This document shows, piece by piece, positions 1 through 64,000 of a stretch of 64,000 bases of DNA. How positions within the stretch are numbered: position 1 is the stretch's first letter; the number at the start of each line of letters is the position of its first letter. Source of the DNA: Amylostereum areolatum. Lineage: Eukaryota > Basidiomycota > Agaricomycetes > Russulales > Stereaceae. The notes under the pieces are model-generated. The model made no database searches. It was not told the origin of the DNA and saw only the letters and a list, made by a program, of their open reading frames with translations. Made by a program: the position numbers and the translations under genes. The stretch is taken from assembly GCA_012932865.1 (NCBI GenBank), contig SAXG01000036.1:186001-250000 (forward strand), written 5' to 3'.

Positions 1-123
1 GAATGCACTGCCAACAAGGGGGGGATAAAAACCCTACGGGTTCAACAAGACAAGATCACCAATGTCCATCACCCCCAAACGCAGCCAACACCTCCTCTAC
101 CAATCCAATCGTCTCACCCAACA

Positions 124-2015
124 ATGTCGACCGCCTCCGCCTCGTCTGCAACAGAGCACACCACACTCAGCAGGAACACGCCCTCTGCGGAGACTGCTTC
201 ATCGCTCGATCGGCAGCAATCCTTGCAATTAAGTCAGTACCTCCTCCGTCTAGGTCAGGACCAGACGGAAGAACAGGGGGTAAGCCGATTAGAAGCACAC
301 GGAAGAACCCTAACTAAAGCACCCGGATTCCTCACAGGTGCTAATGCAATCCCCGTGGCCCGGAGCCACGGAAGTCCCACCGCCCGATTCCCCGATCCTA
401 GAGAGCCAGATAGCCCGCATGATAGCCGGAAGTAGCGCTCGAACAAGCCAGAGAACGGATCAACGACCTCAAGAGGGAGTCAACCGACGTCCAGAACATC
501 TTGAAGAACCACATCAAGATGCTCGACGGAGAACTCCATCAGCTAGACTCGAGGTACCTGATGCTCTCGACCGAAATGGAGGAGAGAGAGGTCAAGCTTC
601 TTCGACGATTCAGGAAACTAGCGCAGCAGCTATACTCAATGTCGCAGAACTCCGAAAATTCCTTACTGAAGTTGGACATCGAGTCAACTGGCTCAACTGG
701 GAAAGACACACCTTCCGTGCCGCTTACGAAGGAGAAATCCTCCGAAGGCGAATGGAAACTACCGGAGTTCCCCATATGTCGTCACGCGACGGCCCAGACA
801 TCGACCTTATCTTCCATGGACATCACATCTCCCCGGGCTACACTATTCGACCCGATCCCATCACATCCGCCCTCGCCAGACCCCCGTTCCTTCCTAACGC
901 CCCTCCACGACCCGTCACCGCTCCCACGCCGCCAGGACCCCTACCCATCCCCAGTATCACCCAGATTAACCCCGTCCAGCCTCCCGTCACTAGAAACGGA
1001 TTACCCGGAGAGCGAGTCGGACAGCCCCTTACTTCCCCAGAGCCCAGACAACCAACCGGCGATCCGCGACCAGTACCTAGGACATCTTCTCGGCTGCCCA
1101 CAATGCCTAGACCGCCAACTCCATTCCCGGTATCTGCTAGCGACACTCCCATGCCATGGCACGGAGGTCCCCCTGCTTATCCCTCGCTCCTACATTCGCA
1201 CTCCGACCACGATCGAGATTCCATCGCCCAGGATCCCCGAGTCACCTCACAGCGACGTAAACATGAATCTGTCGACCCCGACGGAAGACCACTCAAGCGA
1301 ATCAGAGACGTCGGATTCTCCGATAAGTCGAGTGATAAAGAAATGCGACAAGATCCAGGAGATAATCGAGGAAATGATGGAAACCCGCGCTCGCTGGAAA
1401 CGAGACCGCGAGTCAACGGACAAATCGGACAGCTCAGCGGACGAACCAGACAGTCCGATGGACACCAAGACGAAGGAAGTAGCCGAGAATCGCTCGGACA
1501 AATGGAACGACAAGCCGACCACATGGACGCAAGAGAAGTGGGACGCGATTCCCGCGAAGCCGCGGAAACGCTGCTGGAAATGCGGCGAGCGAGGCCATCT
1601 CCGCCGAGACTGTCCCCGTCGCAAGAACGCTCCCCCTCACTTCCCCCGATTGCGGTCTTGCTATCCCCTCCGACCACAGACTCCTCTTCCTCGCCCTCGC
1701 CCGAACCGTCCGGATATCGGCTACGGTCCAGGAACACTGATGTCCCACCCCCACCTCCGACGTACCGACGCTACCGCCCGCGCTCACAGGCAGCTTCTGG
1801 GATTCCTCGCGCGACGTGAGAGCCTGACGCACGAAGCCGCCCAACACGCCACCGAACAGTGGCTGTACTGGGAGGACGCCGTGCTCCGCACTCAACGGAA
1901 ACCCCCTTCGCGCTTCAACCACTCCTGGCGCGTCGACGATCTCTTCTGGAAGGAAGAAGATTGGAACTTGCAGGAAGCGGAAGAGTCGAAGGATCACTGG
2001 CCGGAGCCTTGGTAA
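124..2015 (+). CDS. Gag-like protein with CCHC zinc knuckle (one frame change)
   Basis: Structural protein of the retrotransposon, expected to package element RNA. The N-terminal frame (124-435) stops near 433; the main frame is open from about 439 to 2015, so one frame change is needed near 430-440. The main frame begins with a charged helical segment (rich in E, R, K, L), then a long Pro/Ser/Asp-rich linker, then a Cys-X2-Cys-X4-His-X4-Cys zinc knuckle at 1572-1613 (CWKCGERGHLRRDC), then a basic proline-rich tail ending in a Trp/Glu-rich segment. Gag zinc knuckles of this spacing bind nucleic acid. No protease active site follows. The antisense and third-frame ORFs here are compositional shadows. 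Start codon uncertain. Confidence 0.7.
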
Positions 2016-2343
2016 GCGCACGGACGAACTTTCATCCATCATCATGCACTCGGACTTTCTCTTTCCCCCCATCATCACGTTTTAGCATTCATAGTTACGA
2101 CACTTCTTGGACTGATCACGGACTGCGCCCTCATCCGCACGCATATTTTCCTCGGACTTCTCCACTGTACAGACTCCTATCGCTATGAGGAAGGCGAAGT
2201 GCCCGGTATTCTCCCCGCGACGCGCTGGACACGTCGCTTACTTACGACTCGGTTTTGATTATGTACGAACTCTCGCTTACGATCGACGGCAATGATTACA
2301 TCACTGCCCCTCCGCATCGTAAGGATAAAAGGGAAAACCATAG

Positions 2344-2793
2344 CGACAACGACACCCTCAGACATCGTCTAACAACCCACTCGCACCACCCAAACCAACC
2401 AAATATGTCGTCTACTCTCGCCTCCTCTTCGCGCAAACCTCTCCACCGTCGACTCCACTCCTCCTACCACCCCCTCCTCCCTCGCCCATCCCTTCGCGCA
2501 CTCCCACGCCCGACCCACGCGACGAAGAACTCCTTCGTCATCTCAAGCGAGTCACGGAACTCCTAAGCCGTCCGGACGTCGCTCGCGCCATGAAGAGGCC
2601 GAGAAGCCTTGACGAAGAAGCGCTGCAAGAGTCGAAATGGAGATGCGGTATCAAAGGAGTCTTCAAGAAGCGCGGGCCCCGATTCAGAAACCCCGACGAC
2701 CCAGTCATGACGACGAGGATAGGGCATAGGCTAGGGTCTCCCACGATGGACGGGGAGGATATGAAGGTAGTGGAGTCGTGGTTGAAGCGGTAG
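2344..2793 (+). CDS. Short ORF between gag and 3' LTR, unknown function
   Basis: Open frame of about 149 codons. Its first two thirds are proline-rich, followed by a charged helical stretch (DEELLRHLKRVTELLSR) and a basic C-terminus with a single WRCG. The ATG at 2590 would give a 67-residue protein; upstream the frame stays open without an ATG, which suggests splicing, read-through or a decayed start. I do not recognise a family. It sits where pol or env would be in an autonomous element but has neither protease nor polymerase motifs. Confidence 0.3.
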   Translation, partial: RQRHPQTSSNNPLAPPKPTKYVVYSRLLFAQTSPPSTPLLLPPPPPSPIPSRTPTPDPRDEELLRHLKRVTELLSRPDVARAMKRPRSLDEEALQESKWRCGIKGVFKKRGPRFRNPDDPVMTTRIGHRLGSPTMDGEDMKVVESWLKR

Positions 2794-2868
2794 AATAGAA
2801 TTCTATCGCCCGATTTCGAACAAACATAAGAAGAGTGAACGTCAAGATAAGAAAAATCAGAAAACACA

Positions 2869-3372
2869 ATGCAGCCCACTCAGTCACCCGATCTCGCAAT
2901 GTTCACTGCGACCACTCCACGTTCACTCGTCATCGTCATAAGTGTGATTGTAACACTTACCGCCCTTACCGCCCTCACATCAATAATCTTCATCCAACGA
3001 TGGCGTCGACCGAACGAACGTGTTCAAGAACTTCCCATGGAACCCATCCGATTCGTGAATCTACGAGACGTCGATTCTAGAGAGGGGGATAGTGTTACAA
3101 CTCCGATAAGGTATCTCATTTTCCCTTACCTTATTCGGAAGGACGTCGCTAAACGACGGATTACGACTGTGCCCCAGTTCGTAACCGTCTCAACGACGCG
3201 ACCACGACAGTGCCACAGATTGTCACCGTCTCAACGGCATAGCCACGACGGTGCCGCAGATCGTCACCGTCTCAACGGCATAGCCACGACGGTGCCACAG
3301 TCTCGTCCCCGTAGATACTTGATACAACCGTCGCTCAATGTACATATGTTTACTCGACCTCCTTTCTTATAA
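2869..3372 (+). CDS. Small membrane protein ORF overlapping the 3' LTR
   Basis: ORF of 167 codons beginning at ATG 2869. Residues about 19-45 form a strongly hydrophobic run (IVISVIVTLTALTALTSIIF) with a basic patch (RWRR) just after it, as in a single-pass membrane protein with a cytoplasmic basic anchor. The frame continues through the purine tract into the LTR, where the last ~90 residues are encoded by U3 sequence including the 41-bp repeats and are unlikely to be conserved protein. The position before the 3' LTR is that of an env-like gene, but no signal peptide, cleavage site or glycoprotein ectodomain is seen. It could also be a chance ORF. Confidence 0.35.
   Translation: MQPTQSPDLAMFTATTPRSLVIVISVIVTLTALTALTSIIFIQRWRRPNERVQELPMEPIRFVNLRDVDSREGDSVTTPIRYLIFPYLIRKDVAKRRITTVPQFVTVSTTRPRQCHRLSPSQRHSHDGAADRHRLNGIATTVPQSRPRRYLIQPSLNVHMFTRPPFL
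3175..3297 (+). repeat. Three 41-bp tandem repeats in LTR U3
   Basis: Units start at 3175, 3216 and 3257, each beginning CAGnnnGT and containing CCGTCTCAACG; a fourth unit breaks off after CAG at 3298. The second and third units are nearly identical and the first is more diverged. Repeats in this place, about 70-190 bp upstream of the TATA box, commonly act as enhancers in LTR elements; that role here is inference. Confidence 0.75.
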
Positions 3373-3374
3373 AA
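3368..3374 (+). promoter_or_regulatory. TATA box of the LTR
   Basis: TATAAAA inside the LTR, downstream of the 41-bp repeats. Transcription would start about 25-35 bp further on, placing the R region near 3400. Confidence 0.55.
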
Positions 3375-3719
3375 GGAGGCTCAACGAGCGAGCTATTCCC
3401 CAGCTCGTTCTCTTTGTAAATACAGGACTGTTCTAAATAGAACCTCCTCTTAAAGCTATTAAAGAGAACCCAAAGTAACTAAGTCGAAAGCTCGCCTAAG
3501 TCTTCCGTGAAGACTTACTGCTTCGCTTATCGACCTCCACCTTCGCATAACCGAGACGTCTGGATCACCTGATCCCACTTCTCACACGCACGAGTACTGT
3601 AGCCTGAGCCGCTTGTCACGTGATAAGGACCGTCCTTAACAGTAATGAGTGAAGGAATGTGAAAAGAGCGGGCACACTGTGCCCAAGTATCAGTGCAACA
3701 TGTATACCCAACTGAGTCT

Positions 3720-6700
3720 TTACGAAGGGGGCATGTTTGTAAGTGTATTTGCTTGTGGCGCGGGGGCGGGCGTGATACCGAACAGCTACAGAACACGAAC
3801 GTCGTCAGCCAGGTCATCTGCGCCCCGAATGAGGAGAAATTGTACCAGCTTGATCTCCTTGACGCTCATCTTGTGGAGCTTCACCCCCGTACCCTCACCG
3901 AGGGCTGCGTCCGCAAGACCTGAGAAAGAAGGACCGTTTAGCTGAAGGTTCCATCTAGAAGAGTGAAGGAATGCGCACCAGTCTTCACGTCCTGGAGCCT
4001 CAACATCCTGCGAGATGGGTGAATGAGTACATACGAGAGACGCAGTAGTGAAAAGGTGCGTACCGCTCCTCGATCGTATTACTTACGACCAGTCGTCGAA
4101 CGAACACGTCCTTCTCTTGACCCATGCGGTGCACACGATCGTACGCCTGCGACTCAGCCGCATAGTTCCAAGAAAGGTCCATGCTATCAACGATAATAAT
4201 CAGCGAAAAGGACTGGAAGGATAGCAAGAAAACGCACTTGACGACGCGGTTGGCAGCGACGAGGTTCAAGCCAACGCCACCACACTTCGTGCTGTCGCGA
4301 AGTATTAGCACGAAGACAGAACGAGGAAGAACGTGTCGAAGAACGAACCTGATCAAGATGACTTTATGGCTGTCGCTCTTTCGGAATGCGATGATTGTCT
4401 GGTCGCGTGCTTCGCGCGACATCTTGCCGTCGTAGCGCAGGTTGCGAATCCCATACCGCGAAAAGAGCGTCTCTATGAGATCGAGCATTAGACGTCCCTG
4501 CGTAAACACCGTCAGAAAGAAGAATAATATCCGTGAGTTGTGTAGGCTTACATTGTGAATAGACGATGGTCTTGTCACCGACGGCCGCCGCCTCCTTGAG
4601 GAGCCGGATGAGCGCGAGCATCTTCGTACTCGGCTCCATATCGCTGTCTCCCTTTCGCCAGGTGGCCACCATTTGTCGGTCTGGTGCGATCGGACTTGAG
4701 CTACGGTCTCGCGCCAGGGCCTTCCCCTTCCCCTTGCTCTTGGACGGTGATCCCTCGCTTGAAGAAAATCAGCCTTTACATATTGAAGCGATTCGGTCCA
4801 CACGTACTCCTCTGAGCCTGAGCCAAGATCGCGGGAAGCGTCGCCGAACGTAAAGTCCATAAGATCATCCTACAGGGCAAGGCATGAGGAAACGTCCCTT
4901 GAAGGTAAGCCCGGGTACTTACATCCATAACACGCCTCCCCTTCGCTGTTCAAATGGGTGAATGTCGACATTCGACCAACGAAACGCACGGCACACTCAC
5001 GAGGCGTCTTCTTCGTCGCGCTGGCCAAAATCTGAGACATCGCTGGCATCTCATCATCATCCGAGTCCGACAGCTCGATGCTGTCTATATCCAAGAGCGA
5101 GACTGGCTTCTTGACGGCTATGGGCGACGGCTCCCGCTTTGCCCTCTTTGCGCGTGAACGTTCCCCATGTTCAAAGTCCCGCAGTCCCTCCTCGGTTGGC
5201 TCGAAGGCCGCAGACAAGAACACTTTGTTTGGGCGCAGGTCGTTCATTATCTTACAAGTCGGACCTTGGTAGCAAGGTAAGTACCTGGACAGGAAGGGAT
5301 GAGACCACTTACAAGGACGGAGGCCTTGCGCCTCGGCCATTTCGAATTGCTTCTCCCTCTGGAGGTTTTGCTGCTCGCTTCCTTCGCCACTGTAGAGCCA
5401 ACGTTTGGAAATTTGCGCCAGAGGACCGTGCATGATGACTTACAAGATACCGTCGTGCGCCATCGGCGAGTGGCTCAAGTTGAGCAGACAATCTGGCTGT
5501 GCATTAATGTGGGCTAGCTCGCGACGAGGACAAAGCATACCATGGCAAATCTCGTGTCCACACGCCATCACCCGACCGCTGTTGGGGAGGTACTCTGGAA
5601 AGTAGATTCAGATATTATCCAAGGAGGACAAAAGAAAGACTCACCGTCACCGCAAACTGGACAGTTCAGGTCGTCGTCGTCGCCGCCCTCCGTAAAGTCC
5701 ATTTCGACAGCCCGAGCACGGCCGAGGAACCTACGTTGATGTCAGAACGGTATTTGTTTCAAGTTGGTTGAACAATACCTCTTCTTGATGTCGGTGACCC
5801 AGCCGGACCCCATGACCCTCTTCGCACGGGCGAGTTCCTTGTCGCATTGACTATCCATGAGTACAGCGGGGTCATCATCGTCCTCGGTTCGGCTCTGTCC
5901 ACACGATAAGCAAGAGAGACCTTGTTGATTTGGATACAATGTACCAAGATGAGGTTCGGGTGGCAGCAGAGTTGCCGCAGACGAAGTATCATTATCTGTA
6001 ACAAAATATCAGCCCACGAAGCTAACGAAAAGCCGGAAGGTACTTGCCAGAACTGCAGCATGACTAGCCAGGGATCAGCGATCCTCCTGCGCGCAGACGT
6101 GACCAGAACGTACTTCTTCAAAATCGTGTTTTGGCGAATGAACTTATTGACCTGAATCTTGGCCCGCTTCTCGAAATTATCGTAGAGCTTCGCGAGGCGA
6201 CGGTGTATCAGGCAGATTAATGGGGGTTGACGACCGGAGTGACTACGTACCTCACGTTCATCTGCGGAGAAGTCTTCAGTGACGAGTTCGATGATCTTGG
6301 GTGGTAGTTTGAGCAACGGTTCTCCTTCCTAAATAACCGTCCGTGCAGTTACCGTCGGCCAGGAAAAGAAGGATACTACTTACTAGTGTAGAGTTCTTCG
6401 TCCGGCGGAGGAGCACAGGCTTCAGTATCTCCTGAGCGCGGAGACCTGTGTAAGAATACTTGGATAAACATGCTGGTCAGTCATGCATTATGATGTGGCT
6501 ACAAACCTGCAAGCGGGGGGTCGTCCACCTGCACTTTAGCCTGCGCAAAAGTCAGACGGAGTAAACAGTGATTGAGAGGCCACGGACGATATGCTCATCA
6601 AAAGAAGGCCAATCGTTCCACGGACGGAACCGTCCAAAGCGGATAAGGCCGTATATATCGGCGCTACACTGGCAGTGAGTATGTTGTTCTCAAGAGCTGA

Positions 6701-8229
6701 GCCTTGTACGTACAGCGAGTTCGTGACCGGAGTTCCTGTTAGCATCCATCGGTACTTTGTCTGGAGCACGGCCACAGTTTTGCTAGAGCGCGGTGGACCT
6801 AGAAGAAGCAGGTTTAGAGATGCGTGAAATTGGACAAGTAGATGACTGGTACCTATTGCGAATGAACTGAGCTTCGTCAAGGATCACGCGATACCATTTC
6901 ATGTAGCCCAAAAGCCCTCTTCGAGGCTGTCAGAAAGTAAGACAACAGAGCCGCGTGGTCTACATACCCGCGTTCAGGGTGAACACCGTCTTGCTCGACA
7001 TAAAAATCGAGGTTCAAGGTTTGGTACGTGGTGATAATCACCTGCAGATAGCTTTAGCGTCGCCACTGTCAGGGAAAAAAGTACATACATCTTTCGATTG
7101 AATGTCTTCTAGCGACTTCAATTTGTCCTTTCCGTGGTGTATGTGGACGCTGAAGAGATCGTTCGTCTTAGTCTCAAGCTCCTCCTTCCACTGTGAATAT
7201 TGTCAACGTTATGAGCTTTGGAATTGCGCAAGGATTGACCTGATGTAAGAGGGCGGCAGGAACGACGATGAGCGTTGTTCTATGCTTCTCATTAACGTCT
7301 GGCATATTTGCTGCCATCGTGGCGATCATCTGCACTGTCTTGCCTACGAACATGGATCAGAGTCGGCCCCGGCGAGTTGAGCGAAAAATCGCACCAAGAC
7401 CCATTTCATCACTACACGAAGTGTGTTCAGTAAGTCTGACGGTTGAGACGAAAGGCGGCGACGTACGCGAGAATCCCACCCTTGTATGGGCTTTCTCTTT
7501 CTTGTGTCAACATCCTGCAGGCGTGTCAGCATGTCGTTTCGATGTCGACACTGGTGTACATACCAGGTGACACCGATGATTTGATGAGCAATAAGGCGGA
7601 CCTCCATCCCGGGAAGCAAGTCCTTGGAACTGGATAAAATCGTAAGTCGCGGGCCACAATCGATCCACGACTGTAACGCACTCCTTCAGCTTGAGATATT
7701 TCAACCCGTCCTTCACGAGCATCTTGCTACTTGTGTTCTCCAGCGACTGCGACACGAATTCGGCCATCCTGTACGATTGCATGTGAGTGCCTCAGAAAGC
7801 AAGTAAAAACTGCTCGTCGCACCTCTGCTGCTGATCCTCGCCTCCAAAATCCATGCGGGTCAACGGACTCTCTGTGTCGTAATTGAGGCCAAACTGCCCA
7901 GGGTCTCTACGAAGAATGGCCAATGCCGCTTGCGATGCCTGCGAGCCATGAGGGGCTCCTGGGGGTTGGACGGCACTAGCTGCACCAACGATTACTTTCA
8001 GAATACAATCGAGAGTGTAGAGATGAAAAGTACCTGGAGAGCCCATCGTCGAAAGGAGTTCTGAAGGTAGTCTGGTCCCCTGCTTTCTCTTGTTGCTAGG
8101 TGTTCCGGTGACTGAGAGCTCGCGCTTGCGCTTCTCGCCAAGCTGCTGTAAGATGGCAAGCATGGGAGCGCCGTCGCCATTCGGCTGGGGAGAGTCTCGC
8201 TGTTCGAGGGCGGCGAGGACGCGGGACAT
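3720..8229 (-). CDS. SNF2-family helicase with RING finger (Rad16/ULS1/HLTF type)
   Basis: ATP-dependent DNA translocase with an inserted RING finger; relatives act in the nucleus in post-replication repair or as SUMO-targeted ubiquitin ligases. The ATG at 8229 opens MSRVLAALEQ. Following the minus strand through many 50-bp introns: GGILA-DEMGLGKT (Walker A, split by two introns, about 7330-7490), a nucleotide-binding block ending TTLIVVPAALLHQ, the DEAQ box (6867-6878), the [10 protein letters not shown] segment (about 6735-6765), RING residues CPVCG (about 5650-5665) and CGHEICHG (about 5550-5572), and the C-terminal helicase lobe with YDGKMS and motif VI HRMGQEKDVFVRR (about 4090-4135). 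The tail GEGTGVKLHKMSVKEIK...LFGI ends at the stop 3720-3722. All main motifs are intact, so the gene is probably functional. Short antisense ORFs here are shadows. A broken partial copy lies at 24929-25632. Confidence 0.88.
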
Positions 8230-9460
8230 GGTGGTTGGATGGAAAGAGGAACGAAGAGGCTGTGGTCTCTGGTCTCGGACAAAAGCCCAGGACGCGTCCG
8301 GGTTGCCGCCGCGTCGCGCCACTTCTCAGCCACTCACGCGTCAATTTATATACACTCGTCGACATCTCAACAGGGCACTAGCCGTCAACGCGTCAACGGT
8401 CAAGTCCCCCCCCCCCCCCCCGGTCTCTCTTCTCCTCTGGCTCTTCAAGCGTCTATCCATCCTTCATTCTCCCTATTCTGGTTCGTAGGCTGTGTTTGGG
8501 CGTCCATATCCATCTCTTCTAGACGATATTTGAGGTGCGTATCAATCCATATAGTCAACCCGCCAGTTATGCTGACTTTCTACCCCACTCCAGGTCCCCC
8601 AACCGGCATCGGAGAAGGGACCATGCCGAAATCTGTATCCACTGTCTCCGACAGCGTATCCAATGTCTCCGACAGCGCGGCCGTGTGAGTCCATCTCAAG
8701 TATCCCCATCAGCGAAAAAACATTTGGCTTCCATACATTTACAAGGCTTTACAAAGGCCATAATACTCACCGTACGGTGAACTTTTCACCCAGGTTTAGA
8801 GGACCAAGTTTCAGTTTTGCAATGCCGCCGCAAGCTTTGACAATGACACAGAAGTGCCACGAAACGGTGAGCTAAACCTAAACTTTAGGTTGATTCTCCG
8901 GTTTTCTTTCCCCTTATGGGAATATAGCCCTCTCGATTACTTGCGATATTTTAATATTATTTAATCGATTTGTTTTTGAATAATAAATGATCTTGTCTAA
9001 TTTCAAACAGCTAAGTTAAGGACATAACTATAAGGACAGTACAAGTGTATTATAATCAAGTCTACACTCCGAAGTACTGTAGACGGAGAATGTCAGCTAC
9101 GATGTAAGGGTATCAAGGAGCAAAGGGGACGTACCGTGCACTCGCCCAATGTCTGATAATAGGGCCTCTAAGATGCCATGGATGTCAGTTTGCGGTCAAA
9201 CTCGAAAGAAAAGTACACGCACCTTGAACTTCTCGAAGTCACGTCTTCGGTTGTTGGAGAGGCTGGCTGAGGGCGAGGGCGACTTTTAAGCACCACGCTG
9301 CAGGGGTAGTCCGGGGTCCTGAAGCGCAGCCATGCGGGATCGCGTTTCGACGGTAGAGCTCGGAGAGAGGCTCAGAGAGTGAGCTTGAGCTTGTTTTAAG
9401 CTCTTGAACGCTCGGAATTCCTCGGTCCGCCATCCGAGCGATCAAAGTGTCGGTGTCGTC
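8230..9460. other. Intergenic: SNF2 promoter side and AT-richer sequence
   Basis: Upstream region of the SNF2 gene. It includes a 16-C homopolymer (8406-8421) and, at 8876-8892, the small palindrome AACCTAAA-TTTAGGTT. A TATA-like TATATAAA (minus strand, near 8345-8352) may belong to the SNF2 promoter and is retained in the pseudogene copy at 24.95 kb as CATATAAA. From about 8880 the sequence becomes AT-richer. No protein-coding gene recognised. Confidence 0.5.
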
Positions 9461-10172
9461 TAAGGCTCCAACTGTATAGTTTATGTCTAGTGAGATTGGG
9501 GTAGCTAGATAGTATACTATACTAAACAGTAAACAGACAGTAGATAGACAGTTTAGACAGTTGATATATCATTACTGAATTGAGGTAAAGAATTCAGTGT
9601 AGAGTTTGGTACACATAAGCTCTGAGATAGTCTCAGCCTTTAGTAGTAATGAGCATGCAGTACAGATGTGGCGAGAATCTGAGAACAAGCACTCAACAGA
9701 CACCAAGGTAGCAGGAATTACTAAAAAATCCTGGGCCATGCATATGATGACTGGAAAGTGGTCCTTATGTTCCTGTTTATAGTCATAAAGTGCACATAAA
9801 TAGAACAAATGAATTATATACCTTCCACCATTTTAAGGGTTCCAAAGGTTTCCATATCCCCCTTCATTGGCCTTCTAACAATTGAGTTCTAGGACCTCTA
9901 GAGATGTGAAGATGGGTGCTGAGAATGACTGCTGAGATGGCTGAAAGAATCACCAGAGTTGGGCATGAGTGCAATAGGTGTAGTGGAGGCTGATAGCTTG
10001 CACCTGGTAGCACCTACAGGCATGCCACACACCACCACTTTAGATATGGTTTACTGTCTAGTATACTCACTACTTACTGTCTACAGCTGATGGGGTAGCT
10101 AGATAGTAAAACTATACCATATAAACAGTTTATAGACAGTAAATAGACTATAACGTTGGAGCCTTAGCACTG
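9461..10172. mobile_element. hAT DNA transposon remnant
   Basis: About 0.7 kb with imperfect terminal inverted repeats: TAAGGCTCCAAC at 9461-9472, and its complement GTTGGAGCCTTA ending at 10166, followed by GCACTG (which read inward begins CAGTGC, typical of hAT ends). A shared TGTCGTC lies at 9454-9460 and 10171-10177 and may be the decayed 8-bp target duplication. Subterminal GGGGTAGCTAGATAGTA occurs near both ends (about 9500 and 10093). Inside is a fragment of the hAT dimerisation domain. It sits 37 bp upstream of the gene Y ATG. Confidence 0.65.
9572..9808 (-). pseudogene. hAT transposase C-terminal (hATC) fragment
   Basis: A 78-residue minus-strand frame matches the conserved C-terminal dimerisation domain of hAT transposases: HFPVIICMAQDFLVIPAT, then SVECLFS, a TACSLLLKAETISELM helix and the end of the domain. 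The pattern [FP..h...A.DFLxIPAT.VsVE..FS....R..L] is the hATC hallmark. The RNase H-like catalytic core and zinc fingers are absent, so the fragment cannot be an active transposase. Confidence 0.75.
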
Positions 10173-10208
10173 TCGTCGTCCTTTCGTGAACTTGCAATCC
10201 CTGCCAAA

Positions 10209-10758
10209 ATGCTCGCAAGCCTCTCGGAGTTATATGAAAACCTTCAGCGGGACGGACCTGTTTTGGATCTGGAGAAAGCCTTGGCGAGGCGAATCCAAGA
10301 TAGTGGAAGGCTGGTATGCGTCGGTGGATACCCTTACAATGGATTACATAATCGACTAAGCCTTGTAAACGACACGCGGAAAAAACTGAGGAACGCTTTT
10401 TCGCTGATGCCTACGTTGCCCAAACCGAGCCCAGACTCACCCTGTTCTTAGCCTTGCCCGCAGCGACGATAAAATGGGCACCTGGAGACTACGTGTTCTA
10501 CCACCAATCATTACACGAAGGGCCTCTCACGACAGCGTCATAAACCAGCTCCTCAATTTCAGTCTTCCCAAATCCCTCTGCGATATCGATGTATGCTATC
10601 AAATATCCTTGGCGAGATCATCCTCCTGACATCTCCGACAGCCTGTAGTATACGAGACGGAAAGCACACTCCACTTCTTCCTCACCAGTGTACAAGCGGC
10701 AAAGACCAGCGTAGTAATCGCCAACGACGACCCGTTCAAAATGAACCTCCGCCTTCCT
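10209..10758 (+). pseudogene. Gene Y, left copy, 5' part (interrupted by KDZ element)
   Basis: First exons of an unknown gene wh3se 3' part resumes at 18558. The ATG at 10209 opens MLASLSELYENLQRDG; one base shift is needed at about 10340-10395 to continue into FFADAYVAQTEPRLTLF and PAATIKWAPGDY. A plausible intron (GT after APGDY, AG before 10573) leads to SSQIPLRYR, another intron follows, and the exon containing TLHFFLTSVQAAKTSVV then DDPFKMNLRLP stops exactly at the transposon. After precise removal of the transposon the frame runs on as GLALLFDTYEQFAEEENIN. The right copy at 26898-28383 has this uninterrupted. No family recognised. With the frame shift and the 7.8-kb insertion it should be dead. 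Confidence 0.7.
10751..10758 (+). repeat. Left target-site duplication of the KDZ transposon
   Basis: GCCTTCCT, repeated at 18558-18565 on the other side of the element. The uninterrupted right copy of gene Y has a single GCCTTCCT (as AGGAAGGC at 28166-28173). One extra C before each copy makes 9 bp also possible. Confidence 0.85.
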
Positions 10759-10990
10759 CAAAACTTCGACACTGGAGCCAAGTAGTTCGGACCCGGTTCA
10801 GAACCGGTTCAGACCCAGTTCGGAACCCCTCCTTCAGCCCACCTCTGAACCTAGTTCCGAACTCTCCTCCTAATCACGCTTGTCACATTCCGTGACCAGT
10901 TCAGAGGTTCCGAACTCCTGCCCAAAATGAGATGGACAGTTCTAAACAGGTTCTGAACCAGTTCCGAACGTTTGAACTTCAGTTCTAACT
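10759..10990. repeat. Left terminal and subterminal repeats of the KDZ element
   Basis: The terminus CAAAACTTCGACACTGGAGC is followed by about 200 bp rich in GTTC(A/C/G)GAAC words, some perfectly palindromic (GGTTCAGAACC near 10795). The right end has the inverted equivalent. Such clusters often bind transposase; that role is inference. Confidence 0.7.
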
Positions 10991-11334
10991 AAGATTTGAG
11001 TGAGGAGCCAGCACGTGGTTCCTTCCCCCATCTCACGTGCCCGAAAGATAGTATGAACGCGACTTGAAAGCTTGAACGACTATCTACATCCCCGCTGTAT
11101 TCTCATGATCCCTCTACTACATAATTGAACTCATTGAACCTGGTGGCCTCGAGTCATAGTTACCACAAGTCCACCAGTGAATCCCTCTGCAACATTTTTG
11201 GCCACTTCGCAACATTGTAATGGTGTGGCCAAAGGCCTTTTGGGCCACAAGTTGAGCTGCACTCAGTCATATAAACGAACCCCCACCTACGATGGCAACC
11301 TCTCCCTCTCTGCGAGTCTCCGCTTCACCATACA

Positions 11335-13807
11335 ATGCAATCCGACGCCCCTCCGCAATCTTCAATATGCAGCAAGAGCGAGTGCTCTCAGCCTGTTGTC
11401 ACGTCCATGGCGACCGGCTATAACGATTCCGAGAATGCAGGCCGGTGGTATGACACGGTGTGTGCGCTCTAAACCTGCTATAGTGTTCTGTTGCTTATAC
11501 AGCCTATCTCAGTGCTCAAACAGTCATTTCACGTGGCGTGATGATTTAGAACGCCATGTTGACCCGCCTGCCCCTGGTGTGCGCTCGCAGTCACAGAAAC
11601 TAGAGGCGCCGTGCGATGGTCCTGGGTGTAACGACCGAGCACTCGGTAAGTCTGGGAAGAAGGGATCTTCCAGGCGGAAGCGACATCAAGGTTGCACATT
11701 CAAGTTCTGCGTAGACTGTTGCAAGGCTCACCAACGTTGCATTCGACAAGGTTGCCGTGTCAAAACGCACTCGGTGACCTTCACACCCAAGAAGCCTAAT
11801 CGGTTTTTGTCGACCATCACTCAACCTTTACCACCACTCCCTGCTCCCATCTTCTCGCCGACTCCTCCATCTGCATCTTTCAGCTCATATGCTGTCAACT
11901 CACGCCAACCCGGTGCTTTGCCACATTTACCCACCCCCATTCAAGCGCAAGAAGCTGCTCCAAACTTGCACGTGCACAGTCACGGTGGCCTTCCAGGTGC
12001 CGATGTTGATGAGTCCGAATGGTATGACCCCACCTCCTTCGACGAGTCCGTCAACTCAGATTACTTGACCTTGGCCAAGTCTCCTCTCCCCGACCCATCC
12101 CATCCCACAACTCTACCTCCTGATGCAGATTCCCAGCCACCCACTTCCCCTATTTCCGGTACTTCTTTCTCGCAAGACACGTCATTTGCTGGCACTAGTA
12201 CCACTGCCAATGATTTCGATTTTTCTGCCCTACTCTCATCCTGGGCCGAAGGCGACACCAACACGAAGATTCCATTCGACTTTGATGTCGATTTTCCACC
12301 ATTTGATTTCGGCTCGCACAACTTTGAGTTTGCAGACGAACTTCCTTCTTCAATCCATCCCCCCCTTCCTGTGCATACTGTGGACGAGTCCAGCGACCAC
12401 CTTGACCTCTTAACTCCCCTCCCCGGGCCCTCACTGGTCCTGACAGCTCCGGTTCCAACGTCGTCCGAACCCTTGATTCTCCCCTCTGCTAGCCCGCCGG
12501 TTTCACATGCCGATGACAAAATTTCCCACCCCAAGACCACTGCCAGCTCCAATTCGGCTGCTCTGTCTCTGACAACGACATCCGCAAAGTCGACGACTCA
12601 GACTTTAGCAGAGTTGCCGAAGCCAAAGCGATCCAACAAGCCTTCCAAGCCCAAGCCATGTACGACAGCGAGCACTTCCCTAGCCACTGCCAGCAGTACC
12701 ACTGGTGCTCCCGTACCCCGGCAACGCCCTCTACGTGAGGAGCACTACAATGTTCGTCAATCTGCAATTGAGGAGCATCAGTCATCAACGTCAATCATAT
12801 CCGAGTGTGAGGCTCGTGCGAAGGCTCGAAAGGAGTCAATTAACCTTCTGTACTTTCGGAAGGTATGTTTTTGATGTGTTATTATCCTCCTCAATTGGCT
12901 AACGAACCCCTAGGATGACACCGAACCTCAGTCCTTATCAATTGCATGCAAATACTTCCCCCACTTTTGCATGGACGACTGTTCTCCTGCAATCCGTAAG
13001 ATTCTCGGCATCGTAGAACCAGACTCTCTGTTCGAAAGGTACGATCCTCGTCGAGGCCAGTGGATCATCTGCGAGATCCGTACAACGGAGCTCATCACGA
13101 CTGGTCAAACCCTCATGTATCGGTCATTCGAGGCACGCACCGACCTACAATCCATGGCCCGTCACGAATCCATTCTCAAGCAGGCGACATCACCACAGAC
13201 CCCTTCGCGCAAGCGTCCCTTCTCCCAAATCATGGACACCATTTCTCCTGCTCAAGGTCGGTCACCGGTTCGCCCCCGCACCGATAATCATACACCAGCC
13301 ACTGCAGTCGCCTCTTTCTCTGAGGAGTCGTTCACCCCCGCGATCCCTTCCGACTATTCAGAGTCATCCACTCCCGCGATCCCCTCCGACTACTCCGAGT
13401 CGTCGATCCCACAATCTCCATCGGCTCTGTCGACGCCTTCCACTCCATGCCCGACTCCTCGGGCTGCCTCACCCCCACCAAACAACAACCATCTCGAGGA
13501 TCCTGATGCTGCCTTGCGCACGACACCCATGACACCTTGGTCTGAGTCAGGTTGGCCGCTGATGTACTTTCGTTTCATGGCGGAAGGGTTTCAAAAGTAC
13601 GAAGATCTGAAGGGTCTTAGCCATAAGGAACGGGTGGCTGCGGCCTTTCCAGGATACAAGGTTTCGAAGGCAGGGTGGAGTACCTACTACAGCCATGGGT
13701 GGAAGGTATCCTCGCCAGAGCTGCAAGACCAGTACGCCGAGCTCGCTGCCAGGTCGACAAAGATGGCTCTCTGGAAATCATTCTATGATGATGTGAGAGG
13801 GTTATGA
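11335..13807 (+). CDS. Cysteine-cluster protein, passenger in KDZ element
   Basis: About 790 residues after removing introns at 11460-11502 and 12863-12913. The ATG at 11335 gives MQSDAPPQSSICSKSECSQP; the frame then passes a Cys/His cluster (CDGPGC..., GCTFKFCVDCCKAHQRC, RQGCRVKTH) that looks like a zinc-binding unit, a long Pro/Ser/Asp-rich linker, a segment WIICEIRTTELITTGQTLMY, two PAIPSDYSES repeats (about 13338-13400), and a C-terminal aromatic-rich domain of some 85 residues (WPLMYFRFMAEGFQKYEDLK..., FPGYKVSKAGWSTYY), perhaps HMG-box-like. The stop is at 13805-13807. Similar Cys-cluster genes are multi-copy near transposons in basidiomycetes. Function unknown; nuclear DNA binding is a guess. 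Both reading frame and splice sites are intact. Confidence 0.7.
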
Positions 13808-14697
13808 TTACTTTCGACACTGCTGTTTTTTTCTCTAATTGATCTATATACATAATACAATGTTGCCTATCGAAACCGCGTCCACGTCTGTCTGATCCCG
13901 CCCGCCCGTGTCCGTCCCTAACCTACTCCCCGCCCCCGCTCGCCTTCTCATTCTCATTCCCACCCGCCCACCTGCTTGCCTTGCCTCGCAAACACCCCTA
14001 CCACAGCTCCTTGGCCGCTCTCGTCGCCATCCCCGTCCCCTGCACGCCCATCAGTGCAGCCTCCTGTCCCTCGCACGCGCGCATGCTCATGAAGTGCACG
14101 CCCCGAACGTGAGGTACACGTTCCCAACCTCGGCGCAAAAGTCAGTGCGAAGCTAGAGCAAAAGTCGGTGCGAAGCCAGAGGATGCAAGTAGGGTTGGAG
14201 TCGAGGAGGGAAGGGGAGGACCCACCACTGCTCATGGCCATCATCCTGGATCTACTCGGGACGCGCGCACGACAATGGGTATTCCGCAAGGTAACACATG
14301 GGCGCGATCACGAGGTTTCTGCCCGCCGAGTCGCTCGCAATGTCGCTCGATGTGAACCTGGGGGAGTGCACGAAGGGAGGCGTAGCCCGCGTGCGTGGCA
14401 GGGAACGTGGTCACGGGCTCCTGGAGCGCTGCTTTTGATAGGCGGTACTTGAGCGTCAAGGTGCGAGGTCTATTGAGCTACGCAGATGAAGAAACTCACC
14501 GAGGTAGTTGACAGGAGTCAGCCAACAAGTGGGTCTGCCAGAAAGAATGAGAAAGGGGGGAGACGTGGCTCAATGCATCTCGTCGCTGTTGCCGACGGTG
14601 AGCGCGCGTCGCCGGCGTCATTGGAATCTGTTTCCAATGTGTTGTGATTGGCTGACACAATTACGCAGCCAAGGCGTCACGACATGTCGACACCGTC
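13808..14697. other. Gap inside the KDZ element
   Basis: About 0.9 kb between the cysteine-cluster gene and the hairpin. It includes a pyrimidine-rich stretch (13890-14050) and a degenerate 23-bp direct repeat (AGCAAAAGTCGGTGCGAAGC-like, 14128-14182). I see no convincing coding sequence. Confidence 0.4.
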
Positions 14698-14809
14698 AAC
14701 AGCGAACACGGGCTTGGGGCATGCATCAACCAATCAGGTGCGAGGGGGAAACCCCTTTCCTCCTCGCACCTGATTGGCCGATGCATGCCCCAAGCCCGTG
14801 TTCGCTGTT
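14698..14809. repeat. Long inverted repeat (48-bp arms, 16-bp loop)
   Basis: The left arm 14698-14745 and right arm 14762-14809 are complementary at 46 of 48 positions, with a 16-nt spacer. Both arms contain ATGCAT and a CCAAT motif (CCAATCAGGTGCGAGG). It ends 13 bp before the ATG of the coiled-coil ORF. It could be a foldback/MITE-like insertion, a hairpin in the 5' leader or a regulatory palindrome. Confidence 0.9.
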
Positions 14810-14822
14810 CGTGACACCCCCC

Positions 14823-15886
14823 ATGCTCACCGAAGAACAGAATCCACCAACGCAACCCCGCGAAAGCCCCCCTCCACATCCACATCCACCTCCACCCACC
14901 TGCGCCCCCACCGATACCGCCAGCGTTCCCAATCCTTCACACGCGACAGGCTTCCGCAAACACACGCCTACCGCGTCCACCTCCACCCGGAGCAGCGTCA
15001 AGTGGGCGCGAACCCCGTCATCGTCATTGTCCCCCACGACCCGCCGCGCGTCCCAACGCCTTCAGGAACGACGCGACCGGGCTCTGGGACACCTGCCCGA
15101 CGTCCCAAGAAAACCTAGCAGACGACGGCCGCGGTTCGCGAGCGCACCGTACCTCCCAACGCCCCTGCGGCAGTCTCGCATCGCCTCCCCCACCCCGTCC
15201 TCCTCCTCCTCCTCCTCGTCCACATCGTCCTCCTCTAAACCCTTCCCCCATTTCTTCCCCGAGCCCGGAGCCAGAGCCCATGGTCTGCGATCCGTCCTTG
15301 TCCTCCGCCGCCCCTCCTGTGCCTGAGCAGGCACCTTTCGCGCTCACCGAGGCCCACGTGCGCACGCTCCAGAAGGACCTCGACGCGCTCCGGGCCTGTG
15401 AACGCGCGCTCGAGTCAGAGGTGGAGGAGTTGCGGGGTGATAGATGGGCGATGGCCGTGGACATGGAGGCGCTGCGCGAGCGGGGCGCAGCGGGGCAGGT
15501 GGCGCTGGACAGGTTGCGGGGGATGGTGGACGAGGTCGTGGCCCTGCGCACACTCAAGCGGCAGCGGACGGACGAGCGGCAGGTGCTGCAGGCCGAGCTC
15601 ACCAACATGAAGGCGAGGGAGCACGCGTGGACGGCGGAGTTGGCGGCGTTGCGGGCGCAGGTGTCGATATGACAGACGGCGCTCACCAATGCTGCGGAAA
15701 CGGTCAGATGAGCTCGACGCGCTCCGGGTGCTCGAGCAGCACCGGCTCAATGAGCGCAAGATGCTGCAGTACGAGCTCGACAACGTCAAAGCCGTCAAGC
15801 ACGCGTGGGCGACGGAGATGGCGGCGTTGCGCGCTCTCGATTCCTCTCCTCGAACCCCGCGGACTCGTCCTCAGTCCTTCAACTAA
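14823..15886 (+). CDS. Coiled-coil hypothetical protein (frame breaks), KDZ passenger
   Basis: The ATG at 14823 opens MLTEEQNPPTQPRESPPPHP, followed by a Pro/Ser-rich basic region and a serine run. One base shift in an AAA run near 15237 joins this to a clear coiled coil (15280-15672) with heptads such as LQKDLDALRACERALESEVE and AVDMEALRER. A second block (15689-15886) repeats part of it: ERKMLQYELDNVK matches ERQVLQAELTNMK, and AWATEMAALRAL matches AWTAELAALRAQ. Stop codons separate the two blocks, so the coding sequence is either spliced in a way I cannot resolve or broken. No enzyme motif; function unknown. Confidence 0.4.
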
Positions 15887-16009
15887 CCACCTTGCATTAT
15901 TTCTCCAGCTAATGCCTGTTGAAGCACCTTCACCAGATTGTGCATCCGACCCCAAGGCTCATCACGGTGGAGAGATAGATTACAATATATTATTTGACAG
16001 GTTCGTACA

Positions 16010-18265
16010 TCACTGTGTTGTAGCGTACGAAGGTACAATGTACGGTGCTTGTCCTTCGGAGCGTAGTCTCGACACAAGAATCTCGTTCCGCCGCTTTATC
16101 GTCTCATCGAGGAAGAAGTCAAATCGATATGCTAGCAACTCACGGACGATTGCCAGATACCCGTCAATCCAGACGTTGGTCTGCTCGGCAACTGATGAGT
16201 TAAAATACCAGTGACCGTTCTCATCGTGCAGCTCTGGAAACAATGCCGGATTGCAGTGCTTCTGGCAGAACTCGTCTGTCTCTTTGTGCTTTGATTTGAA
16301 GTGGAAGACGTCCACAGGGAGGATCATCCCTGCTGCTTCAAAAAAAGGATCCTTCTGTTTGATAACGTGCTCCTGAAATTGGCAGTTATTGTCGTAGAAC
16401 GCAGCCTCCGGCGTGTCCATGGGGTGGGCTCGGTAGACAGACTTGTAAAAATCCTGGTGGAGATGAAGGTCAATCAACAATCCAGTACAAGCTAGAGGAT
16501 ACGACAAGTTAGAGGGTACGGCATACCTTCACTCCCGATATGGCCTCTGCACCAAACATGGTTGCCCGTGCGGCGATCACTCCACAACAACACACGATGA
16601 GTTGCTCGTTGTGCGTGCGGCGCCTCCCAAACCTAGCGCGAAGCTTGCGATTGCCAGCGTCCGACTTCCGGTGATCAGAGGTGGAGCTGTTGGTGTCATC
16701 CTGGCTCGCCAGAAGCCCGAGGGAAACATCCAGCTCTTCGTCGTCATCGACATTGTCTGGCAATACTGCCATGTCAGAACTCGCACTGTGCGCGACGCCA
16801 TTTCGCTTGAGACGTTGTTGAAGCTGAAAGAACGCCTTTCCTCGCGCATCGCGGTACACTTCAAGAGCCATGTGGTTGGGATGGGTGCATGTGCGACGGC
16901 CGGGGCGGACAGGCTCAGTGCACGCGATGACAGCACAAAGTGACGATTCTGTTGCATGGTCTTCACAAAAATGGTGGCGATTGTTGATGAGCGGTTTGGT
17001 ACAGTTGTGCACGGCGCAGCATGGGTGTCCGATCGACACCCCGTCACTAACGACGGCTCGAAGGGAGCCTATGACGGGGAATCAAGTCAGCATTGAATAC
17101 ATGTGGTAGAGCTAATAAAGACGTACGAAGGCCAAGATGCCCCTCGCCCGTCGCACTCGGGATAAACCGTTCGCAAACCAAGCATGCATGCATCTTGTGC
17201 GGCTGACCAACCTCAATCATGCGTGCATTCCGTGCTTCCATGGCCTCCTGAAGCCATGGCTCATGATCTCCCTTGTCGGAGAGAGTAAGGCGAGAACCTT
17301 GCTCCGCGTGGTCGCGCAACAATGCGTTGAGGGCAAAAACCCGCCAAGCTTGCTCGGAGCTGAAGGTGAAAGTGTTTGGCCAGTCGTCAGGCTGGGCATG
17401 CTTCGGTTTGGAGAGCGCTGCATTGTAAATTTTGGCACAGTTTTGCCCAGAGACCCTGTGTGATATGTGTGTTGTGAGGAATGATAAAATGAGAGAAAGA
17501 GAGAGGGTGGACTCACCATGCAAATAACGTGCACATGGTGAACAGCTCACATAGTTCGGTCTCAATAAATGCATGTTTCTCGAAGTGGATTGCGTTCGGT
17601 ACCCCACCATAGTAGCACCTTATACCACTGACAACATAATAATCCGGGTGGTAACGGATATTGCAGCCTAGAAAAGGATAGAAGATGATTGAACAGATAT
17701 AGTGAAGAGTGGTCAGCAACTTACGAGTGCAGAGCAGAGAGGTCGTGTATGCTGCACGAGCACCATGATCACGGGTGTAGTACACAACCGGATAGCGTGA
17801 ACCTCGTTTGAGGAGGGAGGTGCACTTGTCGCAGGTGTAGACGGGGGGATAAAACATGTGATCACCTTAACGGGGGATCAGATAGGAATGAGGCCAGTCG
17901 ACGAACATGGACGTACTGATGAGGTCCATCCCTCGTGTATCTGAGCCCATCCTCCCAAATTTCTGAAAGTCTTCCGCCTCCTTCAGCGAGAGTTTGATTG
18001 GACCATCCAGCCAGACCAATTCCTTCAGCACCACCCAATACCCGCTAACAGTTTCTATGTTTGGTGCAGAGATCATGTTACGAAAGAAGTCGAGGAGATA
18101 GCGGGGAAGAAAAGGAGGGGGGCGCTCTGCGACGCCATAGGTGTGAAGGAGGATCTCGCGCTTCAGTCGGCGGGCATAGCGGACAAAACGCTCCACATCG
18201 TGGAATGTGAAGTCAACTCCGCCTACGAGGCAGAGAGCCTGACCGATCGCGTTGAAACTTGCCAT
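16010..18265 (-). CDS. KDZ transposase with CxC5 and CxC6 cysteine clusters
   Basis: Transposase of the surrounding element. The ATG at 18265 starts MASFNAIGQALC. In order: a helical N-terminal region; CxC5 (YPPVYTCDKC..., C-NIRYHPDYYV, CYYGGVPNAIHFEKHAFIE; about 17860-17540); QNCAKIYNAAL; a helical linker; CxC6 (GHPCCAVHNC..., HHFCEDH, CAVIACTEPV, CTHPNH; about 17040-16870); an acidic-serine linker; and the KDZ catalytic part with FYDNNC (about 16380-16400), PVDVFHFKSKH, FCQKHCNPA and NSSVAEQTN (about 16175-16205), which carry the acidic residues expected of the RNase H fold. At least five 45-70 bp introns give one continuous frame to the stop at 16010-16012. No nonsense or frame break noticed, so it may be active. 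A TATA-like site is at 18348-18353. Confidence 0.85.
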
Positions 18266-18347
18266 TAAGACAAGACGGAAGGGATCTAGGGGATAGGGGG
18301 AACTTGGGGGGACAGGAAGAGGGAACGGAAGGCCCTGGCATGGCAGC

Positions 18348-18353
18348 TTTATA
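18348..18353 (-). promoter_or_regulatory. TATA box of the KDZ transposase gene
   Basis: Minus-strand TATAAA (GGGTATAAAGCTGCC context), 83 bp upstream of the transposase ATG. Confidence 0.5.
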
Positions 18354-18469
18354 CCCTCAGACAGTCCTCACAAAAAAAAACAATGTTGTAAGGACAATGA
18401 GACCGAAAACTGGGAGCGGCCATGACATTGTTTCTACGCGTGACATCCTTGTCACACAGAGGGTCTGAA

Positions 18470-18557
18470 CTTTGGTTCTGAGCCGGGGTCGGAACTTAGG
18501 TCGGAACCTGGTTCCGAACCTGGTTCCGAACTTTTGGGCTCTACCTTCGAAGTCCTC
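18470..18557. repeat. Right terminal and subterminal repeats of the KDZ element
   Basis: Contains repeated GGAACCTGGTTCCGAAC-type words and ends CTACCTTCGAAGTCCTC. Its reverse complement aligns with the left end: ACTTCGA, GAGCC and AGTTCGGA in the same order. Confidence 0.7.
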
Positions 18558-18565
18558 GCCTTCCT
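18558..18565 (+). repeat. Right target-site duplication of the KDZ transposon
   Basis: GCCTTCCT, identical to 10751-10758. Confidence 0.85.
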
Positions 18566-19791
18566 TGCCTTGCGCTTTTGTTCGATACCTACGAGCAATT
18601 CGCAGAGGAGGAAAACATCAATGAGGCCAGCCAATTGCATCCCTTCGCCGCTCTGTTGACTATGGCTTTCCGGCGCGGAAAACAGCCGGAATATTATCCC
18701 TGCCGCATCGAGTAAGTCGAAATTTGATTGTCTCCTGAGCATCCATTCCGATTACTTTCGCACCCAGACGTGAATCAGAGATACGCCTTACAGCAGCCGG
18801 TCCTGGCTTCCCGATGCGAGCACAGCTTGACTTTGCATTCATCTACGACAACCCTTCACTCCGGCACCCCTCATTCTGGCCGCATATAACGAGGAGTACT
18901 CTGGACGACCCCAAAGGTCTATTGTTGACAACGCTCTGGCAGGCGAAGACAAACGTCGTGCCCTGTATCTCGTTGCTGCTTTTCCCCGGCGAGGGAAAGC
19001 GAAACCACCACAGCTACAGCAAAAACCAACTCATGTGTGATCTGTCTACCTGCCTCCACCAGCAGGAGAGTCTCGGCCTTACTGTTGTCGAGAACGTCGG
19101 CTTCGTAGCTTCGAACGGAGTGGTCCAGATATACGGCATTGAGGAAGACAGACGAGGGGATGGCTATCTACGAGTTCCTGCACTACCCTTCTGCGACCTT
19201 CAACCTACGGCAGCCGCTGGAATTCCTCCGATTCTAATCGCTTCTCTGCAAGCTCTCCGACTACTTGGACACCCACATCTTGGAGGCTTTCCGAAAGTTA
19301 ACGGTCCAAAAAATCATGTGTACTCTGAAGGAAAATCCGGGTCGTGGCGAGCCGATAATCCTCTATCGGGCAATATTCGAAGGTCGAGCGGCGTCGGGGG
19401 CGGAGGTGGTGGTGGCGGTGAGGGTGGCGATGGCGACAATCCAAGAGGTCAAGACAAGTCGGGACGCGTAGGTCAGAGAGACGGCGGTTCCAACTCTCGC
19501 AAGCGTCACAGTTCTATGGATCCTCCGAATCCACCAGCATCCAAGAAACAGAAAGCGCAGTCCGATGGGGGCACCGATGAGGTAGACGATTCCTCGCCTG
19601 TTCCCGAGCTCGATGACCCGCCATACGACACAGGCCCACATGACTTCTCTCAGACGCCGGAGTCCCACTGGGACGAGCAGCTCCAGCTTCACGCCGGAGA
19701 CGTACGCTGGAAGGACGACCCACCCAGGCAGCCTTCTCTCCCGTTGTCTATCGATAACCTCAAGCCCACACCGATTGGGAAGGCTCGATAG
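18566..19791 (+). pseudogene. Gene Y, left copy, 3' part
   Basis: Continuation of gene Y after the transposon: GLALLFDTYEQFAEEENIN, a 56-bp intron (18712-18767), then RESEIRLTAAGPGFPMRAQL and a globular region with FWPHITRSTLDDPKG, LLLFPGEGKRNHH and LPFCDLQPTAAAGIP. The C-terminal third is disordered: an eight-glycine run, a basic SRKRH motif and SKKQK that may be a nuclear signal, then an acidic stretch. One base is missing near 19765 relative to the right copy, changing the last residues and stopping early at 19791. The ATG at 18662 could in principle serve as a new start after the transposon. Family not recognised. Confidence 0.7.
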
Positions 19792-20044
19792 ACGTGTTGA
19801 GCCGCACCGGCATGTCGATGTCCTCGAAACCGTGACGATGTCGGGGGCTAGTAGCGTGATCCTCTCTTATTGCGTCGACGTTTGGAATGTACATCGTGGT
19901 TATTGGAATAAATGCCGGGTGCCGCCTAAGGAGAGTGAGGGGGAAGAACAACGCCAGAAGAAATTCACTGTCGGCTTTTATTTAGTCCACACTCGGTCAA
20001 GATTCCTCAAAGCAAGTGAGATAACTTTGATCGCACGCGATACA

Positions 20045-20380
20045 GCACGTCCAGGCATTCAACGTCGTCGTAATCGTCTAACGTACGCGTGAGAAGGGCG
20101 ACACACTCAGCGGAAATGCGTACTCACCAGTACTCACTGAGAGGATCCAAGTTGTCCCGAAGGGTGCCGGAGAATACTTAGTGTGGCATCCGGGGGAATG
20201 AATGTCTGCAAACTAGTCAGCGGATTGTACGGTCGAAACGAAGGCACCGGGATTACCACGCGGGACCGTTAACGCAAGTCGTGGAGGCCGATAGAGCAGA
20301 CGTCGACGCCGTCGATGTAGATCTTTCCACGGGCGGGATCCACCCGAAAGCGCGCCTCATTAGGGCGAACGATGGTGTGG
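20045..20380 (-). pseudogene. ABC transporter (ABCC-type) NBD2 fragment, left copy
   Basis: Minus-strand remnant, matching 25722-26030 on the plus strand. It carries the GKIYIDGVDI region and the [16 protein letters not shown] block that follows the Q-loop in ABCC nucleotide-binding domain 2. Walker A upstream and signature and Walker B downstream are missing, so it is only a fragment. It is convergent with gene Y. Confidence 0.65.
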
Positions 20381-20830
20381 TGGGGCAATCGTAGCCGACG
20401 GCGCCTCATTGTACTCGTAGGAAATATTAGCCTTGCCCCGAATCAGTCTGTCAGAGAGCTGCGCCAAAGGTGATAAACAGCTAATTCTCTCCGAAACATG
20501 TCAGCGGAGATTGGAACCTACATAAGTAGATGTTTGATATAACAGAGAGACTTGATGGGAATTTGCTAGGATGGCACAGTGGAGGACAGATTCACGAGAT
20601 CGGAAGGATAGGTTATCATTGAACAAGGGTGAGGACAGTGAGAACGGAAGGAACAATGAGATACAGAGCGCGACTATAAGTCGGTAAAGTGACGATATAT
20701 GACCCGAACACAGTTGGCGATACGTAGGCGTAACAATTTTCACCTACGAGAAACTCTAGACAGCGGCAAATTTGGAGGAGCGAGACCGCGAGCCGCCTCA
20801 AGAACGAGAGGCTAGGCCGGGGGCTGAGGC
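20381..20830. other. Intergenic, no gene seen
   Basis: About 450 bp between the ABC fragment and the first LCL3-like gene. Nothing recognisable; probably 3' flank of the nuclease gene. Confidence 0.4.
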
Positions 20831-21794
20831 TCAGCGCTCAGTCGTCGACACTGCTGGCTGGCGCCAGCGTCGTTTCCACTCGGCTGGTGATGTGTATGCG
20901 TTCCCTTGTCTCCACATACCCCGACGTTTAGCCCTGCAGCGATGTTTTAGTTGGATGGTTCCGATCCAAGTTGGACAGCTGATATGGGTACGTACTTCGC
21001 CTCGGCTTGGATGCGTAGAAGTTCCGATTTCGTCCATTCACCGTACTGTGCACCGCTCTGCAGGTACACTTCGGCTAGGCCTGCGCGGAGCATATCCCGC
21101 GAGACGCATACCCCTCTCGCGAGGAATCCCGGCAGAATTCGAGGGTGAAGATGCGGCGTGGCAATCTACGAACATTGCTTGAAAAATGATAGTAGAGTTG
21201 GGCGAAACGAACCTTACGATTCGCGAGTATTGATCCTTGGCAAGGAGATGGCAGTAGACGGTTTTGCCCTCGATTCTACTCTTCAGCCAATCCAGGGATG
21301 TGCTGGCGTAGGGTTGTGCTGGACGGCCGAAGTGAGCCATCTGTGATACGAGAGATTAGTTACATCAATGAAAAGAATGGAGATATACACACCTCGGGAG
21401 CATCTACACCCGCCATCCTGATATGAATCGTCTGCTCCTCCAGCCCTACATGATGAAATGCCGATGAGCATTATCTCTTGAAGTCAGACAGAAACACACC
21501 TTTCGCCGTGTCAGGAATGTTGCGGAACTTTAGCGGCCATCTCCATCCAAATGCTGGGGTGTGATAGAGGAAGAAATCGTCCCCGTCGCAAACACTTGAT
21601 ATAGAAACCACGTGGTGCCGCATCAACAGGACTATCGATGCAGCAGGTCAAGAAACAGACACGCACCTCGTCACCACACCCTTGATCCACCGCCGCTCTT
21701 TGAGTATATCTGGGGTCACCCATTCCGCGTTACGGAGCCGTCTGAAGAATCGATGATAAACGTTCATCGCCACTATCGGTGCAAGCACGACCAT
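20831..21794 (-). CDS. LCL3: LCL3-like membrane-anchored nuclease, copy A
   Basis: Staphylococcal-nuclease-fold endonuclease of the fungal LCL3 family, usually membrane-anchored (mitochondrial). From the ATG at 21794 the N-terminus is a hydrophobic segment (VVLAPIVAM) then NVYHRFFRRLRNAEWVTPDI. Exons read [33 protein letters not shown] (the Arg and Asp-Ala-Pro-Glu of the active site), [20 protein letters not shown] (second catalytic Arg), an LRAGLAEVY helix and KRRGMWRQG, ending TTER at 20831. An upstream in-frame ATG (21950) is cut off by TAA after ten codons, so the N-terminus may be shortened. Introns match those of copy B at 22221-23425, showing tandem duplication. The two proteins have diverged clearly. 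Confidence 0.75.
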
Positions 21795-22220
21795 CAAGAC
21801 TTGCTGTGCATGCGAGAGCTGCTTCCAGCGTTGAGCTAGGCTCGCATGTGTGCGGATGGCCGGCTTCTCCTGTGGGCTAGGAAGTCGAGAGGGGCCTGGA
21901 AGTTGGCGGGGTTGAGGTTATTCGGGAGCACTGAAGGGAAGCCAAACCATGTTAACAGACGAGTAGAGTGAGAGAGAAGACGAGGCGTGAGGGAAGAGAA
22001 AGAACGCGTGAAACCCCGGTGCCCGCCCCGTGTAGGCCGCGTGTTGTTTGGCGAGTACTGGATGTTGACTTATCGATGCTTTCGCGAAAGGAAGACCATA
22101 TCGCCGACGGAAAATCTTACACTCAACCGATCATCGTTCACGCACGGGGCGCATATTTCTTGAATGTGATAGAATAGGCACATCCACGCAATAAGGGAAA
22201 CAGGACGTCATCGAGCAGAA
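21795..22220. other. Intergenic between the two LCL3-like genes
   Basis: About 430 bp. It includes decayed N-terminal coding sequence of copy A (21795-21950, in frame but with one TAA) and its upstream region. No other gene seen. Confidence 0.4.
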
Positions 22221-23425
22221 TCAACGTCCAAAAACACGGGAAAAGAACCGTCGCATCAGGCTCTCGTCCCGGGGCGGCGCCACCTTGGACGGCACTTCGT
22301 CCTCAATGGTCTGTCCAGCTTCCAGCGCGCGATGACGCCGTTTATATTCCGATGGCGACTCGGCATTGGTACCATGCTCCCATATTCCACGGCGCGCGGA
22401 CCTAGCACGACGTTCAGGATACGGATATAGAAGACACACGACAGGACGTACTGGGCTTCCACCTGGAGCTTCAGAAACTCGTCTTTGCCCCATCTGCCGT
22501 ACTCCGCACCCGCCTGCTCGTATACTTCTGCCCATCCCGCTTTCAACATTTCCAGCGAGACGCATTTTCCTGTCGCAAGGAATCCGGGAAGAAACCACGG
22601 TCGAAGGTGTGGGATTGCAACCTAGGGGAGGTGCGCAGGTCAGGCCTCAGACACGGGGAAGGTGTGATGGACGTAGCACGTACGACACGGCCGTATTGAT
22701 CTCTAAGGATGACTTGACAGTATACGGTCCTTCCTTCGACCGTATTCTTCAACCATTGAAGGGCTTCTTCCGCGTAAGGTTGTGCAGGGCGACCGAAATG
22801 TGCCGCCTGTGGTAGGAAAGTTAATCTACGAAGCCGTCGTAGTAGAAAGAGGGCGCACCTCAGGGGCATCGACGCCAGCCATCCGTATGTGAATCGTCTG
22901 AGCCCTCAGTTCTGTGGATGGTATGGCTCGTCATCGCGAGACCTCCTCGAAGGGCCTAATTGGGTATGCACCTTTGGTGGTGCTGGGAACGCCACGGAAT
23001 TTGAACGGCCACCTCCACCCAAATCCCGGAGTATGGTATAAGCGAAAGTTGTCTGCATCGCCGACGCTACATAAGTGACTCGATGAGCACAAAGTCTCGA
23101 AGTAAAGACACAGACACAGAAACGCACTTTGTCACATAGCCTTGATCCACCGTTTCTTCGCGAATACGTCGGGGGTCATCCATTCGGAATTTGGGATGCG
23201 TCTGAAATATCTCCTATAGGCTGCTGTTCCAGTGGCGGCGCTCGTTGCTCCCAAAACGAACGTGGCGATGAACAGCGTTTCGATAGGCAAGCCGTTCAGG
23301 CGGTCGCGCAGGACATCTCTCACCGAGGCTGTCGTGAGGTGCTCGATAGATAGTGGTAGGATGGCTGGTTCCGGCTCTTTCTTGTGCACTGGTTTATCAG
23401 ACGTCGTCCAGGGTACCCACGGCAT
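22221..23425 (-). CDS. LCL3: LCL3-like membrane-anchored nuclease, copy B
   Basis: Full-length LCL3-type nuclease. The ATG at 23425 opens [15 protein letters not shown]; a transmembrane segment ([20 protein letters not shown]) is followed by [20 protein letters not shown] and KKRWIKA. Later exons give the [20 protein letters not shown] region, [43 protein letters not shown], a [19 protein letters not shown] helix and ARRGIWEHG, with a charged tail ending [10 protein letters not shown] at 22221. The active-site Arg, Asp-Ala-Pro-Glu and second Arg are present. Six or so short introns; no frame break seen. This copy looks intact and is the better candidate for the ancestral function. Confidence 0.85.
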
Positions 23426-23660
23426 CGTGAGTGGAGGTAGGGGTATATAGAGGGAGGTGATATGAAGTAGTATGTAACTTGAAGTCCTGAGGTCTGAACT
23501 TTACGGCGGCGGCTGAGGCACGGATCACGTGATTGAGTTCGCGTGACAGAAACGTGACATGGGGTGGCCTCGCGCGTTTGGTTCGATTTCGAACTTGTCC
23601 TCGAACACCCACCTACACCACGCCCGCTCTTCACCTACATTCGCCTCTTAACGATTCATC

Positions 23661-24711
23661 ATGGTGAGCACGCCTGACTGGGAGCACATAGTGTTGCTGA
23701 CCTGTGGTAAAAGTCCGTCACGCCCTGCCGTTATGCGTCGTCTCATGCGCGAAATCGCTGAACTTCGAACCAACCCGCCCGAGGGAATCCGCGTCGAAAC
23801 TAGTGATGACAACATGTTGGACCTAACGGGTATCATACAAGGACCTGGTATGTAATGGTTTATGTGATATGTACGAAGCGGGTTTGAACGGGCTCGTATT
23901 CAGAGGGCACACCCTACGCTGGTGGCTACTTCCGCGTCAAGTTCAAGTTCACCGAAGAATTCCCTGCTGCACCACCGAAATGTACGTTCGATGATCATTT
24001 CGTATCATCCGCTTGCTCACATTGCCGTGACAGGCTGGTTCGCATCGAAAATCTTCCATCCAAACGTGTCCGGCGCGGGCGAGATTTGTGTTAACACGCT
24101 CAAGAAGGACTGGAAGTCCTCATACGGCATTGCGCATATACTCGTCACCGTCAAGTGCTTGCTCATCTATCCCAATCCTGACTCGGCGCTGGACGAGGAA
24201 GCTGGCAAATTGCTACAGGAGAACTACGAGAGCTACTGTGCTCGCGCGCGGCTCATCACGAGCGTACACGCGACGCCGAAGGTGCGTTGACCCAGCATCA
24301 CTTCGGAATTGAAATCCGATGCTGACAACGTGCGCGCAGGTTCCTCCACCCGAGTTCTTGAGCGGTCCATCATCATCATCATCATCATCAGACGTTGCAC
24401 CGGTTCCCACCTCCAGAGTCGTGTCCATCGGATCTGCACCAGACCCGCCTTCCCCAACATCTCTCAAGAACGTTGCGCCACTACCACATTCGCAACCACT
24501 CCAACAATCAGCATCGAATACCCTTACAATCTCGTCACCCCGCTCTTCTTTGGGCGAGAGCAAGGAGCGCCTGATATCGCCGTCGCCTCTTGGTACCGCA
24601 GACTCTAATGTGGCGACGGTACCGACGATTGCGGCCAAGGCAGTCAAGCGAGTTGCGGGGACCGGTGTGGTGGGGGCGGAGAAGCGGAAAAAGGCGCTTA
24701 AGCGTCTGTAG
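23661..24711 (+). CDS. UBE2S-like ubiquitin-conjugating enzyme E2
   Basis: E2 enzyme related to UBE2S, which in animals extends Lys11-linked ubiquitin chains with the APC/C. The ATG at 23661 gives [13 protein letters not shown], then the UBC fold begins at [20 protein letters not shown]. Introns 23848-23903, 23982-24033 and 24282-24339 join [36 protein letters not shown], and [12 protein letters not shown] with the catalytic Cys at 24087-24089. [17 protein letters not shown] and [16 protein letters not shown] complete the fold. The C-terminal extension has a seven-serine run coded by a TCA repeat (about 24365-24388) and a basic end (KRKKALKRL), like the charged tail of UBE2S. The frame is intact. 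The gene lies between the inverted repeat arms but shows no damage. Confidence 0.88.
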
Positions 24712-24928
24712 ATGGCGAGGATGGGGGTGGTAGTGCAGGCATATCTTTCTCTTTTTGGTTCTTAGCCACGGACCATTCCCCAGTACCCGCTTTCTAGAAC
24801 CCTCACCATGTTGTCTTTATATCTACTGTCGTAAGTACCTAGCTATGTATCTCATATGTTCTTTCTTGATTCGGTGTGGATGTATATGATATCTCGTGGC
24901 CCAAACAAATTGCTCAAGCTCCGAAGCG

Positions 24929-25632
24929 TTGACGGCTGTCGACGAGTGAACATATAAATTGACGCGTGAGTGGCTGAGAAGTGGCGCGACGCCGGACGCG
25001 TCCGCTTGTCTGAGACCACAGACCACAGCCTCTTCGTTCCGCTTTCCATCCGACCACCATGTCCCTCGTCCTCGCTGCCCTTGAACAGCGAGACTCTCCC
25101 CAGACGAATGGCGACGACGCCCCTACGCTTGCCATCTTACAGCAGCTTGGCGAGAAGCGCAAGCGCGAGCTCTCAGTCACCGGAACACCGTGACCTAGCA
25201 ACAAGAGAAAGCAGGGGACCAGGCTACCTTCAGAACTCCTTTCGACGATGGGCTCCCCAGGTACTTCTCATCTCTACATTCTCGATTGTATTCTGCAAGT
25301 AATCGTTGGTGCAGCTAGTGCCGCTCAACCTCCAGGAGCCCCCCATGGCTCGCAGGTATAGCAGGCGGCGTTGGCCATTCTTCGTGGAGAACCTGGACAG
25401 TTTGGCCTCGATTACGACACAGAGAGTCCGTTGACCCGCGTCCAATTTTACGTATCTTTTAACCTGCTCCTTCTAGGTCCACGCGCTCTAGCAAAACTTT
25501 CGCCGTCCTCTAGACCAAGTTCCGATGGATGCTAACAGGAACTCCAGTCACGAACTCGCTGTACGTACAAGGCTCAGCTCTTGGGAACAGTATACTCACT
25601 GCCAGTGCAGCGCCGACGTATACGGCCTTAAT
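24929..25632 (+). pseudogene. Broken partial copy of the SNF2/RING gene
   Basis: Near-identical to the minus strand of the SNF2 gene, including promoter (from about 24929) and first exon (ATG near 25059, MSLVLAALEQRDSPQTNGDD), but with a TGA where the intact copy reads through (about 25192). The sequence follows the parent gene to about 25440, skips about 1 kb including Walker A and DEAQ, and resumes at 25451-25628 with the segment coding [13 protein letters not shown]. At about 25632 it passes directly into ABC-transporter sequence. It cannot encode a helicase. Confidence 0.85.
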
Positions 25633-26616
25633 TACTCGGGAGGACCGGGAGCGGCAAATCCATGTTAGCTATGAGTATCCTACGTTTTGTGAGTGCTGGT
25701 TGGATCTCTCAGGTGGGCAGACTAATGAGGCGCGCTTTCAGGTCGATCCCGCCAGGGGAAAGATCTACATCGACAGCGTCGACATCTCCTCTATCGGCCT
25801 GCACGACTTGCGTTCCCGCGTGGTAAGCCCGGTACATCCGTTTCGACCGCACAGTCCGCTAACTAGTTTGCAGACATTGATTCCCCAAGACGCCACACTA
25901 TTCTCCGGCACCCTTCGGGACAATCTGGATCCTTTCAGTGAGCACGCATTTCTGCTGAGTGTGTCGTCCTTCTCACGAGTACGTTAGACGATCACGACGA
26001 CGCTGAATGCCTGGACGTGCTGTACCGCGTCTACATACTGACCGAAGCGTGTATCACTCGCAAAAATCGTCTCATTAGGCGTCTCGCGCGGCGACGCGTC
26101 GTCGCCCACCGCTGGCTCTTCCGTTGCAGCGTCGGTCACTGAGGGGTCGGTGACCGATATCGAACCCAAGGCTCCCATCCCACTCGAGACTCGGGTTTCT
26201 GCCGGCAGGGACAAAGGCAGCTCATCGCGATGGCGCGGGCGCTGCTGAGGTCAGCGGCTCCATTATAGTGCTTGACGAAGCGACGAGCAGTATCGACGTC
26301 GCGACGGATGCCAACATCCAAACGACCACCCGCGAAGAGTTCGGGGGGTCGCTGCTGCCGACGGGTAAGGTGCTCGCTTTCGCTTTTCGTCCGTCTTTTC
26401 TTACGGTTTTGTCTCCACCTCGCAGTCGCGCATCGGCTGAAGACCGGCATCGACTACGATCGCCTGATCGTGCTCGACAAGGGGGTCATCGCCGAGTTCG
26501 ATACGCCTCACAATCTCATCCAAAAAGAGGACGGTATCTTCCGAAACATGTACTTGAAGAGCGGGATGTTTACGGAGCAGGAGGAGGCGGCGAAGGCGAA
26601 GGCTGAGAGGGCATAG
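25633..26616 (+). pseudogene. ABC transporter (ABCC/YOR1-like) NBD2, degenerate
   Basis: The last nucleotide-binding domain of an ABCC-type exporter. [13 protein letters not shown] (Walker A end, about 25640-25685) precedes [20 protein letters not shown] and [20 protein letters not shown]. The signature region is out of frame (a stop lies in it, 26130-26220), but GQRQLIAMARALLRS and Walker B IVLDEATSSIDVATDANIQT are readable, then an intron and VAHRLKTGIDYDRLIVLDKG, ending KAKAERA at 26616. No transmembrane domains are present. Pieces of it recur inverted at 20045-20380. Confidence 0.75.
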
Positions 26617-28383
26617 AGCCGGTATGCGGCGCCGACATGTCGGTTTTCTTGGTCGCATACATTCTTTTGTTTGTGTATCTCGTTAGTTCCGCAGACCTGC
26701 GACCAAAGTTATCTCACTTGCTTTGAGGAATCTTAACCGAGTGTGGACCAAATAAAAGCCGACAGTGAATCTCTTCTGGCGTTGTTCTTCCCCCTCACTC
26801 TCCTTAGGAGACACCCGGCATTTATTTCAATAACCACGATGTACATTCCGAACGTCGACGCAACAAGAGAGGATCACGCTACTAGCCCCCGACATCGTCA
26901 CGGTTTCGAGGACATCGACATGCCGGTGCGGCTCAACACGTCTATCGAGCCTTCCCAATCGGTGTGGGCTTTGAGGTTATCGATAGACAACGGGAGAGAA
27001 GGCTGCCTGGGTGGGTCGTCCTTCCAGCGTACGTCTCCGGCGTGAAGCTGGAGCTGCTCGTCCCAGTGGGACTCCGGCGTCTGAGAGAAGTCATGTGGGC
27101 CTGTGTCGTATGGCGGGTCATCGAGCTCGGGAACAGGCGAGGAATCGTCTACCTCATCGGTGCCCCCATCGGACTGCGCTTTCTGTTTCTTGGATGCTGG
27201 TGGATTCGGAGGATCCATAGAACTGTGACGCTTGCGAGAGTTGGAACCGCCGTCTCTCTGACCTACGCGTCCCGACTTGTCTTGACCTCTTGGATTGTCG
27301 CCATCGCCACCCTCACCGCCACCACCACCTCCGCCCCCGACGCCGCTCGACCTTCGAATATTGCCCGATAGAGGATTATCGGCTCGCCACGACCCGGATT
27401 TTCCTTCAGAGTACACATGATTTTTTGGACCGTTAACTTTCGGAAAGCCTCCAAGATGTGGGTGTCCAAGTAGTCGGAGAGCTTGCAGAGAAGCGATTAG
27501 AATCGGAGGAATTCCAGCGGCTGCCGTAGGTTGAAGGTCGCAGAAGGGTAGTGCAGGAACTCGTAGATAGCCATCCCCTCGTCTGTCTTCCTCAATGCCG
27601 TATATCTGGACCACTCCGTTCGAAGCTACGAAGCCGACGTTCTCGACAACAGTAAGGCCGAGACTCTCCTGCTGGTGGAGGCAGGTAGACAGATCACACA
27701 TGAGTTGGTTTTTGCTGTAGCTGTGGTGGTTTCGCTTTCCCTCGCCGGGGAAAAGCAGCAACGAGATACAGGGCACGACGTTTGTCTTCGCCTGCCAGAG
27801 CGTTGTCAACAATAGACCTTTGGGGTCGTCCAGAGTACTCCTCGTTATATGCGGCCAGAATGAGGGGTGCCGGAGTGAAGGGTTGTCGTAGATGAATGCA
27901 AAGTCAAGCTGTGCTCGCATCGGGAAGCCAGGACCGGCTGCTGTAAGGCGTATCTCTGATTCACGTCTGGGTGCGAAAGTAATCGGAATGGATGCTCAGG
28001 AGACAATGAAATTTCGATTTACTCGATGCGGCAGCGATAATATTCTAGCTGTTTTCCGCGCCGGAAAGCCATAGTCAACAGAGGGACGAAGGAATGCAAT
28101 TGGTTGGCCTCACTGGCGTTTGTCTTTGCGAATTGCTCGTAGGTATCGAACAAATTCGCAAGGCCAGGAAGGCGGAGGTTCATTTTGAACGGGTCGTCGT
28201 TGGCGATTACTACGCTGGTCTTCGCCGCTTGTACACTGGTGAGGAAGAAGTGGAGTGTGCTTTCCGTCTCGTATTCTACAGGCTGTCGGAGACGTCAGGG
28301 GGATGATCTCGACAAGGATATTTGATAGCGTACGTCGATAACGCAGAGGGATTTGGGAAGACTGAAATTGAGGAGCTCGTGTA
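25722..28383. repeat. Right arm of the inverted segmental duplication
   Basis: Reverse complement of 18558-20380 plus about 10545-10758. It keeps about 0.67 kb of ABC sequence (26030-26700) missing from the left arm and lacks the KDZ element, preserving the empty site at 28166-28173. At about 28383 homology ends and deaminase sequence begins. Confidence 0.85.
26898..28383 (-). pseudogene. Gene Y, right copy (5'-truncated, no transposon)
   Basis: Reads from the SSQIPLRYR exon (about 28355-28380) through the TLHFFLTSVQAAKTSVV exon, across the uninterrupted insertion site (AGGAAGGC at 28166-28173), the FDTYEQFA segment, an intron near 27966-28021, and then a long frame from about 27965 to the stop at 26898. 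Its C-terminus (DWEGSIDVLSRTGMSMSSKP) is longer than in the left copy because it lacks the one-base deletion. The first exon, MLASLSELYENLQRDG in the left copy, is missing, replaced by deaminase sequence. It could still give a truncated protein from the ATG at 28072. Function unknown. Confidence 0.65.
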
Positions 28384-29217
28384 TAAGTTCCTCAATACAC
28401 AGTTGATGAAGTTGTTCCTCACGGACCGCTCCTTTGAGGCCTTTTTCAGCCAGGCCCAACGGAATGCCATTACCCCATCGCTCCTGGCTTTCTTAGCCGA
28501 CCCAAATAATGTGATCGAAGAAGACCCCGATAGTCCAGTGGAAGGCGGACGCACTGCCAATCAAATCACTCGTTACTTCAATACCATCTGCGCATGGTAT
28601 CATTCCGTCGTCTTTCTCGCCCTCGGAGCGGTCGATCTTCCCGTCGTCGCGACCGTCGTCGAGGCCAAACCTGCCACTATTCATGTTGACAGAGCTAGCT
28701 TTCGCGAGTTCCGCCAGATGGTTCTCAAGGGCATCGATGAAGATCTCCGCGAGGATGCGGAAGCGGTGCTTCGCGATCAGCTAGGAGGGTTGGAGGATGG
28801 ACTTCACAAGGTGTCTGTGCATGCAGAATCCGTACTGATAGGTTTCATGCGTGCGAGCTAAGGATATTGTTACCTGTGAGTTTGTCCTCCTCTTCATCGC
28901 TGATATGTTCCTCTTATTTCATCGACACTAAAAGGGTCGGGTTTCGATAGGTGTTACGAAGAAGTGTTGCTGGTGTTGTTGGCAGCTTATCGCAACTTCT
29001 CTCAGACAACGATCCTGGATTCGTTTTAGGGAGCACGCACCGCGTTATCATCCCATGGTCGGCGCCATCTACCGGGATCGCCGCTGAGGACCTAAAGTCC
29101 GTACGTGCTTTCCTTTGTTCACCAATCTCGGTATGGTATATGTGTACTGCGGGAGTTGTCGGGACCCCAAGTCGGAGGCGGTGTTCACGCAAGGTGAGAA
29201 GACGGAGCGTGAAGTGA
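28384..29217 (+). pseudogene. OTT_1508-like deaminase, truncated and frameshifted (D1)
   Basis: C-terminal half of a fungal OTT_1508-type (PF14441-like) nucleic-acid deaminase. It begins abruptly at the duplication boundary with FLNTQLMKLFLTDRSFEAFF, continues to NQITRYFNTICAWYHSVVFL, and has the HAE zinc/catalytic motif (VHAESVLIGFMRA, HAE at 28820-28828). After an intron GVTKKCCWCCWQL supplies the Cys-X2-Cys pair (28965-28979). An extra base directly after this shifts the frame before DPGFVLGSTHRVIIPWSAPS. The whole N-terminal half found in D2 and D3 is missing. Confidence 0.7.
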
Positions 29218-29550
29218 AGTTTGAACCAGCAGTGGACCGAAAAAGGTGGTGAGGTGGATGCCACGGTTCGTGGTCCAGGGGGGGCGACAAGCTGATGTTG
29301 TGGTACGACAAGCTGTGACGATCCTTACCACTGTTAAGAAAGCGATTTGTCGAAGGCATCGCCGATGCCCCGGTCGGAGACGGGGATGTTAAGTTCTCCA
29401 AGGCGAGCGTCCGTTGATCAGAACTCGGTGAGGGAGAAAGAGTCGGCACGCTCGGCTCTTGTCCCGCCAAACTCCGCCCGAAAACTTTGTCAAGGGACAA
29501 CTGAACTCCGATCAATCTCCGACTAGTGTGAATATAACCCTACTCACCAC

Positions 29551-30850
29551 CACTAGGAGGGTACCGTGAGCTGATTTTCACCACTCTTTACACCTCTTTG
29601 GGCGGTGAATTCCACCGCTCGAAGTACTCGTTTTCAGTACCATGGAATGAATTTCAGTCCTGCACGGGGTGATTTTCGTGATGTGAAAATCACCGGAAAA
29701 AAGTACCATTTCACCGCTTTTTTGTCACGAATTCTCACTTTCTCGTAACGCCGACGCGTGAATATCAGCATGAAAAACAGTGAAAAGCAACACCCCATGG
29801 TGATATACAGCAGCTTTCATCCTCAAAACCCTTGGCAGGATCCAGCACTTTACGCGTTCATAAACAGACACATGGCATTATGAGCTCATAATCACACTAC
29901 AATATACACTATATACAAATCTATGCACACCGCTGGCGGTACCCAACGAGACCCTCTCGCGTAACCACGTCTCCTCTTCGTGACGTCCACCCGCACGCCC
30001 CGGGCCCAAATGCGAATGGCTGGAATGGCTGTCGGAGTGTAAGCAGCAGCATCGAAGCGATGCGCGCGTGGGGCGTGGCCTGTCCAAACATTTAATATCG
30101 CTCCGTGGCAAGGGAGAGAAGGCGGAATACTCACCCCCATCTGATACCCTAGCATCCCCCGTTTTGTGTCCATCAATGACAGTCCCCGGCCATGCTCTAT
30201 GTAAACAAAAGTCAGCAGCCGAAGAGACTGTCGCCATCACCGAAGAGAAATGAGACGGTGCGAGAGCACCGGCAACGGCGGTGAAGAGCCGCTGTCACCG
30301 ATGCACAATGCATAAGAGGCCATATGGCCTGGGTTTGTGATGTTGAGTGAACCGTGAACGAGCCGCTTCATGCTACAAAGCATGCGCGGGACGAGCCGGA
30401 GGAGGATAGAAGGAAAAAAATAGATCAATACGAAGACGTACCGTTGCAAAGAGTTGCCCAGACTTAGGGTACACTTTATGTGTCCTTACGAGAACATGGA
30501 AGGGGAGGGTGGAGAGGGAGAGTGCACGACGACTGAACCCGTCGCCGAGTCGTTGAGGAAGAAGCTGAAGCGCTGAAGTCGAACCATGCGCGTGAGCTGG
30601 CGACATCACGGATACGTGACTGACCATCACTGGTTCGTGACGATTGTTACGAGTCCGTGACCAAGGAACCGCTGATGGAAATCACCATGTAAAGCGGTTA
30701 TCACGCTTGTCTGAAAAACAGCTCCAAATCACCACCTGTCGAAATCACCCCAAAAATCACCTTAATTCGGAAATTCACCACATCAAACGGTGGGAAACAG
30801 TCGGACATGTCCTTATAGTGCACATACTTACATAGGGTACGCCCCTAGCG
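29551..30850. mobile_element. Possible CACTA-like non-autonomous transposon
   Basis: Candidate ends: CACTAGGAGGGTACC at 29551 and, inverted at the right end (to 30850), CGCTAGGGGCGTACC; 12 of 15 positions agree. Both ends carry clusters of a GGTGATTTTC / GAAAATCACC word: at 29570-29800 on the left, including a 10-bp palindrome (29668-29677 with 29685-29694), and at 30675-30785 on the right. No target duplication is clear and no transposase is encoded. The inside (29860-30660) has no gene I recognise. Confidence 0.4.
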
Positions 30851-31580
30851 GTTTGTGTGTTTCTCGCCACCCTTCTGGCTCAAGAAACAGTCAAGATATG
30901 AACAGGAAGTTCAGGAAGACTGTCAATAACTCCCTGAAATCCCGTTCCCCAGTGCAAGCGAGCCCGTTCGAGGATATTTATTGAACATCCTCTTGGCAGC
31001 GCTGGTGGATGAATCTGGATGGATCTCCTGCTATAACGCCCCCGCGTACGTAGTACGCATGCAGAGACGAGCCCAAATAAAGATTAGATCTAAGAATTAA
31101 TAGGACACTACAAGTACACTGGTTCCGCGTGCTGGGGATGAGTCTCGAGGCAAATGGTAAGGGGAGAGAAACGTTGAACACGAAGTGGATGTAACGAGGC
31201 GACGCGAAAGAGCCTAGTGAAAGTAGGGTATAATGATAGTAGCATATGAGGAAAGCAGGAAAGAAGGCAGTCTGGCTGCGCGGGTGGAGGAGTGGTAGGA
31301 TAAGAAGAATGATGAAGGTGGATGGGTGAGGACGGCAAGGGAGAACGTGGGATATACGGCGCCAGACGACAGACATGCAAAAATGAAATGAACGAAGCCG
31401 AAAGCCGAAACCAACACCAACACCGAAACCTAGATCCCCGGACAGCGCAAGCGAACGAGCGTGAGCATAAAGAACGGCATGAGTTGGGCGTGGACACATG
31501 AACGCATAACAGAAGAAGGGGAAGAAAAACGCATGGCCAAAAACAAACAAACACAACAGTCCGAAACTGAACGATAACCC
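30851..31580. other. Probable 3' flank of the coiled-coil gene
   Basis: About 730 bp downstream of the minus-strand gene. The purine-rich plus strand makes long but compositionally odd antisense frames. Nothing recognisable. Confidence 0.4.
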
Positions 31581-34500
31581 CTAGTCCTCGTCCTCATCCT
31601 CGTCCTCCTCGTCACACCCATACCCCAACTCCAAACTGGGCATCTCCCCCAACAGCGCCTCATGCTCCGGTCCTTATAAACAAGCTCTTCGGCGACGCCC
31701 CCGCATCAGTCGCACTGAAGTTCGACGCAGTCGGGCTCGACGTGCGCGGCGGCGGGTGCACCTGCGTTTTAGGCACTTCGTGCACGGGCTGGTCCTGCGG
31801 CGCGAATTGAAACATGTCGTCCTCGTCCTCGTGCATGAGCAGCGACATGTTACTCGGCGGGAGCGCAAAGACCGAGTCCGCCCCACTGAGCGGACGGCGG
31901 CCCAACCGACTCGGGTAGGTGTCGAGCATCCCGGACGAACGGGACGACGCGGGGACGGACGTTGCCAACACATCTCGGTCTCGGTCCCGGTCTTGCATAT
32001 CCAGCGACGGCCGTGGCGACACTGACAGCCTCGACGGCAGTCGGCGTGGGGGCCCGTCCGCGGTCGAAGGGCGCGTCGTGCGTTCCCTTGCCCCGCCCAT
32101 CATCTCCCGCGTCGCGCCGATGCGTTCCCGAATCGCGCGGCCTAGACTCGACGACGCGCCGTAGGACTGCTGTTGCTGGAGAGGAGGCGACGGTTGCGGG
32201 TAAGTGGTGGGCACGGTGGGGGGAGTGGGGGTTGGGGTATGCATGATGCCGGGGCATCATCTGCAGTTGGGCGTGCGCGCCGGCAAGTTGGGCTTCCAAG
32301 TCAGACACGCGTGCCTTCAGCGCGCTGTTCTCCTCTCTCATTGCCTGGGCAGTGCGTTGGGAGTCCGCGAGAGCGGCGAGAAGCGCGCCTGTCTCCATCG
32401 CGTGCTTGTCGTGGATGCCCTGGAGCGTGGCTTGGATGTGCTGGGGGGAAGATGCGCCGGAAACGGACGTGGGCGCGGTAGAGCCCGCGGAGAACGTCGT
32501 GCGAGGGGTGTCGAGCGGGCCAGCCTCGGAAATCGTCATTGCGCGGGAGACGCTCCCGCTCCTCCAAGAGGACGCGGAGCCCGCCTCGGAGAATGCAAGA
32601 CGCGACGGCGCGTACTGCGAGCGGTAGTCGCGCTGCTCGCCGAGGCTCCGCACCGTGCCAAACCGCCCAGCCGCACCTGCGCCCGCGCCATCCTGCTCCA
32701 TCAACCCCGCCGCGGCGAACGCCTTCGCCGTGCTCGGGCCCAAGAGCTCCCCACGCGCCGTACGCGCTTCCCCGACGCTGAAGCTGCGCTTGCGCATGCG
32801 TGGATATGCAGGGAGTGTCGGGCGTTCGAGGTTCAAGGCTCGGTCGGCGGACCGTCGTCCAAGCTGGGCTTGGGTCGATGCTGGCGGCGTGTGGGCGCGG
32901 TGCCCATGGACGACGATGCGCGGGAGGACGGGGAGGCCTGAGTCGCCCTCCCAAGCGTTTGGGGAGCCGCCATTGGCACTGGCTGTGGACCGCATTCAGC
33001 CGCGCGGAGCCTTGGAGAGGCGGGCGGGCCGGGGTTGCCAGGCGCGAGGGTACCCTGCGACTCGAGGTGGATCGGTCGAGAGTGAAGGCCTGCTGAAGAG
33101 CAGGGCCGGGGAGTCTCGTCGCGAAGGCGGGACGGTGACGGTCCTCGTCGGGGTGTAATCGAATTCCCCGGGAGATGACGGTGGACGCATTCTCCAGAGG
33201 GAGAGTGGGGTCGGACGCGGCGCGGGCGGTGATGGGATGTTGAAACAAGTGTTCTGCGCGCAATGGACTGGTGCGGCCGGGAAGGGGGCGATTCACGCGA
33301 GGCATTGATGATGAGGAAGCCGCGCGCGACAGCGCAGGGCGAGCGAACACGGGTGGTGGGCGGGAAGGGGATGTCTCCGATCCGACTGAGCCGATTGCCT
33401 GACGTGGGAGAACGACCCTGCGGTGAATAGGACGAGGTGGAGGCGTTGGGTTGAGGAGTAGGTAAGTTGGTGTGAAGGACGCGAACGGGGAAAGATGGCA
33501 TTTTCAGGTGGTGGGGGTGTTAGGGAAGGCTGGGGGGCATGGGGGAGACGGAGGGTGGAATTGCACGGTCTGCGCGCGATTGGGGCTGAGGAAGGGCCGC
33601 CAGGTCGGGGTCAAGTGCAGTCCAAGTCGAGGAAGGAGCTGACGGGCCGTGGTGCGGAGGTGATCGTGAACGAAGGCTCTTCCTCATCTTCTGCGGGCGA
33701 ATGCGCGCTGCCAGGACGACTGTCCGCGGCATCTTCGGACGATCACGCGTGAAAACCAGTCTTCGCCAGACTGTTTTCCCTTCAGAGCGTCCGTGACCTC
33801 GTCCGCCTAGCTGCGACGTGGACAGGTCCATGAGGGACGTGTCCTGAAGATCGGGGGAGTGCGGCGACTTGTTTGAAGGCAGGAAGTCGGAGAAACCGAA
33901 ACTGAAAGGGCTGAGATGCGCCACCCCGTCCTCGGCACGGTCAGAGTCTGGCTCTTCAGAGCCCGCTCGCGAAGAGAGGGCGGGTAGGTGTCTGGACATT
34001 CCCGAAAGGTCGGACTCGATAATGGTCGATAGTTCATGGCTTAATGGAGGATCGGGAGTGTATGTGATGACCGGTGGACCTGCGATAGCACAAAATGGAC
34101 GAGTCAGACGAGCACCGCGAACATACACGAGGGTTCTCGAAGAAAAGGGGTAAGAGAAAGGCTACAAGCCATAGAAGGTATTTCTGAGAATAACGCCTTC
34201 CTTCCAGCGCCTTGCGCGACCCCATGGGCCCCGTCACCCAATGGGTGGGGTTCAGCATCACGTCCGCCGATAAATGATCTCAGAAACCGGTCCAGCGAAC
34301 ACCATCCTCCCCGCTTTCCGCTGGCCCTGTGGTGCGTCCGGTCCCACCCACCCTGACACCGACGATGGAAGTGGAGAAGCCTTCAACGCTTTTCATACTT
34401 TTCCACCATACTTCCGGAGAACATCTGTCATGCTGGCGGACGCGAAACAGCAGACGAAACGGAACCGCAAAAACACTCACCCGAATCCAAAACACCCATA

Positions 34501-35055
34501 TCATGATTTTCCAGCGAAACGACGGAATTGAAACCATTAGGCCTGTCGAGGGGTTTCTTCAGGGGTGTGATCGGCCTGACGGGATGTATCGAGGGAGATG
34601 ACGAGAACATCATCCTCGTCCGTCGGAGGAGACTCATGCTTGGGGCGTACGAACGTTCCAGACGCCTTTCTGTCGACGGTGAAGGAGCGGCGTGCGTTTG
34701 AGAAGCCCGAAAAGGAGCTTTTAGGAAGATTGGCAGATGGAGGGTGTGAGGGGGAGTTATTGGCGGGCTGGGCCTGTGCACCGGAGCCAAAGGGGAGTAA
34801 ACTGCGAAGCGATCGCAATGAAGGCAGGCCTGAGGCCTTAGGAGAGGGCCCGGAGAGGGCGGAGGAGGCGGAAGAGGCGGTGAAGGAGGAGTTGGGGGTG
34901 AATTGGGACGGGGAGCCGTGAGCAACGGGTTGTCGGCTTGACGGCGCCAGGCCGAGGGTAGGGATGTTGACCGAGCTCGGGAGTGAGCTCTTCGCCGGCT
35001 TGGGGATGTAGGAGGGCGGCCTGTGCACGCTGCTCGATGCCCGCGGCTCTGACAT
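31581..35055 (-). CDS. Large Ser/Pro-rich coiled-coil protein, conserved basidiomycete type
   Basis: No known function. The ATG at 35055 begins MSEPRASSSVHRPPSYIPKP, with SLRSLRSLLPFG soon after. After an intron region (about 34530-34085; acceptor before GPPVITYTPDPPLSHEL) come LSTIIESDLSG and FGFSDFLPS. Further exons give ARPALSRAASSSSMPRVNRP, RKRSFSVGEARTARGELLG, STAKAFAAAGLM, and a coiled coil about 60 residues long (QATLQGIHDKHAMETGALLA, REENSALKARVSDLEAQLAG). The C-terminus ends in an acidic run at 31581 (EHEALLGEMPS, then D/E). Several one-base frame changes are needed, for example in the C-run near 32228-32240 and near 31670, so the model is a mosaic. The 35055-34537 piece alone could be a separate 172-codon gene. 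Confidence 0.55.
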
Positions 35056-38000
35056 TTTTGCGTCGGGTTATGGGCGATGGGCGGTGGGCGGTGGGAGATG
35101 GCGATGACGGTGACGGTGGCGGTGACGGGGGCGAGGTGGATGCCTGTCAAGGGCTGAAAGAGAGTATTGTCGGCGTCGACTCACGTCCTGCGACGGAGGA
35201 GGGCGACATTCAGCGAGGGGGAGGTGCGGGCGGAAAGGGAGGTGCGGGCGGAGGGCGGGAGGCGGGCGAAGTGAAAGGCGGGCGGCGAAGCGGAATCGCC
35301 CACGTGGGCCGCGACTTTGGATCCTCCGAGTTCGAGTCCGAGCTGAGTCCTCTTGTTGAATTGCCCTAACAGAGTCCATTGTCCACACGCCCTCAGCTTC
35401 CTCCTCGTCCCGTCTTGGCTCTTGTTGCTTCAAAACACGCCCATTGGTCATGTAGATGCGGCGGCCTGACAGAATTATACATCAGCAACCATCCAAATCT
35501 TCACCACATAGCCCCGACGCGCTCAGACGCCCACGTCAATGTGCCGGCGCCGCCTCAACACTGTTTGACTCTCAAAAATGCCTCTGGATTCGTTTCACTC
35601 GCAATTTTCGAAAGTCTTGTGTCTGTAGCGGAGCGCGTTTGTCCTTGGCACCGGCCCTAGCGATAATGTCGATGGCCGCAATGAACCCGCGAGCGGTGAG
35701 TACATAGTCGCGTCCCATCCAACCATAGGTCCCTAACGCATCAATCTAGGGCGTGTACCGCTCTCTTTGACTCGGTCATCATTGACACCCTCGACGAAAA
35801 ACTCTCCGATGATTTCCGCCATTCGTCGCCTCGACATGCACGGAGTCATCTTGGACGCGAGCTGGACATTTTCCTCTTCCACCAGCTTCCACTACTCCCG
35901 TGTTTCGACTTTAACATGCCGCGCATGCTCACAAGAATTTCCAGGCGCTCGGCTTCCACAATCCCGCCCTCCTCGTTTCAGCTAACCGACCGACCAGCTC
36001 ACATTGGTATTCTCCTATCTGCTGCGCCTTTCTAATTCCCCAACGTGAATTCAACTATCCTGACGCCTGGTGATGCTTTCCCCCCTCCGCAATAGTTTAT
36101 TCTCGTAGCGCGCTAACGTTTTTTTCCTTGTCAGCGGTCTTCAACTCCCCGCGTGAGCGCAGCGGGGGCTACCCACATGCATCCCGGCGGCTCGTTTGCA
36201 TACACATACAAGCAGGAATGGGTTTCCTGATTGGCGCAAGGGGGCGCCGAACCGCGGGACCCACGCCAACCCACGTAAAACCATAACATCCCTGGATCCC
36301 TGTCTCGGATGAACTCGAGATGATCATCGGGATCCAGCCTACCCTGCCCATGACATAGGGAGGACCTCGGGGTGCTTTTGCTTAGAATCTCGCATTGGGG
36401 AGTCCCGACCGTCATCGGATCGCAGCGGTACAGAATTGGTGCTTCTAGTCCGGGCATACCACTACCAAGAACTCGCGTTTGGCACGGTCAGAGGACGCGT
36501 CCGACGGTCTCGTGCCTACCCACATCGCCGCAGCCCTGGACCTCTTACACGAAGCTATTAGAGTCCCCGGATCGTCGCGCCCGTGTCCGCTTACAGGCCT
36601 ACGCACCGTCGGAGTCGGAATACTTAACCCCCTCACCGGCGTATCATGGAATTATGTATCTCTACATCTATTCCAATGCGCAATGATCCAGTCGCGATCC
36701 CCATTGTGTCTATCCGGCGGCATACGACGATGCCATCGGCGATTCGGATAAAGGCCCAGGACAGGCAGCGCGCAAGTGCACCTCGCGTTTCCACGTTGGA
36801 TTTCTGACTTCGTTGCGGCCAGCGCGGTGGGTTGCACGATTCCCCCCCTTTCTTTCTCAGCGTGCCCGCGGATGACCCTGTGTATTTCTGATAGACCGTG
36901 AAGAAATGTTCCTCGGGGTATTGAAGTATGCCGTTGCAAAATAGAGGGTGTCCGACTCGGTTGCGACGATGACCCACACCAATACCACGCCCATGCACCG
37001 CCGTTCCTCATTCTAATGCCACACAAATATATCCCCGCAGCGCGCATGTCCTCATAGCCTCGTATTGTACGTGAACGCGTCCGACGTCACGGCCGCACGC
37101 GCGCATCTCCCAATTCGTCGAGTTCTCATATTTCATGTGTGCAGACTCGTACGCCTCCCCCCTTCCCAGTCCCCCCCTTCCTCCCCCTCCCCCCCCCCCC
37201 CACCGCCATCCACAATGGATACCGAACTGCGTTCCTTTCCCCGATCACCATCGCACCCTTCCCATGCTCCAGCCTCTAGCCAGATAAGTATCATCGACAC
37301 CCCCGTCGATGGATCTGCAGGGGACTGGCACTTCCTTTGAGTATACTCGATTTGCGCAAGCGCAAGTGCGGGTCTGGCATATCCCTCCTCCCGGATACCG
37401 GCGCATCTCGTTACTGCACCCTCCTCGGCCGACTTATGCATGCGTTTTCCCTCAGCCACCACATCCCTCATTGATTTACCATCTCCCCTCCCTCCGATGA
37501 ATCCCTGAATATGCGTAACTATACCCAAAGCCCGAAAGGACGCTTTCTTACTAACCCGAAATACCCACTCCGCTCGGCAGACCTCAGCTACTAAGAGCGC
37601 GGTCCTGGCGCAGCGCATCCCACTAATCATGGGTCGCCGGCGGTGAGCCATGTTCATTTATTTACTCCTTACATAGTGGCCGCGTCGCACCATGGCAATT
37701 TAAAACTACATGTAATCCCAATTATCACTCCCATGCTTACCGCTCGCAGCTCGCCACTGTTCATTCGTCCCACCTACGTGAAACCCCGTCGCTGGCCTGC
37801 GCGGTCGCATCCTCCCCGCCACAATACAATCTAAGTATCTCTCGCCTGCACTCGTTTCCGCAACAAGCCATCCCAGAGCGGGTTTATTGCATTCAGCTCT
37901 GAGTCTCAACACTCCGTTTGCTTGAAACGCATCGACCCCCTCCCCTCCGGGTCAGCTACTGTAGGCTACTGTACAGTGTAAGTTATTACGATCGGGATCT

Positions 38001-39556
38001 GCTGCTGTTCCAAAACATCTACGTAATTACGTAATCTACGAGACCTCTCCGCCCTTTTCCGTTTTGGCTGAGTTTTCGGCGGATTTTATCGAAAAAAACC
38101 TTACTTATAAAGACATGTCGGCAGGAACGCAACCAACGCCGCTTTTTTTTGCGTTGATAAGTCGAGCGACCCGGATTCACCGACGCCAATCCCGACGTCG
38201 ACGCCCCTGTATTACTCTGCATGTCAGTGCATGTCCCCTCCTGACCCCTCCCCTGCAGGAGCTCAGTATACGTAATTACCAGTACGCATTTTTCTTCGGT
38301 CCGCAAGTCGCACCGTCTATTCGTGAGATCCGATGGGTCTTCGCGCTCGACTCGGAGTCGCGAGCCTCGATCCATTTTTCCAGCTTCGTCGTACGTCATC
38401 CCGGCGAGCAAGTACACCCCCGAGCAGTAATTCAAACAATCTAATAGAATACAGAAGCACGACGCGTAAACGGTCCCTTGCGACCCTCTATCGCCTATCA
38501 GTGTTCTACCATCAACGTTCAACCCGCGATCGCTCTCTTCGTCGAAAGCCGTTGAATTCTGAAGCTTGAAAGTGTCCCAGTCGCTCACCGGTACTGAGTG
38601 CTGAGCGCTGAGCACACCCAATGGCAGCACACTCAACGAGACCCCGGCGCGGCGCCACGAGCTTGCACTGTGCAGTGACTTCCGACTTGGTCAGGATGAC
38701 TGCATTCCTTGACATGACACTGCGTGTCCGACTCGCCTGTCCCGAGCTGTCCCGAGCCACGAGTGCGCTCGCCGTTCGGTCCACCGGCGTTCTTAACGTC
38801 TAGCCCCGACCAGTGACATGCGTACGGCCTCCAACTTCGACGGCTGCACCACTGTCCGTACACGTCCATGTATCATTCATCCGCGTCCATTCTCGCCTGT
38901 AGATCGCACATCACGCACCCGGTCCTGACGTTTTCCCGTTCCGCCCGTCGGATCCCTGCGTGCCACTCGGACGATCAGCTGCGAAGAAAGTGGGTTTGCG
39001 AGCGGCGAGGGTCCCATCGCGCGCGCGGCTGTCGAGTTTGGCTGGGGGTACGCCGGTACGGCCCTGTACGGTCCCGCTCGAGTAAAATGCAAGGGTTCAC
39101 CTTCTCGGCGATCTCGGTGATTGCCGTCGAGGACGGTGGGAGGATGTTGAGATGCCGGCGTATGCGGGCCCCGGGGGCGCCGGGACGGGTCTCTCTTCGT
39201 GCCGGAATCCCTTTGTATCCGCTTCTTGCTGAGACCGTGAACTCTTTGCCTATCGAATCTTCCGAACTTCTTCCTCGCGCGTACCATTCATCCTACCATT
39301 CACCATTATGATGTGGGATAGAGAGCGCGGCGGAATCGGGTGGTATGTCTTTTTTTCGCGATCTTGCTCTCCAAAGTAGCCGCAAGTTTTGCTCCCTTGG
39401 TCTACTTCACCGACTTGATTCCGGTCGCCGACACGTTCGCGTGTACAAGTACAAGGAGGAGATGGGATTCTCCAGTAAAAGTACAACAATGTATACAAAC
39501 TGCAAACGAACCATCCACGGGTATAATAGATCCAGTCCACAGCATCCCGACCGCGT
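35056..39556. other. 4.5-kb stretch without a recognisable gene
   Basis: Contains a 13-C run (37189-37201) beside a polypyrimidine tract and several short palindromes (for example TTACGTAA near 38028). A frame at 35699-36036 (ALFDSVIIDTLDEKLSDDF) looks faintly protein-like but has no start or consistent splice. Other ORFs, including one of 205 codons at 38019-38636 on the minus strand, show no family resemblance. Confidence 0.4.
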
Positions 39557-40301
39557 CTACAGCTGCCAGTACTCGACACTCTCCGCGGCGCGCTCGAACG
39601 GAAACTCGACCGTCCACGCCCGACGTCCTTCGCGCTCTCCCTCAACACAGCCCGCAACTCCGCCACGCGCTCCCTCGCCACGCCCAAATCGCCCGCGCGG
39701 CCCGCCCTCGATCTCCTCCTTCGCACTCTGGATCGCCTGACACACGTCCCCGTCCTACGATCGTGAGCACGTCCGTCCGTCGCGCCTTCCTCGGCCCATC
39801 GTCGGCCCAGCGTCGCGCGCACGATGTTCGCGAACACGCTGAGGCTCTTCAGCCCGAGCCCCGCCCCGTACAGCGCGCGCGCGTGCGCGAGCACCAGCGG
39901 TAGAGACGGTGCCGGAACGATGGGCCCGCCAGGCGCTCCCGTCAGCGCTCAGGAAAATCGTACGGTCCTTGGGGAGCGTGGTCGCGTTCGGGTTCATTAG
40001 TCGCGATCGTGCCGCGCGCGTGAGGACGTGGGCGGTTGCGGGGGGGCTGGAGGAGAGGAGGGCGCGCACTGGTCGCACGGAGGCTGTGAAGGGGTGAGAC
40101 AGACCGTTAGTCAGCGGCCTCGAGGGAGGGGGGGCTCGGCGAGGGAGGGCGTACTCTTCGACCGTCGCGTTCGCGATGAAAGTGTCGACCATGAGGTTAC
40201 TGTCGACGAGGATCGGTAAGTACGACGGAGGGGGGGAGAGGGGAGACGCTTTACACATGGTTGAGAGAACGGACGTCAGGAGAGTTGGTGGGGACAGGCA
40301 T
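39557..40301 (-). CDS. Hypothetical protein (spliced, probable frame breaks)
   Basis: Reading from the ATG at 40301: MPVPTNSPDVRSLNH, an intron with donor in the GTGTAAAG region, NLMVDTFIANATVEE, a second intron, then a basic proline-rich stretch. The best conserved-looking part is LVLAHARALYGAGLGLKSLS followed by VFANIVRATLGRRWAEEG, then VCQAIQSAKEEIE, DLGVARERVAELRAVL and a C-terminus FERAAESVEYWQL ending at 39557. These blocks lie in two frames, so one-base shifts or unrecognised introns are needed. A TATAAAG box lies upstream on the minus strand near 40370. Family not recognised; divergent from the aldo/keto reductase gene. Confidence 0.4.
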
Positions 40302-40365
40302 GGGTGGACGTGGGCGACGGCGAGGAGGAGGCGGGGAGGATGTGCATGGCGAGTTGGTCGGGATC

Positions 40366-40373
40366 CGGGCTTT
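40366..40373 (-). promoter_or_regulatory. TATA-like box of the 39.6-40.3 kb gene
   Basis: Minus-strand CTATAAAG, about 65-70 bp upstream of the ATG at 40301. Confidence 0.4.
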
Positions 40374-40704
40374 ATAGAGAGACTTGATGCTCCGACGAAT
40401 CGGGATCACAAGCTGAGCGTGGACGGGCCAGGGATGAGAACTTGCGCGCCTTGCCCCTCGGCCTCAGCTCATTTTCCAATTCAGATCGTCATCGCAAATT
40501 CCAATATCTGGCAGATCTCATAAAGAAAATAATTCGTGAGATCCAGACTTATCACCGGCAACTCATCTGTTCACCGAATGTACGATATCAATATACGGCG
40601 TTTCGGGGCTAGACGCCCGATATACGTTTCTGTTTGAGACAGAGTACCGATCGCATATTCAAACGGAGCTCGGGCGGCATACAAACCACCTCGCCCGCCT
40701 GCTC

Positions 40705-40711
40705 CATAAAA
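40705..40711 (+). promoter_or_regulatory. TATA-like box of the aldo/keto reductase gene
   Basis: CATAAAA about 125 bp upstream of the ATG at 40835, in the divergent promoter region shared with the minus-strand gene at 39557-40301. Confidence 0.35.
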
Positions 40712-40834
40712 GCTGATGACCCCTCGCATCGACTCGAACCAAGCCACCTCGTCAACTCTCCTCTCTGGCTCCTTTCCCGTCCTCTTTTCCGTCTCCCTCC
40801 TCCTAACAACGCTCGTACTACTTACTAACACAGC

Positions 40835-42614
40835 ATGACCTCCCATACCTTGGAAACGTTCCAGCTCGGATCCCTCATCGTACCCCGTCTCTGGATAGGT
40901 CTCTGGCAGCTCTCGAGCACCGCCTGGGGCAGCGCTTCCGCAGCAAAGATTCGGCAGGCCATGAAGAGACACGTCGATCACGGATACACAGCGTTTGGTG
41001 CGTCCCCGACCGGGTTGCCCCGTCCTAACCCTCATAAACGCCCTGCCATGGCGATGGTCCTGGCGACTGACCAAGTTTCTTTCAGATATGGTCAGAGCTT
41101 GATTTTGTACTGCCCCGCGGTCGCTCGTCGTGCTCACGCATATCCCTCGTTTGATTTACTGCAGGGTACGTAGCATACCCGTCGGTGACCCCGACGCAGT
41201 TTCCTCGCCTTGGTTTTATACTTATTCGCTTCGCGTGTTCGTTCGTTTGCAGCGGACCACTACGGCAGCGCCGAGCTCCTGTTCGTGAGTTTAAAAGCAC
41301 ACCTTTGATCGTTGCTTTTGTGGCTGCTGACGGAAGGCATGTCGGGTGTACGCGTGTAGGGCCAGCTCCGAGGAGACGGAGCCGCCGAACACCTGTCGTC
41401 GGCGCGACCAAGTGGTGTGTGTTCAAACAGATCGAGCCCACGCGCGAGGTCGTCGAGGCCGCGATCCGGGAACGCAACACGCGCATGCGTTCGACGCGCG
41501 TCGATCTCCTCCAGGTTAGTTCTCTTTTCTTTTCGCCTTCGCTTGTAATATCGTAATATCTGTACTTTTCCATCTGACCCGCGACCACGTACCGCCGTGG
41601 CAGTTTCACTGGCAAGACTACTCCGACAAGGGCTACCTCACCGCCGCTCGCCACCTGCGCGATCTCCAGCGCGAGGGCGTCATCGCGAACATCGGCCTCT
41701 GCAACTTCGACACCGTCCGTACCGACGAGATTTGCACCGAGCTGGGCCCGGACGTCATCGTCACCAACCAAGTACAGGTTCGTTCGATCTCCCCGCCTCG
41801 GACCCCAACCCCCGCTGCACGGCGCTGACCGATCTTCCTCGGGCGTCTCTTCCATGTGCAGTTCTCGCTCATCGACACGCGTCCTTTGCACGGCATGGCC
41901 GACGTCTGCACGAAGCATAAGGTTAAGCTTCTCACATACGGCACCTTGGTACGCTCCCGCCCGCCCCCTTTCCCGTAATTCTACTTGGCCTGACCTTCCG
42001 CGCCGCGTCCAGTGCGGCGGCTTCCTTGCCGACGCATGGCTCGACAAACCTGAGCCAGATCCTTATTCGGGTGCACTCACCCCCTCCCAACGGAAGGTGA
42101 ACCCGTTGCCCATCCCGCCTTTCCCCGGCTCCTGTCTCACCCGCATCCCCCCTCTCCGCCTTGCAGTACCTCGATATGATCCTCAAGGTATGGGGCGACT
42201 GGAGGACTTTTCCAGACCCTCCTCGCCACTCTGAGGGCGATCGCCGATCGCCACGACGGCGCGAGCGTCGCGAACGTCGCGACGCGCTGGGTGCTTGACC
42301 ACCCCTTCGTCGGCGCGGTACTCGTCGGTAAAGTCCTATTCCTCCCCCCTTTCCTCCCGCATATCCCCTCTCCACCTTCGCGGCTCCCGCCCCCCTTTCC
42401 CGCAATTCCTCTCCTGTTTGTCCCCGCAACCTCACCCCGTTTCGTTTCCGCAGGCACGCGGCTCGGCGTGTCGGAGCACCCCGACGACAACCTCAACGTC
42501 TTCCGCTTCACGCTCACCCCGCACGATCGCGCCGACATCGACGCCGTCCTCCACCGCTCGAACGCGCGCCGCCTACCGACGCTCATCGGCGATTGCGGCG
42601 CGGAGTACCGATGA
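40835..42614 (+). CDS. Aldo/keto reductase with micro-exons (two frame breaks)
   Basis: NAD(P)H-dependent oxidoreductase. The ATG at 40835 opens MTSHTLETFQLGSLIVPRLW. Exon 1 ends at 40997 in ...YTAFG; a 5-nt exon (41088-41092) and a 1-nt exon (41167) then restore DMADHYGSAELLF, holding the catalytic Asp and Tyr. GATKWCVFK (Lys), DLLQ-FHWQDYSDKGY (His), EGVIANIGLCNFDTV, DVIVTNQVQ-FSLIDTRPLHG, KLLTYGTLCGGFLADAWL, TRWVLDHPFVGAVLVGTRLG and NLNVFRFTLTPHDRADI follow, stop at 42612-42614. Two single frame shifts are needed: near 41388-41396 and near 42191-42212. They may be assembly indels or disabling changes. All four catalytic residues are present. Confidence 0.75.
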
Positions 42615-42889
42615 GCGCTTGAGCCATCCCCTCCACCCACTTTACAAGATAGACTCAGATTCAGACCCAGCCACACACTCAGCGTACGAATGTCGTCGAG
42701 CTCGTTACCAAATACCAAACAGTGTATCCATAATCCAACACCCCATCGCAACCCCTCCCCCTTCCGGATCGCGCTTAGCTCCTTATACCCTTCCTGATCT
42801 TTCCTGTAATCCCCCGGTGTAAAATAAGCCATCTTCATCAGGAGTCTTCGACGCACTGTTCCTCTAAAGGCAAGCAAATACCCACCCCT

Positions 42890-43250
42890 TCACTTCGCGC
42901 GATCGATGATCAGCATCCGGTACAGCTCCTCGGGAATGCAGGAGCATGCGGTGGTGTACAGCGATGGTGGGGGGGTGGCCGCTCAGGCGGCCGCGTCCCC
43001 CCTCCGCACCGTCTATCTGTGTCCCTGTCCGGAACTTGAGATGTGCGCCACACAGCCCAGGCCGTGCGCACGTCGCTCCGCGCACGCCTTGAGGCTCACA
43101 GCCCCCCTCCACCCCCCATTGCCCAAACGCATCTGCTTGATAATAAGCTTGATCTCCTGTGCTCCGACTTCCTTGACAAGTTCGGGATGATCCACGACAC
43201 CTGTAAAGCCCCGAGGGGGGCCCCACGCGGGTTGATAATCACGGTTTGAC
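42890..43250 (-). pseudogene. Unidentified coding remnant
   Basis: Minus-strand frame with a protein-like start GVVDHPELVKEVGAQEIKLI and end CSCIPEELYRMLIIDRAK (stop 42890-42892), in one frame but separated by two in-frame stops and a low-complexity stretch. An intron acceptor (TTTACAG) precedes the first block. No family recognised. It could be the 3' end of a gene whose 5' part is lost. Confidence 0.3.
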
Positions 43251-43498
43251 TCTATGAATACAGGGCGGAGCTATACATTGGATTGAACGATGTCGATGTC
43301 GATGTCGGTGAGACGATGATGGGATACTGATGTGTGCTTGCTAATGTTATGTGCGTGAGAACGAGAAGGGGTAACGGGGGAAGGGAGCGTGAAAGTCCAA
43401 AACGACCCGACGACCGAAAAGAGGAGACGATAAGATCCGGAAAGGTACAGTAAAATAACTTAGAAGGAAAGGCGAGATGACGTCAAGAAATCGTGCGA

Positions 43499-46400
43499 TC
43501 ATAACTTGCTGGACGAGAGCCCGCTCGACGCCTTCGCGTGCGCGTGTTTGACGGCGTTAAGGCGCTGTATAGGCTGCAACTTGCGTTTGATGTCGCGCAG
43601 GACAGTCGTCTTGGGATGCCAGTGCGGGAACGCATCACGCAAATCTGAGAAGGCCTTCGTGAACAGATGCGCTACGTGTGCGTCCGCGATGAGATCACGC
43701 AGGGCCCACGGTATCTGTCCGTCAAAAAGTCAGAAAACAACGTCCCGTCGACCCCGTCAGCCGTTGATTCTGTGCGCGCGCGCTCCGAAGCGGCGGACCG
43801 ACGCACCTCATAGTCGTTCTGTTCCGTGTTCGCATTGAACGGCTCGACGACGAGCTCCTGGGTGTTCCTCGAGGCCTTGGTTGGCCATGAAGAGGTAGTT
43901 GACGGCAAGCCTGTGCGAGAATCAGCCATCGTATCATCTCATCAGAGAAGTCGATAGGACGCACGAGTAGGTCTCCTAGCTCCTCGTACGCCGTGGAGTG
44001 CCCGATGCCGTTCAGTGACCCTGCGGTCCCCTCTGATAGGTGCGCGGCGAGCCCACTATCAGAAAGGCCTGAGTTGAGGATCCGAACGAGCAGGACCAGA
44101 AGATTCGTGAGGAAGTCCGATGAGCTGCGTGAAACAAGGGCCCCGTCAGCTTACGAGCAAATGAGAGGGAATGGAAAGCGAGAACACGCACTGGTACGCA
44201 TCGCCATCGATGTACAATGCTCTCAGAATCAGCGGATGGGACGCGGCGGTGAAGATGCCCGAATAGATGGGCACCACTTGGTCGTTGAGCGAGGCTACAT
44301 ACACCATCTTCGTCTGTCGTATCCCCTTTCTCAATCAGCGAAAAAAAGCTCCTGTAGGCCAACGACGCGCGATGCACTCACGCCATGGTCCAATACGTTC
44401 CGTAGCGCCTTGACGTAGCTCTTCGATACCTCGCTGTCCGTACTCTGATGATGGCACGCGACTTCGTCTCAGCAACCAAGGCGCGCGCTCGAGAGAGAAA
44501 TGAAAGCGCGTTTACCTGGAACTCGAACAGCTCTTTGGCGGCCGCGGATTCGAAGTACTGTGATGCGGGTCAGTTCGCGTGAGCTCGAAACACGCAGTCG
44601 GGGCCACGGACCTGGATATACGGCAACAGGAGCGAGCTCGAACTCAGATACCGCAGGGGGCCGAGGTGGATCCCGCACAGCGCCAAACAGCACACGCGTT
44701 GGGGTGAGGGGCTGGAGGTGAGGATGGCGCTCCCGCCGGACGTGACGGACTGCAGACGCCTTGCCGAGAACGATCAGCAACGCGTGACTGTTCGAATATG
44801 CTTATCCTGTATGAGACGGTCCAGCAGATGTGTGGAGACGATGGAGCCCTGGGAGTGCGTCGCGACCAAAATGGCGTCCGCAGCGTGCAGATCATCCATC
44901 CACTCCGTATTAGGCGGTCAGATTGTTATAGAGTCTGTAGCGGCGCTTGAGCTTCACGCTGGGTCGAAGGGTGCAACAGCAAGGAATACGTACTTTTCAA
45001 CTCGCTTGATTATCGTCCCTTCGCCTTCGAGAGGTATGGGGGTTATCTTATCCAGCTTGACGTCGTGCTTCTCCTGGAAGACGTCCAGCGCTTGGCACAT
45101 CATCGCGACGAACTTGCTGCTCGTCCCTGTCGGCTGTTCATCGTAATCAAACGCGAGAGCGATGAGCAAGCGCATCCAAGTGCAGAACAAACAGCGTTTA
45201 CCTCGCCAAGCACGCTCCGCATCATCGCGCCTGTCATGTCCCCCACCATTAGTTCATCGCAAGTGATCCAACACTTGGGGGGGAAGACGTACCAGGGAAC
45301 CAACCATGGATGCCGATCACCACCACGCGTTTGCATCCCCTCAGCACGTCAGGATCGAATGCACGTTCAGCCCATCGTGGACCAAGCCCGGGGAAGCGCC
45401 TTCCCAAAGTGCGCCAGCTCTTCCTCATCTCGCGCGCGCGCCCTGCCCTTGCCCTTGCCCTGCGCCTTCAAATAACACCCCGCTCACGAATCGCATCGTC
45501 TTCTGCAGCGTCGACGAGGGCTCCGCGGGGACCGTCGAGCGCGGGGGCGTGTCGAACGTGTCGTCCCAGGTCGGTAGAACGAGATTCGGCGGCGGAGGGC
45601 GCGGGTTTGTTGGTGTGGGCGAGGACCTGCCAGACGCCTTCGACGGCGCGGGTGACAACGATTTCCGCTTTGCTGCACCCGTTGGAGCAGTCTTCGGCCG
45701 GACTTGCTTGGAGGAAGGCCTGCCATCGCCCTCTGCCTTGGGAGCCGACTTGACTTGCGTGCTGACCTGCTTACCCGCCGGCTCGGAGGCGACCTCCGAC
45801 GTCGCCACAAGCATCGGCTCGCGCTCCTCTTCGGCCTCGACGTCGACGTCCATGACCTCCATCCCGTTCTCATCGCGCTCGCCATCCGTCACTCGTTTCG
45901 CCGCGAGCGTCCTCGAGGTGAAGAAGGACGCCCACCCGGGCAGGTTCGTCGTGATCGTGTTCTCGATCGGATTCGGGAGGTCGTTGGGTGGCGGAGGTCG
46001 GGGTTGGTCTGCGGGCACGGGTGCGGGTTTCTCGTCGCGCGCGAGCGCTTCCTCCTTGACCGCTTCCGCAGCCGTCATCCCGGACGCAGCGTCGTCCCCG
46101 GGCTCGGCGGGTGCTGCGGGTTGCGACGCGTACCACGCCCACGGCGTGTACCACGAGCTTGACGCCTGCGTATCCTGCGAGCGGGCGGACATCGCCTTAG
46201 TGTGCGGGGGGGCCTCAGGGATCGGAGCCTCTGCAGTTGGTGGTACGATGGGTGCGTCCGACGGCGCAGCGTTGGTAGGCGTGTCTGACGAGGGGTGTTC
46301 AGGTTCGGGGCCCCGGCTGTGGTGTGTCCGCGTCTGTGGAGGAAGACGCCTGGGGACTGGAGGTCCAACCGACGAGGCCCCACCAGGAGGAGTTCGAGGC

Positions 46401-48319
46401 TGACTGGTCTTCAGGCTTCGGTGCGAGGGATTCGGTTTCTTGATCGTCTGGCGGTGTACCGGTATGGGGAGCTTCCGCTGAAGAGGTACGATGAATAGAC
46501 GAGACGATGGCGAGCGGTGGAAAAGTACTGACCAAGAGACGTCTCATCGCTGGATCGTTCAGCCTCTGCAGGCGCCATCGCAGGCTGCGTCATGTCGCGG
46601 ATATCCACCGCCTTCGCTGACGCTAGCGCCTTGTCGAGCGGCACCTTGGGACGGCCGAGCAACGGGATGCTGAGCGAGAAGCGGCTGGATGAGGGGTTCA
46701 GCGAAGAGAGCCGTTGGTTGCTGTCCTCCGACACCGCGGGCGGCGAGGGAGCGGGGTCCGACCGAGCCACGGGTAGCTTGGGCACCTCCTCATCAACGGA
46801 CATAGGTGCTTGGGGCATTGGCGGCGCAGTCGGCGGGCTTTGCGAGGCGGATGGCGGGGGAGAACGCGTAGGCGAGGTGAACCAGGACCGTTTGGACGGG
46901 ATCTTGACAGGCTGAGAGGGCTGTGGTTCGTTGGACGTCGTTTGGGCAGGCCCTGAGAGCGGCGGCGTTGGAGGCATGACATTGAGCGCGGGGGACTCTT
47001 TCTGAAGTTGACTTTCAGAACCGTCGGATACCTTTGTCGCCGGAGCGGCGGCGTCGGCGGGGACGGGGACGGGGACGGGAGCTTGGGGAGCGGTCTCCGC
47101 CGATCTTCCGCTTGAAAGACTGCCGAACCAGCTACGTTTAGGTGCGAGCCTTTGTACAGGTTCAGATGAGGTCTTGTTGGACAGAGGCGTCGTAGCGGTC
47201 GGGGCGGGTTCTCGAGGTGCTATGATCGATATTAGTGCCACGTGAGGTAGGGAAGCCGATGTAGGTGCGCACCAGGATCGGCAGGCGTGTTATCACGAGC
47301 TGGTGGGAGCTCTCCACCAACTTTGACGATATCTTCCCCACGCTTCTGTTTGCCTTGCGGGCCACTATGTGCGAGAACAGTTGTGCGTTGGGGTGCTTGG
47401 ATTAGGTATGACGGCGTTGGAGCTGGGGGTGTCGGTGCGACGGTAGGCGTGGGCGCTTCAGGTGCATGGGCGTGAGCTTGGACATCAGGTTCTGATGGGC
47501 CTAATGACGACTTGTCTTCCTTCTGCAACGAGATAGAGGAGAACCAGCTCCGCTTGTGGGATTTCGGGGGAGAGGTGGAGATGGAACCCGAGACGTTTGT
47601 GGTGGGCGTTGGAGAAGGTGGAAGTGTTGGGGTCGTTTCGGAGGCGATTCTGGGAGCTGGATCTACGTGCGTTCACGTCAGTCACGGCATAATAAACCAC
47701 GAGATAGCAGATGGCTGCAAGTACCGCCGGGGAGACACTGCATCCTGGCTTTCCCCGAACCAGCAAACATGGAAGAATTTCCAGAAAAGCATGCAAAGTA
47801 TCCAGGTGATTCAATCACCTCCCTCTGTCCCCTCCCGGCAGGGATGACGTTCCAGTGTAAAATGCGAATCACAAACTGGGATGGCTTACCTTGTTCATGC
47901 TGAGTGCGTCCGGGTGCATCCGCTGAATCAATCGAGGATTTGTTCCCACATGAAACATCTGAGGGACCCCCGGGAGTTGTCTGGGTCGTAAGTTCTCCGT
48001 TGATGGGAGCCGACATGTCACCCGGTCCATCTTCCGCCACCTGCCCGCCTCGTTTCGTGGGCGGATCCACAGCCACCTCAGCTTCCTGCGGTAGATCTTC
48101 CGCCTCCTTCGTCGGACTTTCGCTCTTGAGAGAAGAATCGCTCGCCATGCTGAGCAAGGGTAGATGACTGGTAGCAGGTGGCAGCGGTGCGCCTGATTCG
48201 GCTTGGGCGAGAACCAAGGACAGGGACGAGTGTGCGGTCTTCTTGGATAGGGACTTCCAGGGAACGTCTAAGCGTGGTGAAGAACGTCGAGAGCGTGAGG
48301 ACCGCGGCGACGAAGACAT
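43499..48319 (-). CDS. YML020W-like alpha/beta hydrolase, large fungal protein
   Basis: Related to the uncharacterised yeast YML020W family. The ATG at 48319 begins MSSSPRSSRSRRSSPRLDVP. A very long disordered Ser/Pro/Glu-rich N-terminal half contains repeated KRSWF motifs (KRSWFGSLSSG, KRSWFTSPTRS) and a WYTPWAWYASQP segment. The catalytic domain follows: VVVIGIHGWFPG, GTSSKFVAMMCQALDVFQ, PLEGEGTIIKRVEK, then DDLHAADAILVATHSQGSIV with the nucleophile elbow HSQGS (about 44850), MVYVASLNDQVVPIYSGIF with SHPLILRALYIDGD (about 44210-44330), and VEPFNANTEQNDYE. The tail DLRDAFPHWHPKTTVLRDI ends ASSGLSSSKL at 43499. About ten short introns. The catalytic core is intact; substrate unknown. Confidence 0.82.
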
Positions 48320-48871
48320 GAAATGGGGGGATAGTCGTGAGGAGGCGGTGGTGGTGGTGGTGGTGGTCGCAGTGACCTCGAGCTCGAGCGATGTGCGCGC
48401 GATGCACGTTTACGGCTATTCGTGGATTACGTCACTCGTTGGGGGCGTTCGAACCGTTGAAACGCGTTCGACTCGTCAACCGGTTGGCGACGAACTAGTA
48501 AGTAGTGCACAGTCCTTGCAGACGTTCAAAGTCTTCGGTACCTTTTCGTTCGTTCCTTCTCTTCTCCCAAACCTCTCCAGAACACACGGAACGGGACCAT
48601 TTATACCCTGCCCTCAGTCCCTCCGTGTCGCTTCCCTGGTTCTTGCCCCACGAACGGATGTCTCACATTGGCCCACGTGGCGATCGAGATCACCGAAGGG
48701 TCGTAGACGCCATGAACCGACCAATCGCACGCTTCGCTTCCCCACTCTCTTCCCGTCAACTGACCTGCCACAATCTACCCCGCTTGCAATTCGCCTGCAA
48801 TTGCCCCGAGCGTTGACATACGCCCCGGCCACGTCGACCTCGTCGAATTCCCCTCTTTCGTTTGAACCACC
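48320..48871. promoter_or_regulatory. Divergent promoter region between two housekeeping-type genes
   Basis: 552 bp between the ATG of the YML020W-like gene (minus, 48319) and that of the IML2-like gene (plus, 48872). A GGTGGTGGTGGTGGTGGT run lies at about 48347-48366. No clear TATA box near either start. Confidence 0.45.
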
Positions 48872-51800
48872 ATGTCTGCCACCAACGAAATCAACGGAGT
48901 TCACTCCACCAAAGAGCTCGCGCCCCCGACCACCAAGTGGCCGTACCGACCGACCGACGCCCTCGACGACATCCCCGGCGTCGCCTACGCCCTCGACACC
49001 TTTCTCAAGTCCAAGATGGTCGAGAGCGAGGACTACTGTCACTCCAGTGACCCCACCAAGTCCGTCGTCTTTCCCCCTATCGCTCCGCCCCAGCTCACCC
49101 CGCGCTCCAGAGAGCGCCTGTACTTCGCGACCGGCTTCGGCCTCATCCAATGCGTCAAGGCGCTCATGTCGTACGAGGACGAGGTGCGTGTTTCGCATTT
49201 TCCGAACGACCTCGCGTTGACGCCGCGCCGAAGGACCTCCTCGCCGCCCTCGGGCACACCAAGCACGGCAACACGATCGCGATGCAACATAGAAAGAAGG
49301 CCGCCTCTCTTCCCTGGCGTCTCGCGGGCTACGTCACCGGCTCGACCGGCGTCGGCTGGATACAAAGCATGACCCCCGTCGAGCGTCACGCGGAGCTCGT
49401 CTACGCCGAAAGTCTGTTCGAAAAGGTGCGTTCGCATGTCTGCTTGGAGGGCGTGGACGGTGGAGATGCATTGTCATCATGCGGGCCGGTTTGCAGGCGA
49501 GGTCGGAGGAACGGACAGTTGTCCTCACACAGTGACTGTCGGTCAAACTGCCAGGACAGGACATGGGATACTGGGCTCGTCTGCTCCCTAATTTCTGGAC
49601 AGGAAATGATGAAGAGTGCCCCCACGTTTTCTCGTGCGCTTCCCTGCCTGATGGGGAAAGCTCTCGAAAAAGCGTGGGGGCCGTCAAAGGTCTTTGCCCG
49701 TCTTTACCATTTTCCTGTCCAGGAATATGTGGGATAACGATGAATGAGTTCGGAGTCACTACCCTCGCCTTTTTTCGTTAGGGTAATCGTGGTTTACTGC
49801 GAGAAGGGCTCTCGTGGCGGCTCGACCTTGCACTTGACATGGCGGAAACCACTTTGGAGTCAAGTGGCGACAGGGTGAACTGTCGGCGTGTGCCAGCGAA
49901 ACCCCGAGGATGACTCGATCGTTCTGTCCATCCTTATCTTCCGTCTTCCTTCCGTCTCCCTCTTCCCATCGCTTGCCATCCTCATACAACACTTCACAGG
50001 CCCTTCTCGGCATCGTCTATTCCGGCGACTGGCTAGCCTTCATCAAAGAAGCGTGCGTCTCGCCCGCCGCCTTTCCGTAACAGCACGCTGACGCCCGCGC
50101 ACATCCCCAGGCTCAACATGCGCACGACGATCCAAGTCTACCGCCAGCTCGGCAAATACATCGACGCCCTCGACGCCGAGGCCCACAAGCGCGGCGAACC
50201 CGAGGACGCCTCCATCGACGTCCACTTCCGCTCCGGCGTCTACCTCGGCGTCGGCATGTCCAACCTCATCCTCAGCCTCATGCCCGCCCGCCTGCTCACC
50301 ATCGTCGAGCTCTTCGGCTACAAGGGCGACCGCAAGCTCGGGCTCGAGCTCCTCCAAAGGGCCGGCGGTTGGTCCAACGAGCGCCCGGAGCCGTCGGTCA
50401 GCCAGGGTGCGTGCGCTCGCTCCCGCCGCGGTGGGCCTCTTCCCGGCTGACGGGTGCTTGAATCAGAGGAGGAGGGCGTCCGCCGGAGCATCTGCGACAT
50501 GGCGCTCCTCATCTTCCACCTCGTCCTCTCCAGCGTCACCAGCGAAGGCGTCGACATCACCATGGCCCAGAAGATCCTCGACTGGAACCTCCAGCGGTAT
50601 CCGCAAGGTCTGCCGCCCGTCCCCTCTCTCCCCCTCGTTCCCCGCTCACGGCCCCCCCCGCAGGCGTCTTCTTCCTCTTCGGCGAGGGCCGCGTGAGCAT
50701 GTGTCGGTCGCAGCCGAAGAAGGCGATCGAGTGCTACCTGCGGGCGAACGCGGCGCAGACGCAATACCGCAACCTGCACCACGTCTCCTTCTGGGAGATG
50801 GCGATCGCGAACCTGTCGCTCTGGGAGCTGCCAGAGTCGCTCAGGTGCTGGCGCAGCCTGCACGAGGAGTCCACGGTGGGTCTCGCCCTTCGTTTTCCGC
50901 GCTGGGAGGTGCTGACGCTCGCGCGCGTCGACCAGTGGTCCAAGGCGATCTACGCCTACGGCACGGCGGCGGTGCTCCTCCAGCTCGGCGGGGACGAGAA
51001 CCAGAGGGAGGCGATGAAGCTCGTGGCGAAGGTCCCCGAACTCCGACAGCGCATCGCCGGCAAGTCCATCCCGCTCGAGGTAAACCCCTCCCCCTCCCTT
51101 CTCATCCTATCCACGGAACCGACCGCTCTATCGCGCAGAAATTTGTCGCCCGCAAGGCGCGCAAGGCCCAGGCGCAGAACGGCCGGCTGTGTCTCCCCGC
51201 GCTCGAGCTCGCGGCCATCTATGGCGGGGTCGCGCACGCGCCCCGGGAGGCCATACTGTCGCGGATGATCCCCCTCATCGAGAGAACTCTCGCGGAGCTC
51301 AAGACGCACTCGGCCACCCCAGCGTCGTATAATGGCGGTCAAGGGTACTGGGACGACCTATGTCTCGCACGCTACCTTGAGGGCCTCTGCATGCGCTTCG
51401 TCGCCTACCCTGTAAGCGCGCCTCTCTTCCCTTGCACCGCGCTGAGTCGCCGGCGATCTAAGGCTGATTACGAATGTGTTCGCCAGGATCCCGACGCGCT
51501 TTTCGACCCCGAGGAGGAACTGGCGATCTCTCAAGCAGACGCAGCCGCGCGCGCCCTCGCGGCGTTCGAATCGGTGTTCGCGAACGGGCCGCGCATCGAG
51601 CTTGACCACTACCTGGTGTACATCTCCCGTGCGTGCTCTCGTGTTCTTCGTCCTCCGGAACACGCCTTGGCTCACCGCGTTTCCGGGGCAGATTTCGAGT
51701 ACGGCCGTCTGCTGGCGTATGAGGGCGAGAAGGCCCGCGCGCGCGAGCAGTTTGAGCTCGTGTACTCCGGCAAGCCGCTCGAGGTGAACGCCGCGGGACG

Positions 51801-52002
51801 CAAGGTCCGTCCTCCCGTCTTCCTATCCCCACGATGCGCTCGCTGATGACCTCTCATGCACAGGGCAAATATAGCATGGAGGTGCGTCTACCCAGGCCTT
51901 GTGCGCGCCGGATGGCTTCAGCTGACTTGTTCACGGCAGAGCGGACTCCATTTGCGTACACACGCGGCGCTTGAGGCTCTCGACCACAACAGACAGGTGT
52001 GA
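48872..52002 (+). CDS. IML2/TTC39 family protein (PF10300-like)
   Basis: Homolog of yeast Iml2 and animal TTC39 proteins, helical-repeat (TPR-like) proteins; Iml2 is linked to lipid droplets and clearance of inclusion bodies. MSATNEINGVHSTKELAPPT opens at 48872. In order: IPGVAYALDTFLKSKM, FATGFGLIQCVKALMSYEDE, WRLAGYVTGSTGVGWIQSM, a long intron (about 49430-49998), ALLGIVYSGDWLAFIKEA, LILSLMPARLLTIVELFGYK, GDRKLGLELLQRAGGW, LLIFHLVLSSVTSEGVDI, FFLFGEGRVSMCRSQPKKAI, NLHHVSFWEMAIANLSLWEL, IYAYGTAAVLLQLGGDENQ, GQGYWDDLCLARYLEGLCM, LDHYLVYIS, FEYGRLLAYEGEKARAREQ, and the last small exons GKYSME and SGLHLRTHAALEALDH to the stop at 52000-52002. No frame break seen. Confidence 0.85.
49592..49726. 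repeat. Hairpin-forming inverted repeats inside an IML2-gene intron
   Basis: Outer arms TTTCTGGACAGGAAATG (from 49592) and its imperfect complement ATTTTCCTGTCCAGGAATA (to about 49726); inner arms GCCCCCACG (49618-49626) and CGTGGGGGC (about 49673-49681). They lie in an intron roughly ten times longer than its neighbours, so this may be a small foldback element that enlarged the intron. Confidence 0.65.
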
Positions 52003-52939
52003 GGGCCGCGATGGGCGACCGATATACTTCGCCATGGACGCGTTGGACTTTGTCCGTATCGTTATATCCTCCCCTGACCCTCAGCTTCTGCACCGGACTA
52101 CGCCTGCATTTTACTTAGTGCCGATTGATATACGCTCTCGTTATATACTGACTGTACCATATTCACGCCATCGCCGCATTCGCCCCCTCTGTTCGCTCTG
52201 GATCCATCTCTCGCCATCATCCCTGTTTCCGCGCCTCTGTACAGTATCTCCTTCGCCTTGTTGTGACACCCTCCTATCTCGTCGTGTATACAGTACGGTA
52301 TGCAGAGCGTACCCGTGTTGGTGATGCCAACTTGTCATGGATACCTTGTGGCGCGCCCGCATACGCCGTCGGGTAATTCCGTGTCATCCGCAGATTGCCC
52401 GCCAGCTCTCAGCCAGTTGAGTCAGACCTTCTCCAGCGAGGTGACTCCGTACCGTACCGCGCCACGATTATAACACACATCCAATGCCTAAGAGATGGAG
52501 GGCGAGTGGGGACAACTCAATGGATTGGACAAATCGATACACAGATACCGCGTCCTCTGTTCGACGTTCAACGGTCAAGCTTCAAGCTTCACGTTCGAAA
52601 CCCCGGTACGTGAATAGTCATATGCAAACCGAGTTTGTCGAGACATCGGACGTTGGTGATTCGGATGAACGTGGTGGGGAAACCGAGGGTACTTCCCATG
52701 ATGTCAGCAAGCTGAACGGAAGACAGGAAATACACGAGACAGGAAGGAAGCAGAGGGAAGGAAACCTGACGTGAAACCTATGATCATTCGAAGGTTATGT
52801 AGAGGATCCTGAACTTGAGAAGGTTGACGAAAGTGTCTCGTCTGCCTCTGGGAGACTAAGGTTATGCCGTCCGAGTTGTCGTCATCCTCTGGATCCAAAG
52901 GCTGGCGAGCGCTCACATCACGTCAGTCCCACCCATGCC
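52003..52939. other. Intergenic, no gene recognised
   Basis: About 0.94 kb between the convergent IML2-like gene and the coding segment at 52940. Weak ORFs only (for example 52484-52774), without recognised features. Confidence 0.4.
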
Positions 52940-53275
52940 TCAAAGAATGTAACACACCTTTGAAAGTTCTTGATATACAGCGCCTACGGGGAGCAACTCG
53001 TCTTCCTCGTTCAAAGGCATGATGTACTCGCGATTCTCCTCGGATACAGACTTGATATAGCTTGGTAACCTTTTCGAGCACGCTCACAGCAGAGTCAACA
53101 TGAATCGACTTGTCATCCCGACGAACATACCCATCCCACCGCCCTTCTCGATCCACTCGTTCGCGTCATTCAACACCGCCAGCACCCCCTTGATCGCCTC
53201 ATTCTTCTTCTCGCCTTGCGCGAACACCGCCTTCAACTTGGCCCGGCCAAAAATCTCTCCCGCACGGATCCACGC
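52940..53275 (-). CDS. Coding segment downstream of deaminase D2 (possible extra exons)
   Basis: A clear coding stretch: AWIRAGEIFGRAKLKAVFAQ, KKNEAIKGVLAVLNDANEWI, EKGGGM, then (after a 47-bp intron with donor GTATG) ACSKRLPSYIKSVSEENREY, IMPLNEEDELLPVG and AVYQELSK, reading into a stop at 52940. An acceptor (AAAGTTCAG) precedes the first residue at 53275. A strong donor (GTAAGC) lies in the last D2 exon at about 53413, in the right phase to splice here, so this may be the C-terminal end of D2. Otherwise it is a remnant of another gene. Domain not recognised; helical. Confidence 0.45.
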
Positions 53276-53401
53276 CTGAACTTTAAACAGAACGACTATC
53301 TTCTGTTTGAAGGCTGGCTACGAGAGACTAGCCTGAACCACTCACGAGACCTTGCAATATTTGCAATGCTTACGAGCAAGAAAGGGACCCTTACACGCCG
53401 A

Positions 53402-55495
53402 TCACTCGAAGCTTACTCCGAGTGTGTCGACATCGGAATCGACCTCGCTATCGTCGGGTTCATTGTTGGGTTTGATAAAACTGATATCCTATAACGTGCG
53501 TCAGTCAAAACTACCGCCCCCTCCCGAAGAAAGGAGGAGTACCGTTGTTTGAAGGTCAGTATCCTCCCAGTCTCTTTCTTCTTCGTCCATCGTCGTGGCT
53601 CTTGGTGAGCTCTGTGCAATGGCACTTTGCCTGGCACCGCCTGGCTGGGACACAAGCTCGGCGATCCTCTGGAGAAGCGTCCGAAGCATTTCTTGCACCG
53701 CCTCCACGGGGACCCCCACAGACGGCGCAGGCCACTGGAAGACAATACCGTGCGTACTCCCCAAGACGAACCGGTGGCCCTGGTTCTGGAAAAATTGGGA
53801 TAATTGCCAGCAGCACCAGCAGCACTTCTTTGACACCCCTATCGGACTACGCACCTTCCAATACCGATTTAAGCATGTTTCACGAACAACAGCGCCCCAG
53901 GATACACTCACAGATCGGTCAGATTGGGACTCGCCCGATGTGGCGCGCATAAAGCCCATGAGTACGGATTCTGCATGCACAGGCACGTAGTGAGTCCCAG
54001 GTTTCAAGCTCGGGACTTTATAAAGCGCATCCCTTGCGTCGTCACGGCCGTCTTGTTGGACGCGATCGAGGACCATGTCGCGGAACTCGGAAAGATTGTC
54101 TTCAGTGACGCGGATGGAGGCCCGCGCGGCGCAAAGGACGGTCACGACGACCGGCTGTTTGACCGCGGTGATTTTCGCGGAGAGGAAGCCGACCGAATGA
54201 TACCATGCACAGATTGTATTGAAATAACGAGTGATTTCATTGGCGCGGCGGGCCTCCTCTTGCATATCGTCACTTGGGCTTGGATCGGCTAGGAGGTGTG
54301 AGAGTCGAATAGAGAATATGAATGCCACAAAACATACGTATATGGTCATTACTAGCATCGCTTGGCTCGGACGCAGAGTGGTTGGTGTTAACAGAAGGCA
54401 GGGGGATCGCGCCGGGGCTTGAACGTCTGAGCCGGCTCTGAACTCCGTTGAAAAAGGTCATGAACGATATATCTGTGAGGAACATGGAGATGATTGATGT
54501 CTTCAAGAGTATCGCAAAAAGCTCCATGGACTTGGCCAACTCTATACATTTATTGGGGGATAAGGCTTGAACTCGTTCCCCGGTCACGAGGAGCGCCTCT
54601 ATCTTTCGGAATACTTCGACGAATATCTTGATCCAGACGCGCACGTTGCCTGCATTGGCAATAAACTTGCTAGGGTGTTCGACGTCGCGGGGGATCGATT
54701 CCGCAGCTAAACGGTTTTGAAGGGCCTTCCGATTGCGGAGGTCTACAGTCAGAGGAAGGAAGGAGAGCGCGGATGGGTTTCCCGCACTGCACCACTCCTG
54801 AATAACCTCAATGGGATGGTAGTTCCAGAGGATTCCGCCCTTCAAGATACGGCTGGCAATCTTGCGAAAAGCACGAAAGAGGACCAGAAGTATCCAGCGA
54901 TTAATCATCTGGTCGAGTGTTCGTCTCGTCGAGGGACTGTCGAGGGTCGCTATGTAAGACAGGATGTCAACGGTGTCTTGAATCTGTTCGAGGAATGTAG
55001 GATTTCTGCCAATCAGACGACCAGTTCAGTGGGAGGAACAGGATACATAGTGCTGTTCATGTCCACGTACTGTTCGTGACCCCATGACCTCAAAATCGCC
55101 TCTCCGTTCCCCTTGTTCGTAATGCGTATGACCCGGGGGAGAATCCCGCCCTCGGGTTCTGCGCGTTCCTTGTGTCTCGGGTTGCAAGTGTTGCGAGAGA
55201 CAACGATTGTAGTGTCAGCAGCATACACAGTAAGATGAGTCGATACAGCAATGCCAATCCTGCTCCCACTGGCGGAAACATCTTGATTCAACTCTGACTC
55301 GTCGGATGCTACGAGAAGCTGGGTCGCAAGGTGATGGTCGAGGAGAAGGAGTCCTTCCCTGTCGTCGGTCACAGCAATATCCTCTGGTAGATGGCAATTC
55401 CGCAGAGCGAGTCACGTAGCAAGAAGCAAATTGCGTTGTGCCTCCTTGAACGCGGGAGAGGGGGGCTGGAAGGTGTATGTGGACGGAGGAGTCAT
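53402..55495 (-). pseudogene. OTT_1508-like deaminase D2 (one nonsense codon)
   Basis: Full-length member of the fungal OTT_1508-type deaminase family (PF14441-like). MTPPSTYTFQPPSPAFKEAQ opens at 55495; TGA at 55412-55414 breaks the frame at codon 28. Later blocks: LLLLDHHLATQLLVASDESE, FLEQIQDTVDILSYIATLD, WILLVLFRAFRKIASRILKG, YHPIEVIQEWCSAGNPSALS, MFLTDISFMTFF, RANEITRYFNTICAWYHSV, then VPVHAESVLMGFMRA (HAE at about 53969-53977) and GVSKKCCWCCWQLSQFFQ (Cys-X2-Cys at about 53814-53827), FVLGSTHGIVFQWPAPSVGV, and an acidic end DVDTLGVSFE at 53402. The zinc-site motifs of a cytidine-deaminase fold are complete. If translation starts after the TGA, or the TGA is an assembly error, it could be functional. 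Substrate unknown. Confidence 0.72.
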
Positions 55496-56145
55496 TGTGC
55501 TTTGCGGAGAGTGTGCGTAATGGTGGGCCAATTGAAACCTTGAGATCTTGGGAGCCCGTTCGTTCGTGTGCCAACGTCATTCTTCAGAACCGTCAAAGAT
55601 AGACTTCAAAGGAGCCGAATCGACCGATACATAAATAACGTTCGTTTGACCGTTATGTAACGGTTAACACTGAATATCTTTTATCTAATCCTGCACCGGA
55701 TTCAGAGGCTGCAGTCTTTGTTCGTGCTACGCGTACGCTCTCAGAAACCGAAGCAGGGATGGAACTACCAGTTCAGGATAACAAAAACTGGCACGCTTCG
55801 CTACCGCGACCATTTCTGAAAAAGTACCAGGATACGGATCAGTAAGTTCAGCCTCGAAGAAGCCGCGCGTCCCCATCCGCTGCAAATCCGCTGCCACTAT
55901 TTCGGTCTTTCAGTTACCCATTCGACAACGCCATCTGATCCAGGACCCCATTATTTTTATGTGAGCATGTGTCCCCCGGGAAAAGAGAGGTATTTGGAAG
56001 GCTGTATCTCACAGTAGTTTCGCGGAACGCCTGAGGTACTGTTGAGCGTTCCAAGTTGGGACGCTCAACAGTAGCGCGTAGCATCTGCGGCATAGTCGAC
56101 GCCTAGGTTTTCATCCACATCGGCTATGCGAGATGTTGTAACACC
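55496..56145. other. Region between deaminases D2 and D3
   Basis: About 650 bp holding the D2 upstream region and, at 56037-56073, a hairpin. No further deaminase coding sequence; the catalytic half of D3 is missing from here. Confidence 0.45.
56037..56073. repeat. Short perfect-type hairpin near the D3 truncation
   Basis: TACTGTTGAGCGTTCC, a 5-nt loop, then GGGACGCTCAACAGTA: 15 of 16 pairs. It lies about 70 bp beyond the 3' end of D3. Confidence 0.8.
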
Positions 56146-57309
56146 TTAGAAGAGAAGAGGACATCGGAGTGGAAAGACGTACATACCACAACGTTGAAAA
56201 GTGTCAAAGAACTCTAGAAACGACGCGTCCGTGAGGAACGACGAGATGAGTGGTGTCTTGAGCAGCGCCGAAAACCCGTGCATGGTTCTAGCAAGGGGCA
56301 CGGCTCGCTCCTTGGGGAAGTTTTTGACGATGTGGGGCTTTTCATCATCCCCTTCCTGCACAGCGGCCGATCTTATCTCTTGGAAGAGGTCGACGAACAG
56401 TTTGATCCAGACACACACATTGTCTTTGTTGACAACGAAGCTGTCGGAGGTCGCGAGGTCGCGGGCGATCATGTCCATCGTGCTTGTATAATTCCGGAGC
56501 GCCGAGGACCGGGAGATGTGTACCTTCAAAGGGAGGAAAGCGAGAGTGGAGGGATCTCCTACTTCACACCATCTCCTGATGGCCTCGATGGGATGGCGTT
56601 TCCAGAGTACGGCACCCCTCAAGACGCGGCCGCCGATTTTGGCGAACGCGCGGAAATGTAGGAGCTTCAACCAATTAGCAAGCATCCTATCGCGTTCTTT
56701 CTCCATCGATGAATCAAAACTGGAAAGATAAGACAGAATGTCCACAGTGTCTTGTATTTGCTCAAAAAACGTGGGCTCTCTGCGAACGCAGGCAACACAT
56801 GGCTAGTCAGTACTTCAATATCGGGGTCGACAGTGCGGTGAGGTACGGTGTGTTCCGCCGACGTACTGAGTTCGATCCCATTGCATCAAAACATCGGCAC
56901 CTCTCCCCTTGTCTGTGATGCTTTCGACCTGCGGAACAACGCTGCCTTCGGGCTCTCCGGATTCGTCGGTAGCGATGCCATGGCTGCGAGAGACAACGAT
57001 TGTGACGTTCGCAAACGCCGCGGTGAGATGGGTCGAAACAGAAAAAGAGTCTAATGTGGATCCACCATCATTAGATGGGACAATGAGTTGCGTTGCAAGG
57101 TGGTGGTCAAGGGGGAGCACGTCTTTACGACGACCCGAGTCGTCGGCCACGGCGACCTCCCAGGTTGGCTGGGGACGATCCCTGAGGATGTGGGTGGCGT
57201 AGTAGAGGTTACGTTGTGCTGTTCTTGAATTCGGCGGATGGCAGCGGAAAACTCGTAGCGCTTGTCGGGATAAGGAGCCATGAAGGTAAATGAAGTCGAA
57301 AGACAGCAC
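56146..57309 (-). pseudogene. OTT_1508-like deaminase D3, N-terminal half only
   Basis: Same family as D2 and in tandem with it. It retains AQRNLYYATHILRDRPQPTW, VLPLDHHLATQLIVPSNDGG, STHLTAAFANVTIVVSRSHG, FFEQIQDTVDILSYLSSFD, LLHFRAFAKIGGRVLRGAVL, HPIEAIRRWCEVGDPSTLAF, DNVCVWIKLFVDLFQEI, and SSFLTDASFLEFFDTFQR, then runs into an unrelated short end and stop at 56146. The HAE and Cys-X2-Cys motifs are absent, so it cannot be a deaminase. The N-terminal region may need one frame change near 57230-57250. It could persist as a partner or inhibitor domain, but decay is simpler. Confidence 0.65.
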
Positions 57310-57386
57310 AAGAAGTCACAGTCTCGCAGAACTGAGGAGACGCGACGCGACGGTCACGTTCACTGACTCGACTCGACGCGTCGCAC

Positions 57387-59249
57387 GTGGCGCCGGGAAT
57401 TTTTCGGGACCACCGGGCCATGACATGTACAGTGATGCCGCGGACTGTGCCACTGCCTGCCACTGCCCTCCCTACAGTAACCAATCCCCAACAACTCCCA
57501 ACGTCCGGAAATCCCCCAGCGTTGAAAATGTTCGCTCCACGGTCCCTTCCTGAACCTGGCGAAGATCCCAGTCCTCCGGTCAGCGGTCTCCCGGTCGAAA
57601 TCCTGACCAACGTCTTCACTTATCTCATCGAGCATCCCGGCGGATTGTCGACCGAGTCCCCGCACCGTCTCGCGCACGTATGTCGACACTGGCAGGCCGT
57701 CGCCACTGCGTTCAAACCGCTCTGGGCAAGCGTCTCGGATAGCTCCCAGCTCGACTGGATCAAGCTCAAGCTCGAACGGTCCGACCCTGTCCCACTCTCA
57801 GTATGGGTCCTCCGGGAGCACGACGCCGATATCGCATACTACGAGAAGGCCCGTTTGGTTCTCGGATGAGCTGCCGCGTATCCAGGAGATGCACTTTACG
57901 GTCAACCGCCTGTACAGAGCATCAGGAAGCATCGAAGATCACGCCCAAGGCAGGCGCGAAATGGTCGACCTCCTCAACGCCTCCCCCGCCCCGGTCCTTC
58001 AGTACCTCGACATCACCATGGGAGATGATGCGTCCGGCAATTCGCCCCTATCTCCGTCGATCTTCACCGGAATCACCCCTCCCAATCTCCGACGCCTCGA
58101 GCTCACCGACTGCACCGTCCCGGAGGGCTATCACCTCCTCACCGCCGCGCTCACCCATCTCGAACTGTCCAATTGCGCAGGGTGGGACACCATGGACGAA
58201 TTAATGGACATGCTCGAGCGACTCCCCCTGTTGAAAGTGTTCGTCTACAGCGCCGACAGCGAATCCCCCCAAATCAGGGAGGTCGAATCCAGGCGCGAAA
58301 ACCATTCGGTCGGCCTCCCTCGTCTGATCCTCCTGAAACTGCACGAGGACATCGTCGCCGTGGCGCACATCCTGCGTCTCCTCGCCTTGCCGTCCAACAC
58401 GAATGTGATCATCGAGACCGAGGACGAGGACGCGTCCGAATTGTCCCCTCAGGAGATCGCAGGCCTGTTCCAGCCCGGGCTCCAAACATGGCTCGCCTCC
58501 GCCTTTGCCGCCGGTGGAGGATTCAGCATGTGCGCCATCGAGATGCCGGGATACGAAGACTTGGGGTTCACCATGAAGGCCACCCGGTTGCTCGACGCCG
58601 ACGACCTTGACGATGCCATCCCGCCCCGCCCCCTTCGGTTCGACTTCTCCATGCAAAATTTTACAATGGACACCCCGGACCTGTGCAACGCCCTGCTCGA
58701 GATGCTCACGCAGCTCCCGGGGATGACGAACCCGACGGCCGTCGTCGCCAAGCACACCCGCCTCCTGGACACGGCCGCGAGCTGGCGGAAGATCACCGGG
58801 GACTGGGACAAGGTCGAGATGCTCGCGCTGGAAGAGCGGACGGTGTACGGGTTCATCGGCGCCCTGAACGACGAGACGACGGTGCTCTTTCCCCACCTGA
58901 AGATCGTCGCCATCCGGGCAGCCGACCTCAATGTCCGCCGTCGCTTTGTGGGCGACGGAAGCGCGGGCGAGGAGGTGAGGCGCCCGACGCAAAACCTGTG
59001 GATACACTCGCAACAGCACTCGTCCGCCGCGCCGGGCTCGGATGCCCCCCTTTCGCGATCGTAATCAGGGAGTGCGACGTCTCGGTGGAGAACATGCAAG
59101 TCGTGAAGGATGCCATCGGACCACAGTGGCCGCAGAGCCTCATCTGGGACCAAAAGGTGGACGCTGGTGTCGCGACAGGAAGAACAGTACCAGTTCGAGA
59201 TGCAGGCGACGCGAAGTATGATAGCGGCGAACCCTCCGGATTAGATTGA
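57387..59249 (+). CDS. F-box protein with LRR-like region (frame breaks)
   Basis: SCF-type adaptor expected to bring a substrate to a cullin ubiquitin ligase. Start at 57387 or, more likely, at 57528 (MFAPRSLPEPGEDPSPPVSG). The F-box is LPVEILTNVFTYLIEHPG and LAHVCRHWQAVATAFKPLWA. One base shift at 57851-57860 joins this to DELPRIQEMHFTVNRLY and a long leucine-rich repeat-like part (VLQYLDITMGDD, NLRRLELTDCTVPEGYHLL, ALTHLELSNCAGWDTMD, LPRLILLKLHEDIVAVAHIL). A second change near 58980-59030 leads to FAIVIRECDVSVENMQVVKD and the end at 59249. Large families of such proteins exist in agaricomycetes. Frame breaks may be assembly indels or decay. Confidence 0.65.
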
Positions 59250-59751
59250 AGGAGGTTAATCGGAGACGGGCGTTAGAGGATGTGATGGTGCAATCGTGGC
59301 CCGTGGGTAGATACAATTTGTGTTTACAGTACTTGAAAGAAATGTTATGTAAAGATAGCCGTTCGACCTTCGAGGCTACTACAGTCTGTTAGCCAGCTGC
59401 ACCGAAAGTGTGAAGATACGCGAAGGGTTATCGTTACCGTGAACGAACCGAGACGACGGTGGTAGGCCCTCCCCTCAGTCCCAGAAACAAGTACGTCAAT
59501 TCAAGCAAAAGAAAGCAAGTTTTGATACACGAAGGCTACATCGAGGAGGAGAGTGGTGATACACGGACGATAATTTATCGTATTACGGAGAAGGGCGATA
59601 CCAAATACATGTCCAGGCGTCTGAAAGAACCATAAGTGAGCGAGAGGGCGAGTGAGCCAGGACGGCGCACATACTGTTAGGGTTTCACCCCCAAGTTGGT
59701 GAAACCATTTCAGTCTGTCGAAAAGTAGGGATAAGCCAAAACTCGACGAGG
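59250..59751. other. Intergenic between convergent genes
   Basis: About 500 bp, 3' ends of the F-box gene and the BTB gene. Nothing recognisable. Confidence 0.4.
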
Positions 59752-60979
59752 TCAATGTGGGCCCGGACGCACCAAATCAAAGCACTTCGGCAAACTCAAC
59801 CACAGATCCTTCCTCTCCTTCTTCACCTTGGCATGCATCCACCGTTCGCATGGCTTGCACACGCCCTTGGTCGGCGTGCGGAGATACTGCGTCTCCAATG
59901 CGTTGAGCCAGCCAAAGATGTCCGCGACCCGCTCGTCCGTGCGCTCCCACAACTCCACCCAGCGGGGGTACATCAGGCGCCTACATGGCCAGGGATCGTC
60001 TTCGGTCGAAAGTTTGCAGGAATGGGTGTGCCGCGTCCAAGGGGTGAGGAAGCGGTCCGGGAGGAAGGTGTTGGTGAAGTGGGTCCGGAGGGTGCCCATT
60101 CCCAATAACAGGCGAAGGAGTTCGGCCGCGGTGAGGAGGGACATGTTGGGATAGCGTACGAAGGCATTCTTGCCGCGGGACTGGAAGGCATGGATCCGAG
60201 AGAGGTCGTAATACGCGACGGGGAGAACGTCTGGCACATCGCAAGTCTGTCGCCAGACGCAGAGCTTCGGCTGGCAAGGAAACATGCATGACGGAGCTGT
60301 GGAAAAGAAGAACGCGGAAGCAACACACCTGGGTCCTGGTACAGCTCTGAGACGTTGTCCGACTCGTCCTCCTCCAGATCCCAATGAGCACCGTCCCGAA
60401 CGGCCTCGATTCCGTGCTGCAGCGCGTCCCAATCCTTCAGCAACGCCGGCCACGCACGCTTCAGAGCAGCGGCCGTGAGCTTCCGGATATCTTGAGCGTC
60501 GTACTTGGTGGACAGACGGAGGGCGCCGGCATAGCCTTCCGGGAACGCTCTCAGGTGGGGCGAGGGGGAGATGGACGGGTCCGACTCGCGGGCGGAGCTG
60601 ATGTATCTGCGCGTTCACGCTGGTCGCCTTAGCGGGACTCTGCAAGAGCGGGTACGCACTCTGAGAAGTAGAGCGCTTTGAGAAAGCTCCCGACGTCGAG
60701 CGGGGCGTCCGGCATCTCCATCACGGGCACGCCGTCGTACCATTCGGACCCGGCGTCGAAGGCGGTCTGGGGGCCGTCGAAGAGGTCGCGGAAGACGGAG
60801 GAGTGGAGGGAGAGGACGGATTTGTGGACTTTGTAGAGGGTGTGGGCGTGTGGGGCGGCCGCGCGAAGGACAATGTTGCCGTCATGCAGCCAGAGCTCGG
60901 CGCTCTTGTGAATGATGGGGTTTTCGTGCGTTTCTTGGTCCAGCCTGGGTCGCTTCTGCGGCTGCCACGACGAGGCCAT
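59752..60979 (-). CDS. BTB/POZ domain protein
   Basis: Protein-interaction protein of a family large in mushroom-forming fungi. MASSWQPQKRPRLDQ starts at 60979 with a short basic lead, then the BTB fold: SAELWLHDGNIVLRAAAPHA, LYKVHKSVLSLHSSVFRDLF, VPVMEMPDAPLDVGSFLKAL. An intron (about 60601-60668) leads to GALRLSTKYDAQDIRKLTAA, then an LKRAWPALLKDW helix. The C-terminal part has VLPVAYYDLSRIHAFQSRG, a cysteine-containing segment (CKPCERWMHAKVKKE) and ends CFDLVRPGPH at 59752. Frame intact with two or three introns. Confidence 0.8.
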
Positions 60980-63609
60980 CTGGCATCCAGAAACGACGAC
61001 CGAGCGAGTCGACGGTTCGACGCAGATTCGATGTCGATGTCGACGTTGGGCGCGGGCAAAGTGGAACGCTGGAGCCTCAGCTGCCTCCGACGCCACAGCA
61101 TCGAGTCTCGTGAGCTGTTTTGTTGGTTGATGGGTTCAATTCCTCACCGCCGCCATTTATGATTACGACGATTCACACCGCCTACAGTTACAGTCTTGTA
61201 GGAAGGATATGAGTGGTTCAAAAAGGGAACAGTCACCATCCGAGGGATTCAAACGAAGTACTTAGTTACAGGTAAGACTGAGCCTGATAGGCGTAAATTT
61301 GAACGCAGTTGGCGACGTAAAGTGGAACGGTCACTCCGAGCCAGCGCACATACGATCTCCGTCGGTGGAGTGGCAACTGGCAAGCAATGGTTCGGGCACG
61401 GCCTACCCTAAGTCAATGAAATAGCACAAGGTGCCACGGGAGGGATCATGCAGACAAAGTACCGCTCGACTTGGCAACTAGCTCTATCACCACTGAGCGA
61501 TGGAGGAGATCACAGGAGACCTGGGCGGGGCCTATGGTTCAGCGATGTTCAATCGCGATCGGTCTCTAAATCCACGCCGTAGCATAGGTTTTCCGTCGAA
61601 CATGGCATCTGCGGAACGGCGCATGAGTCCACGGGATTAGTATCGATTGATCATTGTGGTGCTTACTCCGAAGGAGTCAGCGGCGACGACTGAAGCTACT
61701 AGCTATGGGTCTCTGGCCACCGTGTGAGCGAGGGCGAGGTCAGCTCGAGCGACGGTCAATTCCTGAGTTGCCACCATCGTCCCGAGTACGTAGAGGGGGC
61801 GTCTCCTTTGCCATACCCGATCCAAGTCCTTGGATCCGACTTATCCTCGAACCCACTGTCCTCGAGAGCGCGATGCTCTTCCAAGACAGGCGGAGGTATG
61901 GCCCCTACTTGGTAGCGGCTTGACACTGTATCGCTCGGCAAGTCATTACATTGCCCTTCGTATTTCGCTCGGGGTACGGAACGAGGTTAGTAATGGGAGG
62001 GACATGAGCCCTGACAATGAGTCGAAACACGCGGAATGGCGAGGCCGGCCTGGGGAGTGGGATTAACAAACCAGTACGACGCTGCCAATACGATGCGTTA
62101 GGTCGCCGGCTGAGGTCGAAAAAATGCGAGGAATAAATGCGTTACGCCGTTGTTAACGAGTGGTTAACCTCCGTCCAAACGGTCGATCTCGCGGGCCCCA
62201 AAATGGTGTTAGACCTCGACATCCCTGTTACGAACAGCTACTATGCGCCGGCGAACAGACGATAAGTGAACGCGAGTTACACCAGAACGCGAAATAGCCC
62301 ACCAGAGACATTTGAGGCGGAGCCACAAAACGCACCAGACGCCCCGCGACGAAAATCCGAGGGCGGGGATGAGCTCTGGATCCGATACATACTCCTCTGG
62401 GGGATTCCACCTGGTCCATTAGGCTGCCGTTAACCTCCACCCGAGCACCCATCGCCGTACCGATTAATGGACGTAGGAACAAGGGCGAGCCGCTCAGGAC
62501 ACCACGCACACACTCGTTTCTGATTTCTAGAAGCGAAAGTGGGCATGGGTTTCACTGCCGGCGAGTTTTGGGTTGACCGGTGTGTCGTCAAGTGGTGGCA
62601 TGCTGGGGTCCCGGGCGGCGGGGCTGGCGGGGCGAGTTACGGCGTCGTAAATGAGATTCGTGCCCCCGTTCTTCATCTTCAGGGTAAATCCGGGATGGCC
62701 AGGGGTTGACGAGGGTATTTTCAGAGAAGAATTCGACCTTCGAAACGGCCAAACTTTGCCTGACTACACGCGTCTATGGGCATGACAAGTACCTAGGTTA
62801 CTGAGACCGGGTGGGCAGGTCGATACCCACTTATCCAAGCCTTAGCTATCGACATCGCACCTCGCCAATAACTCCCCTCCGACATTCTGAATCCGTCGTA
62901 TCATTAGTTAATGGTCGCGTCCGGCGCGAGCCTGAGCGGTTTCATGACGAGATCGCCTCACCTGTGCGGTGTGCCATTTCCGATGGAGCGCCGTCGGAGG
63001 ATGGCACGGGCCCCTGTAAGCATTCATACGTCCTCGCGATATGGAAGAGATGACAGAGAAAATAGAGCCCAATGATCTATGGCTGTCGTGTTAGCGGCAG
63101 GCATCAATCGCTACTATACTGGCCTGAGTAGTAGTAGCCTTACTGCAGTGTCTTGTCTACCATCTCATCAGCCAAACGTATGCTGAGTAAAAACCTTGAT
63201 TTACCAGACAGAGGGCGTCCGCAGCTTGAGGCATCCATACGTAGGCGATGTGGGGCAAAGGTTGGGCGTTGCGACCTTGAGAGGGTGGGCGATGGCTTTA
63301 CATAAAGAACGGGCGGGCCGAGTATCCGACGCACCTTCGATGGCCGCTTGCATTGGAGCCACGAATATCAGCCTTCGCAAAGCTGAGGAGAGCCCCACAA
63401 CGTACTTCTCAGTGTTCAGACGGCGCGAAGATGAGAGCACGGTGTTTTGGCACGCAAAGGACCACCAACGTAGGTTGGTGAAAGGCAGGCGTCGTTCAGT
63501 GCACACACGAACAACTCCATTGAATAGGATTAGCACCAGCTGTGCCCTAACCAAAGCATAACCACAGTGAACCTCTTCAGATCTGTCTCCGCACCCCGTC
63601 ACCCCACAG
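60980..63609. other. 2.6-kb stretch without a recognised gene
   Basis: Moderate GC; only short ORFs without family resemblance. A fragment at 61478-61497 resembles a tRNA A-box region on the minus strand (GCTCAGTGGTGATAGAGC) but the rest of a tRNA is lacking. Confidence 0.4.
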
Positions 63610-64000
63610 CTACGTCCCGGCGTTTTTGACGCCTACGAACACAAGCCCCCTCTTCGCCCGCTCGACCTCCTCCTCCAGATCTCTTCCGTCCTGTGCGGTC
63701 CACGAGCCAGTGAGCGCGTCCATCGCCCGACTGGTCCTGAACGTCGTCTCGAACGCGCTGCGCTTCGCGTTGAGCGCCGACATCTGTCGCGGGTCCGAGT
63801 GGCCGGAGAAGATGACGAGCGCGGTGCGTGGGGGCAGGGATTTGTGGAGGTCCGTAAGGTGCTGGTTGAGGGCCGGAAGGACGGCGGAGAGCTGCGGCTG
63901 GGATTTCGTTGGTAGGTTGGTGGGCTGGGAGGGATCGATGCTAGCCTTGGGGGTCACCCCTGCGGGACAGAAAAGGTGAGCGGGCGGCACACACGCAGAC
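63610..64000 (-). CDS. RNA exonuclease (REX1/REXO1-like), C-terminal end
   Basis: 3' end of a minus-strand gene running off the window. The last exon (to about 63959, acceptor CCCGCAG) reads GVTPKASIDPSQPTNLPTK, HLTDLHKSLPPRTALVIFSG, HSDPRQMSALNAKRSAFE, WTAQDGRDLEEEVERAKRGL, ending VKNAGT at 63610. This tail, with the TALVIFSGHSDPR block, is typical of fungal RNA exonuclease 1-type proteins C-terminal to the DEDD nuclease domain. The catalytic domain itself is outside the window. Confidence 0.55.
   Translation of the reverse strand, partial: SACVPPAHLFCPAGVTPKASIDPSQPTNLPTKSQPQLSAVLPALNQHLTDLHKSLPPRTALVIFSGHSDPRQMSALNAKRSAFETTFRTSRAMDALTGSWTAQDGRDLEEEVERAKRGLVFVGVKNAGT

Follow-up and report, generated by a model that had tools for sequence, protein, structure and literature searches.

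The element at positions 10759-18557 of the window, the 64,000-nucleotide stretch of Amylostereum areolatum DNA analysed here, is best explained as a complete DNA transposon of 7,799 bp that is present in three near-identical copies and whose CxC5/CxC6 protein is itself the predicted transposase, a divergent KDZ-type DDE enzyme; this reading, which draws in part on a structural model, is given a probability of about 0.82. Its identity as a transposon is read from the sequence, which shows fixed ends with imperfect inverted repeats, subterminal arrays of GTTCNGAAC, flanking target-site duplications of 8 bp, a paralogous site that lacks the insertion, and open frames. Exact ends, a duplication, a gene and short non-autonomous partners are now given for a CxC5/CxC6 element, and catalytic residues are predicted in a protein missed by the Pfam KDZ model, so that annotation reliant on this model would undercount KDZ-type transposons.

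Boundaries, target duplication and the uninterrupted site

The element is flanked by two copies of the octamer GCCTTCCT, at 10751-10758 and 18558-18565 (plus strand), and is bounded by imperfect terminal inverted repeats, CAAAACTTCGACACTGGAGCC at 10759-10779 (plus strand) and, reading inward, GAGGACTTCGAAGGTAGAGCC at 18537-18557 (minus strand), the first four terminal bases of which are unlike (CAAA versus GAGG), a difference shared by the full copies and those related insertions with both ends read. Arrays of GTTCNGAAC repeats at 10785-10969 (six exact, nine with at most one mismatch) and 18462-18531 (two exact, six with at most one mismatch) constitute candidate transposase-binding sites, and an internal palindrome with 54-bp arms and a 4-nt loop (14698-14809) is found in all three full copies. 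The octamer is not rare, occurring seven times in the window against 2.25 expected, and the case for insertion therefore rests on its position. As a C precedes both copies of GCCTTCCT, the window taken by itself would also permit a 9-bp duplication.

The corresponding site in the inverted copy of gene Y carries a single GCCTTCCT (28166-28173, minus strand), as the sequence-only reading had held. Six of ten gene-Y loci were compared across the junction (L038 being the window itself, and L044, L045 and L047 being left out); it is uninterrupted in five of these, while the sixth match begins past it. The same reading had quoted the peptide GLALLFDTYEQ across this point: the uninterrupted frame stands, but the peptide mixes two gene-Y copies, the empty one reading LPGLANLFDTYEQ and the right flank of the element translating as LPCLALLFDTYEQ. 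When the flanks of the element are joined, the resulting 554 bp match the other gene copy at 94% identity, and the empty site at 28166 is accordingly read as a paralogue rather than an allele.

It is very improbable that the gap-free copy at 28166 instead results from excision without a footprint or from mis-assembly, and is hence no evidence of insertion. The inverted gene-Y copies share approximately 1.1 kb without mismatch, which could trouble an assembler, but their arms are only 84-95% identical in the 200 bp to the right of the junction and are thus separate copies, four other gene-Y paralogues (67-87% identical) cross the insertion point without a break, and the insertions at two unrelated sites are each flanked by a separate duplication.

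Further copies and shorter relatives

Genome searches, in which counts of repeat copies are lower bounds, returned at least two further full copies, both on contig C98, each exactly 7,799 bp long with identical terminal bases and each carrying its own 8-bp duplication (GACAGGCC and GAAAATGG). The ends, length, termini and 8-bp duplication first proposed for the window element are upheld by these copies, which might have ended elsewhere and do not. The window element differs from the C98 copies at 30-31 bases, and these differ from each other at one; that single difference in 7,799 bases strongly supports recent movement, and recent movement only. Since 25 of 30 transitions between copies fall at CpG, past methylation is suggested, and the copies were probably methylated after landing. 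With three nearly identical full copies at hand, transposition becomes directly testable.

When shorter and diverged relatives are included, perfect 8-bp duplications occur at 11 of the 12 distinct insertions for which both ends were read; beyond the window and C98 copies, these comprise eight distinct related insertions with the duplication and one with none. The count omits relatives of which one end was read, namely the C95/C10 left ends (one shared flank), C95:2157761 and C111/C137. A nine-base duplication was dropped, as the ninth base matches in only three of 11 insertions (window, C98-A and L014) and the other copies fix the length at 8 bp. Also set aside was the start of contig C17 as a fourth insertion: its insertion site is that of the window element, it lies at a contig end with scattered indels, and its alignment to the window, left flank included, runs for 6.5 kb at 99.6% identity with 5 mismatches and 21 gap positions, so that it represents an allele or a duplicate contig end.

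Short relatives of 535-807 bp have the same ends and perfect 8-bp duplications with no room for a 651-aa gene, and would have been moved in trans by proteins of the CxC5/CxC6 family. The genome also contains a further CxC5/CxC6 group, represented by at least 12 matches with one common score and a 231-aa frame; the four copies examined have a left end in common, and the group weighs neither for nor against 8-bp duplications in other CxC5/CxC6 elements.

The predicted transposase and its fold

The predicted transposase gene (16010-18265, minus strand) comprises six exons (18265-17917, 17865-17725, 17667-17517, 17455-17127, 17068-16527 and 16453-16010) and encodes 651 aa; the spliced frame, described earlier as intact, runs without a stop through each of the three full copies, with splicing predicted. 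KDZ cysteine clusters were reportedly described by Iyer et al. 2014, and two KDZ-associated clusters are recognised here by Pfam: a CxC5 zinc-cluster region at aa 117-227 (17416-17917, minus strand, from the last base of exon 1 to the start of exon 4; PF18718, E 2.4e-32) and a CxC6 zinc cluster at aa 330-393 (16860-17051, minus strand; PF18721, E 2.7e-25), the latter within the predicted catalytic core. The Pfam KDZ family (PF18758) gave no match in the 651-aa protein or in single-exon scans, and matched just one of 45 homologues, at E 0.18, the homologue set being remote from that model. The initial description of CxC5, CxC6 and a KDZ catalytic region is accordingly retained for the two clusters, while the KDZ region is backed by a predicted fold and aligned catalytic positions and not by a Pfam family match.

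The AlphaFold2 prediction for a homologue shows an integrase-like, RNase H-like fold with CxC6 inside the catalytic core, and its Asp-Asp-Glu set, conserved and in KDZ motif order on this predicted structure, aligns with that of canonical CxC2-KDZ transposases. In window numbering, the predicted residues are Asp332 (codon 17043-17045), Asp525 (16391-16393) and Glu594 (16184-16186), all on the minus strand, with CxC6 apparently inserted after the first-Asp strand. The catalytic residues are paired in hhalign, and none of 100 permuted profiles reaches the score; global-mode hhalign gave no useful alignment. A Foldseek search against PDB returned no match at E <= 0.001, and VIA-align of the Foldseek candidates was informative. 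The control model's VIA-align fold matches were less informative and near the tool's stated background, and confidence in the preferred explanation was reduced to the value given above on that account. From the predicted fold and the Asp-Asp-Glu match, the CxC5/CxC6 protein is most likely a transposase of a divergent KDZ branch. Such a protein would bind the subterminal arrays, cut the element out and insert it at target cuts staggered by 8 bp, the repair of which would yield the 8-bp duplications.

Two other assignments of the mobilising activity have to be weighed, both of them unlikely. The element could belong to a different DDE superfamily, such as the hAT- or Mutator-like transposons, and have acquired KDZ-associated zinc clusters. 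Duplications of 8-9 bp are also given by hAT- and Mutator-like transposons, among solved structures the ISCth4 transposase, presumably of the IS256 family, matches best, and sequence similarity to KDZ is weak; however, agreement with the KDZ control model extends to the order of elements, the pre-core helices, the YDxxC motif, the FHxxxxH/FHxxGH region and the position of Glu, and the permuted profiles tell against it as well.

About as doubtful is the proposal that the CxC5/CxC6 protein is an accessory DNA-binding factor only and that the element was mobilised in trans, either by a canonical KDZ transposase encoded elsewhere in the genome or by a retrotransposon, the latter having been proposed for the MSH4 insert of Pleurotus. 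At least 155 exon-level canonical KDZ matches are present in the genome, the protein draws no Pfam KDZ call, and the available text of a Pleurotus study reports no KDZ transposon near CxC5/CxC6 frames and ties these frames to Copia (PMC7641404). Yet of the 38 CxC6 matches only one has a KDZ match less than 10 kb away (126 of the 155 KDZ matches being used), the protein itself has the predicted integrase-like fold with conserved Asp-Asp-Glu, and 8-bp duplications are usual in Zisupton-type elements according to the accessible part of PMC12730594.

The remainder of the element contains a predicted accessory gene region (11138-13807, plus strand; open stretches 11138-12874 and 12914-13807, first exon provisional), cysteine-rich in its N-terminal part, for which Pfam gave nothing above cut-off and the only homologue found is from Amylostereum chailletii. 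A further open frame (14815-15672, plus strand), putatively coding, has weak coiled-coil matches below curated cut-offs. Ten open frames, of which eight belong to the element, were chosen for a Pfam scan, and it listed no reverse transcriptase.

Comparison with known systems

In the open-licence texts retrieved, a weak basis for a negative statement, no duplication or terminal repeats were found for a CxC5/CxC6 element, and the available portions of PMC12062965 and PMC5718144 hold nothing on CxC5/CxC6 ends. Among KDZ-type elements, KDZ1-KDZ3 of Cryptococcus neoformans resemble the window element in their 8-bp duplications (4-8 bp in KDZ2 and KDZ3) and terminal inverted repeats, and have been shown jumping into a reporter gene, as far as the accessible text goes (PMC12810828). 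Zisupton and Dileera likewise have 8-bp duplications, with terminal inverted repeats in Zisupton, as stated in the sections available of PMC12730594; the window element shares with the Zisupton type both the 8-bp duplication and the presence of inverted repeats, albeit imperfect. The fungal Zisupton/Dileera families described there possess a TET/JBP gene, whereas no TET/JBP match was found less than 10 kb from any of the 38 CxC6 matches in this genome. Kyakuja families share with the window element the KDZ group and the Agaricomycetes, but are characterised in the same partial source by 7-bp duplications, 5'-CA..TG-3' ends, no inverted repeats and a TET/JBP gene (PMC12730594), whereas the window element has 8-bp duplications, CAAA..CCTC ends and inverted repeats. 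CxC2-KDZ transposases (PF18803 and PF18758) are like the window protein in modelled strand/helix order and in the positions of Asp, Asp, Glu and His, and differ in having CxC2 rather than CxC5 N-terminally, no CxC6 insert in the core, a longer C-terminal helical part and a match to the Pfam KDZ model.

The predicted transposase status of the CxC5/CxC6 protein bears on the published MSH4 case of sporeless Pleurotus ostreatus, in which, by the available text, a 6,792-bp multicopy insert contains a CxC5/CxC6 frame of 739 aa, some copies are arranged tail-to-tail, and the authors saw no KDZ transposase nearby and linked the insert to Copia; that text gives neither a target duplication nor inverted termini for it (PMC7641404). 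Like the window element, the insert is gene-disrupting, multicopy and furnished with a CxC5/CxC6 frame. A CxC5/CxC6 protein of P. ostreatus PC15, perhaps other than the insert's own frame, shows 44% identity over 99% of the window protein, and the DNA that reportedly broke MSH4 in sporeless oyster mushrooms likely encodes a relative of the window protein. We consider it reasonably probable that CxC5/CxC6 proteins, which occur widely in Agaricomycetes, form a self-sufficient KDZ branch, with a zinc cluster in the catalytic core and 8-bp duplications, and that the sporeless oyster mushroom insertion is theirs and not a Copia by-product; the insertion that underlies this commercial trait can thus be interpreted in a way open to testing.

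Insertion site and full-length copies

The sequence-only reading had placed the element at 10759-18557 with an 8-bp target duplication, and both its ends and the duplication are borne out: GCCTTCCT directly adjoins the element on both sides, and two further copies have the same length. As that reading had also claimed, the octamer occurs singly, at 28166-28173, in the inverted copy of gene Y, the gene split by the element. The joined flanks align with this copy uninterrupted over the junction (94% identity), and four more gene-Y paralogues are likewise uninterrupted and empty at the site (87, 73, 69 and 67% identity), while at a sixth locus the match is confined to sequence beyond the junction. 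Because the inverted copy and four paralogues run uninterrupted through the junction, the insertion would most simply be the derived state. The inverted gene-Y arms (18765-19864 and about 26870-27970) show no mismatches and one gap over ~1.1 kb, and 84-95% identity in the first 200 bp next to the insertion; this pattern, whose boundary close to the insertion is sharp, may stem from gene conversion or from recent copying.

The window occupies 186001-250000 of contig C113 in a genome of 57.1 Mb and 182 contigs. Searching the whole genome with the left 380 bp and right 290 bp of the element recovered two further full copies on contig C98, at C98:151054-158852 (plus strand) and C98:159033-166831 (minus strand), both exactly 7,799 bp, aligned to the window copy without gaps and flanked by the 8-bp duplications GACAGGCC and GAAAATGG. 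They differ from the window copy at 31 and 30 bases and from each other at one. A piece on contig C17, considered as a separate copy, proved to be the window's own insertion site at a contig end. The C98 copies (C98:150501-167400) lie tail-to-tail, with a 180-bp spacer that includes both duplications; this arrangement, reported also for Pleurotus CxC5/CxC6 inserts (PMC7641404), hints at local, oriented transposition.

Most transitions that separate the window copy from the two on C98 are at CpG (25/30 against C98-A, p 3.7e-11; 24/29 against C98-B, p 1.2e-10; baseline, 25% of C and G at CpG), the trace expected if methylated CpG had been deaminated. CpG depletion of the element is mild, since observed/expected is 0.92 within it versus 1.11 for window sequence outside it.

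Coding content

A 651-aa protein is encoded on the minus strand in six exons; their splicing is predicted, with introns that are 51-73 bases long and bounded by GT..AG. The reading frame is open in each of the three full copies, the window copy differing from those on C98 by eight bases and five amino acids. The intact spliced frame combining CxC5, CxC6 and a KDZ region, as originally proposed, stands in part: Pfam identifies CxC5 (aa 117-227) and CxC6 (aa 330-393) and nothing beyond them, so that the KDZ region lacks a Pfam match. The closest protein relative, from Amylostereum chailletii, is 76% identical over the full length.

Two plus-strand open stretches, at 11138-12874 and at 12914-13807, are probably parts of a single accessory gene; a protein of A. 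chailletii is the one homologue it has at E <= 0.001. Since this homologue and the best transposase relative are both on contigs listed at 8,487, the two A. chailletii genes probably belong to one element. In the C98 copies, residue 5 of the first stretch is a stop, which precedes a candidate start codon at about 11335. A palindrome at 14698-14809 (54-bp arms, 4-nt loop) is kept in all three full copies.

Diverged and short relatives

Perfect 8-bp duplications also flank long diverged elements on contigs C124 (GAAATGTA) and C107 (GCTTTTTG) and six distinct short insertions of 535-807 bp (GTGGAAAC, CGGACGTC, AGATTACC, GGTGCATT, GAACTTTT and AATCGGGG), the GTGGAAAC insertion being present at three places with common flanks; a 344-bp relative has no duplication at its ends. 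Altogether, 11 of 12 distinct insertions, full copies included, have a perfect duplication, the first base being G in 8/11, a possible target preference. The left end starts CAAAACTTCGA in 12/12, and the right end, read inward, starts GAGGACTTCGA in 11/12, that of C107 (GAGGGCTTCGA) being one base off. Several insertions on C136, C127, C95, C10, C111 and C137 turn up two or three times in the assembly, each time with the same sequence close by; probably both haplotypes, or segmental duplicates, are represented in it.

Another CxC5/CxC6 group includes 12 matches with one common score and a 231-aa open frame; four of its copies (L057-L060, on C34, C56, C120 and C106) have a common left end, CAGAAAGTTAAAC, while their right end was not located and no 8-bp duplication was found in the two copies tested.

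Proposed mechanism and relation to known systems

The element has defined ends, duplications, an open frame and several near-identical copies, and most likely moves by cut-and-paste transposition via its CxC5/CxC6 protein, whose fold and catalytic residues are predicted. This protein would bind GTTCNGAAC arrays, join the element to its target with an 8-bp stagger and may mobilise the short relatives in trans. Exact GTTCNGAAC matches number eight in the 64-kb window, all of them close to one or other end of the element; if one mismatch is tolerated, 17 fall within the element, 15 of them subterminal, and 22 outside it.

In Pleurotus ostreatus, MSH4 is disrupted by a 6,792-bp insert carrying a 739-aa CxC5/CxC6 frame; the authors of that report found no KDZ transposon near such frames and tied the insert to Copia (PMC7641404). 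The fungal literature found on CxC5/CxC6 comprises, in the text available, this paper and a later one repeating the Copia statement. A CxC5/CxC6 protein of P. ostreatus PC15 aligns with 99% of the window protein at 44% identity and contains the conserved motifs. If our reading of the window is right, the frame of the MSH4 insert is likely the missing transposase, a prediction drawn from that reading.

Genome-wide, 21/27 TET/JBP matches lie within 10.5 kb of a canonical KDZ match; of the 38 CxC6 matches, none has a TET/JBP match within 10 kb and one has a KDZ match within that distance, these KDZ proximity counts taking in 126 of 155 exon-level KDZ matches. The element does not fit Kyakuja as described in PMC12730594 (7 bp, without inverted repeats); in the length of its duplication and in having inverted ends it agrees with Zisupton (PMC12730594) and with the experimentally active Cryptococcus KDZ1-3 (PMC12810828).
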